Below are positions 1 to 64,000 of a DNA stretch of 64,000 nucleotides, one piece after another; within the stretch, counting starts at the first letter, position 1; every line of letters starts with the position of its first letter. A program made the translations under genes and the position numbers. The DNA lies in contig JAILQO010000032.1 of NCBI GenBank assembly GCA_024698925.1, forward strand, positions 1-64,000. Direction: 5' to 3'. The DNA comes from Bacteroidaceae bacterium (GTDB lineage: Bacteria > Bacteroidota > Bacteroidia > Bacteroidales > Bacteroidaceae). The notes beneath the pieces are model-generated. The model was given only the letters and a program-made list of their open reading frames with translations, was not told the origin of the DNA and did no database searches.

Positions 1-288
1 GTCCTTCGAAACGCTCTTGCCATCGGCATCCTTCCACCTGCGACGGCGCACATGAAGGACCGTGCGGTATTCACGGATGGGAAAGTCGTTCATGCAGGAC
101 TCTTCATAGAAACCATTGGGAGACAAGTCTGTACGATTGTATGGAGCCTTATCCTTCTCAGCAAGATATAGGTGGATACGTGGCTCACCATTATACTCAT
201 CCGTGCGGACTTTTGTCAGGTCAAAATACTCTGTCATCTCTTTGGGAAGGATGACCTTTGCAAGCATCATATAGGGATTCTCGTTCAT
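1..288 (-). CDS. Transposase N-terminal ORF (ISAon1-like), partial
   Basis: An open frame of 96 codons starts at an ATG at 288 and runs off the left edge, so only the N-terminus is visible. It begins MNENPYMMLAKVILPKEM, continues through YFDLTKVRTDEYNGEPRIHL and ends in a basic stretch (VRRRRWKDADGKS). This resembles the first ORF of two-ORF insertion elements common in Bacteroidales (annotated as ISAon1 family transposase N-terminal region), recognised from memory rather than by search. The catalytic part would lie left of the window. No terminal inverted repeat could be assigned downstream of the ATG. It could instead be a stand-alone remnant. Confidence 0.5.
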   Translation of the reverse strand, partial: MNENPYMMLAKVILPKEMTEYFDLTKVRTDEYNGEPRIHLYLAEKDKAPYNRTDLSPNGFYEESCMNDFPIREYRTVLHVRRRRWKDADGKSVSKD

Positions 289-420
289 ACCAGTACTCTT
301 TGTGTGCAAAGGTACTAACAAATGACGAGAAATAAACAATTAGACTAATTTTTCAACACAGGGTTTTGCAAGTGACCCTAAATTATCCCTGATTTCCATT
401 CGGATTTCAGGGATTTTTTG

Positions 421-428
421 TATCTTTG
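421..428 (+). promoter_or_regulatory. Bacteroidota -7 box (TATCTTTG) before the UDG gene
   Basis: TATCTTTG matches the Bacteroidota -7 consensus TAnnTTTG and lies 16 nt before the ATG at 445. No clear TTTG box is seen about 20 nt upstream, so the -33 part is weak. The box argues against a TTG start at 418, which would overlap it. The 289-420 stretch holds no gene that I can see. Confidence 0.5.
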
Positions 429-444
429 TCCCCCAAATAACAAG

Positions 445-1125
445 ATGACGGCGAAAGAATTGGATGAAACGATGACTTCTTATCTAAACACCGAGAATAT
501 TGCTCGCAGCAGGGGCGGGGTAGAGTACCATCCGCTGCGTCCTTTCCTGCCCGAGAATGCCAAGGTACTGTTCTTAGGCAGTTTTCCGCCTCAGCGCAAG
601 CGATGGTGTATGGACTTCTATTACCCGAATTTTATCAATGACCATTGGCGCATCGAGGGACAGATATTCTTTGGCGACAAGAACCACTTTGTTGACCTCG
701 AAGCCAAGCGCTTCAAGATTGATGAGATTTTGGCTTTCTGCCAAGAAAAGGGCCTCGCTTTCTTCGATACTTCTACCGCCATCCGTCGCCTGCAGGACAA
801 CGCCTCCGACAAGTTCCTCGAGGTCGTAGAACCTACCAACATTCCTGCCTTGCTTCAACAACTGCCTCATCTCCGTGCCATCGTGACTACGGGCGAAAAG
901 GCCACTGAAACTATCTGCGCCTCGCTCGGCATCTCATCCATCCCCAAGGTAAACACCTTTGTGGAGATTTCAATTCACGATTCAGAGGCTCCCTCCCTAC
1001 GCAGGAAGGGCGGGGGGAGAGTCTTCCTCTATCGACTTCCTTCTTCCTCCCGCGCCTACCCGTTGTCTTTCGACAAAAAAGTTGAGGCCTACCAGAAGAT
1101 GTTTGCATACATCTTCTCGCATTGA
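445..1125 (+). CDS. Uracil-DNA glycosylase family protein
   Basis: A 226-residue protein of the uracil-DNA glycosylase superfamily, expected to remove uracil or a related damaged base from DNA in the cytoplasm. The N-terminal part carries VLFLGSFPP, the family's first motif (water-activating/phosphate loop), followed by the aromatic segment MDFYYPNFINDHW that would line the base pocket. A later strand-loop, LRAIVTTGEKA, fits the middle of the fold. ATG 445 is chosen because an in-frame TTG at 418 overlaps the -7 box. Residues about 176-192 (SIHDSEAPSLRRKGGGR) look like a repeat-derived insert just before the conserved RLPSSSRAYP segment. The gene stands alone and is followed by a terminator. 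Exact base specificity cannot be read from sequence. Confidence 0.8.
   Translation: MTAKELDETMTSYLNTENIARSRGGVEYHPLRPFLPENAKVLFLGSFPPQRKRWCMDFYYPNFINDHWRIEGQIFFGDKNHFVDLEAKRFKIDEILAFCQEKGLAFFDTSTAIRRLQDNASDKFLEVVEPTNIPALLQQLPHLRAIVTTGEKATETICASLGISSIPKVNTFVEISIHDSEAPSLRRKGGGRVFLYRLPSSSRAYPLSFDKKVEAYQKMFAYIFSH
989..1018. repeat. GC-rich imperfect palindrome inside the UDG gene
   Basis: CTCCCTCCC and GGGCGGGGGGAG face each other around a short centre in frame with the UDG gene, encoding APSLRRKGGG-like residues. It resembles short dispersed palindromes of Bacteroidota and shares the CCCTCCC core with the repeat at 20533-20569. Membership of one family is an inference. Confidence 0.45.
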
Positions 1126-1153
1126 ATAACCATGAATGTCATCATCAAACGTT

Positions 1154-1184
1154 AGCCCGCAGAGTCATCAGCGGGCTTTCTTTA
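1154..1184 (+). terminator. Rho-independent terminator after the UDG gene
   Basis: AGCCCGC (1154-1160) pairs perfectly with GCGGGCT (1171-1177) around a 10-nt loop and is followed by TTCTTTAT. It lies 28 nt past the UDG stop. Confidence 0.8.
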
Positions 1185-1279
1185 TGTCGCGAAATAAAGG
1201 CGTCTATATGCAAGGTAATGGTGAAACAGGTTGATATAAAGCAAAATGTTAGCAAAAGTGTGTGAAAATCTTCAAAATG

Positions 1280-1311
1280 TTTGCGAAGCTCCGTAGAAAT
1301 TTGTACTTTTG
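1280..1311 (+). promoter_or_regulatory. Promoter of the asnB-carAB-glmS operon
   Basis: TTTG (1280-1283), 20 nt, then TACTTTTG (1304-1311) fits the Bacteroidota -33/-7 promoter. The leader to asnB is about 105 nt. An ATCGATTTTAATCGAT palindrome at 1314-1329 overlaps the expected start site and might be an operator; that is only a guess. Confidence 0.65.
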
Positions 1312-1422
1312 CAATCGATTTTAATCGATATGTTTCAAAATGTATCGCATTGTGCGGGTTGAAATTGACATAATGCAACATAGATAGTAGATTGTATAAT
1401 CATTTAATCGTAAGATAAAGCC

Positions 1423-3123
1423 ATGTGTGGAATCGTAGGCATTTTTAAAGTGAAGCAGCAGTCGCACGAAATGCGTGATAAAGCGCTGCGTATGAGTCAG
1501 AAGATTCGTCATCGCGGACCGGATTGGAGTGGAATCTATTGTGGCGGCAGTGCCATCTTGGCTCATGAACGGCTCTCGATTGTCGATCCAGAGAGTGGTG
1601 GACAACCGCTATTCTCGCCTGATAATAAGCAAGTCCTGGCGGTCAATGGCGAGATTTATAATCATCAGGAAATTCGCCGACGCTTTGCAGGGCAGTATGA
1701 ATTCCAAACAGGCAGTGACTGTGAAGTAATATTGGCTTTGTATCGTGAATTCGCTACCGGCAAGACCACGATACAACAGATGTTGGAACAGCTCTCGGGT
1801 ATCTTCGCTTTTGCGCTCTACGATGAGGAACGTGATGAGTTCCTCATTGCTCGCGATCCCATAGGTGTTATACCTTTATATATTGGTTACGACAGCGATG
1901 GAACGATCTATGTTGCATCTGAACTGAAGGCGCTAGAAGGGCAATGTGAGCACTATGAGCCGTTCCTTCCAGGTCATTACGTTATTAGTAGTGACATGCA
2001 AGAAGAAAGGCCTTACACGATGCATCGTTATTACCAGCGTGATTGGTTTGAGTACGCTGCCGTTAAGGAGAATCCCGCTTCTGTTGAGGCTCTCCATGAT
2101 GCGTTGACAGCAGCGGTGAAGCGTCAATTGATGAGCGATGTCCCCTACGGCGTTCTACTTTCTGGTGGCTTGGACTCTTCCGTCGTCTCAGCCATTGCCG
2201 AAAAATTTAGTGAGCATCGCATAGAAGATGATTCGCAGACTCGTGCCTATTGGCCCCGCCTACACTCGTTTGCCGTAGGGTTGAAGGGTGCTCCCGATTT
2301 GGCAAAGGCAAAACTCGTGGCTGACCATATCGGTACTGTTCACCACGAGATCAACTACACCATCCAAGAGGGATTGGATGCCATCCGAGATGTCATCTAT
2401 TTCATTGAGACCTACGATGTGACTACTGTCCGTGCTTCTACCCCTATGTATCTGCTTGCCCGCGTCATCAAGTCGATGGGTATCAAGATGGTGCTCAGCG
2501 GCGAGGGCGCTGATGAGATATTCGGTGGCTACCTTTATTTTCACAAGGCGCCGTCTGCCAAAGACTTCCACGAAGAGACAGTACGCAAGCTTTCAAAGCT
2601 TCATTACTATGACTGTCTACGTGCCAACAAGAGTCTGGCGGCTTGGGGTGTAGAGGGCCGCGTGCCATTCCTCGACAAAGAGTTCTTGGACGTTGCAATG
2701 CGTACGAATCCCAATGCGAAGATGTGTCCGGGCACCACCATTGAAAAGAAGATTGTACGTGAAGCATTTGCTGATATGCTGCCCGAAGAAATTGCCTGGC
2801 GACAAAAGGAACAGTTCAGCGATGGGGTAGGGTATAGCTGGATTGATACGTTGAAAAAGATTACTTCAGAGGTCGTAACCGATGAGCAGATGGCGCATGC
2901 CGCCGAGCGGTTCCCGATTAACCCGCCGCTCAATAAGGAGGAGTATTACTACCGCTCAATCTTTGCAGAACATTTCCCCAGCGACTCTGCCGCTCGGAGT
3001 GTCAATCAGGAGGCCAGTGTGGCTTGTTCTACCGCCATCGCCCTCGAATGGGATGCTGCGTTTAAGAACATGAATGATCCGAGTGGTCGCGCGGTGAAGG
3101 GAGTTCACGAGAAAGCGTATTGA
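1423..3123 (+). CDS. asnB: Asparagine synthase B (glutamine-hydrolysing)
   Basis: A 566-residue cytoplasmic enzyme converting aspartate, glutamine and ATP to asparagine and glutamate. It begins MCGIVG, so after Met removal Cys2 is the N-terminal nucleophile of the class II glutaminase domain (about 1-200). The synthetase domain follows, with the pyrophosphate-binding loop SGGLDSS at 247-253 and the downstream SGEGADEIFGGY segment typical of AsnB. Length and order match the E. coli AsnB type. It is the first gene behind a clear promoter and is followed 42 nt later by the carbamoyl-phosphate synthase gene, so the operon groups enzymes that use glutamine amide nitrogen. Confidence 0.95.
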   Translation: MCGIVGIFKVKQQSHEMRDKALRMSQKIRHRGPDWSGIYCGGSAILAHERLSIVDPESGGQPLFSPDNKQVLAVNGEIYNHQEIRRRFAGQYEFQTGSDCEVILALYREFATGKTTIQQMLEQLSGIFAFALYDEERDEFLIARDPIGVIPLYIGYDSDGTIYVASELKALEGQCEHYEPFLPGHYVISSDMQEERPYTMHRYYQRDWFEYAAVKENPASVEALHDALTAAVKRQLMSDVPYGVLLSGGLDSSVVSAIAEKFSEHRIEDDSQTRAYWPRLHSFAVGLKGAPDLAKAKLVADHIGTVHHEINYTIQEGLDAIRDVIYFIETYDVTTVRASTPMYLLARVIKSMGIKMVLSGEGADEIFGGYLYFHKAPSAKDFHEETVRKLSKLHYYDCLRANKSLAAWGVEGRVPFLDKEFLDVAMRTNPNAKMCPGTTIEKKIVREAFADMLPEEIAWRQKEQFSDGVGYSWIDTLKKITSEVVTDEQMAHAAERFPINPPLNKEEYYYRSIFAEHFPSDSAARSVNQEASVACSTAIALEWDAAFKNMNDPSGRAVKGVHEKAY

Positions 3124-3165
3124 TGGAATAACGAGATAACGGTAAAACGTAATAACGGGACTTAG

Positions 3166-6030
3166 ATGAAGAGAGAAGCAAGATTGATATTGGATGACGG
3201 AACGGTGTTCTGTGGATGGTCGTTTGGTGCAGAAACAAACGCGATAGGTGAGGTTGTGTTCAATACGGCCATGACGGGTTATCCTGAGAGTCTGACAGAC
3301 CCCAGCTATGCTGGCCAGATACTGGTAACCACCTTTCCTCTGATCGGCAACTATGGTGTACCTGATACAGGATTGGGCAAAGATAGTTTGCCCCTATTCA
3401 TGGAAAGTGACCGCATTCACCCCAAGGGCCTCATTGTTGCCGATTACAGTAAACAATACAGTCATTGGAATGCTAAGGAATCCCTCTGTGACTGGTTGAA
3501 ACGCGAGGGTATACCCGCCATTACTGGAATTGACACTCGCAGACTCACAAAAAGGCTTCGGGAAAGTGGCGTGATGAAGGGACGCATAATGATTGAGGGT
3601 TGTGATATCATCGCAGCAAACGAAGACTACAGCTCCATCAATTGGGTAGAGATGGTTAGTTGCAAGGAGGTCATACGCTATAACGAAGGGGCCGGAAAGA
3701 AGGTTGTACTTGTAGATTGTGGCGTGAAAGCCAATATCATTCGTTGCCTTATCAAACGTGGTGTGGAAGTCATTCGTGTACCGTGGGACTACGACTTCAA
3801 CCAATTGGAGTTTGATGGTCTATTCTTAGCGAATGGCCCTGGCGACCCGGAACAATGCACCAAGACGGTGGAGCATATACGTTCTTTTCTTAACAAGAAA
3901 GAGGTGAAGCCTTTGATGGGAATATGTCTTGGCAACCAGCTCTTGGCTCGTGCCGCAGGTGCCAAAACGTATAAACTTAAGTATGGTCACCGTAGCCATA
4001 ACCAGCCCGTGCAGCAGGTCGGCACGACGAAGTGTTACATTACAAGCCAGAATCATGGTTATGCAGTAGATGCTTCTACCCTTCCTGTCGATTGGGAACC
4101 GTTATTTGTGAACATGAACGACGGTTCCAATGAGGGCATTCGGCACAGGGCCAATCCGTGGTTCTCTGCTCAGTTCCACCCTGAAGCATGCTCTGGTCCC
4201 ACTGATACTGAGTGGATGTTTGATGAGTTTATTAGAAGCCTCACCCCCAACCCCTCTCCAAAGGCCGAGGGGAGCCTCTTCGCTAATGATCCCCTCTCTT
4301 CTGGGAGATGGGTTAGGGATGAGGCTAGTAAGGTTCTCCTTCTTGGCTCTGGCGCTCTGAAGATTGGCCAAGCCGGTGAGTTCGATTATAGCGGTGCGCA
4401 GGCGCTGAAGGCTCTAAAGGAAGAGGGGGTGAAGAGCATACTCATCAATCCGAATATCGCCACAGTTCAGACATCGAAGGACGTGGCAGACGTGGTTTAC
4501 TTCCAGCCTGTAACACCTGAGTTCGTGGAGCGCGTGATAGAAAAGGAGCGGCCAGACGGCATACTGCTTTCATTCGGTGGGCAAACAGCTTTGAACTGTG
4601 GAGTGGAATTATATGAAAAAGGTATATTGCAAAAATATGGCGTGAAGGTGCTGGGTACTCCCGTGCAGGCCATCATTGACACCGAAGACCGCGATCTTTT
4701 TGTGAAACGCTTGGACGAAATAGGTGTGAAGACTATCAAGAGTCAAGCGTGCAGCACCAAGGAGGAGGTACGTCAGGCGGCAGCCGAATTGGGCTATCCT
4801 GTAATTCTGCGTGCAGCTTACGCCCTTGGCGGTCTTGGCTCTGGCTTTTGTGAAAACGATACGGAATTGGAAGTACAGGCCGAGGAGGCGTTCTCTTTCT
4901 CACCTCAAGTTTTAGTCGAGAAATCACTGAAAGGATGGAAGGAAATCGAATACGAGGTGGTGCGTGATCGCTATGACAACTGCATCACTGTCTGCAACAT
5001 GGAGAACTTTGACCCGCTTGGTATCCATACAGGTGAGAGTATCGTGGTGGCACCATCGCAGACGCTAACCAACAGCGAATACCACAAGTTGCGTGCTCTT
5101 GCCATCAAGATTATCCGCCACATCGGCATCGTCGGCGAGTGTAACGTGCAGTACGCCCTCGACCCTAACAGCGAAGACTATCGTGTCATCGAGGTGAATG
5201 CCCGTCTGAGCCGCTCCTCGGCATTGGCATCAAAGGCAACAGGCTATCCGCTGGCATTTGTGGCTGCCAAGCTGGGGTTGGGCTATGGTCTGTTCGAATT
5301 GAAGAACTCAGTCACCAAGACTACGAGTGCCTTCTTCGAGCCAGCGCTCGATTACGTTGTGTGCAAGATACCGCGTTGGGATCTGTCCAAGTTCCATGGT
5401 GTGAACCACGAATTGGGCTCCTCAATGAAGAGCGTAGGCGAAGTGATGGCTATTGGACGCACCTTCGAGGAGTCCATTCAGAAGGGCTTGCGCATGATTG
5501 GGCAGGGTATGCACGGTTTCGTGGACAACAAGGCGCAACATGTGACTGATGTCCCCGATGCCCTGCAGCATGCTACTGATACGCGTATCTTTGTCATCGC
5601 CAAAGCCCTGCTGATGGGTTATACGGTGGAACAGATTCACGAGCTAACAAAAATTGACCGTTGGTTCCTACAGAAGTTGAAGCACATCGTAGATATTAAC
5701 GCTCTACTATCAACTTTCAATCCAGAATTATCTTTTATGGCCGAGGTGATGGAGCCTCTGGAGTTGATCGAATACTTAGAGGCACCTGAATTCGTAAATC
5801 TCCTCAGTGATGCTAAAGTCTATGGTTTCTCGGACTTCCAAATCGCTCGTGCGCTCGGCCTTGGCGAATGTCACGTCTCCGATGCACATCCCAAGACGAT
5901 GGAGCAAGCTGCCCTCACCGTTCGTGCTTGGCGCAAGGAACTTGGTGTGATCCCCACTGTCAGCCAGATTGATACCCTCGCTGCCGAGTACCCCGCCCAA
6001 ACCAATTATCTTTATGTCTCCTATCTATAA
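3166..6030 (+). CDS. carA-carB': CarA fused to the N-terminal half of CarB (carbamoyl-phosphate synthase, lacking the second synthetase half)
   Basis: A 954-residue fusion. Residues 1-357 are a complete carbamoyl-phosphate synthase small subunit: the glutaminase triad is Cys254 (in GICLGNQ), His338 and Glu340 (in FHPEA). Residues 358-388 are encoded by a palindromic repeat. Residues 389-954 match only the first half of CarB, starting KVLLLGSGALKIGQAGEFDY: the carboxyphosphate ATP-grasp domain plus the oligomerisation region. Key ATP/metal residues are kept (Arg509 in EDRDLF; Glu676, Asn678, Arg680 and Arg683 in EVNARLSR). The protein stops after TNYLYVSYL, exactly where a usual CarB of about 1070 residues would enter its carbamate-phosphorylating half and allosteric domain. 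That half is absent; glmS starts 22 nt later. It may act as a homodimer, partner with a separately encoded half, or be defective beside an intact copy elsewhere. Confidence 0.9.
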   Translation: MKREARLILDDGTVFCGWSFGAETNAIGEVVFNTAMTGYPESLTDPSYAGQILVTTFPLIGNYGVPDTGLGKDSLPLFMESDRIHPKGLIVADYSKQYSHWNAKESLCDWLKREGIPAITGIDTRRLTKRLRESGVMKGRIMIEGCDIIAANEDYSSINWVEMVSCKEVIRYNEGAGKKVVLVDCGVKANIIRCLIKRGVEVIRVPWDYDFNQLEFDGLFLANGPGDPEQCTKTVEHIRSFLNKKEVKPLMGICLGNQLLARAAGAKTYKLKYGHRSHNQPVQQVGTTKCYITSQNHGYAVDASTLPVDWEPLFVNMNDGSNEGIRHRANPWFSAQFHPEACSGPTDTEWMFDEFIRSLTPNPSPKAEGSLFANDPLSSGRWVRDEASKVLLLGSGALKIGQAGEFDYSGAQALKALKEEGVKSILINPNIATVQTSKDVADVVYFQPVTPEFVERVIEKERPDGILLSFGGQTALNCGVELYEKGILQKYGVKVLGTPVQAIIDTEDRDLFVKRLDEIGVKTIKSQACSTKEEVRQAAAELGYPVILRAAYALGGLGSGFCENDTELEVQAEEAFSFSPQVLVEKSLKGWKEIEYEVVRDRYDNCITVCNMENFDPLGIHTGESIVVAPSQTLTNSEYHKLRALAIKIIRHIGIVGECNVQYALDPNSEDYRVIEVNARLSRSSALASKATGYPLAFVAAKLGLGYGLFELKNSVTKTTSAFFEPALDYVVCKIPRWDLSKFHGVNHELGSSMKSVGEVMAIGRTFEESIQKGLRMIGQGMHGFVDNKAQHVTDVPDALQHATDTRIFVIAKALLMGYTVEQIHELTKIDRWFLQKLKHIVDINALLSTFNPELSFMAEVMEPLELIEYLEAPEFVNLLSDAKVYGFSDFQIARALGLGECHVSDAHPKTMEQAALTVRAWRKELGVIPTVSQIDTLAAEYPAQTNYLYVSYL
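4237..4326. repeat. Long imperfect palindrome forming the CarA-CarB joint
   Basis: Left arm 4237-4259 and right arm 4304-4326 are inverted copies (20 of 23 positions match). A second nested pair, GAGGGGA (4267-4273) and TCCCCTC (4290-4296), extends the hairpin. Read forward it encodes LTPNPSPKAEG; the opposite strand gives LIPNPSPRREG, the well-known signature of a palindromic repeat dispersed in Bacteroidota genomes. Here it is read through in frame. Confidence 0.85.
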
Positions 6031-6052
6031 ACATTAAACTCTGAATTATCAA

Positions 6053-7897
6053 ATGTGTGGAATTGTAGGTTATATAGGTACTAAAAAAGCCTATCCGATT
6101 TTGATTAAAGGACTCCAGCGACTGGAGTACCGAGGTTATGACAGCGCTGGTGTAGCGATGATTAGCGACAGCGGAGACCTCAACGTATATAAGGCAAAAG
6201 GAAAGGTTGACAACCTGACCGAATTTTGTAGCGACAAGGATATATCGGGTTCTGTAGGCATTGCCCATACGCGTTGGGCTACACACGGCGAACCGTCAGC
6301 GCGTAACGCCCATCCTCATTATTCTAGCACCCACAATTTGGCCATTATCCACAATGGTATCATTGAGAACTATGCTACCATCAAGGCGAAGCTACAGACT
6401 AAGGGCGTGGAGTTCAAAAGCGATACTGACACGGAAGTCCTTGTGCAGTTGGTGGAATATGTGATGGTCAAGAAGAACTTGACATTGCTAGAAGCTGTGC
6501 AGGTAGCTTTGCATCAGGTGATCGGAGCTTATGCGATTGCCATTGTTGACAAGCGTGATCCGCGTCAGATCATCGCAGCTCGCAAGCAAAGTCCACTTGT
6601 GGTGGGCATCGGCGAGGATGAATTTTTCTTAGGCTCTGACGCCAGCCCGATTATCGACTATACTGACAAGGTCGTATATCTGGAGGACGGCAATATAGCC
6701 GTTATCCGATTGGGCGAGGAACTCCGTGTGATGAGCATCCTTGGCGAAGAGCAGGAACTGAACGTGAAGACGGTGGATATCGATCTCGGTCAGATAGAGA
6801 AAGGTGGTTATAACCACTTCATGTTGAAGGAAATCTTTGAGCAGCCCGAATGCTTGAAGAACTGTATGCGTGGGCGCATCAACGTTGAAGGCAATCACGT
6901 GACGTTGTCTGCTATGATTGACTATCGCCAGCAGCTACTGAGTGCCAAGCGCATCGTGATTGTAGCTTGTGGCACCTCGTGGCACGCAGGACTCATCGGC
7001 AAGCAGCTCTTCGAGAGCCTGTGCCGCATACCCTGCGAGGTGGAGTACGCCTCGGAGTTCCGCTACCGTAACCCTGTGGTGACTAAGGATGATGTGGTGA
7101 TTGCCATCTCACAAAGCGGCGAGACGGCTGATACACTGGCAGCCATCCAGTTGGCTAAGGAACAAGGAGCGTTCATCTATGGCATCTGCAATGCCATCGG
7201 CTCCAGCATTCCTCGTGCAACGGACACGGGAACATACATCCACGTAGGTCCTGAAATCGGTGTTGCCTCTACCAAGGCCTTTACGGGTCAGGTGACGGTA
7301 CTCTCGATGTTAGCGCTGTGCTTAGCTTCAGAGCGGGGAACCATCTCTGAGGAACAATACAAGGAGATGGTCAAGGAACTGACGCTGATACCCGAAAAAC
7401 AGGAACAGGCACTGAAGACCAACGAGCAGATAGAACGCCTGGCTCCTATCTTCACTTACGCCAAGAACTGCCTCTACCTGGGGCGCGGATACAACTATCC
7501 TCTGGCACTCGAAGGCGCGCTGAAACTCAAGGAAATCTCATATATCCATGCCGAAGGCTATCCTGCTGCTGAGATGAAGCACGGTCCCATTGCCCTGATC
7601 GACTCTGAGATGCCTGTCTTTGTCATCGCCACGCGCGACCGTCTGTATGAGAAAGTCATTTCCAATATTCAGGAAGTCCGTGCCCGTGGTGGTCGCGTCA
7701 CAGCGCTTGTCACCGAAGGAGACACACAAATCCAGAAGTTTGCAGACCACATCATTACCCTTCCGGATACCCTTGAGTGCTTCCAACCTCTCATCGCCAG
7801 TATTCCTCTGCAGCTGCTGGCCTATCACATAGCAGTTTGCAAGGGCAAGGACGTTGATCGTCCTCGCAACCTTGCAAAAAGTGTGACGGTAGAATAA
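6053..7897 (+). CDS. glmS: Glutamine--fructose-6-phosphate aminotransferase (isomerising)
   Basis: A 614-residue enzyme making glucosamine-6-phosphate from fructose-6-phosphate and glutamine, the first step to UDP-GlcNAc for peptidoglycan and lipid A. It begins MCGIVGYIGTKKA, giving Cys2 as the class II glutaminase nucleophile (domain about 1-225). Two SIS sugar-isomerase domains follow (for example VACGTSWHAG and ISQSGETADT), and the C-terminus DRPRNLAKSVTVE is the classic GlmS tail that seals the active site. It starts 22 nt after the CarA/CarB fusion, probably in the same transcript. No glmS ribozyme is seen in that short gap. It converges on hppA with only 15 nt between stops and no visible hairpin. 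Confidence 0.96.
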   Translation: MCGIVGYIGTKKAYPILIKGLQRLEYRGYDSAGVAMISDSGDLNVYKAKGKVDNLTEFCSDKDISGSVGIAHTRWATHGEPSARNAHPHYSSTHNLAIIHNGIIENYATIKAKLQTKGVEFKSDTDTEVLVQLVEYVMVKKNLTLLEAVQVALHQVIGAYAIAIVDKRDPRQIIAARKQSPLVVGIGEDEFFLGSDASPIIDYTDKVVYLEDGNIAVIRLGEELRVMSILGEEQELNVKTVDIDLGQIEKGGYNHFMLKEIFEQPECLKNCMRGRINVEGNHVTLSAMIDYRQQLLSAKRIVIVACGTSWHAGLIGKQLFESLCRIPCEVEYASEFRYRNPVVTKDDVVIAISQSGETADTLAAIQLAKEQGAFIYGICNAIGSSIPRATDTGTYIHVGPEIGVASTKAFTGQVTVLSMLALCLASERGTISEEQYKEMVKELTLIPEKQEQALKTNEQIERLAPIFTYAKNCLYLGRGYNYPLALEGALKLKEISYIHAEGYPAAEMKHGPIALIDSEMPVFVIATRDRLYEKVISNIQEVRARGGRVTALVTEGDTQIQKFADHIITLPDTLECFQPLIASIPLQLLAYHIAVCKGKDVDRPRNLAKSVTVE

Positions 7898-7912
7898 AAC
7901 GGAGTTGTATCG

Positions 7913-10108
7913 CTATGCAAAGGCGACTGTGAGGCCGGCCATGACGATACTGACCATAGACATGAGTTTGATGAGGATGTTGAGACTGGGGCCGCTGGTG
8001 TCCTTGAATGGGTCGCCAACGGTGTCACCTACGATGGTGGCCTTATGAGCAAACGAGCCCTTGCCGCCGAAGTTGCCTTCCTCGACCATCTTCTTGGCGT
8101 TGTCCCAGGCGCCACCAGCGTTGGCCATGAATACGGCGAGCGTGAAGCCGCCTGCCAGACCGCCAACCAACAGACCCAATACGCCAGCAACACCAAGAAT
8201 TAAGCCCACAACGATGGGGATGGCAATGGCCAGAATTGACGGGAAAATCATCTCGTGCTGAGCCGCACGTGTGGAGATAGCAACGCAGGAACCATAGTCT
8301 GGTGTGGCCTTGCCCTCCAGGATGCCTGCAATCTCACGGAACTGACGGCGTACCTCTTCAACCATCTTCTGTGCTGCACGGCCCACAGCTTCCATGGTGA
8401 GGCCACAGAACAGGAATGCGGCCATTGCACCGATGAAAGCGCCCACAAGGACGCGCGGGTTCATCAAATTAACTTGGAAGTAGTTCATGAAATCGGGAAT
8501 GGTAGCATCGGCCGCTGCGATGATCTCCCCTTTGAGGTTGGTAAGTGTCATACCTGCCCGTTCCATCGCTATTTTCACCTCTTCGATGTACGATGCCAAG
8601 AGGGCCAGGGCGGTCAGTGCGGCGGAGCCAATCGCGAAGCCTTTGCCTGTAGCGGCTGTCGTATTTCCGAGTGCATCAAGGGCATCTGTGCGATGGCGTA
8701 CCTCCTCGCCTAACTCGCTCATCTCGGCGTTTCCGCCAGCGTTATCAGCGATAGGACCATAGGCATCAGTTGCGAGGGTGATGCCCAGCGTAGAGAGCAT
8801 ACCTACGGCGGCGATACCGATACCGTAGAGCCCCTTGGACAGCGCCTCGGCCGACATCGCCATGTTGAATCCGTTGGCGCAGAGGTAGCTGAGCATGATG
8901 GCTACACCGATGGTCACGACAGGGATGCATGTGGAAATCATACCCGTTCCAATGCCTTTGATAATCACGGTGGCCGAACCTGTGAGGCCAGCCTCGGAGA
9001 TCTTCTGGGTGGGCTTGTAGGAATGGCTGGTATAATATTCTGTGGCCTGACCAATGATGATGCCGGCAGCCAAGCCAGTGATGACGGAGAAGGAGAGGCC
9101 GAGCCAGTTGTCAATGCCCAACAGATAGAGGATAGCAAAAGTTGCTACGGCGATGAGAAGGGCAGACACGTTGGTGCCTACGGAAAGGGAGCGCAGCAGG
9201 TCGCGCATCGTGGCGCCTTCTTTGGTGCGTACCAGATAGATACCGAAGATGCTGAGGAATACGCCCACGGCGGCAATCAGCATCGGAGCGATGACGGCTT
9301 TCATCTGCATCTCACCACTCATGGCAAAGGCTGTAGCGCCCAGTGCTGCAGTGGAGAGAATGCTACCGCAATAGCTCTCATAGAGGTCGGCACCCATGCC
9401 GGCAACGTCGCCTACATTGTCACCCACATTGTCGGCGATGGTGGCGGGGTTGCGCGGATCGTCCTCGGGAATGTCTGCCTCGACCTTGCCCACGATGTCT
9501 GCGCCTACGTCGGCCGCTTTGGTATAGATACCTCCGCCTACACGGGCAAACAACGCCTGTGTGGAGGCACCCATGCCGAAGGTCAGCATCGTGGTGGTGA
9601 TGGTGATGAGGGCGAAGTTGTCACCTTTGTAGAACGTGTTGAGGATGAGGAACCAGATGGCGATGTCCAAGAGACCGAGACCCACAACGGTGAGACCCAT
9701 GACGGCACCGCTGCGGAAGGCAATCTTCAGACCCCCGTCCAAACTCTTGCGAGCGGCGTTGGCGGTGCGGGCGGAAGCGTAGGTGGCTGTTTTCATACCA
9801 AAGAAACCAGCGAGTCCTGAGAAGAAACCGCCTGTGATGAAGGCGAAGGGAACCCACGGGTTCTGCCATTTCAACACATAGGCCATGAAGGCAAAGATAA
9901 TGGCCAGTACAACAAACACGATAGTGACAACCTTGTATTGTTGCTTGAGGTAAGACATAGCGCCACTACGTACGTAGCTGGCAATCTCACGCATGCGAGG
10001 CGTGCCCTCGTCCGCGCGCATCATCGTGCGGAAAAAATAGTAGGCCATGCACAATGCCACTACCGAAGCAATGGGCACGAGCCAAAAAGCAGTAGGAATC
10101 ATCATCAT
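7913..10108 (-). CDS. hppA: Membrane-bound ion-pumping pyrophosphatase
   Basis: A 731-residue inner-membrane protein with about 16 hydrophobic segments that couples pyrophosphate hydrolysis to export of H+ and/or Na+. The hydrolytic signature [20 protein letters not shown] is followed by [20 protein letters not shown], and the C-terminal [17 protein letters not shown] loop completes the site. [10 protein letters not shown] has Ala where K+-independent enzymes have Lys, so a K+-dependent enzyme is predicted. Related Bacteroides enzymes are known to pump both Na+ and H+; the ion used here is inferred. It lies 65 nt after the esterase gene in the same direction and may be the last gene of that run. 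Confidence 0.95.
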
Positions 10109-10173
10109 AGGTAAGTAATATTAGTAATTGTTAAATGAAAAAGTAGGCAAGTTTTCAATATCCCCCCCAATCA

Positions 10174-11028
10174 TCATCTGCTGAAGTTCCTTGATGCGAA
10201 AGGTAGGGCCATGCGGAGGGCCTGATGCCAGTACTCCCAGTTGTGTACGCCGTTGCGGATGCGGAGTTCATCCTTGATACGGGCATTACGCATCAACTGG
10301 TGAAGGCGGACATTTAAGTCAAAAAGGAAGTCATCATCGCCACAGTCGAAGAACCATTTCACGGTACGGAGCTGCTTCTTGCTCTCATCGTCGGCATTCT
10401 CAATGAAAGCGAGTGCAGAATGATTCTTGACCGCCTCGCAGACATAATAGAGCTTATCCTTTTGTTGGCCAGGCCCCACATTATTACTCTGGTTGTCCAA
10501 CCAGGCGCTCATAGCATAGCAACTGCTAAACATATCAGGGTGACGTTGGCAATAGACGGTACTACCGCCACCGCCCATGGAAAGACCCATCACCGCACGG
10601 TGCCCCTTGTCGCCCACAGCGTGGTATTTCTTTTCGACGATAGGAATAAACTCTTGAAAGAAGAAGTCCTCATAGTTCCATCCTGGCATGTTGAAATAGC
10701 CGTTCCAAGTGTTATGTGTATCTGGTCCGCCAGCATTGGGCATAACGATAATCATCTCGCAGGCTTCACCCGACTCAATCAGCTCATCAGCGACCTCTTG
10801 CATATGGCCCTTGTCGCGCCATGCGCGATAATCATCGCTCAGGCCGTGCAGCAAATAGACTATTGGATATTTCTTGCTGTCGGCAAAGCCATTGGGGAGA
10901 TAGATATTATACTTGACAGTGGCACCGAGCACTTGGCTCTGGACGCTATCTGTCACGATTCTGCCTGCATAGGCGGCAAGGCTGGCCGCAAAGGCTGCCA
11001 AAACGAGGACGAAATGTCGTGTGTTCAT
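10174..11028 (-). CDS. Secreted alpha/beta-hydrolase esterase (CE1-like)
   Basis: A 284-residue protein with a signal peptide ending near AAYA. The alpha/beta-hydrolase core shows YLLHGLSDDYRAW (oxyanion-side loop), the nucleophile elbow GLSMGG with Ser150, a DCGDDDFL segment for the acid, and a histidine near the end in GVHNWEYW. This is the layout of carbohydrate esterase family 1 and esterase D-like enzymes, such as feruloyl or acetyl-xylan esterases. Placement 27 nt after a GH105-DUF4861 gene suggests it removes acyl groups from plant polysaccharide in the periplasm or outside. Which acyl group is removed cannot be told. Confidence 0.85.
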   Translation of the reverse strand: MNTRHFVLVLAAFAASLAAYAGRIVTDSVQSQVLGATVKYNIYLPNGFADSKKYPIVYLLHGLSDDYRAWRDKGHMQEVADELIESGEACEMIIVMPNAGGPDTHNTWNGYFNMPGWNYEDFFFQEFIPIVEKKYHAVGDKGHRAVMGLSMGGGGSTVYCQRHPDMFSSCYAMSAWLDNQSNNVGPGQQKDKLYYVCEAVKNHSALAFIENADDESKKQLRTVKWFFDCGDDDFLFDLNVRLHQLMRNARIKDELRIRNGVHNWEYWHQALRMALPFASRNFSR

Positions 11029-11055
11029 GTGAGTATTATTTAATTTTTTACATTA

Positions 11056-13539
11056 TCAGTGCTCTACGAGTTGGAGACCGTTCTGAAGGATACGCTGTTC
11101 ATGACGCAGGGTCTCTTGCCAGATGGCATGGGTCGGCACGTCATAGAGGCTCCAGGCGGATCCCGTGTAATAGACGAAGGGCTGGCCGGGGATGTAGGTC
11201 GTCTGGATGAGAGCGTGACCGATGCCGCCTGAGCGTTTTTCGGGTAGGGGGAGATATTGGGCCTTTATAGCACCCTGTCGGGGCACGATAAAGACACCAA
11301 TATAGTGCTCTCCGTTCATGCGTCGATCAGCATTGTCGAGGGGTTCTGCGTAGGTGATGAAGCCTTCCTTCTTATTGAGGACGTAAGCTTTAGGCGCGGA
11401 CTCATGGACAATGATACCAGTACAGATGGGGGTTGACTTGTCGAGACCCTCATAACTGACTTCCACGCGAGCGAAATGGCTACCGCAATCCTGTGTGATG
11501 AGGCGCGTCTCGCGTACGGTGGTTCCATCCACGGTCCTTTCAGGCATGGTCATGCGGACGACGAAGCGCAGGGGACCATTATCAAGGATTTCAGCCTTCT
11601 CGTAATAGAGTGGATACACCAATTCCTCCTCACCTTGACGGGAGGGGGTGTTTTTCAAAGCCGTAGCACCGGCTCCAAGGGTGGCGCCGACGGTATAGGA
11701 ATCCATGCCGGCACCGAAGTTGCGGTGATAGGTGTAGCCGCGATGGACTTCGTTCCAGTCAAGAGGCGTCTTGTCGCGTTTCATACGCTCGTTGATACCA
11801 TAAGAGGTGAGCTCGTTGTGATAGAGCTGGTCCTGAATGGGGTGAGAGACGTTCTTAACGAAAGTGTCGAAGCCATAGGCTTTGTTGTTCATGTGCTTGT
11901 TTGCTGCGGGGCCATAGAAGCGCCAGGCGCAACGATCGTTCTCCCAGACAAGGTCGTCCCAGCGGTTGGGGTAGATACGACCGTTGCAGGTCAGTTCGTA
12001 GTCAAGAGGCTGACCTTTGTACATGGTGAGATGGATGCTGCTGTGCGGGCGTACGCTGCAGAACACGAGGACGCGACCGTCGTGGGTAATCTGATATGGA
12101 ACCTCATTGCGGTCGCCGTCGAGGAAGAAAAACTCACGGGCTACGGCGCAGTTGGCTTTCTTCAGCACATCCATAGTGGTCAGTTCAATGACTTGTGCGA
12201 TATTCTCGTCGGTTGGGTTGGCAATCTCGTAGGTGCCGAAGTCCTCATGGCCGCGAAAGCGGAGCAGGGGGTCGGCAGACGTAGGACTACCGGTGATGGC
12301 GATGGGCGAACCGCCACCCACGCCTACCGTAGGCGTAGTGGGGGTGTGGTGATAGATGCTGTTGGTGACCTTATTGGAGTCAGGAGCAGGGATGAGGGGG
12401 TCGGCGTTGATGTAGCGTACCATCTCGCAGGCCGCCAGCAGCCAGGCACCTGTGCCGAAGGGAGCCTGGGAATGGGCATCAACGGTCTTTGTGGGATCTG
12501 GCTTTTCGCCGATGGGCTGCACGAAACCAATACTGCCGTCGGGTTGCAAAGCGGTTTCTGAAAGATACTTCCACGCTCGCTCGATGACAGGAGCATAGGT
12601 CGATTTGTCGAGGTAGCCGTTGTTGACACCCCAGAGCATGCCATAGGTGAAGAATGCGGTGCCAGAGGTCTCTGGACCAGGAGCATCGTCTTCGCAAAGC
12701 ATAGAACGGCTCCAGTAGCCGCCAGGACGCTGCACGCGCGCTACGCCCTCAGCCAACTCGCGGAAGCGCTGCACGAAGATAGCGCGGTTCTTGTAGTCTT
12801 GTGGCATGTCGGCAAGGACTTTAGCGAGACCGGCCAACACCCATCCGTCGCCGCGTGCCCAAAAGCTCTTGCCGTCATTGCAGGCGGTCTTAACCTTGGG
12901 ATAGATATACTTGGCATCGCGGTAGTAGAGTTGCTCTTCGTGGTCGAACATCAGGCTGTCACTCCACAGAAAGTTCTCTGTAAGTTTGTCCAGGTATTTC
13001 ACCTCGCCTGTGAGCTTATACATCTTGGTCATGACTGGCATCACCATGTAGAGGGCATCAGCCCACCACCAGAAATGGGTGTCGGTCATCGAACACTCGT
13101 GGCTCATCACCTCGATGGCGCGTGCAACCTTGTAGGGAGCGGGTATGAGGTTGTACATATCAATATAGGTCTGGAAGCAAATCTGCCAGTCGCCGAAAAG
13201 CACGAAATCCTGCCCTTCACCATAGGTGGCATACTTCCAATTTGCTTTATCATCGCTCCTGGCGCCTTTCCATTCGTTGTGGCGGCACCACTTATCGGTA
13301 TAGGCATACCAGTCGGCACGGCCCGTGAGGCGGTAGGCCTCCATGTTACCAGTGTGGTAGGCTGCGTGGTCCCAGAAGGAACGGATGTAGGGGGTGTTGT
13401 TGGCCTGCCAATAGTTGTTGACTTTGATAATCTGGTCGAGAACCCTCCCCGCGTCATCTGTTTGGTTCGCAAACGTTGGCAAAGCAAAGACGATTGCTAA
13501 GGAATAAATGATTAAGAATGATTTAGTTAGTTGTCTCAT
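11056..13539 (-). CDS. GH105-like unsaturated glycuronyl hydrolase fused to a DUF4861 domain
   Basis: An 827-residue exported protein (signal peptide ending about ALPTFA). Residues about 25-390 form an alpha/alpha-barrel of family GH88/GH105: WWWADALYM contains Asp161 in the place of the catalytic acid, and SFWARGDGWVLAG and SQAPFGTGAWLLA are typical barrel motifs. These enzymes remove the unsaturated uronic acid left by polysaccharide lyases. After a low-complexity linker (about 395-430, rich in Pro, Thr and Gly) comes a second module of about 390 residues (from FRGHEDFGTYEIANP) that I assign to DUF4861, often found beside pectin-degrading enzymes. A substrate such as rhamnogalacturonan is likely but unproven. 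The DHH gene ends 28 nt before its start codon. Confidence 0.85.
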   Translation of the reverse strand: MRQLTKSFLIIYSLAIVFALPTFANQTDDAGRVLDQIIKVNNYWQANNTPYIRSFWDHAAYHTGNMEAYRLTGRADWYAYTDKWCRHNEWKGARSDDKANWKYATYGEGQDFVLFGDWQICFQTYIDMYNLIPAPYKVARAIEVMSHECSMTDTHFWWWADALYMVMPVMTKMYKLTGEVKYLDKLTENFLWSDSLMFDHEEQLYYRDAKYIYPKVKTACNDGKSFWARGDGWVLAGLAKVLADMPQDYKNRAIFVQRFRELAEGVARVQRPGGYWSRSMLCEDDAPGPETSGTAFFTYGMLWGVNNGYLDKSTYAPVIERAWKYLSETALQPDGSIGFVQPIGEKPDPTKTVDAHSQAPFGTGAWLLAACEMVRYINADPLIPAPDSNKVTNSIYHHTPTTPTVGVGGGSPIAITGSPTSADPLLRFRGHEDFGTYEIANPTDENIAQVIELTTMDVLKKANCAVAREFFFLDGDRNEVPYQITHDGRVLVFCSVRPHSSIHLTMYKGQPLDYELTCNGRIYPNRWDDLVWENDRCAWRFYGPAANKHMNNKAYGFDTFVKNVSHPIQDQLYHNELTSYGINERMKRDKTPLDWNEVHRGYTYHRNFGAGMDSYTVGATLGAGATALKNTPSRQGEEELVYPLYYEKAEILDNGPLRFVVRMTMPERTVDGTTVRETRLITQDCGSHFARVEVSYEGLDKSTPICTGIIVHESAPKAYVLNKKEGFITYAEPLDNADRRMNGEHYIGVFIVPRQGAIKAQYLPLPEKRSGGIGHALIQTTYIPGQPFVYYTGSAWSLYDVPTHAIWQETLRHEQRILQNGLQLVEH

Positions 13540-13567
13540 AAGGTCGTATCTTGTCTGTTATTTATTT

Positions 13568-14605
13568 TCAGTTCTTGAGTTGGTCTATATATTTATTTAC
13601 CGCTTTCTTGGCAAGCTCCAGAGCATCGTCCATCGTGCCCCAGACTTCGCCACCTGCGGCGTTCTTGTGGCCTCCGCCTCCAAAGAATTCAGCGGCCATC
13701 TCATTGCAGGGAAAATCATCGACGCTACGCAGGGAGACGCGGATGCAGGGGTGCTCGGTATCTTCGCGCAAGAAGATGGAGAGTTTCATGCCGTAGATTT
13801 GGAGGGGAAGGTTGACAAAGCCTTCAGTATCACCATTGACAGCCCCAAAACGACGTCGCTCGGCATTGGTGAAGGTCATTACGGACGTGTGGGCTTTCTT
13901 CCAGATATCGAGCTTGACGTATAGCAAATAGCCCATCAGTTTCATGCGGTTGGGGCTATAGGTGAAGAACACATTACGATAGATCTTGTCCTTGTCAATG
14001 CCGCAGGAGAGTAGGATGCTGATAAGCTCGTAAATCTCGGGACGGGTGCTGGCGTACGTGAAGGCACCAGTATCGGTCATCATGCCGGTGTAAAGCGAGG
14101 TGGCCTCGGAGGTTGTGAAGGGAAGACCCTCTAACTCCAGTATCACTCTCAACAGCACTTCGCAGGTACTGGAGAGATCTGGATGGGAGATGACGAGGTC
14201 GGCGATATCGGGCTCGGGATCGAGGTGATGGTCGAGCATGATACGAGGCGTCGGATGATCGCGTACGACATCGCCAAGGGTCCACATACGCTTGAGCTCA
14301 CCATGATCACACATGATGACGATATCGGCCGCCTCCACGATGGGACGAACTCCGTCCTCATGGTTCTCATAGACGAGGATATCCTCGGCACCTGGAATCC
14401 AATGGAGGAAATCTGGGAAGATATTGGGGGCAATGATATGGATGTCTGCCTCTGGATAGTGACGGCGTAACCAGGATGCAAGGGCTGTTGTGGAGCCAAT
14501 GGCATCACCGTCAGGACCGCGATGGCAGGTGATGACGATGTGGTGGGCAGCCGTGAGGAGCGACTGCCAGAGGGCGCGTTGTTGTTCTGTCAATATAGGG
14601 CTCAT
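13568..14605 (-). CDS. DHH/DHHA1 phosphoesterase, NrnA-like
   Basis: A 345-residue cytoplasmic phosphoesterase. The N-terminal DHH domain shows HRGPDGDAIGS, CDHGELKRM and LDHHLDPEP (the DHH motif itself), which bind the two catalytic metals. The C-terminal DHHA1 domain has GGGGHKNAAGG, the substrate-binding loop. The pattern fits NrnA-type enzymes that cleave short oligoribonucleotides (nanoRNA, linear dinucleotides) and in some species 3'-phosphoadenosine 5'-phosphate. It is flanked by a peptidase gene and a GH105 gene with gaps of about 30 nt, so it is probably co-transcribed with them without a shared function. Confidence 0.9.
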   Translation of the reverse strand: MSPILTEQQRALWQSLLTAAHHIVITCHRGPDGDAIGSTTALASWLRRHYPEADIHIIAPNIFPDFLHWIPGAEDILVYENHEDGVRPIVEAADIVIMCDHGELKRMWTLGDVVRDHPTPRIMLDHHLDPEPDIADLVISHPDLSSTCEVLLRVILELEGLPFTTSEATSLYTGMMTDTGAFTYASTRPEIYELISILLSCGIDKDKIYRNVFFTYSPNRMKLMGYLLYVKLDIWKKAHTSVMTFTNAERRRFGAVNGDTEGFVNLPLQIYGMKLSIFLREDTEHPCIRVSLRSVDDFPCNEMAAEFFGGGGHKNAAGGEVWGTMDDALELAKKAVNKYIDQLKN

Positions 14606-14635
14606 AGGACTTATCGGGACCGATGGGGCGATTAT

Positions 14636-16816
14636 TTATTTGATTTGATTCCACGCGGGCGGGTCGATGCCGAGGAGATTCTTGACAAAGAAATCGAAGC
14701 GCTTGTGCTCGCCATAGGCTTCGCCTACGGTATGATGGGCGCCAGGGATGACTACGAGTTCGAAGGGCTTATTGGCCTTGATGAGGGCGTCGGCAACCTG
14801 CATGGTGCTGGCGGGATCAACATTGTCATCAAGCTCTCCCACGACAAGCATCAGAGGACGCTCAAGGCGGTAGGCATTCTCGACATTGGAACATTCGATG
14901 TAGGAAGAATCGACAGGGTAGGACATCCACTGCTCGTTCCACCAAATCTTGTCCATGCGGTTGTCATGACAGCCACAGGCGCTGTAGGCTGCTTTGTAGA
15001 AGTCGCCGTGGAAGAGGACAGCAGCGGTGCTCTCCTGACCACCGGCGGAGCAGCCGTAGATACCTACGCGCTCAGTGTCCATGTAGGGATATTTAGCTGC
15101 TGCGGCCTTGATCCATGCGATGCGATCGGGGAAGCCGGCATCTTTGAGGTTCTTGTAGCAGACCTCCTCGAACTTCTTGCCGCGATTGCTGGTGCCCATC
15201 GCATCGAGTTGAACGACGATGAAACCAAGGTCGGCGAGGGCGGTAGTATAGAAGTTATAGGGTTGGAAGGACTTGGGGACATAGCTATCGCCAGGGCCTG
15301 CGTAGATGTATTCAATAATAGGATATTTGCGCGTCGGGTCGAAGTTGGTGGGACGCTGGATGATACCCCACATCGGCGTAACGCCGTCACGACCGGGTGC
15401 TACGAATATCTCAGGTGAAGTCCAACCGGCTGCGAGGAGAGCGGAGATATCTGCTGTCGCGAGGGTCTTCTCAGCGAGAGCAGCACCGAACGTACGGATC
15501 TTGGTAACAGGTGGGGTGTCTTGGGTAGAATAAGTGTCGATGAGGGCGGTGTAGTCTCTGTTAAAGCGGGCGTTGTGGTTGCCTGGATCTGGTGTGAGAT
15601 CGGTGAGGCCTGAGCCGTCAAGATTCACGCGATAGTAATGAATATGGTAGGGATCCTCGTCCTTGTTCCGGCCGTTGGCAGTGAAGAAGAGGACGCCTTT
15701 CTCCTCGTCAACGTGGAGTACTTTGCGGACACACCAAGGCCCCGAAGTAAGTTGAATCGGTGACTTTGCTCTCCTCTTGCCTTTAACGGGGAGTGTGGTG
15801 TCAAAGAGGTAGAGGTGGGGATAACCATCGCGCTCGGAGAGCCATAGGATGAGGCTGTCGCCATACAGATTTTGGCGATAGTTGTTAGAATAGCGGACGT
15901 ATTTCTCTTCGCGCTCTTCGATGAGGGTGCGAACATCGCCTGTGACGGTCATCTCGTAGATACGATAGAGGTGATGGCCGCGCTGGTTGTATTCAAAGCG
16001 AACAGCACGAGAATCCTGGCACCATTCCAGCCGTGAAAGGTCGTATTGGTTGGCAATCAAATCTGGTGCTGGCGTTACAGCATGTCTTGTGGCGACCTCG
16101 AAGATATAAGGTGTCTTCTGTGCCAATTCATCGCCAGGCTTGGCGTATTCCTGTTTGTGAAGAAACGGCTGCAACTGGTCGGAGGGAGAGGACTCCACAT
16201 AGTAGACATAGCGTTTCTCAATGGGGCGGATGCGATTGACGGTCACATAACGGCTGTCCGGACTCCATTGGATGTAGCTGCTGAAATAATACCCAAGCGT
16301 GCCTTCTGTACTGAGGGCGCGTGCCTCGGAACCATCGGGCTTGGCAACATACACATTGTCATTACGGATGAAGGCCACAAGGGTAGAGTCAGGGGAGAGG
16401 ATGGGGTCGGCATTGCGCTCATCATCGGTTTCCATCCAATGGCGTTGGTGAGGACGTTTGGTGAGGTTGGCGATGAAACGGACGGGATTGGCTTGGTCGC
16501 GTCGGCCAAAACGATGTGCACTCTCACGCGAGCGGGACTCCTCGATAGGGCGCTCTGCAGTGCTGTCGGCTAATACGATGGAGCCGTCTGCCTCTGTTTG
16601 TCCAAAATACCAAAGACCGCGACCGCCGTCGGTGAGATGATACTGAAAGCGGCCGTCGGAAAGCCAACGGGCATCATCAACATGGTTCAGGATTTTGTTC
16701 CATGTAAAGGTCCGCGAAAGAGAGTAGGCGCGGTTGTAATCGTCAATGGTGCCTTGGGCTACAACTGAAATGATAAATGATAAATGATAAATGATAAATA
16801 AGAGAGGTTTCTTCAT
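14636..16816 (-). CDS. S9 family serine peptidase (DPP IV-like), exported
   Basis: A 726-residue prolyl-oligopeptidase-family enzyme. An N-terminal signal sequence (MKKPLLFIIYHLSFIISVVA) is followed by a beta-propeller (about 60-470, with repeats such as LSPDSTLVAFIRNDNVYVA) and a C-terminal alpha/beta-hydrolase domain. Catalytic residues are Ser590 in GCSAGG, Asp663 in GELDDN and a histidine in AHHTVG (694/695). Family members cut dipeptides, often after proline, in the periplasm. ATG 16816 is preferred over a GTG at 16822; it lies 2 nt past the stop of the upstream propeller lipoprotein gene. The hydrophobic part of the signal peptide is encoded by a 7-nt tandem repeat (16771-16798). Confidence 0.92.
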   Translation of the reverse strand: MKKPLLFIIYHLSFIISVVAQGTIDDYNRAYSLSRTFTWNKILNHVDDARWLSDGRFQYHLTDGGRGLWYFGQTEADGSIVLADSTAERPIEESRSRESAHRFGRRDQANPVRFIANLTKRPHQRHWMETDDERNADPILSPDSTLVAFIRNDNVYVAKPDGSEARALSTEGTLGYYFSSYIQWSPDSRYVTVNRIRPIEKRYVYYVESSPSDQLQPFLHKQEYAKPGDELAQKTPYIFEVATRHAVTPAPDLIANQYDLSRLEWCQDSRAVRFEYNQRGHHLYRIYEMTVTGDVRTLIEEREEKYVRYSNNYRQNLYGDSLILWLSERDGYPHLYLFDTTLPVKGKRRAKSPIQLTSGPWCVRKVLHVDEEKGVLFFTANGRNKDEDPYHIHYYRVNLDGSGLTDLTPDPGNHNARFNRDYTALIDTYSTQDTPPVTKIRTFGAALAEKTLATADISALLAAGWTSPEIFVAPGRDGVTPMWGIIQRPTNFDPTRKYPIIEYIYAGPGDSYVPKSFQPYNFYTTALADLGFIVVQLDAMGTSNRGKKFEEVCYKNLKDAGFPDRIAWIKAAAAKYPYMDTERVGIYGCSAGGQESTAAVLFHGDFYKAAYSACGCHDNRMDKIWWNEQWMSYPVDSSYIECSNVENAYRLERPLMLVVGELDDNVDPASTMQVADALIKANKPFELVVIPGAHHTVGEAYGEHKRFDFFVKNLLGIDPPAWNQIK
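16771..16798. repeat. Four tandem copies of TGATAAA in the S9 signal-peptide coding region
   Basis: Four perfect 7-nt units (TTTATCA on the coding strand) encode the IIYHLSFII core. As 7 is not a multiple of 3, gain or loss of a unit would shift the frame and remove the peptidase. Confidence 0.9.
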
Positions 16817-16818
16817 TG

Positions 16819-18585
16819 TCACTTCGGGGCTTTAGGTGAGGCTGCGGTGTGGCCGTCTATGGCTTTGTCTGAGATGCGGAGTTGGGCTGGAGTTGCATCT
16901 TTCTTGATGATAGTAGCAAACTCCTGCGGCTTGATGGTGACAGGACCGGAAAGGAATTCTGGGATATTGTAGCTACGCATAAATTGGCGATGGTACTGCG
17001 GATTGTCTTGCGGCAGTTCAAAGGGATGGGCGAAATGACCATTGCCATCGTGATGGGCAATGAAGGGACGTGTGAAGTTTCCGTCATCTCTACGAGAGGA
17101 GAATATTACCCAAGCGCCATTGCTGGACCAGCAATGCCAACTCTCAACATCGCTGGAGTTCAGTTCTTGTATATTGCGGATAGAGGCTGGAAGTGCATGC
17201 TGTGCACCTTGAGCCTCGTTGAGACTGTCAACGATATGGTCAAGTTCCACATTATTCTTTGTATGCGCATAGTATTCATCAGGCAAGTTCTTGGTGTTGA
17301 AGCGTGTCACGAGCGTAGGTTCTGTGGGCTCTGCTTGTGTGAGATCCATCAGGAAGAGATCGGCATCGCTGTGCCAGATATGGAAGACACCGAATTGTCC
17401 CTCAGTGAACATCAACCAACGACCATCTGGTGAGACGCGAGGCAGGGTTACGCTGCGATTACGGGCAATGGCATCATACATTAGTTCGCGAGGACCAAAT
17501 GTAAGCGTTTTCTCGTCGAAGGGCTTGCGATAAAGGTTATACTGCACGTCTTTGTAATGCTTGATAAACTCAAAGTCCATTTGCAATGTGTCGCGGCGCT
17601 CCCAGTGGCAGCTGACATAATAGATATACTTGCCATCGGGGCTCCAGAAAGGGAAGCAGTCGAGGTCGGTAGTGTCACGGGTGATGGGTGTCACCTCGTT
17701 GGTCTCGAGGTTATAGAATATAAGATTGCTCTTGGTATCCTGCACCTCGATTTTTTGTGCATCTCGGGTATGGAAACTCTGCCCTGTACTATTGGTAGAA
17801 TAGACAATCCAAGGCTTAGTGGGATGCCATGTGGGATAAACGCCTGCGGAGATGGTACTATCAGTCTTGAGATTAATCTTTTGGAGCTTGTCATCGTAGG
17901 CGATGACGGTACCACCAAGGTATTGGCGAACGTGAAATTGTACGCGATTGGGATTGTACCATTGAGCGTGGTGACAATTGATACATTGTCCGTTTTCCTC
18001 GTCGCTATTGATCATGTTGCCATAGATGAGGCTTTCTTCGAAGTTCTCAAGACAACGTTGATTAATCGTCAAATCCTCATACGTGACGTAGCTAGGAGAG
18101 ATGAGTCGATAAGAAATGTACGGATCTATGCTATCCTTGGATATGGTGATACTAAAAGGCTTGCGGCGCTGCCATTGGCCATCCTGCTGGATGAAGACTT
18201 CAATGGTAATCTGACCATTTGCCTTTAGTGCAGCAGCTTTCATCTGCTGCCATCGCTTTAAGCCGGGCCGTACATCTTCACCTTCTATAGCCCATTCCTC
18301 GGCACCAGCCGTGAAGCGGGTAACAAAATCCGCAGCCTCCGCCTCACTGTCGATGTGGAAATGGAGCGGGGCAATGTTCACGGGGACGGTGACATTGATG
18401 TAATCAGGATAAATCGCGGGGAGAGCGTCGACCTCAACAAATGAATCTGGAACAGAAGGGGAGCAAGCGATGAATAAGAGGGAGAAAAGGAAAAACGCTC
18501 CCCAAGCCCTTCCAATCCGGTAGGGTGTCGTATGTGTTAGACCGAGTGAAACCATTTGTATGAAATGTTTGATATAGCTCTTCAT
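16819..18585 (-). CDS. Beta-propeller (TolB/PD40-like) lipoprotein with a CxxCH motif
   Basis: A 588-residue envelope protein. A hydrophobic stretch (FFLFSLLFIACS) ends in a lipobox with Cys41. C201-I-N-C204-H205 is a c-type heme attachment motif; the following VYPTWHPTKPWIVY, CFPFWSPDGKYIYYV and LPRVSPDGRWLMF are PD40/TolB-type propeller blades. This suggests a heme-bearing or once heme-bearing propeller lipoprotein. Similar proteins in Bacteroidota are annotated as cytochrome c domain or TolB-like, and no enzyme activity is known to me. It sits between a DUF6057-type membrane protein gene (68 nt upstream) and an S9 peptidase (2 nt downstream). A second heme ligand and the partner redox protein are not evident. 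Confidence 0.75.
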   Translation of the reverse strand: MKSYIKHFIQMVSLGLTHTTPYRIGRAWGAFFLFSLLFIACSPSVPDSFVEVDALPAIYPDYINVTVPVNIAPLHFHIDSEAEAADFVTRFTAGAEEWAIEGEDVRPGLKRWQQMKAAALKANGQITIEVFIQQDGQWQRRKPFSITISKDSIDPYISYRLISPSYVTYEDLTINQRCLENFEESLIYGNMINSDEENGQCINCHHAQWYNPNRVQFHVRQYLGGTVIAYDDKLQKINLKTDSTISAGVYPTWHPTKPWIVYSTNSTGQSFHTRDAQKIEVQDTKSNLIFYNLETNEVTPITRDTTDLDCFPFWSPDGKYIYYVSCHWERRDTLQMDFEFIKHYKDVQYNLYRKPFDEKTLTFGPRELMYDAIARNRSVTLPRVSPDGRWLMFTEGQFGVFHIWHSDADLFLMDLTQAEPTEPTLVTRFNTKNLPDEYYAHTKNNVELDHIVDSLNEAQGAQHALPASIRNIQELNSSDVESWHCWSSNGAWVIFSSRRDDGNFTRPFIAHHDGNGHFAHPFELPQDNPQYHRQFMRSYNIPEFLSGPVTIKPQEFATIIKKDATPAQLRISDKAIDGHTAASPKAPK

Positions 18586-18653
18586 TGTCTAGCTTTGAAA
18601 TAATGTCTTGAGTAGTACCCTCTCCTTCTCGGAATGGGACGGTGAGTGATTTT

Positions 18654-20633
18654 TTAATTCGTCTTTTGATTTCTTACCAAGAAGTAGAAGTAATAAAAAG
18701 TGTTGCCAAACTGAGGGTAGAAAGCGATCGCTTTCTGTTCCTCGCTCATCGGACCGCACTGGTCATTGAAGGCCATGAAACGGTCATATGTATCACGCAC
18801 GTTCTGATCGAAAGGCATCTTGCTGATATCCACTTTGTTTTCCAGATGACCATAAAGGTATGCGGCTTCTTGGTAGTGGAGGGGCATGTGGATGGTGGGG
18901 TGCATATTGGCAAACTTCATGAAACGGGGCCAGAAGAGATCAATGTCCTTCATGATGAGGGAGCAGATGAGTGTCATCTCCTGAAATAGCGGATCGTCAC
19001 CGTTTCCTTTGGCAAAGGTTTGGAGCAGGTACATCTCTACGAGCGTGTTGTCTCCGTCAAGGCGGTCTGGATAGGTCATCATGTGTAGTATGGGAGCAAA
19101 CTCTTTCATCCCTTTGTCATCCAACAGCGGCTGTCCTGCTTTCACAGATGCCTCAAGTTTCTCCAGGTTGAAGGCATCTGGTGTGGCAAGATATTTCTCA
19201 TAGCGCTCTGCCCAACGACGATGAAAGGTGGTTTTCTTCAGCAAGTCCAGATACTTCCTAGCGACAGTCCATTCCTGATTAAGGATGCTTGTACGGGCCA
19301 TGAATTTCAGAAATTCAGCTTTCCAACCGAATTCCACGCCGTCCTCCATACACCAACGATAGCAAAAGTTCTCTTTGCCGTAGTGATAATAGATGAGCTT
19401 GCCGCCAATTTGGGTCATTCGCACTTTCCAGGGAGCGTTTTGTTGGACGGCACCTTCGGGATAGAAGAACATCTCACTACCTGCGCGACCAAGGCGGAAA
19501 AGTGCGAGATTCTTGTACATCACCATTTGGCGTGTGGGCTTGATATCGCTACTGCCATCGCGGGCTATGGTGAGTACACGTTCCCAATCGAGTTCTTCGA
19601 TGGCACGGTTCATGGCTAGTTCCTTTTGGAAGTTGGAGTCGTGGTACCAAGCACGATTGACTCCGAAAATCGCGGTTGCAACGAGAATGATAGCGATGAG
19701 GGATCGATGCCAGCTTTTCATCTGCTTGGCAAAGGAAAAGCATTCGCATACGTTAATGGCAACCAGAATGAGGAATGTGGCTAGAATGGCGTAGTAGGGA
19801 ATGCGATAGACTTCATAGCTACCATTGCCATAACGGAAAGAGGGAAGTGCTGCGACATAAATGAAGGAGCGCTCGGTCATCTCAAAAACTTGTTGGTAGT
19901 AGATTTGTGGAACGGCAGCAATGAGGAGGACCGAAATTCCCAATGGCCAATATTTCGGCTTTGGGGATAAGGCTAAGAGTCCCGTCGCTCCCAAGGCCCA
20001 AGCACCGAAAAATGGGTAGCCTATAACGCAGACAAGTACCATCCAGCCATATTGGGCGTAACGAGCTACCTTCTTAGGGAGATAACTATTCAGTAAGCGT
20101 TGGATGACAAGGCAGAGGGTGGCATAGAGCACGCCGATAGTGGGCACAAAGAAATGCCCTTGCAACTTCATGTAGTAAATCCAATAGCCTGTCTGAACGA
20201 TGCTAGCCAACAAGGCGAGAGGCACCAGCAATGTCAGCATCGTCCAGGGACCTCGTAGGCGATAAACCCAAGCGAGTAGTCCGCAAATAGCTAACCACAA
20301 GCCACAAAGAATGGTTACGCCAAGCCATGGATAGTAGAAATACTGGGTTAAGTAGGTCGAAAGCCATGAAGCCGCACCTCCAGGGTACTGCATGATAGTC
20401 TTCCAATATAGGCCTGTCGGAAGCCAGAGATTCAACTCCTGTGCGCGTAACAGCGTTTCGCTTTCTAAGAGTACAAGGCGAATACCGAAAAAAACTAATA
20501 CGGCAAAAACCACGAAAAAGTAGAGAATACCTAACCTTCTGTCCCTCCCGTGTGGGAGGGAAGTAGGTTGTATTTGAGGATACTGTTCCTTCTTATCTAT
20601 GTACTTCTTATCTTTTCTATTAGCTTGTCTCAT
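18654..20633 (-). CDS. Polytopic membrane protein with soluble C-terminal half (DUF6057-like)
   Basis: A 659-residue protein. After a hydrophilic start (1-36), about ten hydrophobic segments occupy residues 37-320, for example LGILYFFVVFAVLVFFG, WLGVTILCGLWLAICGLLAW and LIAIILVATAIFG. The remaining half is soluble and helical, with tetratricopeptide-like spacing (AIEELDWERVLTIARDG, LNQEWTVARKYLDLL). I recognise the pattern of a Bacteroidota family of unknown function (DUF6057), usually next to a TolB/cytochrome c-like lipoprotein as here. Residues 22-34 are encoded by a palindromic repeat. No function can be given; a membrane partner for the downstream lipoprotein is an inference. Confidence 0.7.
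   Translation of the reverse strand: MRQANRKDKKYIDKKEQYPQIQPTSLPHGRDRRLGILYFFVVFAVLVFFGIRLVLLESETLLRAQELNLWLPTGLYWKTIMQYPGGAASWLSTYLTQYFYYPWLGVTILCGLWLAICGLLAWVYRLRGPWTMLTLLVPLALLASIVQTGYWIYYMKLQGHFFVPTIGVLYATLCLVIQRLLNSYLPKKVARYAQYGWMVLVCVIGYPFFGAWALGATGLLALSPKPKYWPLGISVLLIAAVPQIYYQQVFEMTERSFIYVAALPSFRYGNGSYEVYRIPYYAILATFLILVAINVCECFSFAKQMKSWHRSLIAIILVATAIFGVNRAWYHDSNFQKELAMNRAIEELDWERVLTIARDGSSDIKPTRQMVMYKNLALFRLGRAGSEMFFYPEGAVQQNAPWKVRMTQIGGKLIYYHYGKENFCYRWCMEDGVEFGWKAEFLKFMARTSILNQEWTVARKYLDLLKKTTFHRRWAERYEKYLATPDAFNLEKLEASVKAGQPLLDDKGMKEFAPILHMMTYPDRLDGDNTLVEMYLLQTFAKGNGDDPLFQEMTLICSLIMKDIDLFWPRFMKFANMHPTIHMPLHYQEAAYLYGHLENKVDISKMPFDQNVRDTYDRFMAFNDQCGPMSEEQKAIAFYPQFGNTFYYFYFLVRNQKTN
20533..20569. 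repeat. Short palindromic repeat inside the DUF6057-like gene
   Basis: CCCTCCC (20543-20549) and GGGAGGG (20554-20560) are perfect inverted copies around GTGT, flanked by nearly matching AACCTTCT and AGTAGGTT arms. On the minus strand it encodes PTSLPHGRDRR just before the first membrane segment. Confidence 0.75.
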
Positions 20634-20751
20634 ACTTTGTCTGGTTGTTTTCCCCCTCCATACTGCTTGGCCAGAAGGGACGCTTTACTTTGCCAGAAGG
20701 GAGAGGCGGAGGCTATTCCCGTTCTGAATGAGAGGAAATAAGGGTGTGCCT

Positions 20752-24105
<3,354 letters not shown>

Positions 24106-24116
24106 CTATTAAAGGA

Positions 24117-26531
24117 TTATTGAATCTTTACGTACCAATTGTTCTGATCCTGAAGACGCGAGTAGAGTGTCGCGTCCAAAGTACCGCTACGCGATGCCAC
24201 TTTGCGAGCGAAGCGCTCGATGCCCTTGGCTCCGCCCAGCATGCGGCTATAGCAGAGCAAATCAAAGAAGCGGTTGCCCTCGAATGAGGTCTCCAATGCC
24301 AGCTCATCAATGAGGAGATCGGCTATGGCTTCCTGTACCAAACGAAGATTTGTGGGATCATAAATCTCTTGTTCCGTCAGGTCGGTGGTAGCGCCTTCGT
24401 ACTTCTGTCTCATCTTGTTGATCTGCTTCACGTAGCTGTAGCTGTTGTCATATTCTAACAACTTCAGGAAACCGCAACCACGAGCATGAATACCTTGGGT
24501 AACAGCACCGTTGTTGAAGTTCTCCGTGACGGTACTCATCCTGTATTCGGTGGTACCAGACAGATATTGCCAGCGGTTGTTTGTAGCATTGCTCGGAAGC
24601 TGGAGATAAGGTGTTGCGAAATTCAAGAATCTAGTACTCTTCGCCTTTTTCATCTCGTCCTTGGAGATATAGCTGCAGACAACGCTTGAACTACCAGCGT
24701 CAATATTGTTAGCATAGGCTGTGACACGTTGACCTAAATCTGCTTGGATGCCATTAATGTATGTATCCAGTTCGGTGATGAATGTCGCTTCAGCAGGATA
24801 GTTGTCGGGATCGGTGCTTCCGTTTGCTTCTGTCTGCATGAAGAGCAAATAAGGATCCTCTACAGTGTCGTCAATAGGGGTCGTGAAGACTGTGCTTTCG
24901 CTAATGGCTCGCTGATAGAGATGATACCTGAATTCTGGTAGGTTATCGTAAAATGTCGTATCAGGCTCCTCACCAGTGTTGTCAATCTCGGTCTTGTCCC
25001 AATACTGAAGAGACTTTCCGTTGAATGTCAATCCTTTGTAGGTATAAACTTTATCTGCAGGAGCATATTGCGTTTCTGCGGTCGGCACCCAACCGTCTGT
25101 ACCGATAAGGCCGTGTCGCAGGATGGCAAACGCATAACCAGGGAAACCGGCACCATTCAGAGCTTCAGCAAAGCGGAGCCATACATTAGCCTTACGATAG
25201 ATGACGGGATAGGTGGTGGTGTAGTTACCCAGGGGGTTTTGTTTGACGACGAAACGTTGCTGGTCTGTGCCGCCAGTCTTGTAATCCGTATAGGTATCCG
25301 TTGCAGAGTAGAAGCGAGCATCGCCAGCTTTAGCATAGGTTGTGCAAACGGCATCGGAACCTGTTCCGATATATACTTCATAGTCTTGGGCCTTGTTCAG
25401 ATCGATGTAAGCCTGAGAGGCATCCAGCTGATGTTGGAAATTGGGCTCCAGATTGATGCTGCCAGTGCTGGTACTATCGGCAGATACACGCTGTGTCATC
25501 TCAAAACCGAAAAGTTCATTCATCTCGCTAAAGACTTCGCCATAAAGTTTGTTCTTAGAGCAGGGAATGACAGTCACGATTTCTTCCGTCTGGCTGGTCT
25601 TATTGTGATTGTTGTAGAACATACCAATCCAGGCATCTATAGAAGCATAATACTGCTGTGTCTCTTCCATCTTGCGAAGGAGTACATAGCGTGAGTTTGC
25701 TCTCATCGGACCACCCTTCTCTGAATTCAAGAAACCATAATAATACTCAGCAGCCTTTCGATAGTCGGACTCAGAACCCTGTCCCTGGGCTTTAAGCAAC
25801 CAGATGTCGCCAAGAACTAGATCTTGCGGGAAGATACACATAGATGCATCCACGATGACTTCCTTGTAACCATAGGTGCCGTAGCTGGGATAGGTGATGA
25901 CACGGAGAGAATCGCCGGCAATCTGTGAGCCATAGTGGCGTACTTCATCCACTTTTTGTACAACACCGCTTGTCGCCAAAGTATTGGCATCCACATAAGT
26001 GGCAGCCTTGCGGAAATCTTCCATGTCCGCTGTTGAGAGCATTGGTTTCTCAAAGTAGGGTACGCGGCCATAGGTGAGCACAAGTTGCAGGTAAGCCCAT
26101 GCACGAATGGATACGACCTGCGAATACTCGCTGAGCATCAATCTTCTGTTCAAGCCGGAGACCGCCAACGTGTCGCAACGTTGGATGTAGGCATTACAGG
26201 AGTTGATGACGTGGTAGAAGTCCTTGGCCTGAAGGAATTTGCTGGAACCTTCTTCGGCCGTGAATTCTAGGATGGAGCGAATAGAGTCTTTAGTGTATTG
26301 TGCAGAGCCATCCACAAGGTCACCGCGACATTCGCCGAGAATCACATAACGCTCGGCAATCTTTTGCAGACTTCGCTGGATGCCCCAATAGCTGTATAGC
26401 GTATCTGCAGCCACCTCTTCAATGCCTACATTGCGATCCATATCGCCTGTAAGCATGTCCTCGCAGGAGGTGAAACCAAAGCCGATTGTCAGGGCGAGGA
26501 GGATAATTGCAAAGATATTCTTTTTCATCAT
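24117..26531 (-). CDS. SusD/RagB-like nutrient-binding lipoprotein (second pair)
   Basis: An 804-residue outer-membrane lipoprotein, longer than most SusD proteins. The lipobox GFTSC gives Cys23 as the lipidated residue. Helical repeats follow with the typical RAWAYLQLVLTYGRVPYF segment, and the C-terminal half has the familiar ALETSFEGNRFFDLLCYS before the end. SusD proteins cap the SusC channel and bind glycan at the cell surface. It starts 9 nt after the paired SusC gene. ATG 26531 is preferred to a GTG at 26537; ATG 26528 is also possible. Last gene of the seven-gene operon. Confidence 0.92.
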   Translation of the reverse strand: MMKKNIFAIILLALTIGFGFTSCEDMLTGDMDRNVGIEEVAADTLYSYWGIQRSLQKIAERYVILGECRGDLVDGSAQYTKDSIRSILEFTAEEGSSKFLQAKDFYHVINSCNAYIQRCDTLAVSGLNRRLMLSEYSQVVSIRAWAYLQLVLTYGRVPYFEKPMLSTADMEDFRKAATYVDANTLATSGVVQKVDEVRHYGSQIAGDSLRVITYPSYGTYGYKEVIVDASMCIFPQDLVLGDIWLLKAQGQGSESDYRKAAEYYYGFLNSEKGGPMRANSRYVLLRKMEETQQYYASIDAWIGMFYNNHNKTSQTEEIVTVIPCSKNKLYGEVFSEMNELFGFEMTQRVSADSTSTGSINLEPNFQHQLDASQAYIDLNKAQDYEVYIGTGSDAVCTTYAKAGDARFYSATDTYTDYKTGGTDQQRFVVKQNPLGNYTTTYPVIYRKANVWLRFAEALNGAGFPGYAFAILRHGLIGTDGWVPTAETQYAPADKVYTYKGLTFNGKSLQYWDKTEIDNTGEEPDTTFYDNLPEFRYHLYQRAISESTVFTTPIDDTVEDPYLLFMQTEANGSTDPDNYPAEATFITELDTYINGIQADLGQRVTAYANNIDAGSSSVVCSYISKDEMKKAKSTRFLNFATPYLQLPSNATNNRWQYLSGTTEYRMSTVTENFNNGAVTQGIHARGCGFLKLLEYDNSYSYVKQINKMRQKYEGATTDLTEQEIYDPTNLRLVQEAIADLLIDELALETSFEGNRFFDLLCYSRMLGGAKGIERFARKVASRSGTLDATLYSRLQDQNNWYVKIQ

Positions 26532-26540
26532 ATTCACAAA

Positions 26541-29500
26541 TTAGAGGTTGATGGATACGCCTACGTTGAAGCTACGACCGAAGGTCAGCAGGCCTGTGTC
26601 GATGCCTTGGTAGAGGACGCTGTTACGGGCACTCATCTCAGGATCTGTACCCCAGTACTTCGTTAGGGTTAGCAGGTTGTTCCCTTCACCCCAAACGCGG
26701 ATTCCTTGGATGTATTCATTGTGAACAGGAACGACGTAGGTAAGGCGGACGTTCTTCAGCTTCAGGTAGCTTCCGTCCTCAATCCAACGGTCGGACATAC
26801 GCTCGTTGTTACGCCAGTCCTCGCTGTCAATGTAGCATACCTTTGGCAGAGCTGCATTTTGACCTTCATGCGTCCAACGGCTCAACATAGCCGTAGTCTG
26901 GTTATAGGTGGTGTTGCCGCCCTCGAGAATAGAACGCTGATAGTTGTAGATATCATTACCCAAAGAATACTTGAAGTTCACGTCAAGACGGAAGTTCTTC
27001 CAAGTTGCTGCGGTATAGATATTACCATAGATGTCTGGGTTCGGGTTGCCGATGGCTACCTTATCGTTGTCATCAATGATGCCATCGCCATTTTGATCCA
27101 CGAAGCACATGTCACCAGCCTGAAAATCGTCATAGACACCTGCAATACCAGTAGGATATTTGAGATAGCCCAATGCGCCAGCAGTACTTGCTTCTGCATC
27201 GCTGGAAAGAACGCCATTGGTCTTCCATCCGAAGAAGGTTCCTGCAGCATAGCCCTCTGCAGTGAGGATGTTCTTGGTGCCATAAATGCTGTTGGTGTAA
27301 CCGTTGACAGGTTGACCAGCAATGATTACCTTGTCATTCTGTTCGGGTAATTTGGTAATCTCGTTATTGTAATGGCCTACGCTGAAGCCTGCCTCCCATT
27401 TCCAGTCCTTAGTATTCAGCAGTGCCGCACTGGCGTGAAGCTCAAAGCCATGGTTTTTCAGCTGACCATCATTAGTCCAATATTTACCGAGACCGGAGAT
27501 GTAGTCGAGATCCTTCATCGTGAGCAGATTGTCTGTAGTGTGCCAGAAGAGGTCGATACCAGCGTTCAGTCTGTTCTGTAGGAAGGAGCCTTCCAATGCC
27601 AGATTTAAGCGGGATGTCGTTTCCCACTGGATGCTGGTGTTCTCAATGTTCTTGAGCACAAGACCCACCGTGTTTTCTGTAACGCGCTGGCTCTCCCAAT
27701 AAGTGCGGGCTGCGTAGTAGTCGATACCATCGTTACCACTCTGGTCGAAGCCAGCAGTAAGTTTCAGGTAATTGACCCCCTTGCCAGGCTTGAACCACTT
27801 CTCGTTGGAAAGTAACCATCCCAGCTGGATGCTCGGGAATAGACCCCAGCTGACACCACCGATGTGGAGGCCATCCTTGGTATCCTTACCGAAGCGGCTG
27901 CTGGCTTGTGAGGATAGCGTGACCTCAGCGAAGTACTTGTTTTGGTAGTTGTAGTCCGCATTGAGGTAGTATGCCATGTCTATCCAGTTGTCCTTGGTAC
28001 CGCCGTAGTTGACAAATGCCATGTTTTTGCGGATATCGGGCAGTTTATCGTTCTCGTTGTTGTAACCACGGATGAAAGAATAGCTGTAGTTATAGTTGTT
28101 GTAACGCCATCCAGCGAATGTCTTGATGGTGTGCTCGCCAAAGGTGTCTCCCCATTCTATGCGCAGGTCGTTGTTGATACTGGTCTCCTTGGTAAATTGA
28201 GACTTCAGCACAGACGAAATCTTACCCATATCCTTCAACATGTACAAGGTTGTACCGTTAATGGGAAGGAAATATTTCTCGTTGTTGCGGTTCAGCGTGT
28301 AGTTGAAGCGGTCGCTGATAGCCAATTGCTTGGTGATCTGATACTTCGGAGAAAAGTTGATGCTGATCTGCGTCAGTTCGGCATAATTCTTGTTCTTGCC
28401 TTCGCCGTTCTCCAAAATCCAATAGGGGTTGCGCAGGCTCTCGTTGATATCCGGATCCAACTCGTTGGCGAACTGGAACGGGTTCTGAATCCATTGACCC
28501 AAAGAACTTGTGGAAGCGTACTTACCGGCGTAAGAATCTGAGAGCTCCAGTTTGCCTGTCTTCTCGTCATGATAGTAGGCGTAAGGGGAGAGGAACGGAG
28601 CCTGAAGCAGGCCCAGCACATTGGGAGAACCGATATTCTGCATGTCATAGTTTTCGCTCCAACCATTGTCAAGGACATTGTAGCTGACGCGGTTGTAAGC
28701 AATATCTAGTCCTGCACGAACCTTCTCAAACACTTGTATGTCAGTGTTGAAGCGGAGGTTCAAACGGCTGAAGTCATTATTCTTCATTGTGGACTGACCA
28801 TCGGTGTAACCGAGGGAGAGAGCGTACATACCAATCTCGTCACCACCCTCGACGCTTACTTTGTAGTTTTGCGTAAAGGCTGTACGGTAGAGATCCTTCT
28901 GCCAGTCTGTGTTGTTGTGGAACACGCTGTAGTAGTAGTTGCTACTCTCGGGAGCCTCATTGAGGAACGTGTACTCGTTGAGACTTGCAGAGGGTGATTC
29001 ACGCACTTCTTTGATAGTACCTGCCAACTCACTGACGTAGTTGCGATACTGGTCGCCGTCCATCATCTTGATGCGACTAGGTGCCAGTTCCATACCGCCA
29101 TACACGCGGACATTAATTTTGGTCGCCATGCTGTGACCGCGCTTAGTAGTGATGATGACCACACCGTTCGCACCCTTGGCACCGTAGAGGGCTGTACCAT
29201 TCTTCAGGATCTGAATGCTTTCCACGTTCTCGGGATCCAGACCAGCAAGGATATTGTTGTAGAATCCTTCATGGAGACTGGTACGATCCTCTTCAAGATC
29301 CACCATATTGCCATCAATGATGAACAGGGGCTGCGTAGAGGCCTTCAAAGAGTTGATGCCTCGGATATTGAAGAATGCGCCTTGTCCGGGGAGGGCACTG
29401 CGACTCGTGGAGTGGATGTCAGCAGCTAAAAGGTTCTGCATATCGGTTTCTACGCTTATAGAACTGGTTTCATCCAGTAGTATACCTTTTTGCGAGAGAA

Positions 29501-29951
29501 TAGATGTCCCGTCAGTATAGTAGCTGCGGAACTGGCTTCCAATCAGGCGGGCATCTTGTCCGCTGGAACCTTTAATGGCCATCTGCAGGATGTTATACTC
29601 TGGAGCATTGACGACCAAAGCATGACAGAACTCAGGCACTTCTAGACTGTAGGTTCCGTCTTCCTCTGTCAGTACAGAGTATTGGGGTAACTGTAAAGCC
29701 TGAATACGTACACCAGCCATGGGTTCTCCTGTAGCATCATCGATGATTCTACCAGAGACCGCTTTCATGGGATATACCTTTTGCGGCTTCTTCGCCAGTC
29801 TTCGTTTGGCCAAGGCAGCACTGTCTGCTTCTAGAGTCTCTTGGCTAACAGGCTCTTGTGCTGCGAGGGGCACCATGCTTCCGCTTGTGGCGATAAAAAG
29901 GAATACGCCCAAGCGGATGGCTTGTTGTTTGATGTTTATATAGAATCTCAT
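26541..29951 (-). CDS. SusC/RagA-like TonB-dependent transporter (second pair)
   Basis: A 1136-residue outer-membrane channel. After a signal peptide (ending about PLAAQ) and a Lys/Ala-rich linker, residues about 60-120 are a carboxypeptidase-D regulatory-like domain (VSGRIIDDATGEPMAGVRI). The plug carries FNIRGINSLKAS, PLFIIDG and ILKNGTALYGAKGANGVVII, all SusC hallmarks. A beta-barrel of about 850 residues follows and ends in FNVGVSINL, with the terminal aromatic-plus-strand pattern for BAM recognition. It imports oligomers captured by the SusD lipoprotein encoded 9 nt downstream, driven by TonB. The substrate is unknown. Confidence 0.95.
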   Translation of the reverse strand: MRFYINIKQQAIRLGVFLFIATSGSMVPLAAQEPVSQETLEADSAALAKRRLAKKPQKVYPMKAVSGRIIDDATGEPMAGVRIQALQLPQYSVLTEEDGTYSLEVPEFCHALVVNAPEYNILQMAIKGSSGQDARLIGSQFRSYYTDGTSILSQKGILLDETSSISVETDMQNLLAADIHSTSRSALPGQGAFFNIRGINSLKASTQPLFIIDGNMVDLEEDRTSLHEGFYNNILAGLDPENVESIQILKNGTALYGAKGANGVVIITTKRGHSMATKINVRVYGGMELAPSRIKMMDGDQYRNYVSELAGTIKEVRESPSASLNEYTFLNEAPESSNYYYSVFHNNTDWQKDLYRTAFTQNYKVSVEGGDEIGMYALSLGYTDGQSTMKNNDFSRLNLRFNTDIQVFEKVRAGLDIAYNRVSYNVLDNGWSENYDMQNIGSPNVLGLLQAPFLSPYAYYHDEKTGKLELSDSYAGKYASTSSLGQWIQNPFQFANELDPDINESLRNPYWILENGEGKNKNYAELTQISINFSPKYQITKQLAISDRFNYTLNRNNEKYFLPINGTTLYMLKDMGKISSVLKSQFTKETSINNDLRIEWGDTFGEHTIKTFAGWRYNNYNYSYSFIRGYNNENDKLPDIRKNMAFVNYGGTKDNWIDMAYYLNADYNYQNKYFAEVTLSSQASSRFGKDTKDGLHIGGVSWGLFPSIQLGWLLSNEKWFKPGKGVNYLKLTAGFDQSGNDGIDYYAARTYWESQRVTENTVGLVLKNIENTSIQWETTSRLNLALEGSFLQNRLNAGIDLFWHTTDNLLTMKDLDYISGLGKYWTNDGQLKNHGFELHASAALLNTKDWKWEAGFSVGHYNNEITKLPEQNDKVIIAGQPVNGYTNSIYGTKNILTAEGYAAGTFFGWKTNGVLSSDAEASTAGALGYLKYPTGIAGVYDDFQAGDMCFVDQNGDGIIDDNDKVAIGNPNPDIYGNIYTAATWKNFRLDVNFKYSLGNDIYNYQRSILEGGNTTYNQTTAMLSRWTHEGQNAALPKVCYIDSEDWRNNERMSDRWIEDGSYLKLKNVRLTYVVPVHNEYIQGIRVWGEGNNLLTLTKYWGTDPEMSARNSVLYQGIDTGLLTFGRSFNVGVSINL

Positions 29952-29982
29952 ACTTGTAAATTCAGAAGGTTAAAAGATTCGG

Positions 29983-31941
29983 TTAATCGCCTAGATCCTG
30001 TGACGTCGTCTTGGGTCGCAGAATGATGCGGTCAATAGAGAACTCGGGCTGATAACCCTGATTTCTCGCATTCGTATTGATTTTCTGTGACTGGATGGCG
30101 ATGGTCGGATAAGTTTTGGACAGGTTGCGGTATGAATAGGGGAAGGTGACAGTATTTGTCATCCAAATGGTATCCACTTTCTGTCCGTCGTACTCAAACT
30201 TCTCACTCCATTTGTTGGTGTTGTTGTTTTCCTTGAGATCCTCTATTAGGTAGACGATATCGCAGGTCAATTTGTTCTTTTTGACCAAATCGGGATACTC
30301 TTCAGGATCCAATTCGTTGCTGGAACGATAGAAATCTGGGACAAGTACGATGCCCACTTCGTATTCTACGTTGCTGAGAATCTGACGATCGGCACCGTCG
30401 GTATTGTCTCTAAGTTTAAATACAGCCTTCGGTAAGAAAGCATCACTCTGGGTTGAGAAGGTGAGGAATTTGTTCTTACTGACCTTGCCATACTTGAGAG
30501 CCAGTGGATTCACTTCGTTGTTAAAACTTTCTTCTGAGATATCAGCGTTGTAAGCACGCTTCTTGTTTTCTGCCTCTTTCACTTCGGCGGTGGTGAGGTT
30601 GCAACGAATGTTTTGGAAAATTGCAAAGCGTTCAGCCTTCACTTCTACGTTCATGGCGGCATAGGTCTCCCTAAAATTCCAGTTGTTGACAGGTACAATG
30701 GCGCCGTTACTGAGTTTGATGGGTTGCTGGTTGTCAAAGAGTAGGCGGTTCACTCCAGGTGTACCATCTTGATCAATGGCGAAAGAGTCGAGGCGTGTGT
30801 TTCCTAATTTCTTGAAATCCTTCTCAAGGAACTTATCCAGCGTCCAGTAGTCCAAACCCGCCGACTTCTCACGCTGTTGGCGGACGTTGAACACCAGCGG
30901 TGAAATGAGATCCATGCTAATGGCAGCCTCCTTCAAGGTGTCTTTGACGACCAGAATCATGCTGTTCTTGGCACTGTTATTATCCAGTTGCAGGGCATCT
31001 TCCTTAGTCTTGTCGAAGTAGCGATCGGCATAGTTATACCAGTCGCCCATTTTTGTGACAGCTGCCTCCCAGGCCGCATCAGTCGGAAGTACCATACACC
31101 AGATACTGTCTTCTGCTTCAAGGTTGCAGTTGATACCTTTGTGGGGCATGGCCCATTCTACTGAGCGTGGCTCGTATGAATAGGCATAGAGCATGTTGTA
31201 GCGCGTGTAGATACTATCCACATAAATTGGTTCGCCTGTTTCTCTGTCAGAGCCAGCAACGGCACTGCGATCGGCATCGAAATATAGCGTATCATGCTCG
31301 TTGAACCACTTGAGGATGTGAGAATACTCCTTGTTGGCACGGATGTACTCATAAATATTGTAAGCAAACGGAATCTGTTGACCTACGACGTGAAGTACAC
31401 CGTTCTTGGCGCTTATATTGGGCGTGAGGAGAGATACATCCTTGAAGGTCTTGGCCTCGCGGTCGAACTCAGCTTTCTTATTGTTGAGCATGATGACGCG
31501 TTCTGCCTTTCCCTTGGGATTCGTTCCTGTGGCTACATAGCGGTTCTTAGCAATGTGGTTACCCGTGAGACGTAAGAACACGTCGTAAGGGCTTTCCTGC
31601 AACAAGGTCTCGTATTCTGTTACATCGGCAGCAGTGAGAGCATCGTTGTTGGGCGCAAAGACGGTGAGGACAACATTACCATCGAGGACATCTTTGAAGT
31701 AGTAGTCCTTCATTGGGTGCTTTTCGTCCTTGAAGACAGGCGTCTTGGCTGCGAGGGCGGCAAAATTTGATAGGGTTGGGTCAGTGCTGATGAGTTCCCA
31801 CAACGTCTGTGTTGCAGCGCCGCTTTGATCGCCTCCTTCAGGTATGTCGAAGTGATCATCGGTGCACGCGGAGATGGTCATCGCCAAAGCGATGCCCAAG
31901 ACTCCTGTGCGGATGATATTTATAAATTTATGTTGTATCAT
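29983..31941 (-). CDS. FAS1 (fasciclin) domain lipoprotein, third copy
   Basis: A 652-residue surface lipoprotein (lipobox TISAC, Cys26). The first FAS1 domain is clear: LSNFAALAAKTP, VLTVFAPNNDALTAADV and the closing NGVLHVVGQQIPF. A second, more divergent region of FAS1 character follows (about 210-420, with WCMVLPTDAAWEAAV). The C-terminal 200 residues are strand-rich (VEYEVGIVLVPDFYRSSN, SIDRIILRPK) and of unknown fold. FAS1 domains bind glycans or proteins. Position between the second FAS1 gene and the second SusC gene suggests a surface glycan-binding role like SusE/SusF, which is an inference. Confidence 0.85.
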   Translation of the reverse strand: MIQHKFINIIRTGVLGIALAMTISACTDDHFDIPEGGDQSGAATQTLWELISTDPTLSNFAALAAKTPVFKDEKHPMKDYYFKDVLDGNVVLTVFAPNNDALTAADVTEYETLLQESPYDVFLRLTGNHIAKNRYVATGTNPKGKAERVIMLNNKKAEFDREAKTFKDVSLLTPNISAKNGVLHVVGQQIPFAYNIYEYIRANKEYSHILKWFNEHDTLYFDADRSAVAGSDRETGEPIYVDSIYTRYNMLYAYSYEPRSVEWAMPHKGINCNLEAEDSIWCMVLPTDAAWEAAVTKMGDWYNYADRYFDKTKEDALQLDNNSAKNSMILVVKDTLKEAAISMDLISPLVFNVRQQREKSAGLDYWTLDKFLEKDFKKLGNTRLDSFAIDQDGTPGVNRLLFDNQQPIKLSNGAIVPVNNWNFRETYAAMNVEVKAERFAIFQNIRCNLTTAEVKEAENKKRAYNADISEESFNNEVNPLALKYGKVSKNKFLTFSTQSDAFLPKAVFKLRDNTDGADRQILSNVEYEVGIVLVPDFYRSSNELDPEEYPDLVKKNKLTCDIVYLIEDLKENNNTNKWSEKFEYDGQKVDTIWMTNTVTFPYSYRNLSKTYPTIAIQSQKINTNARNQGYQPEFSIDRIILRPKTTSQDLGD

Positions 31942-31962
31942 AGTTTGAACGTTTTTAGAAGG

Positions 31963-34269
31963 TTACCAAATGTCTTCGGGTTCAACGGGGTTGTCATAGA
32001 CATCTTTAGAGACGAATTCAAAGTAATCCATGAAGAACTGTGACTCGATGTCGTCGAGTACGTTCTTGAAGCGGATGTAGTAAGTCTTATCGGGATCCAA
32101 ATCCTTACTGACCATGATGCGTCGGGTGACGTGCTCACACTGGATACCAAGGTCGGCAGTGTTGCTGGCTCCGCAGTGGAAGTATTTGGGACCCTTCATA
32201 AAGCCTCTTGCACGCAGGTTCTTGGAAATCTTATCTTGGTCTTCCATGCTCAGATTAGCCTCCTTCTTATATTCGTCGCTTGAAGCGTAGCCGAAATTAG
32301 AGTTGATATTGGTACCACCTCTGAAACGATGGTTAACAAAGCCAATACGAAGATCCATAGGAATACCGATGGCTGGAAGATAATTGATATTGTCGCCGAA
32401 ATAGACTTGACACATACTACGGACTGATGAACCAGAGCTAACGCCGAAGCGAATCTCGTAGTGACCTTTCTTCGGTACAGGTGGTAACTTCATGGTAAAC
32501 TCGTACTTACCGATGATGTTAAATTCATCCATTTGGTAGTTACTCCAACCTCGACCGTAGGCACCGAAGTAGTAGAATTCTGTTCCGTCACGAATCTCAA
32601 CGAGGTTGTCAACATAGCGGTACTTGTCTGTGATAGGCACTGCTCTTGTGAAAGTCGCACCATATGAGTAGTATGACATTGGACGACGAATGTCGTTGTT
32701 GATGAACTCGGGGAACATGGCAGCCATATCAATGCGGATGCGCTCGCCAGCGAGACGGTTCTGCGTGTTCTCCGTATAGGCCAACACGCGTTGGATAGGA
32801 TAGATACAGCTGTTAATGAGATTCTGGTGGTAAGCTCCGCCAGGCGTCTCGAACATAATCTTATTACCTACGTTCTCATCTTCATAGAGATGGTGAGCAG
32901 AGCCAATAGCTTTGAATTGACCACTTTCGTGGTAGTCGTTATTCTTTGTCACCTTTTCATCGCTGAAGTCTCCGCGTCCGTTGCGGAGGATGGGGAAACG
33001 ATTGAGGTATATACCGGCATTGCCATCTTCACGTTCAGTATCTTCCTTGACACTCTCAGCGCTTTGGAAAATTTTCAGGAGACGGCGCTTACCCATAGTC
33101 GTGAAGTATTCGTACACGGGCACCGTATAGTTCTTCTTGTTGGTGGCAAAGTAGTAGCCGTTTTCGTTATAGTGGATGACTAACTTGTCCGGTGATAGTT
33201 TCTCGGGAAGGATGTGATAGGTGACAAACTGATTGACGATGTTGTCCTCGTTCTTGTAATCAGTGTTGTCCTGTGCATTGGAATAAAGACCCTTAGCGGT
33301 TAGATATTGTTTGATATCATTCACGTTAATCTGATCATAGGTCTTGTTGATGCCAATAGAGGCCAACTCGGTCTCCCACAACTCGTCAGGCTCAGCAAAA
33401 ATGGTGAAACCGTACTTGCGGTGTTCGGGCATGGTGCCCGGCTGGTCGGGCTCTGTCGGATGGTTTTTGAGATCTTGTATCTGCCCCGTGAGATAGAGGT
33501 TCTCCCAAACATCGTCCTGCGTCTTGCTGAGGGTATCTTCCAAGCCGCAGGCTAGAATCAACTTAGCCATCACGATGAAGCCCTTCTTGTTCTCTGCAAT
33601 CATCTGGCGGAAGAGGTCGGTCATGGTGTCATTACTGGGGGCAATAACGCCATGAACACGGTGTACACGTCCATTGATGGTTAGCACGTCGCGGTTCTTC
33701 AGGTCAATGAGGGAGGTTCCATTGATGAAGATAGAGTCCGTTTGGTCAATCGAGGTCTTGTAAAGCTTGCGGTTGTAGAGGTTGGGCAGGGGGAACTCGT
33801 CTTTGTCGTTCTTAGACTCAATTTCGCCCATTTCTAAAATGAGGTTGCTGGAGCTGCCGTCCAAGATGCTGTTCAAGACGATCACCTTTCGGATGGAGTC
33901 CAAGGTCTCCTGAGATTGAAAACCGTCCCAAGAAGCCTCAGTGATGATGCCTTTGGCCTTCAGAGAGTCGAGATAATCATAGATGGCCTTATTATCCGGT
34001 GCGAAGCAAGTATATTTGCCACGTGCGGAAAGGAACTGAGCCACGGAAGATGACGACTGTGAGCTGACAGACACATGCTTCAACAACTCCACATACTCCG
34101 TGAATTCTGAGGCGACCTCACCTTCCTCCAAATAGGAGAGGATGGTGTGCTCCGTCTGTGTGAATCGAGCCGAAGTGTCAATCTCTTCGGTGCAGGACAC
34201 TGTCAAGCAAGCCATGACAACGCCTGCCAGCATCCAATGGATTCTTTGGAAATGTGATATATATTTCAT
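31963..34269 (-). CDS. FAS1 domain lipoprotein with extra C-terminal beta domain, second copy
   Basis: A 768-residue lipoprotein (lipobox TVSC, Cys26). Two FAS1-like domains occupy about 45-450 (SARGKYTCFAPDNKAIYDYL, INGRVHRVHGVIAP, then KYGFTIFAEPDELWE and a matching later part). The C-terminal 280 residues are a separate module (for example YSYGATFTRAVPITDKYRYV, YEIRFGVSSGSSVRSMCQVY and FMDYFEFVSKDVYD), resembling a domain seen after FAS1 in Bacteroidota (possibly DUF5108), perhaps a carbohydrate-binding jelly roll. It follows the first SusD gene by 40 nt and precedes the third FAS1 gene by 21 nt. Confidence 0.82.
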   Translation of the reverse strand: MKYISHFQRIHWMLAGVVMACLTVSCTEEIDTSARFTQTEHTILSYLEEGEVASEFTEYVELLKHVSVSSQSSSSVAQFLSARGKYTCFAPDNKAIYDYLDSLKAKGIITEASWDGFQSQETLDSIRKVIVLNSILDGSSSNLILEMGEIESKNDKDEFPLPNLYNRKLYKTSIDQTDSIFINGTSLIDLKNRDVLTINGRVHRVHGVIAPSNDTMTDLFRQMIAENKKGFIVMAKLILACGLEDTLSKTQDDVWENLYLTGQIQDLKNHPTEPDQPGTMPEHRKYGFTIFAEPDELWETELASIGINKTYDQINVNDIKQYLTAKGLYSNAQDNTDYKNEDNIVNQFVTYHILPEKLSPDKLVIHYNENGYYFATNKKNYTVPVYEYFTTMGKRRLLKIFQSAESVKEDTEREDGNAGIYLNRFPILRNGRGDFSDEKVTKNNDYHESGQFKAIGSAHHLYEDENVGNKIMFETPGGAYHQNLINSCIYPIQRVLAYTENTQNRLAGERIRIDMAAMFPEFINNDIRRPMSYYSYGATFTRAVPITDKYRYVDNLVEIRDGTEFYYFGAYGRGWSNYQMDEFNIIGKYEFTMKLPPVPKKGHYEIRFGVSSGSSVRSMCQVYFGDNINYLPAIGIPMDLRIGFVNHRFRGGTNINSNFGYASSDEYKKEANLSMEDQDKISKNLRARGFMKGPKYFHCGASNTADLGIQCEHVTRRIMVSKDLDPDKTYYIRFKNVLDDIESQFFMDYFEFVSKDVYDNPVEPEDIW

Positions 34270-34309
34270 AGTGGTGTAATTTTATTCAATTTTTTCGTCG
34301 AAAGCGTTA

Positions 34310-36133
34310 CTAAGGCAGTCCTTTCTCGCGGTTCCAAGATGGATTCTGCGGGAATTGGTATTTGTTAGCGCTGATTTCTCTGTAGTAAATGGGGCTATAG
34401 AGACCATAGCGATTTTTCATTCGGCTAACGAGGTTGCTCTTATATTGTGCATAAGAACCTTTGGCCAAATAGTTGTTGACCATGTCTTTGACACCTTGTG
34501 CACCATCTGTATATTGCGGCTCACGTGGGTCGGGGTTACTGCCGCCGCCTACACGTTCAGCCCAGCGTACGAGGTCAAACCAGCGCTTGCCTTCACCCAT
34601 GAACTCGATGAGGCGCTCCTTCATGACGAGGTCGATACACTTCTCCTTCGTGTTATCCGAGGTCTTGGACAACCCTGATGCACTCTCCTGATCTAACATC
34701 GAACGCTTTTGGATGGCATCAACAATCGCCTTACACTTATCCAGATTGCCGAGTACTGCGTGTGCTTCAGCCATCATAAGCATGACATCGGTCATGCGAT
34801 AGATAATCCAGTTGCAATAGTTGGTTTCTTCTACGCCGAAACGGATGTCGGTGTATAAGGTTCCATTTGACCTGTCAAAGTCGCTATCCAACCATTTCGT
34901 GACGAGGAACAAGCCACCCTTATTGTTACTGTTCGTTTCACGTGAGGTCGTGTACATGTACTGCTCATCTTGGCAACTATACCATACACGGCAGTCTTTG
35001 TCCTTGAGGTCTCCCAATGCGTTCTTGATTGCTTGCTCACTGGCCGCGAGCGTGAACTTCTTGTCGGCATTATAGCCCCAGAAACTTTTGACGAAACCGT
35101 TAGAACGATCATCTGTTCGACTGTGCTGAAGCTCAAATATGCTTTCCTCGCTGTTCTGAGTTTGGAAGATATTGGCGTAACTTTCCACTTCAATGTAAGA
35201 ACTATTGGAATTGTAGTCAATAAGCAAATCCTCATTCTGAATTAGAAGGGCATTGCTGAGGCCACTACCAAAGTCCAACTTCTTATTCACGCGTCTTCCA
35301 GTGTTTTCATTCGTACTTGCGGTGATTTGCTCGTTTTGCTTCGCTAAGGCATCCAATGATTTCTGGCCGTAGTAAATGACACTATCGGCATCAGAATTGA
35401 CATCTGTTGCAGCAAAACCGCGACCTTCGCGCAATGCACTACGCCAAAGATACATGTCAGCCAATAGCGCATAAATGGCTGTGTTGGTCATAAGTCCTTT
35501 CGTATCGTTCATTGAAGGGAAACGGCTCTTTCCTTGACCTGCCACTTGCCGCACATCTGCAATCAACGTATTCAAGACATCCATCTGGAGCGTTGGGCCG
35601 AAGATGCGTACGTCTTCATCAGAACTGATGACATCGAAAGTGAAGGGGATGTCTTTGAAAGAGCGGAGAAGATAGAAATAGTTCAAGGCACGCAACGCTA
35701 CCATTTCGGCCCGCATTTGCTCCCATTCGGTAGGAGTGAACTGTGGGTCACGCTCAAGGACAAGGTCGCCGTGACTCAAAACCTTATTACAGAAGTTGAT
35801 GGTTGTATAGACACCAGCCCAATCATAGAAGGTCATGGTGGAGTCAGGGTTGGCCATCATCGCTTCCTCGTATTTACTGCTTTCTGGGTTATCAGGGTTG
35901 TATAAGTATGCGTCAGAACGGATGTCTCCCCATGCCACGAAGTTGGAGAGCGTGGAGATCATCTGTTTGTAAGCACCATATCGGACACCTTCCAGGTCAT
36001 TCTTGTCTTCCCAGAAGTTCTCTTCTACTACGCGGTCTTGCGGGTAGAGCGTCAAGAAGTCGGTGCAGGAAATCATACTGATTCCGAACAGTCCCAATAG
36101 GACGGTTTTGGATATAATATTGAATCTTTTCAT
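34310..36133 (-). CDS. SusD/RagB-like nutrient-binding lipoprotein (first pair)
   Basis: A 607-residue outer-membrane lipoprotein (lipobox MISC, Cys23). SusD features are the N-terminal DFLTLYPQDRVVEENFW, the helical MVALRALNYFYLLRSF segment and the C-terminal ERLIEFMGEGKRWFDLVRW, near-invariant in the family. It starts 12 nt after its SusC partner and is much closer to standard SusD length than the second SusD here, so the two pairs are not recent duplicates. The ligand is unknown. Confidence 0.95.
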   Translation of the reverse strand: MKRFNIISKTVLLGLFGISMISCTDFLTLYPQDRVVEENFWEDKNDLEGVRYGAYKQMISTLSNFVAWGDIRSDAYLYNPDNPESSKYEEAMMANPDSTMTFYDWAGVYTTINFCNKVLSHGDLVLERDPQFTPTEWEQMRAEMVALRALNYFYLLRSFKDIPFTFDVISSDEDVRIFGPTLQMDVLNTLIADVRQVAGQGKSRFPSMNDTKGLMTNTAIYALLADMYLWRSALREGRGFAATDVNSDADSVIYYGQKSLDALAKQNEQITASTNENTGRRVNKKLDFGSGLSNALLIQNEDLLIDYNSNSSYIEVESYANIFQTQNSEESIFELQHSRTDDRSNGFVKSFWGYNADKKFTLAASEQAIKNALGDLKDKDCRVWYSCQDEQYMYTTSRETNSNNKGGLFLVTKWLDSDFDRSNGTLYTDIRFGVEETNYCNWIIYRMTDVMLMMAEAHAVLGNLDKCKAIVDAIQKRSMLDQESASGLSKTSDNTKEKCIDLVMKERLIEFMGEGKRWFDLVRWAERVGGGSNPDPREPQYTDGAQGVKDMVNNYLAKGSYAQYKSNLVSRMKNRYGLYSPIYYREISANKYQFPQNPSWNREKGLP

Positions 36134-36145
36134 ATCGCAATGTGT

Positions 36146-39100
36146 TTAGAATCCCAAATTGATACTGCCGGTGAATGAGAGGGGACGTGGAGTCCTGTTG
36201 CCGTCAATGGCAATCTTGGACCAACCGCTGGGTGCCACCTCAGGATCGGTACCCGTGTATTTGCTCCAAACGAAGAGATTGTTCGCAGAGGCATAGAGCT
36301 TGAGGTTGCGAACGCCCCACTTCTTGAGGATTTTCGGGTCAAGGTCATAGCTTAACTGCACATATTGGAGACGGAGGTAGTCTCCGTTCTCGACGTAGCG
36401 GTCGTTAGGCAGTGCATTCCAACTAGCGTAGTCGGCTGCGCTGAGGGCTCGGGGAATCTCGGTAATATCACCGTTCTTACGCCAACGCCATGTGGTGGCG
36501 AAACTCTGGTTGTTGTTGTCGCGCATAGATTCTGCACTCTGACGGGCTGTGTTGACAATCTTGCAGCCCACACGGAAGTTGAAACTGGTGTTGAGTTGAA
36601 GACGGTCCCATTTCAGCGTGAAGCCGAAACCACCGTTGCAAATGGGGTTGGAGTTGCCGAGATAAACCACGTCTAGTCGGTCAATCTGTCCATCGTGGTT
36701 TACATCCTCATAGATAACGTCACCACCTTGGAACTCCTTCCTGTTAGATCTGTTGTAGCAGTAGTACATGTGGAGGGGATCACCCTTTTGATCTGTCAGC
36801 ATATTACCATCTGGATCATAAGCGATAGGGCAGGACGCATCTTCTCCACGGCGTGCTGCAGCTGCTGCAGTGTTGATGGGATTACCGTCCTTGTCATAAC
36901 CAGTACCGGTACCCCAAGCAATGTGCTTGTCCTGGGCTTCACGCCAACTGACTCCGTTTTCGTCAACTTCGGCGTAACCATACTTGTAGATAGAATTCTG
37001 AGTGTAGCCACAATGCTCGTAGTCATAGCGATAGACGCCCTTGAACCTCAGACCGTAAATGGAACCGAAAGCGTTGCCGACTTGAACGCGGCGGAGCTCG
37101 TCGTATGCCATGTTGGCGGGTTCATAGTTCTCATCGGGATTCAGACCTTCGAGTACTAAGGGATCCATCTCCTCAATTTCGTTGATGTTTTGTGCAATGT
37201 TTCCACGAACCTTCATCTGGAACTTGCCCACTTTGGCGAACCAACCAGTAGAACCATTGAGGTCCCAACCTTTATTGCGCATGACACCGGCATTGACCTT
37301 GGCCAGATTTGAGAAACCATTCGCAGAAGCAATACGCTGGTTGTGCATAATCAGGTCAGACACCTTGTGGTCATAAAGGTCGAGTTCGAAGGTAACGAGG
37401 TCTTGGAAAAGGCCGAGGTTGAAACCTAGGTTCATCTTGCGTGTCTTCTCCCAACGGATGGAACTGAGTGAGAGGTTCTCTGGAACGATGATGGTGTGTC
37501 CATTATAACGGCCAGATTGGGCATACTTATTGTATTGGCTGAAACCGCCACCGCCAGAGTTACCGGTAATACCCCATGTGGGACGGATAGAGAGCATACT
37601 CAACCAACTCTTTGACCACTTCATCCATGGCTCGTCAATGATGTTCCAACGGGCACCGATGAAGGGGAAGGCACCAAACTTGCTGCCAGTACCGAAGGCT
37701 GTAGAACCATCCCAACGGATACTGAAGTCGAGGTTATATATACTCTTATAGGAACCGTGCGCGCGCACATAGAAACTGGTCTCACGCCACTCGTTGTTGC
37801 TGGCACCGGCGCCTTGTAGCAATGCCACAACCGTGGGATCCGTGATGCCGTTAGGTACGTTCCACAAGTCCGTGCTGAGGTTGCTCGACTGACCAGTCTT
37901 CATTTCCCACTGTCCGAGAATGCTGGCTGTCCAGTCCTCGTTGTTGATGTGTGGATAAAAAGCCAGGTTGTGACGTGTAGTGAACTCCAAACTCTTGTAC
38001 TCGGAGTTACCGACATTGTTACGTTGGTTGTTGATTTTACCCTTACCATGGTTCCAGTTGGAGTCGCCACCATAGCGCCAATCCATGTTGCGGAGTTCGG
38101 CGGGAAGATACTTGTCATTAGAGGTGTTATAAACATTCAACTGGACATCGCCCATGTAGTTCAACTGTGTGTGGTCGTTGTCTTTGCCCAAAAGCTTGTA
38201 CTCCAAAGCAAACTGCGGCGTGAGGTTGTATTGCTTCTCCAAATTCTGACCGCCATAAGCGTAAGCTACGGGATTACCATTGAGGAACATGTCATAGAGG
38301 TTGTAACTGGTGTAGTTACGGTTCTCCGTATCGTTCTTCACTGGGTTTAGAGGCAACATGTTGAAGTAGTTTCCCGTGGGCTCATATGAAAGCACACCAT
38401 TATTGGTGACGGCACGCAACTCATCGATACTCATGTTAGGCATGGCTTTGTAAGCACGTGCCAGAATATCGTTCGGATTGTTCTTGTGGTTGTTGGTGAA
38501 TGTCAAACTGATGTTGGACGTGAACTTGATGCGGTCACTGACGTAGTAGTCCAATGCTGTCTGCGTTGTGAAGCGATCCAAGTTCTGTGCAATAATGGAG
38601 CCGGACGACTTGTCGTAACCGGCAGAAACACGGAATGTCGCTTTTTCTCCACCACCAGAGAGTGTAACATACCACTTGTGCTCCTTTCCGAACTGACGGA
38701 CAGCGTCAATCCAATCGGTGTTGTTGCTGTAGTGACCGTAGATGTTGGTGAGGTTCTGGTTGTAATCCAGCTCTGGCATACTCGTAGCAATCTGCTGAGG
38801 GTTGAAATATGCTTCCTTCAGCATCATGGTGTAGCCGTCGCCATCCAACATCTTATAGCCGTCTGGCTGCCATGTTCCGTTGAATTTGTAGGAGAAGGTG
38901 ACGTTGGTCTTGCCTTTCTGACCGCGGCGCAACTTGATCTCAATGACACCGTTAGAGCCCTTGGCACCCCACTTTGCCGTGGATGCGTCCTTGAGGACCT
39001 CGATGCTCTGGATGTCTTCTGGGTTGACGTTCAGTAGCGTGGAGAACTGCTCTTCGTTGTCAAGGTCGCCGAAGTCAATGTCCTTGGTGGCATCCTCGGG

Positions 39101-39700
39101 GAGCTCGAAAATGTGGTCGTTAACGACAATCAGCGGCTGGGCATTACCATTGATGGTTGTGGTACCGCGCAGACGCATGGTGGTACCAGAACCAAGGTTA
39201 CCGGAGTTTTGGACGATATCGAGACCGGCAATCTGTCCTTGCAAAGCCTGGTCAACGGATTCGAAGGCCATACCTTCCATCTCGTCCATATTAAAGGTCT
39301 GTGTAGCTCCAGCCAACTCGCGGACAGGAATGTTCAGACCACCACTCTGCTGCATCTTCTTAGCTGTCTTGACGAACTCTACCATCGTCTTGGTGTTGTC
39401 CTGCATCTTGACCTTGAAGACGGTCTGTGTACCAATCTTCTGTGACCAGGGCTTTAGGCCCATGAAGGTGATGTAGAGTGTGTTGTTGGGATCCTTGATA
39501 GGCATGGTGAAGTTACCATTCATGTCGGTCACGGCAGCGCTGACAATACGATTGTTCTTATCGCGCTCTACAACATTGGCGCCAGGAACAACATCGAAAT
39601 CGTCAGATACGGTACCCGAGATGCGTCGTTGCTGTGCGCTGACAGTGGTCGCCGTGAAGCAGATAATCCAAAGGAGGATCAGTTTTATTATCTTATTCAT
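36146..39700 (-). CDS. SusC/RagA-like TonB-dependent transporter (first pair)
   Basis: A 1184-residue outer-membrane transporter. Signal peptide to about TVSAQ, then a carboxypeptidase-regulatory-like domain (RRISGTVSDDFDVVPGANV) and a plug with ALQGQIAGLDIVQNSGNLGS, TMRLRG, QPLIVVNDHIF and IEVLKDASTAKWGAKGSNGV. A 22-strand-type barrel follows, ending PRPLSFTGSINLGF. Its start overlaps the end of the first FAS1 gene by 8 nt, a sign of coupled translation. A stretch between the regulatory domain and the plug (VEFVKTAKKMQQSGGLNIP) resembles the short linker of other SusC proteins. Substrate unknown; paired with the SusD gene 12 nt downstream. Confidence 0.95.
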   Translation of the reverse strand: MNKIIKLILLWIICFTATTVSAQQRRISGTVSDDFDVVPGANVVERDKNNRIVSAAVTDMNGNFTMPIKDPNNTLYITFMGLKPWSQKIGTQTVFKVKMQDNTKTMVEFVKTAKKMQQSGGLNIPVRELAGATQTFNMDEMEGMAFESVDQALQGQIAGLDIVQNSGNLGSGTTMRLRGTTTINGNAQPLIVVNDHIFELPEDATKDIDFGDLDNEEQFSTLLNVNPEDIQSIEVLKDASTAKWGAKGSNGVIEIKLRRGQKGKTNVTFSYKFNGTWQPDGYKMLDGDGYTMMLKEAYFNPQQIATSMPELDYNQNLTNIYGHYSNNTDWIDAVRQFGKEHKWYVTLSGGGEKATFRVSAGYDKSSGSIIAQNLDRFTTQTALDYYVSDRIKFTSNISLTFTNNHKNNPNDILARAYKAMPNMSIDELRAVTNNGVLSYEPTGNYFNMLPLNPVKNDTENRNYTSYNLYDMFLNGNPVAYAYGGQNLEKQYNLTPQFALEYKLLGKDNDHTQLNYMGDVQLNVYNTSNDKYLPAELRNMDWRYGGDSNWNHGKGKINNQRNNVGNSEYKSLEFTTRHNLAFYPHINNEDWTASILGQWEMKTGQSSNLSTDLWNVPNGITDPTVVALLQGAGASNNEWRETSFYVRAHGSYKSIYNLDFSIRWDGSTAFGTGSKFGAFPFIGARWNIIDEPWMKWSKSWLSMLSIRPTWGITGNSGGGGFSQYNKYAQSGRYNGHTIIVPENLSLSSIRWEKTRKMNLGFNLGLFQDLVTFELDLYDHKVSDLIMHNQRIASANGFSNLAKVNAGVMRNKGWDLNGSTGWFAKVGKFQMKVRGNIAQNINEIEEMDPLVLEGLNPDENYEPANMAYDELRRVQVGNAFGSIYGLRFKGVYRYDYEHCGYTQNSIYKYGYAEVDENGVSWREAQDKHIAWGTGTGYDKDGNPINTAAAAARRGEDASCPIAYDPDGNMLTDQKGDPLHMYYCYNRSNRKEFQGGDVIYEDVNHDGQIDRLDVVYLGNSNPICNGGFGFTLKWDRLQLNTSFNFRVGCKIVNTARQSAESMRDNNNQSFATTWRWRKNGDITEIPRALSAADYASWNALPNDRYVENGDYLRLQYVQLSYDLDPKILKKWGVRNLKLYASANNLFVWSKYTGTDPEVAPSGWSKIAIDGNRTPRPLSFTGSINLGF

Positions 39701-42700
39701 GACGTTTCATTTTTTTGAGTGAACTGGCGTTAGGGATAGCAAATCTCTTGAGGTATTTTTTGCAAGCGGAAGGGGTCGCCCAGTCGCTGTCATGGCGTCC
39801 ACCCACTAAGGCCTTGTGGTTCAGAACACCGTCAATTTGGTGAACCACGGCAAAGCTGGAACGTTGAAGTACCACGTTATTGAGGGTCTTCTGGCCAGTG
39901 GGCGTTTGTGGATTTCCGGACAAGTTTCCTGATGGGTCTTTGATACAAGTCATATCACGTGTCATGATGTTGCGGAGATTACCAGTGATTGAACGTTTGG
40001 GACCACCTACGTTGTCCTTAACCTTGAGCACTGTTTGGCCGCCTTCGGTTTCACGGTCAATGATGACCTTGATGAATACACCATTCTCGGAGTCATAACT
40101 GGAGGTCTGGTGCTCGGCCTCAGGAACAATGCTTTTGTCCTCAAAAACACTACCATCAACGAAGTGGCAACGGATAAAATTGCTCAAATAGGTAATCTTT
40201 GTTTGCAGACGTAGAGAGTCAGCACCATTGAGGACACGCTTACGATCATCCTCTTGAGCAGCCGGGTCGAGCTCACCTTCATCGGGATCAACGGGCAGAC
40301 TCAGATAGTCAGCGCGGATGTCATCCCATGTGGGAAGGCCGTTGGCCTCAGCTTCTGCGATGGCGGCATCAGTAGGAACAAATACGGAATAGTTATAGTT
40401 ACTCAAGAAGGAGACATTGAAGTCGATGGCACCTGATGCCTGACCTTCCCACATGTAAAGCTTGCTTGTATTGACGTTTGACGGGAAGCAAGCTTTGATG
40501 ATATCGCTGTTACCTTGGAAGTCTGTGAGATCAAAGAAAGCTTTGCAGTCTGTTCCGAACTCATTTGTGATGGTGCGATAGATACTTCTGCTGGCTGGAA
40601 TGATGGGGGAGTCGTCCAAGATGAGGGTGTGACCATTGGCCATTAGGCGGGTATTGTCTTCCGTGATGTTCACGTCAACAGTACCACGTGCGCCGCCGGT
40701 CATGCCTTCACGCTCGTTTTCCAACTGAAAACCGCCTTGTACCTTGGTGACTGTATATTGTTTGACAGGATCCGTTTCCGTGGCGTTGAATACTTTGGAG
40801 ACCTTGACAGCAGAGCCATTTTTGGTTAGGTAGTACTCGTCGGGAGATGCTGTGATAGCTTGGCCGTCCTCATGCACGATGGTATGACTTTCCAGGATGT
40901 CTCTCAGTCGGTTAAGCACCTCCTGTTTTTCAAGTTGGTCTGTACGGTAGGGAGTAGCAGTAATCTGTCCCCAGGTCGCTGGATCTGAAGGGTCTGCACC
41001 ATAGGGATAGAGCACGCGACCAGTTTGCAACGGCATACTACCCGTTGCTTTGGGAAGAAGCTCGAATCTGATGACACGAGCATGCTGGCTGGTGAAACTA
41101 ATGGGGTCATAGTAGCGAGTCAGCGCTTCGTCGCTTGGCATGAAGAAGGTGAACCATGAACGCATAGCCATTAGGTATGCAAAATAATTCATGTGCATTT
41201 CGTCCTTATTCAAGTCGGTACCATTGTTGATGGCCCATTTCATAATTTTGTTTGTAGTGCTGATATTGGCAGGACCTACGACAGAGATATAGGAAGCGGG
41301 ACCATATACCTTATTCATAATATATACGGCACCATTATTGGCGAGGATGCACTCGTCAATCTCTTTGACATCATCTGGCGTAAACATCTCTTCTTGTGAG
41401 CGGAAGTCGCGCAGAGTCTGAATTTTGCTTGGAACGGCACCCACAAAAGAGGGGAACATGATGACGTTCAGTAACTCAGCCAGGGTTCCGAGGGGGATGT
41501 AGTCGATTTTCTTGTAGAGTGCATCGAAATCACCTTCGGGTACGACAGCTTCGGGATCGGGCGCATAGGTTTCGATGAGGTCCCATCCGCCACCACCTTT
41601 GGAGAAATATTCCATCATGGTTTTGTCATTGGGGACAAACATGGAAGCCATATCCTTGCGGGGCTCATCAATGAAGTAGTATTCATTCCATCCCGGATCA
41701 TAACGCAGAGCAACTTCTTCGCCAAAATCCTTTCCATCAGGAGTGGTCTTTTGTGCTTTTCCATCTTCGCCCTTCAAAGCAAAGAATTTCTTGGTATATA
41801 CTTTTCCAGTGAACCCCGTTAGCCTAGCATAGGCTTCTGTGAGCTCGTCGTTCGGCATCGGGTAGGAATAACGTTCTAACATGTGACTGAAAATGTTGGT
41901 CTTTCCGTTGGTGCGGATGACTTCAGCCATGTTGTTCAATGGCTTCAACACCTTGTCCACTACGTTGAGGTAACCGTTTTCTGCCACGCCGTCTTTCTCA
42001 ACGATACGTGAGTTATAAATGTGTACATCACCTGTGGAACGCTTGGCACCCATGAACTTCTCGAAATCGTCATCGGTGATGCCGATCTCGGTTCGTCCCA
42101 TGTGCTCACGCGTAAAATGGAGCATCATATTGCGGGTAGCATCAGTGACAAGATAAATGCCCTTGCCGTTACCGCCTCTTGCTTCCGTGCTGTAGGGCGT
42201 CCAATAACAGGTGTCATCAGGATTGTAGCTGTACGGAACCTGATCTGCGGGCAGGAAAGTCACAGAATCAATGACATCCACATCGGTGTAACGGCGCATG
42301 TACTGTCCTGGTAAAGGTGCAGCGGTGCCGTCGCCATCTTCTGCGGAGAGGTTTTCCATCACAATGGCATTGTTTAGCATACTCGTATGGATGAGCAGCT
42401 TCTTCTGTGATGGGGATAGCTTGTCGTAGCTAGTGGCGTTATGCCACGGATTGGTTTCGGGCAGGGCTGCATTGGCCTGGTAGAATTGATTCCATGCCTC
42501 GTCGGGGGCCGCAAAGACGGTTTTGGAACCCGTCTTGCTGAGAACGTCCTTGAGGTTGCGAACGCCTTCTGGGTTCACTGCCTTGTCTTCCAAGAGCTTG
42601 AGGTAGTTGGTGAAATTACCATTTTTCTCCAACAAAGAGTAGATGTTCTCAGAGAGCCAGTCGGGTTTATCATCGTCTAGCTTGTACTCATCTACGCAAG

Positions 42701-42779
42701 CCCACACAAGACCACAGAATGCCATCATGCACAAAGCGCGTGATGCATGCCTGCCGAATGTGTAAAATCGGTCTTTCAT
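39693..42779 (-). CDS. Large multi-domain FAS1 lipoprotein, first gene of the SusCD operon
   Basis: A 1028-residue surface lipoprotein from ATG 42779 (lipobox LVWAC, Cys28); 42785 and 42842 are alternative starts, but the signal peptide begins only at MKDRFYTFGRH. Several FAS1 units can be seen: SKTVFAAPDEAWNQFY with NGYLNVVDKVLKP, then KDMASMFVPNDKTMMEYF with NGAVYIMNKVYGP, then WFTFFMPSDEALTRYY, and finally YNYSVFVPTDAAIAEAEANG. That makes about four domains, an unusually long protein for this group. It likely displays glycan- or protein-binding modules beside the SusC channel encoded next, whose start it overlaps by 8 nt. A structural or adhesive role is an alternative. Confidence 0.85.
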   Translation of the reverse strand: MKDRFYTFGRHASRALCMMAFCGLVWACVDEYKLDDDKPDWLSENIYSLLEKNGNFTNYLKLLEDKAVNPEGVRNLKDVLSKTGSKTVFAAPDEAWNQFYQANAALPETNPWHNATSYDKLSPSQKKLLIHTSMLNNAIVMENLSAEDGDGTAAPLPGQYMRRYTDVDVIDSVTFLPADQVPYSYNPDDTCYWTPYSTEARGGNGKGIYLVTDATRNMMLHFTREHMGRTEIGITDDDFEKFMGAKRSTGDVHIYNSRIVEKDGVAENGYLNVVDKVLKPLNNMAEVIRTNGKTNIFSHMLERYSYPMPNDELTEAYARLTGFTGKVYTKKFFALKGEDGKAQKTTPDGKDFGEEVALRYDPGWNEYYFIDEPRKDMASMFVPNDKTMMEYFSKGGGGWDLIETYAPDPEAVVPEGDFDALYKKIDYIPLGTLAELLNVIMFPSFVGAVPSKIQTLRDFRSQEEMFTPDDVKEIDECILANNGAVYIMNKVYGPASYISVVGPANISTTNKIMKWAINNGTDLNKDEMHMNYFAYLMAMRSWFTFFMPSDEALTRYYDPISFTSQHARVIRFELLPKATGSMPLQTGRVLYPYGADPSDPATWGQITATPYRTDQLEKQEVLNRLRDILESHTIVHEDGQAITASPDEYYLTKNGSAVKVSKVFNATETDPVKQYTVTKVQGGFQLENEREGMTGGARGTVDVNITEDNTRLMANGHTLILDDSPIIPASRSIYRTITNEFGTDCKAFFDLTDFQGNSDIIKACFPSNVNTSKLYMWEGQASGAIDFNVSFLSNYNYSVFVPTDAAIAEAEANGLPTWDDIRADYLSLPVDPDEGELDPAAQEDDRKRVLNGADSLRLQTKITYLSNFIRCHFVDGSVFEDKSIVPEAEHQTSSYDSENGVFIKVIIDRETEGGQTVLKVKDNVGGPKRSITGNLRNIMTRDMTCIKDPSGNLSGNPQTPTGQKTLNNVVLQRSSFAVVHQIDGVLNHKALVGGRHDSDWATPSACKKYLKRFAIPNASSLKKMKRHE

Positions 42780-42885
42780 ACACATTGAATTTGAGATTAT
42801 TAATTGATATTGCGATCTAAGAATAGTTAGCTCATTTTTCACCCTAAAAGGGTGTTCGCAGCGCCTTTTCGTCGCTACTAAGCGC

Positions 42886-42893
42886 CAAAATTA
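42886..42893 (-). promoter_or_regulatory. Probable -7 box of the FAS1-SusCD operon
   Basis: The minus strand reads TAATTTTG, matching TAnnTTTG, about 107 nt before the chosen ATG. No TTTG is found at the usual 20-nt distance, so an activator may be needed. An AAAAGGGTG/CGCCTTTTC pair at about 42846-42870 could form a weak leader hairpin. Confidence 0.4.
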
Positions 42894-42999
42894 AGGCTTT
42901 TTTGTTTTAGGTGTACCATTTACATCCAATTATTCCCCTTTAATTAACGTTATTTAAGAAATGAACTTCTAACAATGTTAACTCGATGCCCATCATAAC

Positions 43000-43027
43000 A
43001 AAAGGGCCGCTGTGGTTGGCGGCCCTT
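43000..43027 (-). terminator. Terminator after the GH43-like gene
   Basis: GGGCCGC (43004-43010) pairs with GCGGCCC (43019-43025), extended by AA/TT, and is followed on the minus strand by TTTTGTTATG. It separates the GH43-like gene from the FAS1-SusCD operon. Confidence 0.8.
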
Positions 43028-43056
43028 GCGAATTGAGGATGTGATAAAGGGATGTA

Positions 43057-44040
43057 TTAGTTGTTCGGGAAGGCTTTAAGGAGTCGCTTAAGCTCCTTAG
43101 ATGTGATGGCAATGACTGTGCCATGGCGCGGAGTAAAAGCGCCTTCTGTCTTGGTGTCCTGCACCTGCTTAAACGTTTTTAGGTCATTACTTTTGCAGAA
43201 CTGATAGTGCCCGCTTGTATAACAGTCGTACATCAAAACCCATGTCCCATCATGGAGACGGAAAACTCCAGATCCTTCTACTTGTTTGTTAGTATCTTGG
43301 CACCATCCGGGTTGCAGCTCCCAGGTGAGGCCATTGTAGAAGTCTTTAGCTATAAACTGCTTGATGCCCTTCTGCTGAGCACCTTCTGTCTTGAAGAAAA
43401 TATGTAGCAGTCCCTCGTCATCTTGAACGATGTCAGTGTCAATGCTGGCGCTTTTCATGTCAAAGAGTAGCTGCGGCTCGCCTTCAAGATCGCTGAAGTC
43501 CTTGTTGGCATATGCCCAATAAACGCGATCATAAGGACATGAACCGTCATCGGTAAGGATGGAGAAATAGACGATGTATTTGCCTGTACGTTTATCGTAG
43601 ATTGTCTGTGGCGCCCAAACACGTGTGACGTGCTCAAACATAGTCCCTTTGTAGCGTTCAGGGAAGTGAACAGTGTGAGATTGCCAGTTTACGAGGTTCT
43701 TTGATCGCATCAGTACCATGCCTCGATTGCTGCTCCATCCAAGGCTGCTTTTCATGTCCGTGACGACCATATAAAACCAACCACATTTACCACGCAAAAT
43801 GTGAGGGTCGCGTACGCAACCGGTGCGGGCAATGTCTGCAGAGGCAATGATGGGCTTGCCGTTGTTCAGCGGAGTGTAGTTCCATCCATCCTCGGAAATA
43901 GCATAGCAAATCTGTTCATGTTCAGGAGCATTGCCTGTAAAATAGGTGAAAAGATAAGCCGATGTCTTTGTTTTTGCATTGAGCGATGTGGCTGCGATGA
44001 CTGTCAACGCAAGCCAAAGTGTGTGACGAAGTGTTCTCAT
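43057..44040 (-). CDS. GH43-like five-bladed beta-propeller glycosidase, exported
   Basis: A 327-residue protein with a signal peptide (ending about SLNA). RDPHILRGKCGWFYMVVTD is the first-blade motif of clan GH-F enzymes, with the Asp of RDP as general base. VWAPQTIYDKRTGKYIVYF is the second blade, SIDTDIV fits the pKa-tuning Asp, and VEGSGVFRLHDGTWVLMYD holds the probable acid Glu. Family GH43 enzymes mostly release arabinose or xylose from plant polysaccharides. It is 25 nt after the penicillin-binding protein gene, with no promoter of its own seen, and ends in a terminator, so it is not part of the SusCD transcript. Exact activity is unknown. Confidence 0.85.
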   Translation of the reverse strand: MRTLRHTLWLALTVIAATSLNAKTKTSAYLFTYFTGNAPEHEQICYAISEDGWNYTPLNNGKPIIASADIARTGCVRDPHILRGKCGWFYMVVTDMKSSLGWSSNRGMVLMRSKNLVNWQSHTVHFPERYKGTMFEHVTRVWAPQTIYDKRTGKYIVYFSILTDDGSCPYDRVYWAYANKDFSDLEGEPQLLFDMKSASIDTDIVQDDEGLLHIFFKTEGAQQKGIKQFIAKDFYNGLTWELQPGWCQDTNKQVEGSGVFRLHDGTWVLMYDCYTSGHYQFCKSNDLKTFKQVQDTKTEGAFTPRHGTVIAITSKELKRLLKAFPNN

Positions 44041-44065
44041 TGTTTGCGAATTTAGTTAGAATTTG

Positions 44066-46480
44066 TCATTGAATTTCAAAAGTGTCAATAGTTAGTGGAA
44101 CGATGCCCTCGTTCTCGACTTCTATAGTTTCTCCAAAGTCGATGTCTTCAAGTGTTCCAATGGTGTCAAGGGAGATGCTGTCTCTACGCCAATCGTCATA
44201 GCCGCTACACTCACTGTCGGCTCGTGTTTGGGAATCTGCAGGTGGCGCAAACTGGACACAGTATTTTTCTAAATCGGGGTCTTGTAGAACTTTGGCAATG
44301 AACTTCCCGAAGATTGGTAGCGCAGTGCGACTTCCCTGCCCAAGCTCGCCCGTGCGGAAATGAATACAGCGGTATTCGCCGCCGACCCACCCGCCGGCTA
44401 CTAGGCGGGGCGTAACCCCTACGAACCACGCATCTGAATGATTGTTGGATGTGCCGGTTTTGCCGCCGAACTGTGTCTTGTTCAAAACGGGGTTGATGTA
44501 TTGCCATAAGGCCGCAGATGTCCCGCCGGGCTCTGTTAGACCTCCCCTTAGCATCTGCTGCATGAGGTAGGCAGTACGGTATGTGATAACTTGCTTCTGT
44601 ACGTTCTTTTCCTCAAAAATGATAGCCCCGTCCCGATCGATTATTTTTGTGATGAGAATAGGCGCGCTATAACGACCGTCATTGATGACGGTGCAGTACG
44701 CGTTTACCAAATCTTCGAGTTTAACATCGCTGGCCCCAAGACTGAGAGCAGGCACTTCTTCGAGTTTTGATTTGATGCCCATGGAGTGGGCCGTCTTGGC
44801 GATGTTATGAATGCCTACTTCCATGGCCAACTTGACAGCGATGCTATTGGTACTCTGCGCGAAAGCACGCTTGAGCGTCATGTTCTCTTCTGAGAAGTAA
44901 CCGTTGGCGTTGTGTGGAGCCCATGTGCCTTGTTTGCCTTTGCTATTATGGTCATACGAGACATAGCTGTCCATACGGCGGTCGCAAGGTTTGTAGTTCC
45001 GGTTCATGGCTTCTGTGTAGACGAAGAGCTTGAAGGTGGAACCAGGCTGTCGTAGGGCTGTCACTTTATCGTATTTCCATGAGTTGAAATCTATATCGCC
45101 TACCCATGCCTTAACCTCGCGGGTCTGCGGCTCAATGGCGATGAAACCGCAGTGAAGGAAACTTACCATGTAGCGGATGGAGTCCATTGTAGAGAGCTCA
45201 CGGACTTCTGGTCCATCGTAGGTGAAGACCTTTACAGGGTGGGGGAGATTCATGTAGTAATCTATGCTGTCTGAGTCATGCGGAAAACGTTGACGGAGAT
45301 GCTTGTAACGTTCTGTCTTTTGTGCGATTCTATCGATGAAATGGGGTATTTCTTGATGATGAACATCCTGCCAGGGACTCATCCCGCGCCAATGCTCATC
45401 GAAGCGCTTCTGGAGGATTCTCATCTGTTCGAGAACGGCGGCTTCTGCATAACGTTGCATCCTTGAATCAACAGTGGTGTAGATTTTCAAACCATCAGCG
45501 TATAGGTCGAGCCTTGTATGGTCATAACCGCGTATATCCCCATTCATGCAAAGGCTATCTACGTAGTCCTGAAGCTGGTTGCGGAAATAGGGCGCAATGC
45601 CTTCTTCGCTGTTTTCAATATGTGCTTCTTTGCAGATGATGGGAATCGCCAGAAAGCTGTCGAGTTGCGCCTTGGTTGTCATCGTATTGTTAATGAGAAG
45701 GCCTCCCTGATGATAGAGATTTTGTAGTACAATATTGCGACGGGCGATAGCATTTTCTGGATGTCGTCGAGGGTTGTAGTAGCTGGTGGCCTTTAAAAGC
45801 CCGACAAGTGTCGCTGCCTGTTCATAGGTGAGTTCTGCAGGGGTGGTTCCGAAGTAAGTACGGGCTGCGGTTTTGATGCCAAAACTATTAGAACCAAAAT
45901 CCACGGTGTTGAGGTACATCGTTAGGATTTCTTCTTTCGTGAAAACCACCTCTAATTTGAATGCAACAATCCATTCCTTGGCTTTCATCACGAGAATCTT
46001 CACACCCGGTATGTGTCCTAGTAGGCCTGTGCTATATTGTGTGCGTACGCGGAACAAATTTTTTGCAAGTTGTTGTGTGATGGTGCTCGCTCCGCGTGCA
46101 CGTCCATGTGCCATATCTTTCAGTGCGGCGAAAAGACCTGCAATATCAACTCCGTGGTGACGATAAAAACGTTCGTCCTCAGTGGCAATGAGTGTCCGGA
46201 TGAGAATTGGACTGATTTCCTCGTAAGTGACAGGTGTGCGATTTTCGCTAAAGAAGCGCCCCATTAGTACACTGTCGGATGTATAGACTTCACTGGCTTC
46301 CTTGGTGATTGGATCTTTAATTTGTTTGATGCTTGGAGATCTTCCAAAGAGCCATAAGAGGTTGATATCTACGGCAATCAGGACCAATGCAAACGCCACG
46401 ATGCATGTAAACATCCACGCCATGATACGTTTATACCATGGTCCATCATAAATCATATGGAGGATATGCTTTACATTCAT
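44066..46480 (-). CDS. Penicillin-binding protein 1A-type bifunctional peptidoglycan synthase
   Basis: An 804-residue inner-membrane protein (one N-terminal membrane segment, [15 protein letters not shown]). The transglycosylase domain has [12 protein letters not shown] and [14 protein letters not shown]; the transpeptidase domain has STFK (active-site Ser), STNS and KTGTSN. It polymerises glycan strands and cross-links the wall. ATG 46480 forms an ATGA overlap with the miaA stop and is preferred to ATG 46492. The tail after KTG is about 110 residues, acidic and low in complexity, ending [11 protein letters not shown]. It closes the lpx-miaA gene run. Confidence 0.93.
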
Positions 46481-47331
46481 AGGTCTATCCATTGGATTTC
46501 TTTGTCGTGTTTAAACCATGTCATTTGTTTTTTTGCATATACACGCGTGTTCTTTTTGATTCTTTCAACCGCAAACGGAAGCTCCCAGCGCCCGTCGAGA
46601 ACTTGGAATAGTTCTTTATATCCCACAGTGTTGAGGGCATTCTCATGACGGTAGGGTAACATGCGACGAGCCTCGTCTAAGAACCCGTTTTCCATCATTT
46701 GATCCACGCGCAGATTAATGCGTTCAAAGAGGTTGGCGCGTTCGCGACGTAGTCCTATTTTTTGAATATGAAACGGACGTTTTTTTTGTGTGGCGGTGCG
46801 AAAACTTGTGAATGGTTTGCCCGTCTGGTAGCAGATTTCCAGTGCATGCACGATGCGCTTGGCGTTTTTGAGGTCCACCTGCGCGTAATAGGCTGGATCT
46901 AAAAGGCGTAGTTCTGCCTTGAGAGTTTCTAATCCTTCTGTAGCGAGGCGATGGCGCAATAGTGCTCGTGTATCGTCTTCCACAGTCGGGATGTCGTCAA
47001 TGCCATTGCAAACAGCATCGATATACATCATTGAACCTCCGCTCATTACAAGCGTGTCGTGTGTCTGGAAGAGTTGCTTGGTAAGTACCATCACTTCAGA
47101 TTCGAATCGTGCTGCACTATAGTAATCAGTGATATCTAATGTGCCGACGAAATAGTGCTTAATGCGCGCCAGTTGGGTAAGGGTTGGTGCGGCGGTGCCT
47201 ATGGGCAGGTCTCGATAAAGTTGCCGACTATCAGCGTTGATGATAGGGCTGCCAACACGCTCCGCATATTCCAATGCATACTCGGTTTTACCGACTGCTG
47301 TGGGGCCCAGAATGACAACGAGCGTTTTCAT
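46477..47331 (-). CDS. miaA: tRNA dimethylallyltransferase
   Basis: A 284-residue enzyme that transfers the dimethylallyl group to A37 of tRNAs reading codons starting with U. The N-terminus [20 protein letters not shown] has the P-loop GPTAVGKT, followed by [16 protein letters not shown] (substrate and magnesium site) and [11 protein letters not shown]. The start at 47331 puts the P-loop at the normal place and lies 7 nt past the upstream stop; an upstream ATG at 47397 would overlap that gene. Its stop overlaps the PBP start as ATGA. Confidence 0.95.
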
Positions 47332-47338
47332 GTGCGTC

Positions 47339-47887
47339 TCAACCTTCAGTGAAATCGAAGCCTTCGAGGTCGATTTCTTCGATGTCGAACAATTCATCGT
47401 CTGTCGGTTCTATCTCATCATCTTCGGCTACTGAAACGGAGGCTAAAATACCGGTGGAACCGTTGTTTTTTGTTGGATAGGGAGCCTCTTCTGGCTTGCT
47501 GATTTCAAGAGCAGGAGCCAAGCCATGGCGGCGTTTACAGAGGGGCTCGTCGATGTGTTTACCGTATGCAATGTGTGTGATTTCCATGAGGAGACCACGG
47601 TTTCTGTCTGCGTCAAAGATATATTGAAGGCGTTGTCCTTCATCATCCAAGAAATCTCCTAGTTCCACTTCGTCCATCGTGTCATCCTCGTAGCTGCGCT
47701 CGGGAATGGTGTGATCCCGATGCCATCGTTCATCACAGATATAAAAAATGGACGGCTTGTGCTCGCCCCATTCACAAGTACGACGGATAAGACGATGCAA
47801 ATCCGCAAAGGTTGCATCGGACTCGATTTGGAGTTCAAAGGCAAAGTCCTCGACTTCAGGGCTGACGGCAGTGATGGTGTAGAGCAT
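47339..47887 (-). CDS. pRiA4b ORF-3-like protein
   Basis: A 182-residue acidic protein. The first 110 residues ([55 protein letters not shown]) match the plasmid pRiA4b ORF-3 family, a small alpha/beta fold also found in IS1096 passenger proteins, with no established function. The C-terminal third is rich in Asp and Glu ([20 protein letters not shown]) and probably disordered. It sits between lpxA (39 nt) and miaA (7 nt), an arrangement I recall from other Bacteroidales. Confidence 0.75.
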
Positions 47888-47926
47888 AACTTTTTGTTTT
47901 CGGAAAGCCCTCAGAAACTATTACAA

Positions 47927-48697
47927 TCAATGAACAAAACCTCGCTTCTTGGTGTCGTCGATGAAGTCTAGAATATATCTGATTTCATCGGTCATTGGCA
48001 ATTCTTTCTGAATCGTCTCAATCGCTTCTGCGAGTGCCATGCCACCTTGATAAATAATGCGATAAGCTTCATGAATGGTGTTGATGGTTTCGCGCTCAAA
48101 ATTGCGGCGACGTAATCCTACGATATTGAGACCGTAATATTGGGCGGGGTTGTGGGCACAGATGGTGTACGGGAGAATACTTTGTGAGGCTCCTGTGCCG
48201 CCACCGACCATTGTATATCCGCCAATTCGGCAGAATTGGTGAATTAATACGCAGGCTGAAAGAATGGCATGGTCGTCCACAATCACTTCGCCTGCAAGCT
48301 TTGTGCAGTTTCCGATAATTACATCGTTGCCAACGAATGTGTCGTGTGCTACATGGCATCCTTCCATCAGTAGGTTCCCTGATCCGACGACGGTCTTGCC
48401 CTTGGAAGCGGTACCACGGTTGATAGTAACGTTTTCGCGAATCTTGTTGTTGTCGCCTATGATGGCCAGCGAGTCTTCGCCAACGAACTTCAGATCCTGA
48501 GGCGTGCCGCTGATAACGCAACCTGGATGGAAAATGTTTCCATTGCCAATGCGTGCACCATATAGAATGGTGACGTTGTTCATAAGTACGTTGTTATCAC
48601 CAATCTCTACGTTTCTGTCAATGTAGCAGAATGGGCCAATTTCCACGTTTTTGCCAATCTTGGCTTCGGGGTGGATATATGCGAGAGGACTTATCAT
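47927..48697 (-). CDS. lpxA: Acyl-ACP--UDP-N-acetylglucosamine O-acyltransferase
   Basis: A 256-residue cytoplasmic trimeric enzyme that puts the first acyl chain on UDP-GlcNAc in lipid A synthesis. The left-handed beta-helix is visible as hexapeptide repeats (YIHPEAKIGKNVEIGPFCYI), and the catalytic His lies in GCHVAHDTFVGN. The C-terminal helices (EAYRIIYQGGMALAEAIETI) match LpxA. It follows lpxC/fabZ by 32 nt. Confidence 0.96.
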   Translation of the reverse strand: MISPLAYIHPEAKIGKNVEIGPFCYIDRNVEIGDNNVLMNNVTILYGARIGNGNIFHPGCVISGTPQDLKFVGEDSLAIIGDNNKIRENVTINRGTASKGKTVVGSGNLLMEGCHVAHDTFVGNDVIIGNCTKLAGEVIVDDHAILSACVLIHQFCRIGGYTMVGGGTGASQSILPYTICAHNPAQYYGLNIVGLRRRNFERETINTIHEAYRIIYQGGMALAEAIETIQKELPMTDEIRYILDFIDDTKKRGFVH

Positions 48698-48729
48698 TTC
48701 GATAAAGGTTATGAATAATTCGACTCAAT

Positions 48730-50115
48730 TTAAGCGTTCTTAATGACTTGTGCGACGAGGTCTGCTTCTGCAACGATGTTTTCGCCTACGAAGACATAAC
48801 CGTGCATTTGGGCGATGCTGTGGCGGAAGGGCGCTGTGAAGCGAGCTTTGAAGAGGAGAGTGTCGCCGGGAACTACTTTCTGTGTAAATTTGACGTTGTC
48901 AATACGCAAGAAATATGTACTGTAGTTCTCAGGATCTTCGAGGTTGTTAAGGACTAACAGACCACCTGTTTGCGCGAGGGCTTCTACCAGTAATACGCCT
49001 GGCATGACGGGCTCGTCGGGAAAATGTCCTTGGAAGAATGGCTCGTTTCCGGAGACGTTCTTGACGGCGACGATACTATTGGCATCCATCTCGATGGCTT
49101 TATCTACGAGGAGCATCGGATAGCGATGGGGTAGTAACTGTTTGATGCGTTTGATGTCCATGATGGGCATCTTGTTGGGATCGTAGAAGGGTGCTTGTAT
49201 CTTATGAGTACGAATCTCTTTGCGCATCAGACGCGCAAACTTATTGTTGATGGTGTGTCCTGGCCGGGTGGCGATGATGCGACCTTTGATTGGTTTGCCA
49301 ATGAGTGCCATGTCGCCAATGATATCGAGGAGTTTGTGGCGGGCGGGCTCGTTCTCCCATTGCAGGGGACGTGTTTGGAGGTATCCCAGTTCGGTGGCGT
49401 CATGGTAGTCGGCGCCAATGCGGTCTGCGAGTTCGTTCAGCTCCTCCTGTGTCTTCTGATTCTCGTAAATTACAATGGCATTATCAAGGTCACCGCCTTT
49501 GATGAGCCCTGCCTCTAACATCATCTCTACCTCACGGACAAAGCAGAATGTGCGGGCCGGGGCTATCTCGGCTTCAAAATTGGCCATGTCATCCAAGGTG
49601 GCGAACTGACTGCTCAGCACCTTCGACTTAAAGGCAATCATAGCCGTGATGCTAAACTGCTCATCTGGAAGGATGGTGATTACAGATCCTGTTTGTTCGT
49701 CACGCACCTCAATTTTCTTATGGACGATATAGTAATCCTTAGGCGCATTCTGCTCCACGACGCCAACATTGCGAATGTTTTGTACGTAGATTTCAGCAGA
49801 ACCATCAAGGATTGGCACTTCGGGGCCATTGACTTGAATAAGACAGTTGTCGACTCCCAGTGCATAGAGCGCTGCGAGGGCGTGTTCCACCGTACTGCAA
49901 CGGACATCGCCCTTGGCTAGGACGGTGCCGCGTGTTGTCTCTACGACATTCTCGGCGATGGCGTCAATGATTGGTTCCTTGGGGAGGTCGATGCGTTGGA
50001 TCTTGTAACCGTGGTTTTCGGGGGCGGGATTGAAGGTAACGACGAGGTTAAGCCCCGTGTGAAGGCCTTTTCCATGTAGCGTAAAACTACCGCCTAAGGT
50101 GTTTTGCTTTAACAC
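48730..50115 (-). CDS. lpxC-fabZ: Bifunctional UDP-3-O-acyl-GlcNAc deacetylase / 3-hydroxyacyl-ACP dehydratase
   Basis: A 461-residue fusion typical of Bacteroidota. Residues about 1-300 are LpxC, the zinc deacetylase committing to lipid A (STVEHALAALYALG with the first zinc His; HKLLDIIGDMALIG with the later His and Asp). Residues about 315-461 are FabZ, which dehydrates hydroxyacyl-ACP (RYPMLLVDKAIEMD; EPFFQGHFPDEPVMPGVLLV with the catalytic His, then Glu in VEALAQTGG). The start codon is GTG (encoding M-L-K-Q), supported by the conserved N-terminal MLKQNTL sequence. lpxD ends 18 nt upstream. Confidence 0.96.
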   Translation of the reverse strand: MLKQNTLGGSFTLHGKGLHTGLNLVVTFNPAPENHGYKIQRIDLPKEPIIDAIAENVVETTRGTVLAKGDVRCSTVEHALAALYALGVDNCLIQVNGPEVPILDGSAEIYVQNIRNVGVVEQNAPKDYYIVHKKIEVRDEQTGSVITILPDEQFSITAMIAFKSKVLSSQFATLDDMANFEAEIAPARTFCFVREVEMMLEAGLIKGGDLDNAIVIYENQKTQEELNELADRIGADYHDATELGYLQTRPLQWENEPARHKLLDIIGDMALIGKPIKGRIIATRPGHTINNKFARLMRKEIRTHKIQAPFYDPNKMPIMDIKRIKQLLPHRYPMLLVDKAIEMDANSIVAVKNVSGNEPFFQGHFPDEPVMPGVLLVEALAQTGGLLVLNNLEDPENYSTYFLRIDNVKFTQKVVPGDTLLFKARFTAPFRHSIAQMHGYVFVGENIVAEADLVAQVIKNA

Positions 50116-50133
50116 AATATCTGGAATTTCAAG

Positions 50134-51180
50134 TTATCTTTTTTCTTTTTCTGCTTTCAAAATCTCCACCTCTTTTTGGAGTTGGCGTAGCTGGATGGCC
50201 ATGTCGGGCAAACTCTTGAGCGCGATATAAGAACGTGAGCAAGCCTTCGCATCGTAGGCTGGATAGCCCATGATGGTCTGCCCTGGCTTACGGATGCTGC
50301 CGGTAACACCAGCCTGTGCGGCAGCAATTGTGCGGTCTGGTATCGTGAGGTGCCCTGCAACGCCTACCTGTCCTGTCATGATACACCACTCGCCAAGGAT
50401 GGAGGATCCTGCAATACCTACCTGCCCACAAAGAATTGTGTGGGCGCCGATTTCGGAGTTGTGGCCAATCTGAACGAGGTTGTCAATTTTCACGTCCTGG
50501 CAAATATGTGTGATGCCCATGACAGCGCGATCGATACAACTGTTTGCTCCGATTTCAACATCATCATCAATGACAACGATGCCGATTTGTGGAATCTTTT
50601 CGTTGTGGCCGTCGTTGGGTTGGAACCCGAAACCGTCGGCACCGATTACAGCACCTGCATGAATGATACAGCGATTCCCAATGACGCTGTCGTAGTAAAT
50701 GGTCACATTCGGGTAGAGAATGCAGTCGCTACCTATTTTAACACCGGTGCCAACGGTGCAATGGGCATAAATCTGCACGTTGTCGCCCACCACGGCATTG
50801 TCCTCGATGACAACAAATGGTCCGATATATACGTTTTGACCAATCTTGGCACTCTCGGCGATGCAGGCTTTCGGGTCGATGCCGGTACGTTTGGGCTTCA
50901 TGCTTTCAACGAGCCCCATCAAACGAGCTACCGCTAAACGCGGGTCGTCCACTCGTACGAGAGTGGCTTTAACGGGTTGTGCCGGCTGAAATGAGGTTGG
51001 TACCAATACGACGGACGAACGTGTTTGATAAACGTAGGGCTCAAACTTCGGGTCGTAATAAAAGGAAAGTGCTCCTTCGATGCCCTCTTCAATCTTGGCG
51101 AATGTATTGACAATCACTGATGCGTTTCCTTCCACGGTCCCGTGGAGGTATTCGGCAATCTGTAATGCGGTGAAATCCAT
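50134..51180 (-). CDS. lpxD: UDP-3-O-acylglucosamine N-acyltransferase
   Basis: A 348-residue enzyme adding the second acyl chain in lipid A synthesis. The N-terminal uridine-binding domain ([19 protein letters not shown]) leads into hexapeptide repeats ([20 protein letters not shown]) with the catalytic His in [19 protein letters not shown], and a C-terminal helix ([18 protein letters not shown]). Start 51180 matches the family; an upstream in-frame codon at 51216 overlaps the -7 box. It leads the lpx operon. Confidence 0.96.
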
Positions 51181-51213
51181 GTCGTTTGTTAACGTTCTTT
51201 TATTATTGCGGGG

Positions 51214-51221
51214 CAAAGGTA
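51214..51221 (-). promoter_or_regulatory. -7 box of the lpxD operon
   Basis: TACCTTTG on the minus strand, 33 nt before the lpxD ATG. The nearest TTTG is only 14 nt further up (51239-51236), so the -33 element is weak. Confidence 0.55.
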
Positions 51222-51319
51222 CATTATTTATTGGACAAATGCTAATTTTTGTAAAGAAAAATAGCCTTCAGAGGTTCTTTTTAGGTAAAAATGACCATTT
51301 TTGTATGTTGTATATCCCG

Positions 51320-53482
51320 TTAGGCATTATTTGTTGAGCGCCTTCGAACGGAATAGACGGCAAAACCGTGTATTAATTTCTTGTGGAGGCGTAATGCCTT
51401 TGTTTCGGATGTGAGCCATCTTCCTAAATAGTTGATACTCTTGCTGCTATATTCAAACCGCGTGCGTCGGTGAATCTCGCTCGCCATCTCGCTGACGCTC
51501 AGCCATTGTGTACTGCCATCATCTATGATCGTCGGTTCGTAGACTTCCATGAAACGGTTTACTTCTGGACGTAGGTTTGCAAAGCGTGCATTGTGTGCTT
51601 CAATCAGTCGTATTTCATCCAATGTGAAATAGCTACGATGTAAATGGCGGTAAAGCTCCTGATGTGCTTGACTGTAGAGTGCTGCGTACGGCATGTCGCT
51701 TTGTGTGTCGATGTACTGCCCGTCGTTGATTTCCGCTGCGATGAATCGACGACTGCTACTGGGGTTGTTGAGAATATCGCCTACGCTGGTTGTGGCAATG
51801 AATGATGCCACGCGCGGCAGATCGACAAGAGCTGTTCCATAGGGGCGACGTCCTTTGAAACTGCTTCTCAGTAGGATCCCTTTGAGAAATTCTTGTTGGA
51901 TTCTTTCGCTAATTTGATAAAAATCGTTTAAGTTGATGAGCAGGCTGGTTGTCAGCATACGCTCCATTTCCTGCTTGTTGGAGAAATCCACGAGCTCGCG
52001 ATAACCTATTCTCCTTAATTTTGGTGGGAGAATAAGCTGCCCGAATGTGCTCTTTCCGCATCCTTGTGGACCAATGAGCAGTGGCACGATGGCATTGTCG
52101 TGCATCTGATTGAATCCTGCCCATTGTGCTACCATTCCGAGAAACCACGTGTGAAACCAATCGCGCCAGTGTGGGTTGTCGCTGGGGACGCGGTCGGCGA
52201 GCGCGCCGATATAATCTGTTTTCCCGTCCCATTCCATGCTAACTTCATTGAGGTAGGCGCGGGCAGCGTTGTAGCTTCTAACACGCGTTGAACCAAGGAA
52301 ACGTTTGATGTCACGGTCGTAAACCTCGATGCCGTTTTCCATAGCTTCTTGGATCATCGTGTTCATGATGCGCGTGTCTAATGGCGTAAAGTCGAATGAG
52401 CTCGAATGATTCGGCCGGTATTCCACGCCATTAGCGAGCTCGTTAAAGCGTAGGTCATAACGCTCGTTCAGGAATGCTTGTAGTTCCATGGTCAGTTCCT
52501 GCATGCTGCGACGTGTTGGCGGATTCTTGCGAGGCTGTGAGAGATAGGCACTTTCAATGATGGTGTGTCCGTGCTCTTCAGTGTCGATATGGTTACGGAT
52601 CCAACGTTTGCTTTGTTCGAAAGTTTCGTATATTGGAATGCCGAGTTTTGCGCAGTTTTGTGCAATGATAGCAAGCTGCTCCTCGTAGCTCAATGTCTCC
52701 TCGTTGTTGCTTAACACCTCTGCATCGCTGTCGGCTTGTCCTTCTATGGCTTCGCGCATTTGTCGCACTGCAAGAGCAAATTGCATACTGTAGCGTCTTC
52801 TTTTGTCTGCGCCTGGCTTGATAGCGTTTCGTGCATATTCTTGCGCGCGCTCCTCAGCGACAAGCAGTTCGCCTGCAAGCTCATTGCTGTCTATGGTGAT
52901 TGGGGCTGCCTGTGGGGCATGGTATGCTTCTGGATCCCAAGTCAACCGGAACATGTCGTGTGGCGTAGCCTGTTTATTACGTAGAGGCTGCCCAAGGAAT
53001 GTGGCATACACCTTCGCGCTCATCTCATAAAGATGCCTATGGAAGATATTTATTAGGGATACTTCGCTGGGTAACGTGCCGTCAGTGAGTGTGCCGCGTA
53101 CCATAATCTTTACACTACGACCGCTGGCGCCAACGAACGCGGCCAGCGTCGTTGGCCATGCTGCTGCGCGGCGCTTGACGTCATTGGCTTCATTGGCGTT
53201 ATTCAGATTCTGTACCTCGAGAAGTACAACACCGTTATATGATGTGGTAAAACGTCCGTTGGGCTTCTTGAGTGAGTCTAAGCCTGGACAGATACGTGGC
53301 AAGTCTTCGATGAGGTGCCAATGAGAGGACGGTAGAAGCGTAGGGAGTTCCTCCCGAAGTGCTTCTACCGTCTCTTTCAACCTTGCATCATCCCTGATGC
53401 GAGCCATTAACGGCTCCATACCCAATGAGCTGACACGCTCTCTCTTACTCCTTATCGTCTTATTATAGAGGGTGACGTTCAT
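51320..53482 (-). CDS. BT4734-like/VapE-type primase-helicase protein
   Basis: A 720-residue protein. The N-terminal third (LIEDLPRICPGLDSLKK, TSYNGVVLLEVQNLNN) resembles the BT4734-like domain found before primase-helicases in Bacteroidales mobile DNA. The C-terminal part is a VapE/D5-like P-loop ATPase: Walker A IGPQGCGKST with Lys477, LINLNDFYQIS as the Walker B-like strand, and FIATTSVGDILNNPSSSRRF as sensor and arginine finger region. Such proteins serve plasmid, phage or satellite replication. Here it stands alone between lpxD and pyrF with no integrase, relaxase or phage gene nearby. ATG 53482 is chosen because an in-frame TTG at 53506 overlaps the -7 box. Confidence 0.8.
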   Translation of the reverse strand: MNVTLYNKTIRSKRERVSSLGMEPLMARIRDDARLKETVEALREELPTLLPSSHWHLIEDLPRICPGLDSLKKPNGRFTTSYNGVVLLEVQNLNNANEANDVKRRAAAWPTTLAAFVGASGRSVKIMVRGTLTDGTLPSEVSLINIFHRHLYEMSAKVYATFLGQPLRNKQATPHDMFRLTWDPEAYHAPQAAPITIDSNELAGELLVAEERAQEYARNAIKPGADKRRRYSMQFALAVRQMREAIEGQADSDAEVLSNNEETLSYEEQLAIIAQNCAKLGIPIYETFEQSKRWIRNHIDTEEHGHTIIESAYLSQPRKNPPTRRSMQELTMELQAFLNERYDLRFNELANGVEYRPNHSSSFDFTPLDTRIMNTMIQEAMENGIEVYDRDIKRFLGSTRVRSYNAARAYLNEVSMEWDGKTDYIGALADRVPSDNPHWRDWFHTWFLGMVAQWAGFNQMHDNAIVPLLIGPQGCGKSTFGQLILPPKLRRIGYRELVDFSNKQEMERMLTTSLLINLNDFYQISERIQQEFLKGILLRSSFKGRRPYGTALVDLPRVASFIATTSVGDILNNPSSSRRFIAAEINDGQYIDTQSDMPYAALYSQAHQELYRHLHRSYFTLDEIRLIEAHNARFANLRPEVNRFMEVYEPTIIDDGSTQWLSVSEMASEIHRRTRFEYSSKSINYLGRWLTSETKALRLHKKLIHGFAVYSVRRRSTNNA

Positions 53483-53503
53483 AACCCTTACTCTTTTCTG
53501 TTG

Positions 53504-53535
53504 CAAAGGTATGAGTTTTTTTTGATCCCACCAAA
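53504..53535 (-). promoter_or_regulatory. Promoter of the primase-helicase gene
   Basis: TTTG (53535-53532), 20 nt, then TACCTTTG (53511-53504) on the minus strand; a full match to the Bacteroidota promoter, 21 nt before the ATG. Confidence 0.75.
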
Positions 53536-53633
53536 TAAAATGTTCAAAAAATGCGCGAAATAAGGTAAAATATTAGAACTTTGTTTGTATTTTCGTGATA
53601 TATTGTTTATTTCAACACCTAAATTAAGATAAA

Positions 53634-53686
53634 GTCCACCCAGTTAAATATTTAAATATTAAGATAATAACCTATTTTAGGTGGAC
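53634..53686. repeat. Inverted repeat GTCCACC...GGTGGAC in an AT-rich intergenic region
   Basis: Perfect 7-bp arms at 53634-53640 and 53680-53686 enclose 39 nt that are almost all A/T and contain the palindrome AATATTTAAATATT. It lies in the gene-free stretch 53536-53783, upstream of the primase-helicase gene and beyond the pyrF terminator. It may be an operator, a replication-linked site or an old element end; nothing decides between these. Confidence 0.5.
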
Positions 53687-53783
53687 AGTTGTTAATATTT
53701 TCATTTACTCTTCAATTTTTTGATTCAAAATTGTCTTAGGAAATATGGTCGTTTTTCCCGAGAATTCTGGTTTGTTTACCAGG

Positions 53784-53830
53784 GAAAAACAAAAATCCTC
53801 CGGAAGCGTGGTTGTATGCTTCCGGAGGAT
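53784..53830 (-). terminator. Terminator of the prfA-pyrF operon
   Basis: A perfect 13-bp stem (53795-53807 with 53818-53830, ATCCTCCGGAAGC and its complement) is followed on the minus strand by ATTTTTGTTTTT. It lies 20 nt past the pyrF stop. Confidence 0.92.
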
Positions 53831-53850
53831 GAAACGTATGCTTACTGGTC

Positions 53851-54795
53851 TTAAAGTCCTTTTTCGTGTAGGATTTTGGCCATTTGTTGTTGTACTTCCT
53901 GAGCCTTGTGCGCGGCTACTTCGGCGAAACGTTCGCTTGTATCGGCGTAGATGATAGCGCGGGAACTATTGACAATGAGGCCGCAGTGGTCGTTCCATCC
54001 GTATTTGCAGACCTCTTCAAGGCTACCTCCTTGGGCACCGATGCCAGGGACAAGTAGGAAATGATCCGGGGCAAGACGGCGGATATTAGCAAAGGCGCTG
54101 CCTTGTGTGGCGCCTACGACGTACATGAGAAGACCCTCTCCTTGTTGCACTCCATTAGGGTGGGGGACTATTGTCGTGTTAGCTACATTTTGTGCAAGAT
54201 AGTTCTTGACCCATTCTTGGCTGCGCAGAATCACGCGCTCAAACAGCTGCATGGATTCCTCTGTTTGTTCGTTTCCCTCTTTCGCGGGAGAGATGACATG
54301 GAGGGTCTGGAAGTCATGACTACCTTTGTTGCTGGTCAACGCCAGAAGGATGACCCATTTGCCTTCGTAACCAAGGAAGGGTGTTACAGAGTCTTCGCCC
54401 ATGTATGGGGCGACAGTTACTGCATCGACGTCAATCTCTTCAAAGAATGTGCGGGCGTAAAGGGCGCTGGTATTGCCAATATCGCCACGTTTGGCATCAG
54501 CAATAATAAATTGGTCTGGGTAATTCTCGCGGATATACTTCACGGTTTTCTCAAAGGCAATCCATCCTTTTACGCCGTGTGCCTCATAGAAAGCTAGGTT
54601 CGGCTTGAAGGCGATGCAGTAAGGTGCCGTGGCATCGATGATGGCCTTGTTGAACTCAAAGATGGCATCGAAACCCTCTTCGGCTTTTTCCTTCTCGATG
54701 AGGAACTGTGGCACCTTTTTCAGGTCGGTGTCCAATCCTACACACAGGAAGCTTTGCTTCCGCTTGATATTCTCAAATAGTTGTTCTCTTGTCAT
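53851..54795 (-). CDS. pyrF: Orotidine-5'-phosphate decarboxylase (long type)
   Basis: A 314-residue enzyme that decarboxylates OMP to UMP, the last step of UMP synthesis. The catalytic Lys/Asp motif is [19 protein letters not shown] and the start [14 protein letters not shown] holds the first substrate Asp. The length and C-terminal layout ([16 protein letters not shown]) match the longer type-2 family found in Bacteroidota. It follows prfA by 25 nt and ends at a strong terminator. It consumes the product of the pathway fed by carbamoyl phosphate. Confidence 0.95.
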
Positions 54796-54820
54796 AATTT
54801 ATAAATCATTGATGAAGAGA

Positions 54821-55936
54821 TTAAAGGGCTGATTCCTTCAATCTCTCTGCGTTCTCTGCAACGATGAGGCGATCGATACATTCTTGAATATCGCCATCCA
54901 TGAATGCCGCGAGGTTGTAGATGGTGTAGCCAATGCGGTGATCGGTGATGCGCCCTTGCGGATAGTTGTAGGTGCGGATCTTAGCGGAACGGTCACCCGT
55001 ACTGACCATCGTCTTACGGCGACTGGCGATGTCATCGATATACTTTTGGTGCTCCTTATCATATATAAATGTACGCAAGCGCGCGAGCGCGCGTTCCTTA
55101 TTCTTAGGTTGGTCGCGTGTTTCAGTACATTCAATGAGGATTTCCTCAGTCTCACCGGTGACGGGGTTCGTCCACATATATCTGGCGCGCACGCCCGATT
55201 CTACCTTGTTCACGTTCTGTCCACCCGCGCCCTGGCTTCGGAAGGTATCCCACTTGATGGCACCCTCGTTGATTTCCACATCGAACTCCTCGGCCTCAGG
55301 CAATACTGCGACGGTGGCTGCGCTGGTATGTACGCGTCCTTGTGTCTCCGTGGCAGGCACGCGTTGGACGCGATGTACGCCGCTTTCATATTTCAATGTG
55401 CCGTACACTTTTTCGCCTGTGACGCTGAAAATGATTTCTTTATATCCGCCAGCTGCGCCTTCCGTGAAACTACTGATGGCAATTTTCCAGCCTTTCGTCT
55501 CACAGTATTTGGAGTACATGCGGAAGAGGTCGCCAGCGAAGAGGGCGGCCTCATCGCCACCAGTTCCGCCGCGAATCTCCATGATGACATTCTTGTCATC
55601 TTCGGGATCGGCGGGGATGAGTAGCAGTTTGATGTCTTCTTCCAGTTGTGGAATACGTTCCTGCGCCGCATTGAGCTCCTCGCGTGCCATTTCCTTGATA
55701 TCGGGATCGTCTTCGCTGGCGAGCATTTCCTTAGCCTCTTCAATTGTGGTAAGGGCCTGCACATATTCGCGGCGTTTCTTGACGATGGCACCCAGGTCTT
55801 TGTATTCCTTCGTTAGCTTGACATAGCGCCGTTGGTCAGCGATGACTGCGGGGTCGGTAATGAGCGTTCCTACTTCCTCGTAGCGGCTCACTAAACCTTC
55901 AAGTCTGTCTAACAGTTCGTTGTTTTCTATAGCCAT
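54821..55936 (-). CDS. prfA: Peptide chain release factor 1
   Basis: A 371-residue factor that ends translation at UAA and UAG. GAGGQNVNKVES holds the GGQ loop that triggers peptidyl-tRNA hydrolysis, and RVPATETQGRVHTSAATVAV holds the PxT stop-codon reader (PAT). Start 55936 gives MAIENNELLDRLEGL; an upstream frame extension to 56035 runs through the promoter and is rejected. It is followed by pyrF. Confidence 0.96.
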   Translation of the reverse strand: MAIENNELLDRLEGLVSRYEEVGTLITDPAVIADQRRYVKLTKEYKDLGAIVKKRREYVQALTTIEEAKEMLASEDDPDIKEMAREELNAAQERIPQLEEDIKLLLIPADPEDDKNVIMEIRGGTGGDEAALFAGDLFRMYSKYCETKGWKIAISSFTEGAAGGYKEIIFSVTGEKVYGTLKYESGVHRVQRVPATETQGRVHTSAATVAVLPEAEEFDVEINEGAIKWDTFRSQGAGGQNVNKVESGVRARYMWTNPVTGETEEILIECTETRDQPKNKERALARLRTFIYDKEHQKYIDDIASRRKTMVSTGDRSAKIRTYNYPQGRITDHRIGYTIYNLAAFMDGDIQECIDRLIVAENAERLKESAL

Positions 55937-55958
55937 ATCATGTTTTTTAATTTGCGTG

Positions 55959-55989
55959 CAAAGGTAAATACTTTCTGCCAATCGGCAAA
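55959..55989 (-). promoter_or_regulatory. Promoter of prfA-pyrF
   Basis: TTTG (55989-55986), 19 nt, then TACCTTTG (55966-55959), 22 nt before the prfA ATG on the minus strand. Confidence 0.7.
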
Positions 55990-56074
55990 ACAAAACGTCA
56001 TAATCGCATGCAATAACCTGAAAAAACTGCACCAAACCGGTAAATACATGATGGGAACCGTCAAAGAAATACGA

Positions 56075-56104
56075 AATCGGCCTCGCCTAATAGCGGGGCC
56101 GATT
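56075..56104 (-). terminator. Terminator after tRNA-Val
   Basis: A 12-bp stem (AATCGGCCTCGC 56075-56086 with GCGGGGCCGATT 56093-56104, one G-T pair) lies 11 nt past the tRNA on the minus strand, followed by a T-rich run (TTCGTATTTCTTTG). Confidence 0.75.
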
Positions 56105-56115
56105 CCGTATTCTGG

Positions 56116-56190
56116 TAGGAACGATCGGGCTCGAACCGATGACCTCTTCAATGTGACTGAAGCGCTCTGAACCAACTGAGCTACGCTCCT
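56116..56190 (-). tRNA. tRNA-Val (anticodon CAC)
   Basis: A 75-nt cloverleaf on the minus strand: acceptor AGGAGCG with CGTTCCT, D stem GCTC/GAGC, anticodon stem CTTCA/TGAAG with loop GTCACAT (CAC at 34-36, A37), and T arm ATCGG-TTCGAGC-CCGAT, discriminator A. CCA is not encoded. CAC reads the valine codon GUG. Confidence 0.95.
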
Positions 56191-56209
56191 ATCCTCTGTT
56201 TTGCGGCTG

Positions 56210-56240
56210 CAAAGGTACTGCTTTCTTTCGAAACAGCCAA
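56210..56240 (-). promoter_or_regulatory. Promoter of tRNA-Val
   Basis: TTG (56240-56238), 20 nt, then TACCTTTG (56217-56210), 19 nt before the mature tRNA 5' end on the minus strand. Confidence 0.65.
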
Positions 56241-56292
56241 CGAAAACCGCAAATAATTTCGAATTGACGTGAATATTAGTCTTATTTATCCG

Positions 56293-57459
56293 TCAATAGT
56301 TGAACTCTCCAAACTCGCTGCGGATGGTTAGGCTCTTCGGTCCTTCTTCGATGTGCCCGATGACTTGAGCATCAATGTTGAAGTTCTTGCTGATGGCAAT
56401 GACTTTCTCAGCATCCTCGGGACTGACATAGACTTCCAGACGATGGCCGCAGTTGAAGACCTTGTACATCTCGCTCCAGTCAGCACCACTTTCCTCGACG
56501 ATGATGCGGAAGAGGGGCGGGACAGGGAACATGTTGTCCTTGATGACGCGGCAGTTCTCACCTACGAAATGCAACACTTTTGTCTGGGCACCACCCGTGC
56601 AATGCACCATACCGTGAATACGTGGGCGCAGCTCATCTAGCAGCCGACGAACGACTGGGGCGTAGGTGCGGGTCGGGGATAATACAAGTTTTCCTATATT
56701 GGCACCGGCGGCACCCATATCGGTTAATTTGTATTTACCGCTATAAACCAACTCTTCAGGAACCGCTTTGTCGTAGGTCTCGGGATATTTCTCGGCAATG
56801 TATTTACTGAAGACGTCGTGGCGTGCGGACGTAAGGCCGTTGCTGCCCATGCCGCCGTTATATTCCTTTTCATACGTGGCCTGCCCGAAACTGGCCAAGC
56901 CTACGATGACATCACCCGGACGGATGTTGGCGTTGTTGATGACATCGCTGCGCTTCATGCGACAAGTGACGGTGCTATCAACGATGATTGTGCGGACCAG
57001 ATCGCCTACGTCTGCAGTCTCGCCGCCCGTTCCGTAGATGCCAATGCCCATCTCACGCAACTCCGCCATCAGCTCATCGGTGCCATTGATGATGGCAGAG
57101 ATGACCTCGCCGGGGATGAGCATTTTGTTGCGTCCGATGGTGCTGCTGACGAGGATGTTGTCCACGGCACCTACGCAGAGCAGGTCATCAGTGTTCATGA
57201 TGAGTGCGTCCTGTGCAATGCCTTTCCACACACTGAGATCGCCCGTCTCGCGCCAGTAGGCGTATGCCAGGCTGGATTTGGTGCCGGCGCCGTCGGCGTG
57301 CATGATATTACAGTACTCCGGATCGCCGCCGAGGATGTCTGGGATAATCTTACAGAAGGCCTGAGGGAAGATACCTTTATCAATGTTCTTGATAGCGGCG
57401 TGTACGTCCTCTTTGGCGGCAGAGACGCCGCGGGCCATATAACGTTGCTTGCTGTCCAT
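56293..57459 (-). CDS. purM: Phosphoribosylformylglycinamidine cyclo-ligase (AIR synthetase)
   Basis: A 388-residue cytoplasmic enzyme of purine synthesis, closing the imidazole ring of AIR with ATP. It belongs to the PurM/PurL fold: the glycine-rich HADGAGTKSSLAYAYW loop binds substrate and ATP, MNTDDLLCVGA has the metal-binding acidic pair, and GIYGTGGETADVGDLV completes the site. Longer than E. coli PurM (about 345), as in other Bacteroidota. Its ATG overlaps the lemA stop by one nucleotide (TAATG). Confidence 0.92.
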   Translation of the reverse strand: MDSKQRYMARGVSAAKEDVHAAIKNIDKGIFPQAFCKIIPDILGGDPEYCNIMHADGAGTKSSLAYAYWRETGDLSVWKGIAQDALIMNTDDLLCVGAVDNILVSSTIGRNKMLIPGEVISAIINGTDELMAELREMGIGIYGTGGETADVGDLVRTIIVDSTVTCRMKRSDVINNANIRPGDVIVGLASFGQATYEKEYNGGMGSNGLTSARHDVFSKYIAEKYPETYDKAVPEELVYSGKYKLTDMGAAGANIGKLVLSPTRTYAPVVRRLLDELRPRIHGMVHCTGGAQTKVLHFVGENCRVIKDNMFPVPPLFRIIVEESGADWSEMYKVFNCGHRLEVYVSPEDAEKVIAISKNFNIDAQVIGHIEEGPKSLTIRSEFGEFNY

Positions 57460-58037
57460 TAGAATTCTACTGTGGGTGCCTTCTCAGCTCCAGCTTCCGC
57501 TGCAAATGGGGATTTCTTCTCGAAGCCGAAGATCATGGCCCAGATATTATTGGGGAAGCGGCGGACGCTGACGTTGTACGTCTGAACGGCTTCGTTGTAG
57601 ATGCGGCGTGCTTCAGCGATGCGGTTCTCCGTGCCTTCCAACTGAGCCTGCAGTTCACTGAACTGTTCATTGGCCTTCAAGTCGGGATAGTTCTCAGAGA
57701 TGGCGAGCAGGCGACCGAGGGCCTGACTCACTTCGCCTTGTGCGGCCTGATATTCTGCCAGCTTCTCGGGCGTGAGCTCGTCGGCATTGAGTGTGATTTG
57801 TGTGGCTCTGCTGCGTGCTGCAACGACCGCCTCTAATGTCTCACTCTCGTGAGCGGCATAGCCTTTGACCGTGCTGACGAGGTTCGGGATAAGGTCTGCG
57901 CGACGTTGATACTGCGTCTGGACGTCTGCCCACTTCTGTTCCACGGTTTCTTCCTGCTCAACGAGCTTGTTGTAGGTGCAACTGGTGAAAGTCATTGTTG
58001 CCAGGATGGCTACCAAAATTGATTTCAATGTCTTCAT
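57459..58037 (-). CDS. LemA family lipoprotein
   Basis: A 192-residue protein with a lipobox (FTSC, Cys20) and a long helical hairpin body (VEQKWADVQTQYQRRADLIP, NLVSTVKGYAAHESETL, ENYPDLKANEQFSELQAQLE), the LemA signature. Its role is not settled; LemA genes are often paired, as here, with a TPM-domain gene (75 nt upstream). The coding sequence runs into purM with a 1-nt overlap. Confidence 0.92.
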   Translation of the reverse strand: MKTLKSILVAILATMTFTSCTYNKLVEQEETVEQKWADVQTQYQRRADLIPNLVSTVKGYAAHESETLEAVVAARSRATQITLNADELTPEKLAEYQAAQGEVSQALGRLLAISENYPDLKANEQFSELQAQLEGTENRIAEARRIYNEAVQTYNVSVRRFPNNIWAMIFGFEKKSPFAAEAGAEKAPTVEF

Positions 58038-58069
58038 AATTGTATGGTTTTGTTGATTATTGATTGCTT

Positions 58070-58105
58070 ATGGGGCTCATGGGGCCAATGGGGCTTATGG
58101 GACAT
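58070..58105. repeat. 9-nt tandem repeat (ATGGGGCTT-like), four units
   Basis: Four units, ATGGGGCTC, ATGGGGCCA, ATGGGGCTT and ATGGGACAT, fill half of the gap between the lemA and TPM genes. The same unit occurs at 61774-61842 and, in complement, at 63002-63055. Confidence 0.85.
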
Positions 58106-58112
58106 TGGTCTA

Positions 58113-59033
58113 TTAGAACCTGCCTCCGGCACCGCCACCTCCAAAGGAGCCGCCTCCGAAGTGGCCACCGAAATGGCCTCCGCTGAATCCTCCACCGCCA
58201 TGGAAGAATGTGCTGCCCAGGATACCGCCGGCTGCTGCCGCGCCACCATTGTGATGCATATCTTCATCCCAATGTATCTCTTTGGTGAAATGACAATGTG
58301 TACAGCGGTAGGTGTCGTGGTGGGTACGTTTGCCTAATAGATGGTTGGTTGTTGTGCGTCGGCTGATGCGCTTCATCTTATACTGATGACAGCTGGGGCA
58401 GTAGCTCTTCTTGCGCCGATCAAAGAGGATGGCCAGGAGAATGATCAGTATGCCGAGAACTGACAAGAGGCTGAAGACAAAGTTGGAGATGGAATCCCCG
58501 ATATGATCGAAATCCGAGGGACCCACGAGCGAGTCGTCACCATCGACATATTTCGTGATGGCACGTACGGCGTTGAGCATCGCCTCGTCCCAGTCTCCTT
58601 CACGCAGAGCCGGTAGCATCTGACGGTTCTCGATGCGTTTGCAGATGGCATCGGGGAGGGTGCCTTCAAGTCCACGGCCTGTGAGTATATAGTAGGCACG
58701 GTCGCCAGTGGAAAGTAGGATGATGAGTCCGGTGTTCTGCTCTTTCGAGCCGATGCCGTACTTACGTCCCAGCGCCATGCAGAAGTTATAAGCGTCGCCT
58801 CCCTCAACGTGCTCCACCACGGCGAGTACCGTCTGCACGCCATGCGCTGTCTCCATTTGTCCCAGCCAAAGGTTGAGGCTGTCCACCGCCGTCTGTGACA
58901 GGATGCCGTCAGGATTGCTGACATACTGCGTCTTGTCCTCTAGGTAGGGGATGGGCAGGTTGTCTGGCGTGTAGGTGGCGGCCATGGAGATGGTCGCTAT
59001 GAGGATGAATATGTAGAATACTATTTTTCTCAT
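58113..59033 (-). CDS. TPM-domain membrane protein with zinc-ribbon and glycine-rich tail
   Basis: A 306-residue envelope protein. After a signal sequence (MRKIVFYIFILIATISMA), residues about 30-155 form a TPM domain (YVSNPDGILSQTAVDSLNLW, NTGLIILLSTGDRAYYILTG, RGLEGTLPDAICKRI). A membrane helix (FVFSLLSVLGILIILLAILF) leads to a CPSC...CTHC segment, probably a zinc ribbon, and a tail of Gly/Phe repeats (GGGGFSGGHFGGHFGGGSFG). TPM proteins in bacteria and plants assist membrane or photosystem assembly; here pairing with LemA is common, but the role is unknown. ATG 59042 is also possible. Confidence 0.85.
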   Translation of the reverse strand: MRKIVFYIFILIATISMAATYTPDNLPIPYLEDKTQYVSNPDGILSQTAVDSLNLWLGQMETAHGVQTVLAVVEHVEGGDAYNFCMALGRKYGIGSKEQNTGLIILLSTGDRAYYILTGRGLEGTLPDAICKRIENRQMLPALREGDWDEAMLNAVRAITKYVDGDDSLVGPSDFDHIGDSISNFVFSLLSVLGILIILLAILFDRRKKSYCPSCHQYKMKRISRRTTTNHLLGKRTHHDTYRCTHCHFTKEIHWDEDMHHNGGAAAAGGILGSTFFHGGGGFSGGHFGGHFGGGSFGGGGAGGRF

Positions 59034-59094
59034 ACTGGTCATTTTCCCCTTGATGGTGATCATCGGGAAATAGTAACCCAATCGCACTATATTT

Positions 59095-59871
59095 TTATTT
59101 TTCGGCATTCCAGAATTCCCAACTGGCAATGGCTTGTCGGTGTAACATCTCGAGCCCGTTCTTGACCGTGGCTCCGAAGCGTCGTCCTTCGCGCATGAAC
59201 GCTGTCACCTCGGGATTATAGACCAAATCGTATAGGAGGTGGCGGGGTGAGAGGGCTGCATAGGCGATGGTTGGTGCGTTGTCAACCTTGGGGTACATGC
59301 CTAAAGGCGTGCAGTTGACAATGACCGTGTAGTCTGCGAGATCCGCCGGTGTCAGCTCGGAGTAGGTGAGATAAGCCGCCGGCGAACCGTCGGGAACTGT
59401 CATGGGGCGCTTGCGGGTCACATAGCGCCATTCCAGTCCGAGCTTCTCCAACCCGCGACAGATGGCCTTGGAAGCACCACCGGTGCCAAGGACAAGGGCA
59501 CGTCGATGGTGAGGCTTCAATAGTGGCCGGATACTGTCTGTGAAACCGATGATGTCGGAGTTGTATCCTTTGAGGACGGGACGGCCGGATGATCGGTCTA
59601 TTCTGATGACATTCACGGCCCCGATGGCGCGTGCTTCATCCGAAAGCTCGTCCAGATAAGGGATGACAGCTTGTTTGTAGGGTATCGTGACATTGAGCCC
59701 GCGCAGGTTGGGGTGTTCGTCCAGCAGCTGCGGTAGTGTCTCAATGTTGGGGAGTTCGAAGTTCAGGTACTCTGCGTCGATGCCCTCCCGCTCGAATTTC
59801 TCCGTGAAGAATGCGCGGGAAAAGCTGTGTCCAAGGGGATAGCCCAGAAGACCATATGTATTTGTATTCAT
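59095..59871 (-). CDS. aroE: Shikimate dehydrogenase
   Basis: A 258-residue NADPH enzyme of aromatic amino-acid synthesis. It begins MNTNTYGLLGYPLGHSFSRA with the shikimate-binding GHS motif; NVTIPYKQAVIPYLDELS holds the catalytic Lys, GYNSDIIGFTDSI the catalytic Asp region, and VLGTGGASKAICRGL the dinucleotide loop. The first ATG (59946) would overlap the glycosyltransferase gene; 59871, 8 nt after its stop, fits the family. Confidence 0.95.
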   Translation of the reverse strand: MNTNTYGLLGYPLGHSFSRAFFTEKFEREGIDAEYLNFELPNIETLPQLLDEHPNLRGLNVTIPYKQAVIPYLDELSDEARAIGAVNVIRIDRSSGRPVLKGYNSDIIGFTDSIRPLLKPHHRRALVLGTGGASKAICRGLEKLGLEWRYVTRKRPMTVPDGSPAAYLTYSELTPADLADYTVIVNCTPLGMYPKVDNAPTIAYAALSPRHLLYDLVYNPEVTAFMREGRRFGATVKNGLEMLHRQAIASWEFWNAEK

Positions 59872-59879
59872 CTTGGCAA

Positions 59880-60800
59880 TCATTGGCCTTGTAAGTGATA
59901 GTGCTCCCAAACGGCACGTAGCTGACGGTCGTTGAGATTTTCGCAACCGTTATTGACGCTGTATAGGGAGGTCGTCTGGCTGGCGCTGTTGACGGCGGCG
60001 ATGAAATCGTAGTCGCTGCGCGGGCAGACGTGGATAGGCGTGTGGGCGAGGCGTGCCATGGCGTTGAACCAGATGTCGTCTGCCGTGGGACATAGCGTAC
60101 TGAATGTTGCTTCCTGAAACACTTCCTCGGGCAGACATCCTGCTGGATAGAACACACCGCCGAACCCTTCAAAAAAGAGGTCGCTGTCATCTGTTGGCTC
60201 TGGAATAGCTGCGCAATAAGGCCACTGCCGGATTCCTTGTGGAATGCCTTGCGCATCGCGCGTCAGTTTCATGACCATATTGGCGATGATAGCTCGTGGC
60301 GCTTGCTCGTGTGCCGTCAGCAATGCTTCCAGAAAGTCGTGCGGATAAAAGACATCGTCGTCAATCGTGACGATATGCGCATTGGGGAATTCCTGGAGGG
60401 CGGGTAGCAGCTTTTTATAAGAACGGATATCGCGTGTGGGCAATACCTGCAGGCCCCGTGCTACCTGACGTTGCAGCGTGAGGGGTAGGGGACGTGTGTC
60501 CTGCTCGTCGCGCCACAGCACGATGCCGTTCGGTTTCACCGTTCCCTGCATGATGCTTTCGATGGTCAAGGCCACTTCGTAGAGACGTTGACCATAAGTG
60601 GTGAGGGAAACGATGACTGGCGCCTTGGCTTCCTCGCGCATCTCTTCCACGCCTGGTTCCTCGCTGTGGAGGGCAGATGCCAAAAGCCGCTCGCGGCGTT
60701 GGCCCAGAAGGACCTTCGCTGCGGTGGCTTCTACGATGGCGGGCGTGATGCACGCCTGCAGGTAGGCTGTGAGTTTGCGCTTGAGAAAGCGTTTGAACAT
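59880..60800 (-). CDS. Glycosyltransferase-like protein (GT-A fold suggested)
   Basis: A 306-residue protein without a signal peptide. APVIVSLTTYGQRLYEVALT opens an alpha/beta fold and NAHIVTIDDDVFYPHDFLEA contains a DxD-like motif for metal and nucleotide sugar. A later CPTADDIWFNAMARLA may supply the catalytic acid. This is the plan of small glycosyltransferases of Bacteroidetes surface-glycan clusters, but no other glycan gene is nearby. Start 60800 is 4 nt after the purC stop and follows a basic amphipathic N-terminus (MFKRFLKRKLTAYLQ). Sugar and acceptor unknown. Confidence 0.72.
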   Translation of the reverse strand: MFKRFLKRKLTAYLQACITPAIVEATAAKVLLGQRRERLLASALHSEEPGVEEMREEAKAPVIVSLTTYGQRLYEVALTIESIMQGTVKPNGIVLWRDEQDTRPLPLTLQRQVARGLQVLPTRDIRSYKKLLPALQEFPNAHIVTIDDDVFYPHDFLEALLTAHEQAPRAIIANMVMKLTRDAQGIPQGIRQWPYCAAIPEPTDDSDLFFEGFGGVFYPAGCLPEEVFQEATFSTLCPTADDIWFNAMARLAHTPIHVCPRSDYDFIAAVNSASQTTSLYSVNNGCENLNDRQLRAVWEHYHLQGQ

Positions 60801-60804
60801 CGCG

Positions 60805-61752
60805 TTACTTGTTGGCGAGCCAGCTGGTGACATTCTTCTCGATACGTGCTGCGACATCCGCTTCGGTGGCAGCTTCCTCGAATTTCTCACCTACGATGTG
60901 CTCGTAGAGCTCAATGTAGCGGTCGCTGATGCTGTTGACGAATTCGTCGGTCAATTCCGGCATCACGTCACCCGGACGGTTCATGAAGTTATGGTCAATG
61001 AGCCATTGGCGCACAAACTCCTTGGAGAGTTGGCGTTGCGCTTCGCCTTTCTCGAACTTCTCCTCATAGCCGTCGGCGTAGAAGTAGCGGCTGCTGTCAG
61101 GTGTGTGGATCTCATCGATGAGGATCACCTTGCCGTCACGCTTGCCGAACTCATATTTCGTATCCACGAGGATGAGGCCTTTCTTGGCAGCAATCTCTGT
61201 GCCGCGCTGGAAGAGGGCGCGGGTATAACGCTCCATCACTTCGTAGTCCTCTGCGCTGACGATGCCCTGTGCAATAATCTCTTCTTTGGAGATGTTCTCG
61301 TCATGTCCCTCGTCAGCCTTTGTCGTCGGCGTGATGATGGGCTCTGGGAAGCGCTCGTTCTCGCGCATGCCATCAGGCAACTTAACGCCGCACAGCTCGC
61401 GACAACCGTTCTTGTACTCACGCCATGCGGAGCCTGTCAGGTAACCGCGGATAATCATTTCCACGCGGAAACCTTCAGCCTTCAGGCCTACAGTCACCAT
61501 GGGGTCCGGCGTGGCTAACTTCCAGTTAGGCACGATATCTGCCGTGGCGTCCAGGAAGCTGGCGGCAATTTGGTTCAGCACTTGACCCTTGAAGGGGATG
61601 CCCTTGGGCAGTACCACATCGAAGGCTGAGATGCGATCGGTGGCGACCATCACCATGATGTCGTCATTGATGTTATACACGTCGCGTACCTTGCCGTGAT
61701 ACACACTTTTCTGTCCAGGGAATTGGAATTCAGTCTTTGTGAGAGCTTTCAT
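60805..61752 (-). CDS. purC: Phosphoribosylaminoimidazole-succinocarboxamide synthase
   Basis: A 315-residue enzyme of purine synthesis that joins aspartate to CAIR with ATP. The start [20 protein letters not shown] and the [20 protein letters not shown] segment are the SAICAR synthetase signature; [20 protein letters not shown] and [15 protein letters not shown] follow. The length is in the longer subfamily. It lies in one run with phoH (36 nt upstream) and the glycosyltransferase. Confidence 0.95.
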
Positions 61753-61773
61753 TGTTGTATTGTTAATGTTATT

Positions 61774-61842
61774 ATGGGGCTTATGGGGCTAATGAGCCTC
61801 ATGGGGCAAATGGGGCTCTTGAGCCTCTTTGGCCTCATGGGC
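61774..61842. repeat. 9-nt repeat array spanning the phoH 3' end
   Basis: About eight degenerate units of ATGGGGCTN-type run from the phoH-purC gap into phoH. On the minus strand they encode the last phoH residues (AHEAKEAQEPHLPHEAH) and continue past the stop codon. Confidence 0.85.
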
Positions 61843-62763
61843 GGCGTAGGCATTGACAATCCTTGTGACCAGTTTATGCCTCACGATATCTTTCTGATTC
61901 AGCTCAATGACGGCGATGCCCTCCACGTCTTTCAGGATATGGAGTGCTTCGATGAGTCCGCTTTTCTGTGGACGGGGCAGGTCGATTTGTGTCATGTCGC
62001 CCGTGATGATCATCTTGGTGTTCATGCCCATGCGGGTGAGGAACATCTTGATTTGTGCGGGAGTCGTGTTCTGCGCCTCGTCAAGGATTACGATGGCATC
62101 GTTCAGGGTACGGCCGCGCATGAAGGCGAGGGGCGCAATCTGTATCACGTTCTGCTCCATCATCTCGTTAAGCTTCTGCCGGGGTATCATGTCTTCGAGC
62201 GCATCGTAGAGCGGTTGCAGGTACGGGTCGATCTTGTCCTTCATGTCACCTGGCAGAAACCCGAGCTTCTCGCCGGCTTCCACGGCCGGCCTGGAGAGGA
62301 TGAGTCGGCGCACCTCCTTGTTCTTCAATGCCCGCACAGCGAGTGCGATGCTCGTGTAGGTCTTACCGGAACCGGCAGGACCTATGGCAAAGAGCATGTC
62401 ATGTGTCTCAAAGGCGTTCACCAGTCGCTGTTGGTTCTCGCTGCGTGCCGTGATGGGCTTGCCTGTGACACTGAACACGATGGCACCGCTGACGCCGTCG
62501 CGTTTCGTGCGTTCGCCGCGGATGATGTGGAGGATGTCCTCTTCGCTCAGTGTGTTGTATTTGACACAGTGCTGTTGCAGGCGTCCGATGCTTTCTTCCA
62601 GCGCACAAAGGTCTTCCTCGTCGCCCATTGCCTTGACGACGTTGCCACGTGCTACGATGCGCATTTTCGGATACAGCGCCTTGAGCATTTGCATGTTGGT
62701 GTTGTTTACACCATAAAAGATGACGGGGTCAGCTTCTTCGAGGATGAAGTGTTTTTCTGTCAT
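61789..62763 (-). CDS. phoH: PhoH family P-loop ATPase
   Basis: A 324-residue cytoplasmic protein of the PhoH-like family, linked to RNA metabolism and helicase/nuclease partners. The Walker A is GPAGSGKTYTS and the Walker B VILDEAQN; LILSRPAVEAGEKLGFLPGD and SRMGMNTKMIITGDMTQIDL-type segments (TRMGMNTKMIITGDMTQIDL) are family marks. The last 17 residues (AHEAKEAQEPHLPHEAH) are encoded by a 9-nt repeat and are not part of the family core. It leads a probable operon phoH-purC-GT-aroE-TPM-lemA-purM. Confidence 0.93.
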   Translation of the reverse strand: MTEKHFILEEADPVIFYGVNNTNMQMLKALYPKMRIVARGNVVKAMGDEEDLCALEESIGRLQQHCVKYNTLSEEDILHIIRGERTKRDGVSGAIVFSVTGKPITARSENQQRLVNAFETHDMLFAIGPAGSGKTYTSIALAVRALKNKEVRRLILSRPAVEAGEKLGFLPGDMKDKIDPYLQPLYDALEDMIPRQKLNEMMEQNVIQIAPLAFMRGRTLNDAIVILDEAQNTTPAQIKMFLTRMGMNTKMIITGDMTQIDLPRPQKSGLIEALHILKDVEGIAVIELNQKDIVRHKLVTRIVNAYAAHEAKEAQEPHLPHEAH

Positions 62764-62783
62764 TCGTTAACCTTTTTCGGGTG

Positions 62784-62791
62784 CAAAGATA
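62784..62791 (-). promoter_or_regulatory. -7 box of the phoH operon
   Basis: TATCTTTG on the minus strand, 20 nt before the phoH ATG. A TTTG lies 22 nt further up (62817-62814), slightly wider than elsewhere in the window. Confidence 0.55.
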
Positions 62792-62856
62792 GCGTTTTTC
62801 GACCGCAAATTTGCAAAGAGTGAAGGAAAAATGATGCATTGTTCAAAGATTTTATA

Positions 62857-62864
62857 TATCTTTG
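62857..62864 (+). promoter_or_regulatory. -7 box of the DUF5715-like gene
   Basis: TATCTTTG just before the start region (ATG 62873/62876). The TTG at 62839-62841 is only 15 nt up, so the -33 part is doubtful. It makes the upstream in-frame ATG at 62831 unlikely as a start. Confidence 0.5.
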
Positions 62865-62875
62865 TGCCCGAAATG

Positions 62876-63724
62876 ATGAAAATGGACGTTTTACCCAAGC
62901 TTCCGAAGAAGTATTTCTTGATTGGAGTCGCCGCCATCGTGGTGGTGTTGTTTATCGTGCGCTTATGTTTTCCGGAGGTGAATAAGCCCGCGGCAGAAAT
63001 GGCCCAAGAAGCCAATGAGGCCCATGAGACCAATGAGCCCAATGGGGCCAATGAGTCTTTAGAACCTGATTCCGCTTTGGCTATTCATCCTCACCGTACC
63101 TCTTCGGGTCTGCTGGCGGTCAATCCTTTGCCGCAGTTGGATTTCAGTCGTCGCCACCGCATTCGTAGCGTGCCGTCCTATAAACAGTGCTTCCCCGATG
63201 TTCAGGATGTACAGTTCCCTGCCGCCCTTGCCAATGGCGTGCGTCCCGTGGAGGATCGTGCAGAGGCTGAACTGCGCAAGAAAGAGTTGCTTTACGTGGG
63301 CGCGAATCCTTATTATTGTATGGATGCTTCCATGAGTCGTAGCATCCCCTACCTGGTGCCCAAGGCCAGTCACCTCTTACAGCACATCGGCCGTCGTTTT
63401 CTCGACTCCCTCGCCGTCAAGCAGATACCGTTGCATACCATCATTGTGACCAGTGTCCTGCGTACCGAGGAGGATGTGCGCCGTCTGCGTCGCATCAACG
63501 GCAATGCTTCTGAGCAGAGTTGCCACCGTTTCGGCACCACTTTCGACATCTCTTACAACCGCTATCACACCGTTGCGCCGCCCGATGACCCCAACCGTCA
63601 TGCTGTGCGCAACGACTCTCTGAAGTTTGTGCTCTCCGAGGTGCTTCGCGACATTCGCGAGGAAGGTCTTTGCTACATCAAGTATGAGGTGAAGCAAGGT
63701 TGCTTCCACGTTACTGTTCGCTAA
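62876..63724 (+). CDS. Membrane-anchored protein, DUF5715-like (peptidase M15-type fold possible)
   Basis: A 282-residue protein. A single membrane anchor (YFLIGVAAIVVVLFIVRLCF) lies near the N-terminus, then a linker encoded by a 9-nt repeat (AQEANEAHETNEPNGANE), then a periplasmic domain: LDFSRRHRIRSVPSYKQCFP, PYLVPKASHLLQHIGRRFLD, VTSVLRTEEDVRRLRRIN, SCHRFGTTFDISYNRY. The last, with His and Asp close together (HRFGTTFDI), recalls the zinc-binding SxHxxGxAxD of DD-carboxypeptidases (M15), so a wall peptidase or derivative is possible. I recognise it as a Bacteroidota DUF5715-like family without proven function. Starts 62873 or 62882 are also possible. Confidence 0.75.
   Translation: MKMDVLPKLPKKYFLIGVAAIVVVLFIVRLCFPEVNKPAAEMAQEANEAHETNEPNGANESLEPDSALAIHPHRTSSGLLAVNPLPQLDFSRRHRIRSVPSYKQCFPDVQDVQFPAALANGVRPVEDRAEAELRKKELLYVGANPYYCMDASMSRSIPYLVPKASHLLQHIGRRFLDSLAVKQIPLHTIIVTSVLRTEEDVRRLRRINGNASEQSCHRFGTTFDISYNRYHTVAPPDDPNRHAVRNDSLKFVLSEVLRDIREEGLCYIKYEVKQGCFHVTVR
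63002..63055. repeat. 9-nt tandem repeat inside the DUF5715-like gene
   Basis: Six units of GCCCATGAG-type (GCCCAAGAA, GCCAATGAG, GCCCATGAG, ACCAATGAG, CCCAATGGG, GCCAATGAG) encode AQE-ANE-AHE-TNE-PNG-ANE. This is the complement of the unit seen at 58070 and 61774. Confidence 0.85.
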
Positions 63725-63863
63725 CTCGATTCGTTAATAGTTCTTAAATTCTGCACGTGGGCTTAAACTCATGTGCAGCGGGTGGGTCGTAGTACTGTGA
63801 CAAGCAAATAAACAACAAAATCATATACACTATACCCATTATCATTTTTTCATCCCTACAATT

Positions 63864-64000
63864 ATGAAAAAGTCATTATTTTTGATCGCGCTGGCCATGA
63901 TGTCTTTCGCCAGCATTCACAACGCAAACGCACAAAACGATAATCAGCGGAACAACCGCATCGCAGAGTTCCGTGCCCGTCAGACAGAGCAGCTGATGCA
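63864..64000 (+). CDS. Small secreted protein, partial
   Basis: An open frame starting ATG 63864 runs to the window edge (45 codons seen). MKKSLFLIALAMMSFASIHN leads to a signal cleavage near NANA-Q, followed by a charged helical start (RNNRIAEFRARQTEQLMQ). It resembles small Bacteroidota periplasmic proteins of the Spy/DUF4890 kind, but too little is visible to assign it. The 139-nt gap before it holds no gene; a hairpin at 63751-63778 lacks a T-run. Confidence 0.6.
   Translation, partial: MKKSLFLIALAMMSFASIHNANAQNDNQRNNRIAEFRARQTEQLM

Follow-up and report, generated by a model that had tools for sequence, protein, structure and literature searches.

A conserved fusion of CarA to the first half of CarB in Prevotella-like bacteria, and its possible role as a compact carbamoyl-phosphate synthase

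The open reading frame at positions 3166–6030 of the DNA analysed here (the window: the whole 64,000-nucleotide stretch of a Bacteroidaceae contig) joins an entire glutaminase subunit of carbamoyl-phosphate synthase (CPS) to only the first half of the synthetase subunit. The question raised is whether such a chain can still make carbamoyl phosphate and, if so, where the carbamate it produces is phosphorylated. The original prediction offered three answers: a natural single-synthetase enzyme, a split enzyme with its other half elsewhere, or a relic beside an intact carAB. The last two did not hold up, and the first, judged from sequence comparisons, is the one that we tentatively prefer.

Structure and surroundings of the fusion gene

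The frame lies on the forward strand, begins with ATG, ends with TAA, and encodes 954 amino acids. Its CarA part (residues 1–360, positions 3166–4245) consists of a CPSase small-chain domain and a class-I glutaminase domain carrying the motifs GICLGNQ and QFHPE, and scored 455.6 bits with TIGR01368 (cut-off 307.35), as is appropriate for a CarA glutaminase subunit with its catalytic Cys-His-Glu. A linker of about residues 361–383 (4246–4314), which is variable in length in relatives, leads into the N-terminal half of CarB (residues 384–954, positions 4315–6027) with its pre-ATP-grasp, ATP-grasp, and oligomerisation domains. The Pfam matches, each of them a single stretch, are CPSase_sm_chain (7–141), GATase (181–357), CPSase_L_D1 (388–503), CPSase_L_D2 (508–710), and CPSase_L_D3, the oligomerisation domain (799–896); PF02786 matched at 269.1 bits, consistent with a first ATP-grasp half bearing the bicarbonate site. 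The CarB model TIGR01369 aligned at its positions 3–542 of 1052, which bears out the prediction that only the N-terminal half of CarB is present. Its score of 855.9 bits is below the cut-off of 1027, whereas a second NCBIfam large-subunit model, NF003671, scored 722.9, above its cut-off of 599. Of CarB, the chain retains the first ATP-grasp half together with the oligomerisation domain: no second ATP-grasp half, the carbamate kinase of CPS II, was found in the chain by Pfam or NCBIfam, and no MGS domain (PF02142), the C-terminal allosteric feature of CPS II, was found by Pfam. By the Pfam matches there is thus one synthetase domain per chain, as in the Methanobrevibacter smithii type of CPS. 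TNYLYVSYL closes the chain at the domain border, and the start of glmS, at 6053, comes 22 nt past the stop codon, both as predicted.

About residues 855–876 (5728–5793), within the oligomerisation domain, are extra residues found on alignment in all 22 truncated loci compared. The distance between DRWF and GFSD is 53–68 in 22/22 truncated rows versus 34–44 in 48 of the 70 rows of the ordinary Bacteroidota CarB, here CarB1, those 48 being the measurable ones. An imperfect palindrome lies mostly within the CarA–CarB linker (4240–4323, arms 4240–4259 and 4304–4323); no further copy of its arm pattern was found in the window at up to three mismatches, and the linkers of L025, L030, and L032 contain similar motifs in translation. 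One and the same fusion protein is labelled a large subunit by one source and a small subunit by another, and the fusion is therefore also of relevance to annotation.

On the same strand, asnB (glutamine-dependent asparagine synthase B, 1423–3123) lies 42 nt upstream of the fusion and glmS (glutamine-fructose-6-phosphate transaminase, 6053–7897) lies downstream. Contig ends interrupt several of the loci, but among the 22 truncated loci asnB was a neighbour in 17, a purF-like gene in 18, pyrG in 16, and glmS in three, whereas the 70 CarB1 loci had a purF-like gene in 24, glmS in 16, pyrG in one, and asnB in none. These counts indicate that the truncated loci form a cluster of glutamine amidotransferases. 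The purF-like protein, of ~600 amino acids, scored 153.6 against an NCBIfam purF cut-off of 350 in L021 (L021:11674–13458), and those of L008 (L008:8944–10743) and L048 (L048:4077–5960) had no NCBIfam match at E 1e-40. No regulatory RNA was matched in Rfam at E 0.1 in window positions 1–12000.

Conservation, selection, and origin

The fusion and its stop were to be looked for in related genomes, and they do recur there. Among 7997 homologues that were scored, the top 120 (80–100% identity, 936–1016 amino acids) all have the same Pfam set and both glutaminase motifs, and 118 end one or two residues past NYLYxS. Residues R129, R169, E215, N236, H243, Q285, E299, N301, R303, R306, A23, E25, M378, and E383 (E. 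coli numbering), among others checked, agree in 22/22 locus rows and in 120/120 of these homologues; the positions checked are those that we take to serve bicarbonate phosphorylation or to line the carbamate tunnel on its N-side. Position D207 is E in the truncated rows, but likewise in all 70 CarB1 rows and in nine rows of CarB2, a second CarB described below. The claim that the active site is kept and the gene is not decaying was therefore upheld. In addition, 255 of the 264 columns that are invariant in CarB1 are kept in the truncated set, alongside clade-specific changes at several positions (window residues 402, 411, 447, and 535 among them). The median dN/dS within the truncated set was 0.095 (range 0.032–0.142; 54/231 pairs usable, the rest being near saturation), compared with 0.090 for CarB2 (6/36 pairs usable) and a lower 0.020 for CarB1, for which only 3/171 pairs were usable. 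The 22-locus counts and the trees leave out four partial loci (L001–L004) and two (L027 and L037) on the same contigs as L006 and L021. On this comparative evidence, the fusion gene is a real enzyme gene under selection. One genome (G366) has two truncated fusions, on contigs C77 and C104.

When 101 first halves of CarB were placed on a tree, all 22 truncated halves formed one clade (SH-aLRT 100) nested in the Prevotella-type CarB1, and CarB2 formed a separate and distant clade. The phylogeny thus indicates that truncation of CarB had a single origin. The CarA tree was concordant for 21 of the 22 loci; a second CarA tree was made with L068 and L076 left out. The exception, L035 (L035:6001–8823), has carA (362 amino acids) and the truncated carB half (571 amino acids) as two genes separated by 18 nt; its CarA is nearest to an ordinary CarB1-type CarA (80.2% to L039), whereas for its CarB half the nearest sequences are truncated ones (L030, 86.9%). 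Apparently, the glutaminase was exchanged here while the truncated half was retained. CarA and the truncated half are also in separate frames, on one contig, in G370. Within the best 80, the 13 truncated loci that are named come from metagenome-assembled genomes with ruminant or RUG labels, the latter presumably denoting rumen. As a separate observation, human CPS1 is far closer than the E. coli enzyme to Bacteroidota CPS: the full fusion of L046 (L046:5962–10350) scored 1609 bits with human CPS1 and 816 with E. coli CarB, and a CarB2 (L005:7167–10427) scored 1174 and 774 bits, respectively.

The search for the missing half

The source genome (85.2% complete, 97 contigs) was searched for the C-terminal half of CarB and for an intact carB. 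The latter was found, as a separate complete CarB (CarB2) of 1086 amino acids on contig 66; the former was not, as a profile search of the 85.2% complete genome yielded no separate C-half gene, with or without an MGS domain. PF02786 matches were confined to the fusion and the two halves of CarB2, and the sole CarA match was the fusion itself. Among truncated genomes of at least 85% completeness, 0/24 had an MGS-bearing C-half besides CarB2; each had exactly two MGS-domain open reading frames, one being CarB2 (a frame of 1076–1144 amino acids) and the other only 196–250 amino acids long. Nor did C-half queries detect a relic adjoining the truncated frame in any of the 22 loci, the one match being at E 0.35. 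The split-enzyme reading was thus rejected, as no separate C-half was found in the source genome, no MGS-bearing one in the 24 genomes, and none in the flanks of the 22 loci; a full-length second CarB is present instead. Open reading frames of ~500 amino acids with the CarB oligomerisation domain, often two matches per genome, occur in families f11, f13, f14, f16, f25, and f27 of the phylum sample, as would be expected of a carB split in two.

The same data bear on whether the fusion is what remains of a normal carAB operon, through decay or faulty assembly. A full CarB does exist elsewhere in the source genome, and the first half of the fusion falls below the TIGR01369 cut-off, but there is no other CarA in that genome; the domain set and chain end are shared, and the 22 loci come from separate assemblies in which no C-half remnant persists. 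The kept residues, the invariant columns, and the low dN/dS all speak of purifying selection. Neither a complete carA and carB elsewhere with decay in relatives, nor loss of the missing half in assembly, was found, and we judged this explanation highly improbable and discarded it.

A second CarB in the same genomes

The presence of CarB2 beside the fusion was not confined to the source genome. A census of 139 same-genus genomes comprised 52 with the truncated fusion, 18 with a full-length CarA–CarB fusion, 20 with separate carA and full CarB1, three that were unclear, and 46 without CarA. Co-occurrence was evaluated on the 93 CarA-bearing genomes minus G314, G389, and G414 (contig-edge or unclear), i.e., on 52 + 18 + 20; the 46 genomes without CarA were outside the test. 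A second CarB was scored as present when there were at least two PF02787 matches; a complete CarB2 with its MGS domain was directly observed in 24 of the truncated genomes, and the second match is a fragment in G402 and G349. By this criterion, a second CarB accompanied 47/52 truncated fusions, 9/18 full-length fusions, and 7/20 separate carA and CarB1 pairs; the difference between 47/52 truncated and 16/38 full-length genomes (Fisher p 1.2e-6), like that at completeness of at least 85% (28/28 vs 7/23, p 3.4e-8), takes no account of relatedness. The five truncated genomes without a second CarB are only 73–80% complete, and 8.2 absences would be expected from incompleteness; G414 (83% complete), whose fusion is cut and in which PF02787 has no match, could be a sixth. 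A second CarB was also present in 8/8 truncated genomes of four other genera and in 10 of the 11 genomes reached via named loci, the exception being G429, which is presumably the same as G316 (its contig position and frame match) and is 73% complete. On the tree of 47 CarB2 rows (FastTree), the truncated label changes eight times, of which seven are forced; the pairing with CarB2 would therefore have been met repeatedly.

Full-length CarB2 is also found with no CarA at all, in 46/139 same-genus genomes (5/18 at completeness of at least 90%) and, elsewhere in the family, in G156, a single contig of 99% completeness; further examples are G207 and G242 (L016, L017). CarB2 therefore presumably uses free ammonia; it could be a bacterial CPS dependent on ammonia, seemingly managing with no glutaminase of its own. 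The checked residues of both CarB2 halves are kept in 47/47 rows, except at positions 207, 575, and 753, where every CarB2 and almost every CarB1 departs from E. coli. With the thresholds applied, no CarB2 site in the 47 rows told truncated genomes apart from the others, and co-adapted CarB2 sites were consequently rejected as a candidate signature.

These observations define the main rival to a self-sufficient fusion, namely coupling to CarB2. The fusion would make carbamate from glutamine and pass it to the C-half of CarB2, thereby providing a glutamine-driven front end for an ammonia-type enzyme. CarB2 has the only carbamate-phosphorylating half found, the co-occurrence is strict and repeatedly met, including in the four other genera, and the N-side tunnel residues are kept in the fusion. 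However, the N-half of CarB2 is itself intact in 47/47 rows and would need displacing, no CarB2 site distinguishes the truncated genomes, the co-occurrence test ignores relatedness, and the two genes are non-adjacent in the source genome; overall, such a heteromer is possible but somewhat doubtful. Taken further, rumen Prevotella-like bacteria might conceivably possess a two-enzyme system, in which a CarA-less, ammonia-type CarB2 is joined when ammonia is scarce by a detachable chain of glutaminase and first synthetase half (GLN-CPS.A) that feeds carbamate to the CarB2 C-half, though we think this rather unlikely as well. If true, the cell could change its nitrogen donor through whether or not it produces a single chain.

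How the fusion might work

Because its glutaminase, bicarbonate site, and tunnel residues are all kept, the fusion chain has very probably retained the ability to form carbamate from glutamine. This product is labile, and a second ATP-grasp domain should therefore be at hand to receive it, either in another copy of the same chain or in the C-half of CarB2. The reading that we favour, with somewhat less than even confidence, is that the fusion is a compact glutamine-dependent GLN-CPS.A, probably homodimeric, that stands beside an ammonia-type CarB2. Two chains would pair via the face that formerly packed against the C-half; one copy would convert glutamine, bicarbonate, and ATP to carbamate, and the other would phosphorylate the carbamate, so that carbamoyl phosphate would be made from glutamine by an enzyme that has no allosteric domain. 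The fusion would supplement CarB2 rather than replace it.

Precedents from Aquifex aeolicus CPS.A and from M. smithii lean, by analogy, towards the homodimer, as does the unrelaxed core: mean core identity is 92.1% within the truncated set and 90.0% within the near CarB1 rows, and is thus not lower although the partner half has gone. On the other side, a fusion that by itself formed a complete CPS ought to leave CarB2 as dispensable as full-length CarB1 does, but CarB2 accompanied 28/28 truncated versus 7/23 full-length genomes of at least 85% completeness, and the few usable CarB1 pairs (3/171) have a lower dN/dS than the truncated set. A shift of the retained half toward C-half residues, as an adaptation to homodimerisation, was also considered and found no support, as only one of 11 group-specific sites of the truncated half resembles the C-half.

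The chain may instead have changed function, acting as a glutaminase stimulated by bicarbonate and ATP, or supplying carbamate or ammonia for another purpose (e.g., ammonia for CarB2), and making no carbamoyl phosphate itself. That the kinase half and the allosteric domain are gone would fit, as would the obligate presence of CarB2, the glutamine amidotransferase cluster, the extra oligomerisation-domain residues in 22/22 loci, and the clade-specific substitutions. Nevertheless, every ATP and carbamate-tunnel residue is kept, which would be needless in a plain glutaminase, and the carbamate kinase gene arcC was absent above the family cut-off from all 24 truncated genomes (17 had weak matches below it), on which a separate carbamate kinase completing the reaction was also rejected. 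We regard a changed function as unlikely.

Comparison with known systems

Bacterial CPS II, whether CarA and CarB are split or fused and including the Bacteroidota CarB1, shares with the fusion the glutaminase, the first synthetase half, and the oligomerisation domain, but the fusion lacks the second synthetase half and the allosteric domain, two defining features of CPS II. Unlike CarB1, it is accompanied by CarB2 and adjoins asnB (17/22 vs 0/70 loci). Its plan of a glutaminase plus one synthetase half is that of the GLN-CPS.A constructs reportedly engineered by Guy and Evans, except that here it belongs to a natural, conserved gene and not to a laboratory construct. The origin of CPS is generally traced to one ATP-grasp kinase, which acted as a dimer before it was duplicated; this lineage has returned to one synthetase half, now with an attached glutaminase, and selection has preserved it across many genomes. 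Searches of the open-licence literature found no paper on a truncated CarA–CarB fusion, and a preprint reports that B. thetaiotaomicron relies on ordinary CarAB (PMC13252398).

Two natural enzymes come closest, both as described in PMC6022934. A. aeolicus has separate GLN, CPS.A, and CPS.B genes, and its isolated CPS.A performs both partial reactions; the fusion likewise has a CPS.A without CPS.B in the same chain, but the separate CPS.B gene that defines the A. aeolicus system was not found here. The 41-kDa CPS of M. smithii has one synthetase domain per chain, and its dimer does all steps (PMC6022934). The fusion would act as a CPS front end and, if homodimeric, in the manner of the M. smithii enzyme. 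It shares the single synthetase domain per chain, but the M. smithii enzyme has no fused glutaminase, whereas here CarA and an oligomerisation domain are in the chain and a full CarB2 is present too. Many rumen Prevotella-like bacteria have a selected-looking half CPS plus a complete second CarB without its own glutaminase, and they provide a natural sequence set for asking whether one half does both phosphorylations in the cell. Given that a single-domain homodimeric CPS is already known from M. smithii, a natural, conserved GLN-CPS.A would, by analogy, be a variant of that enzyme.
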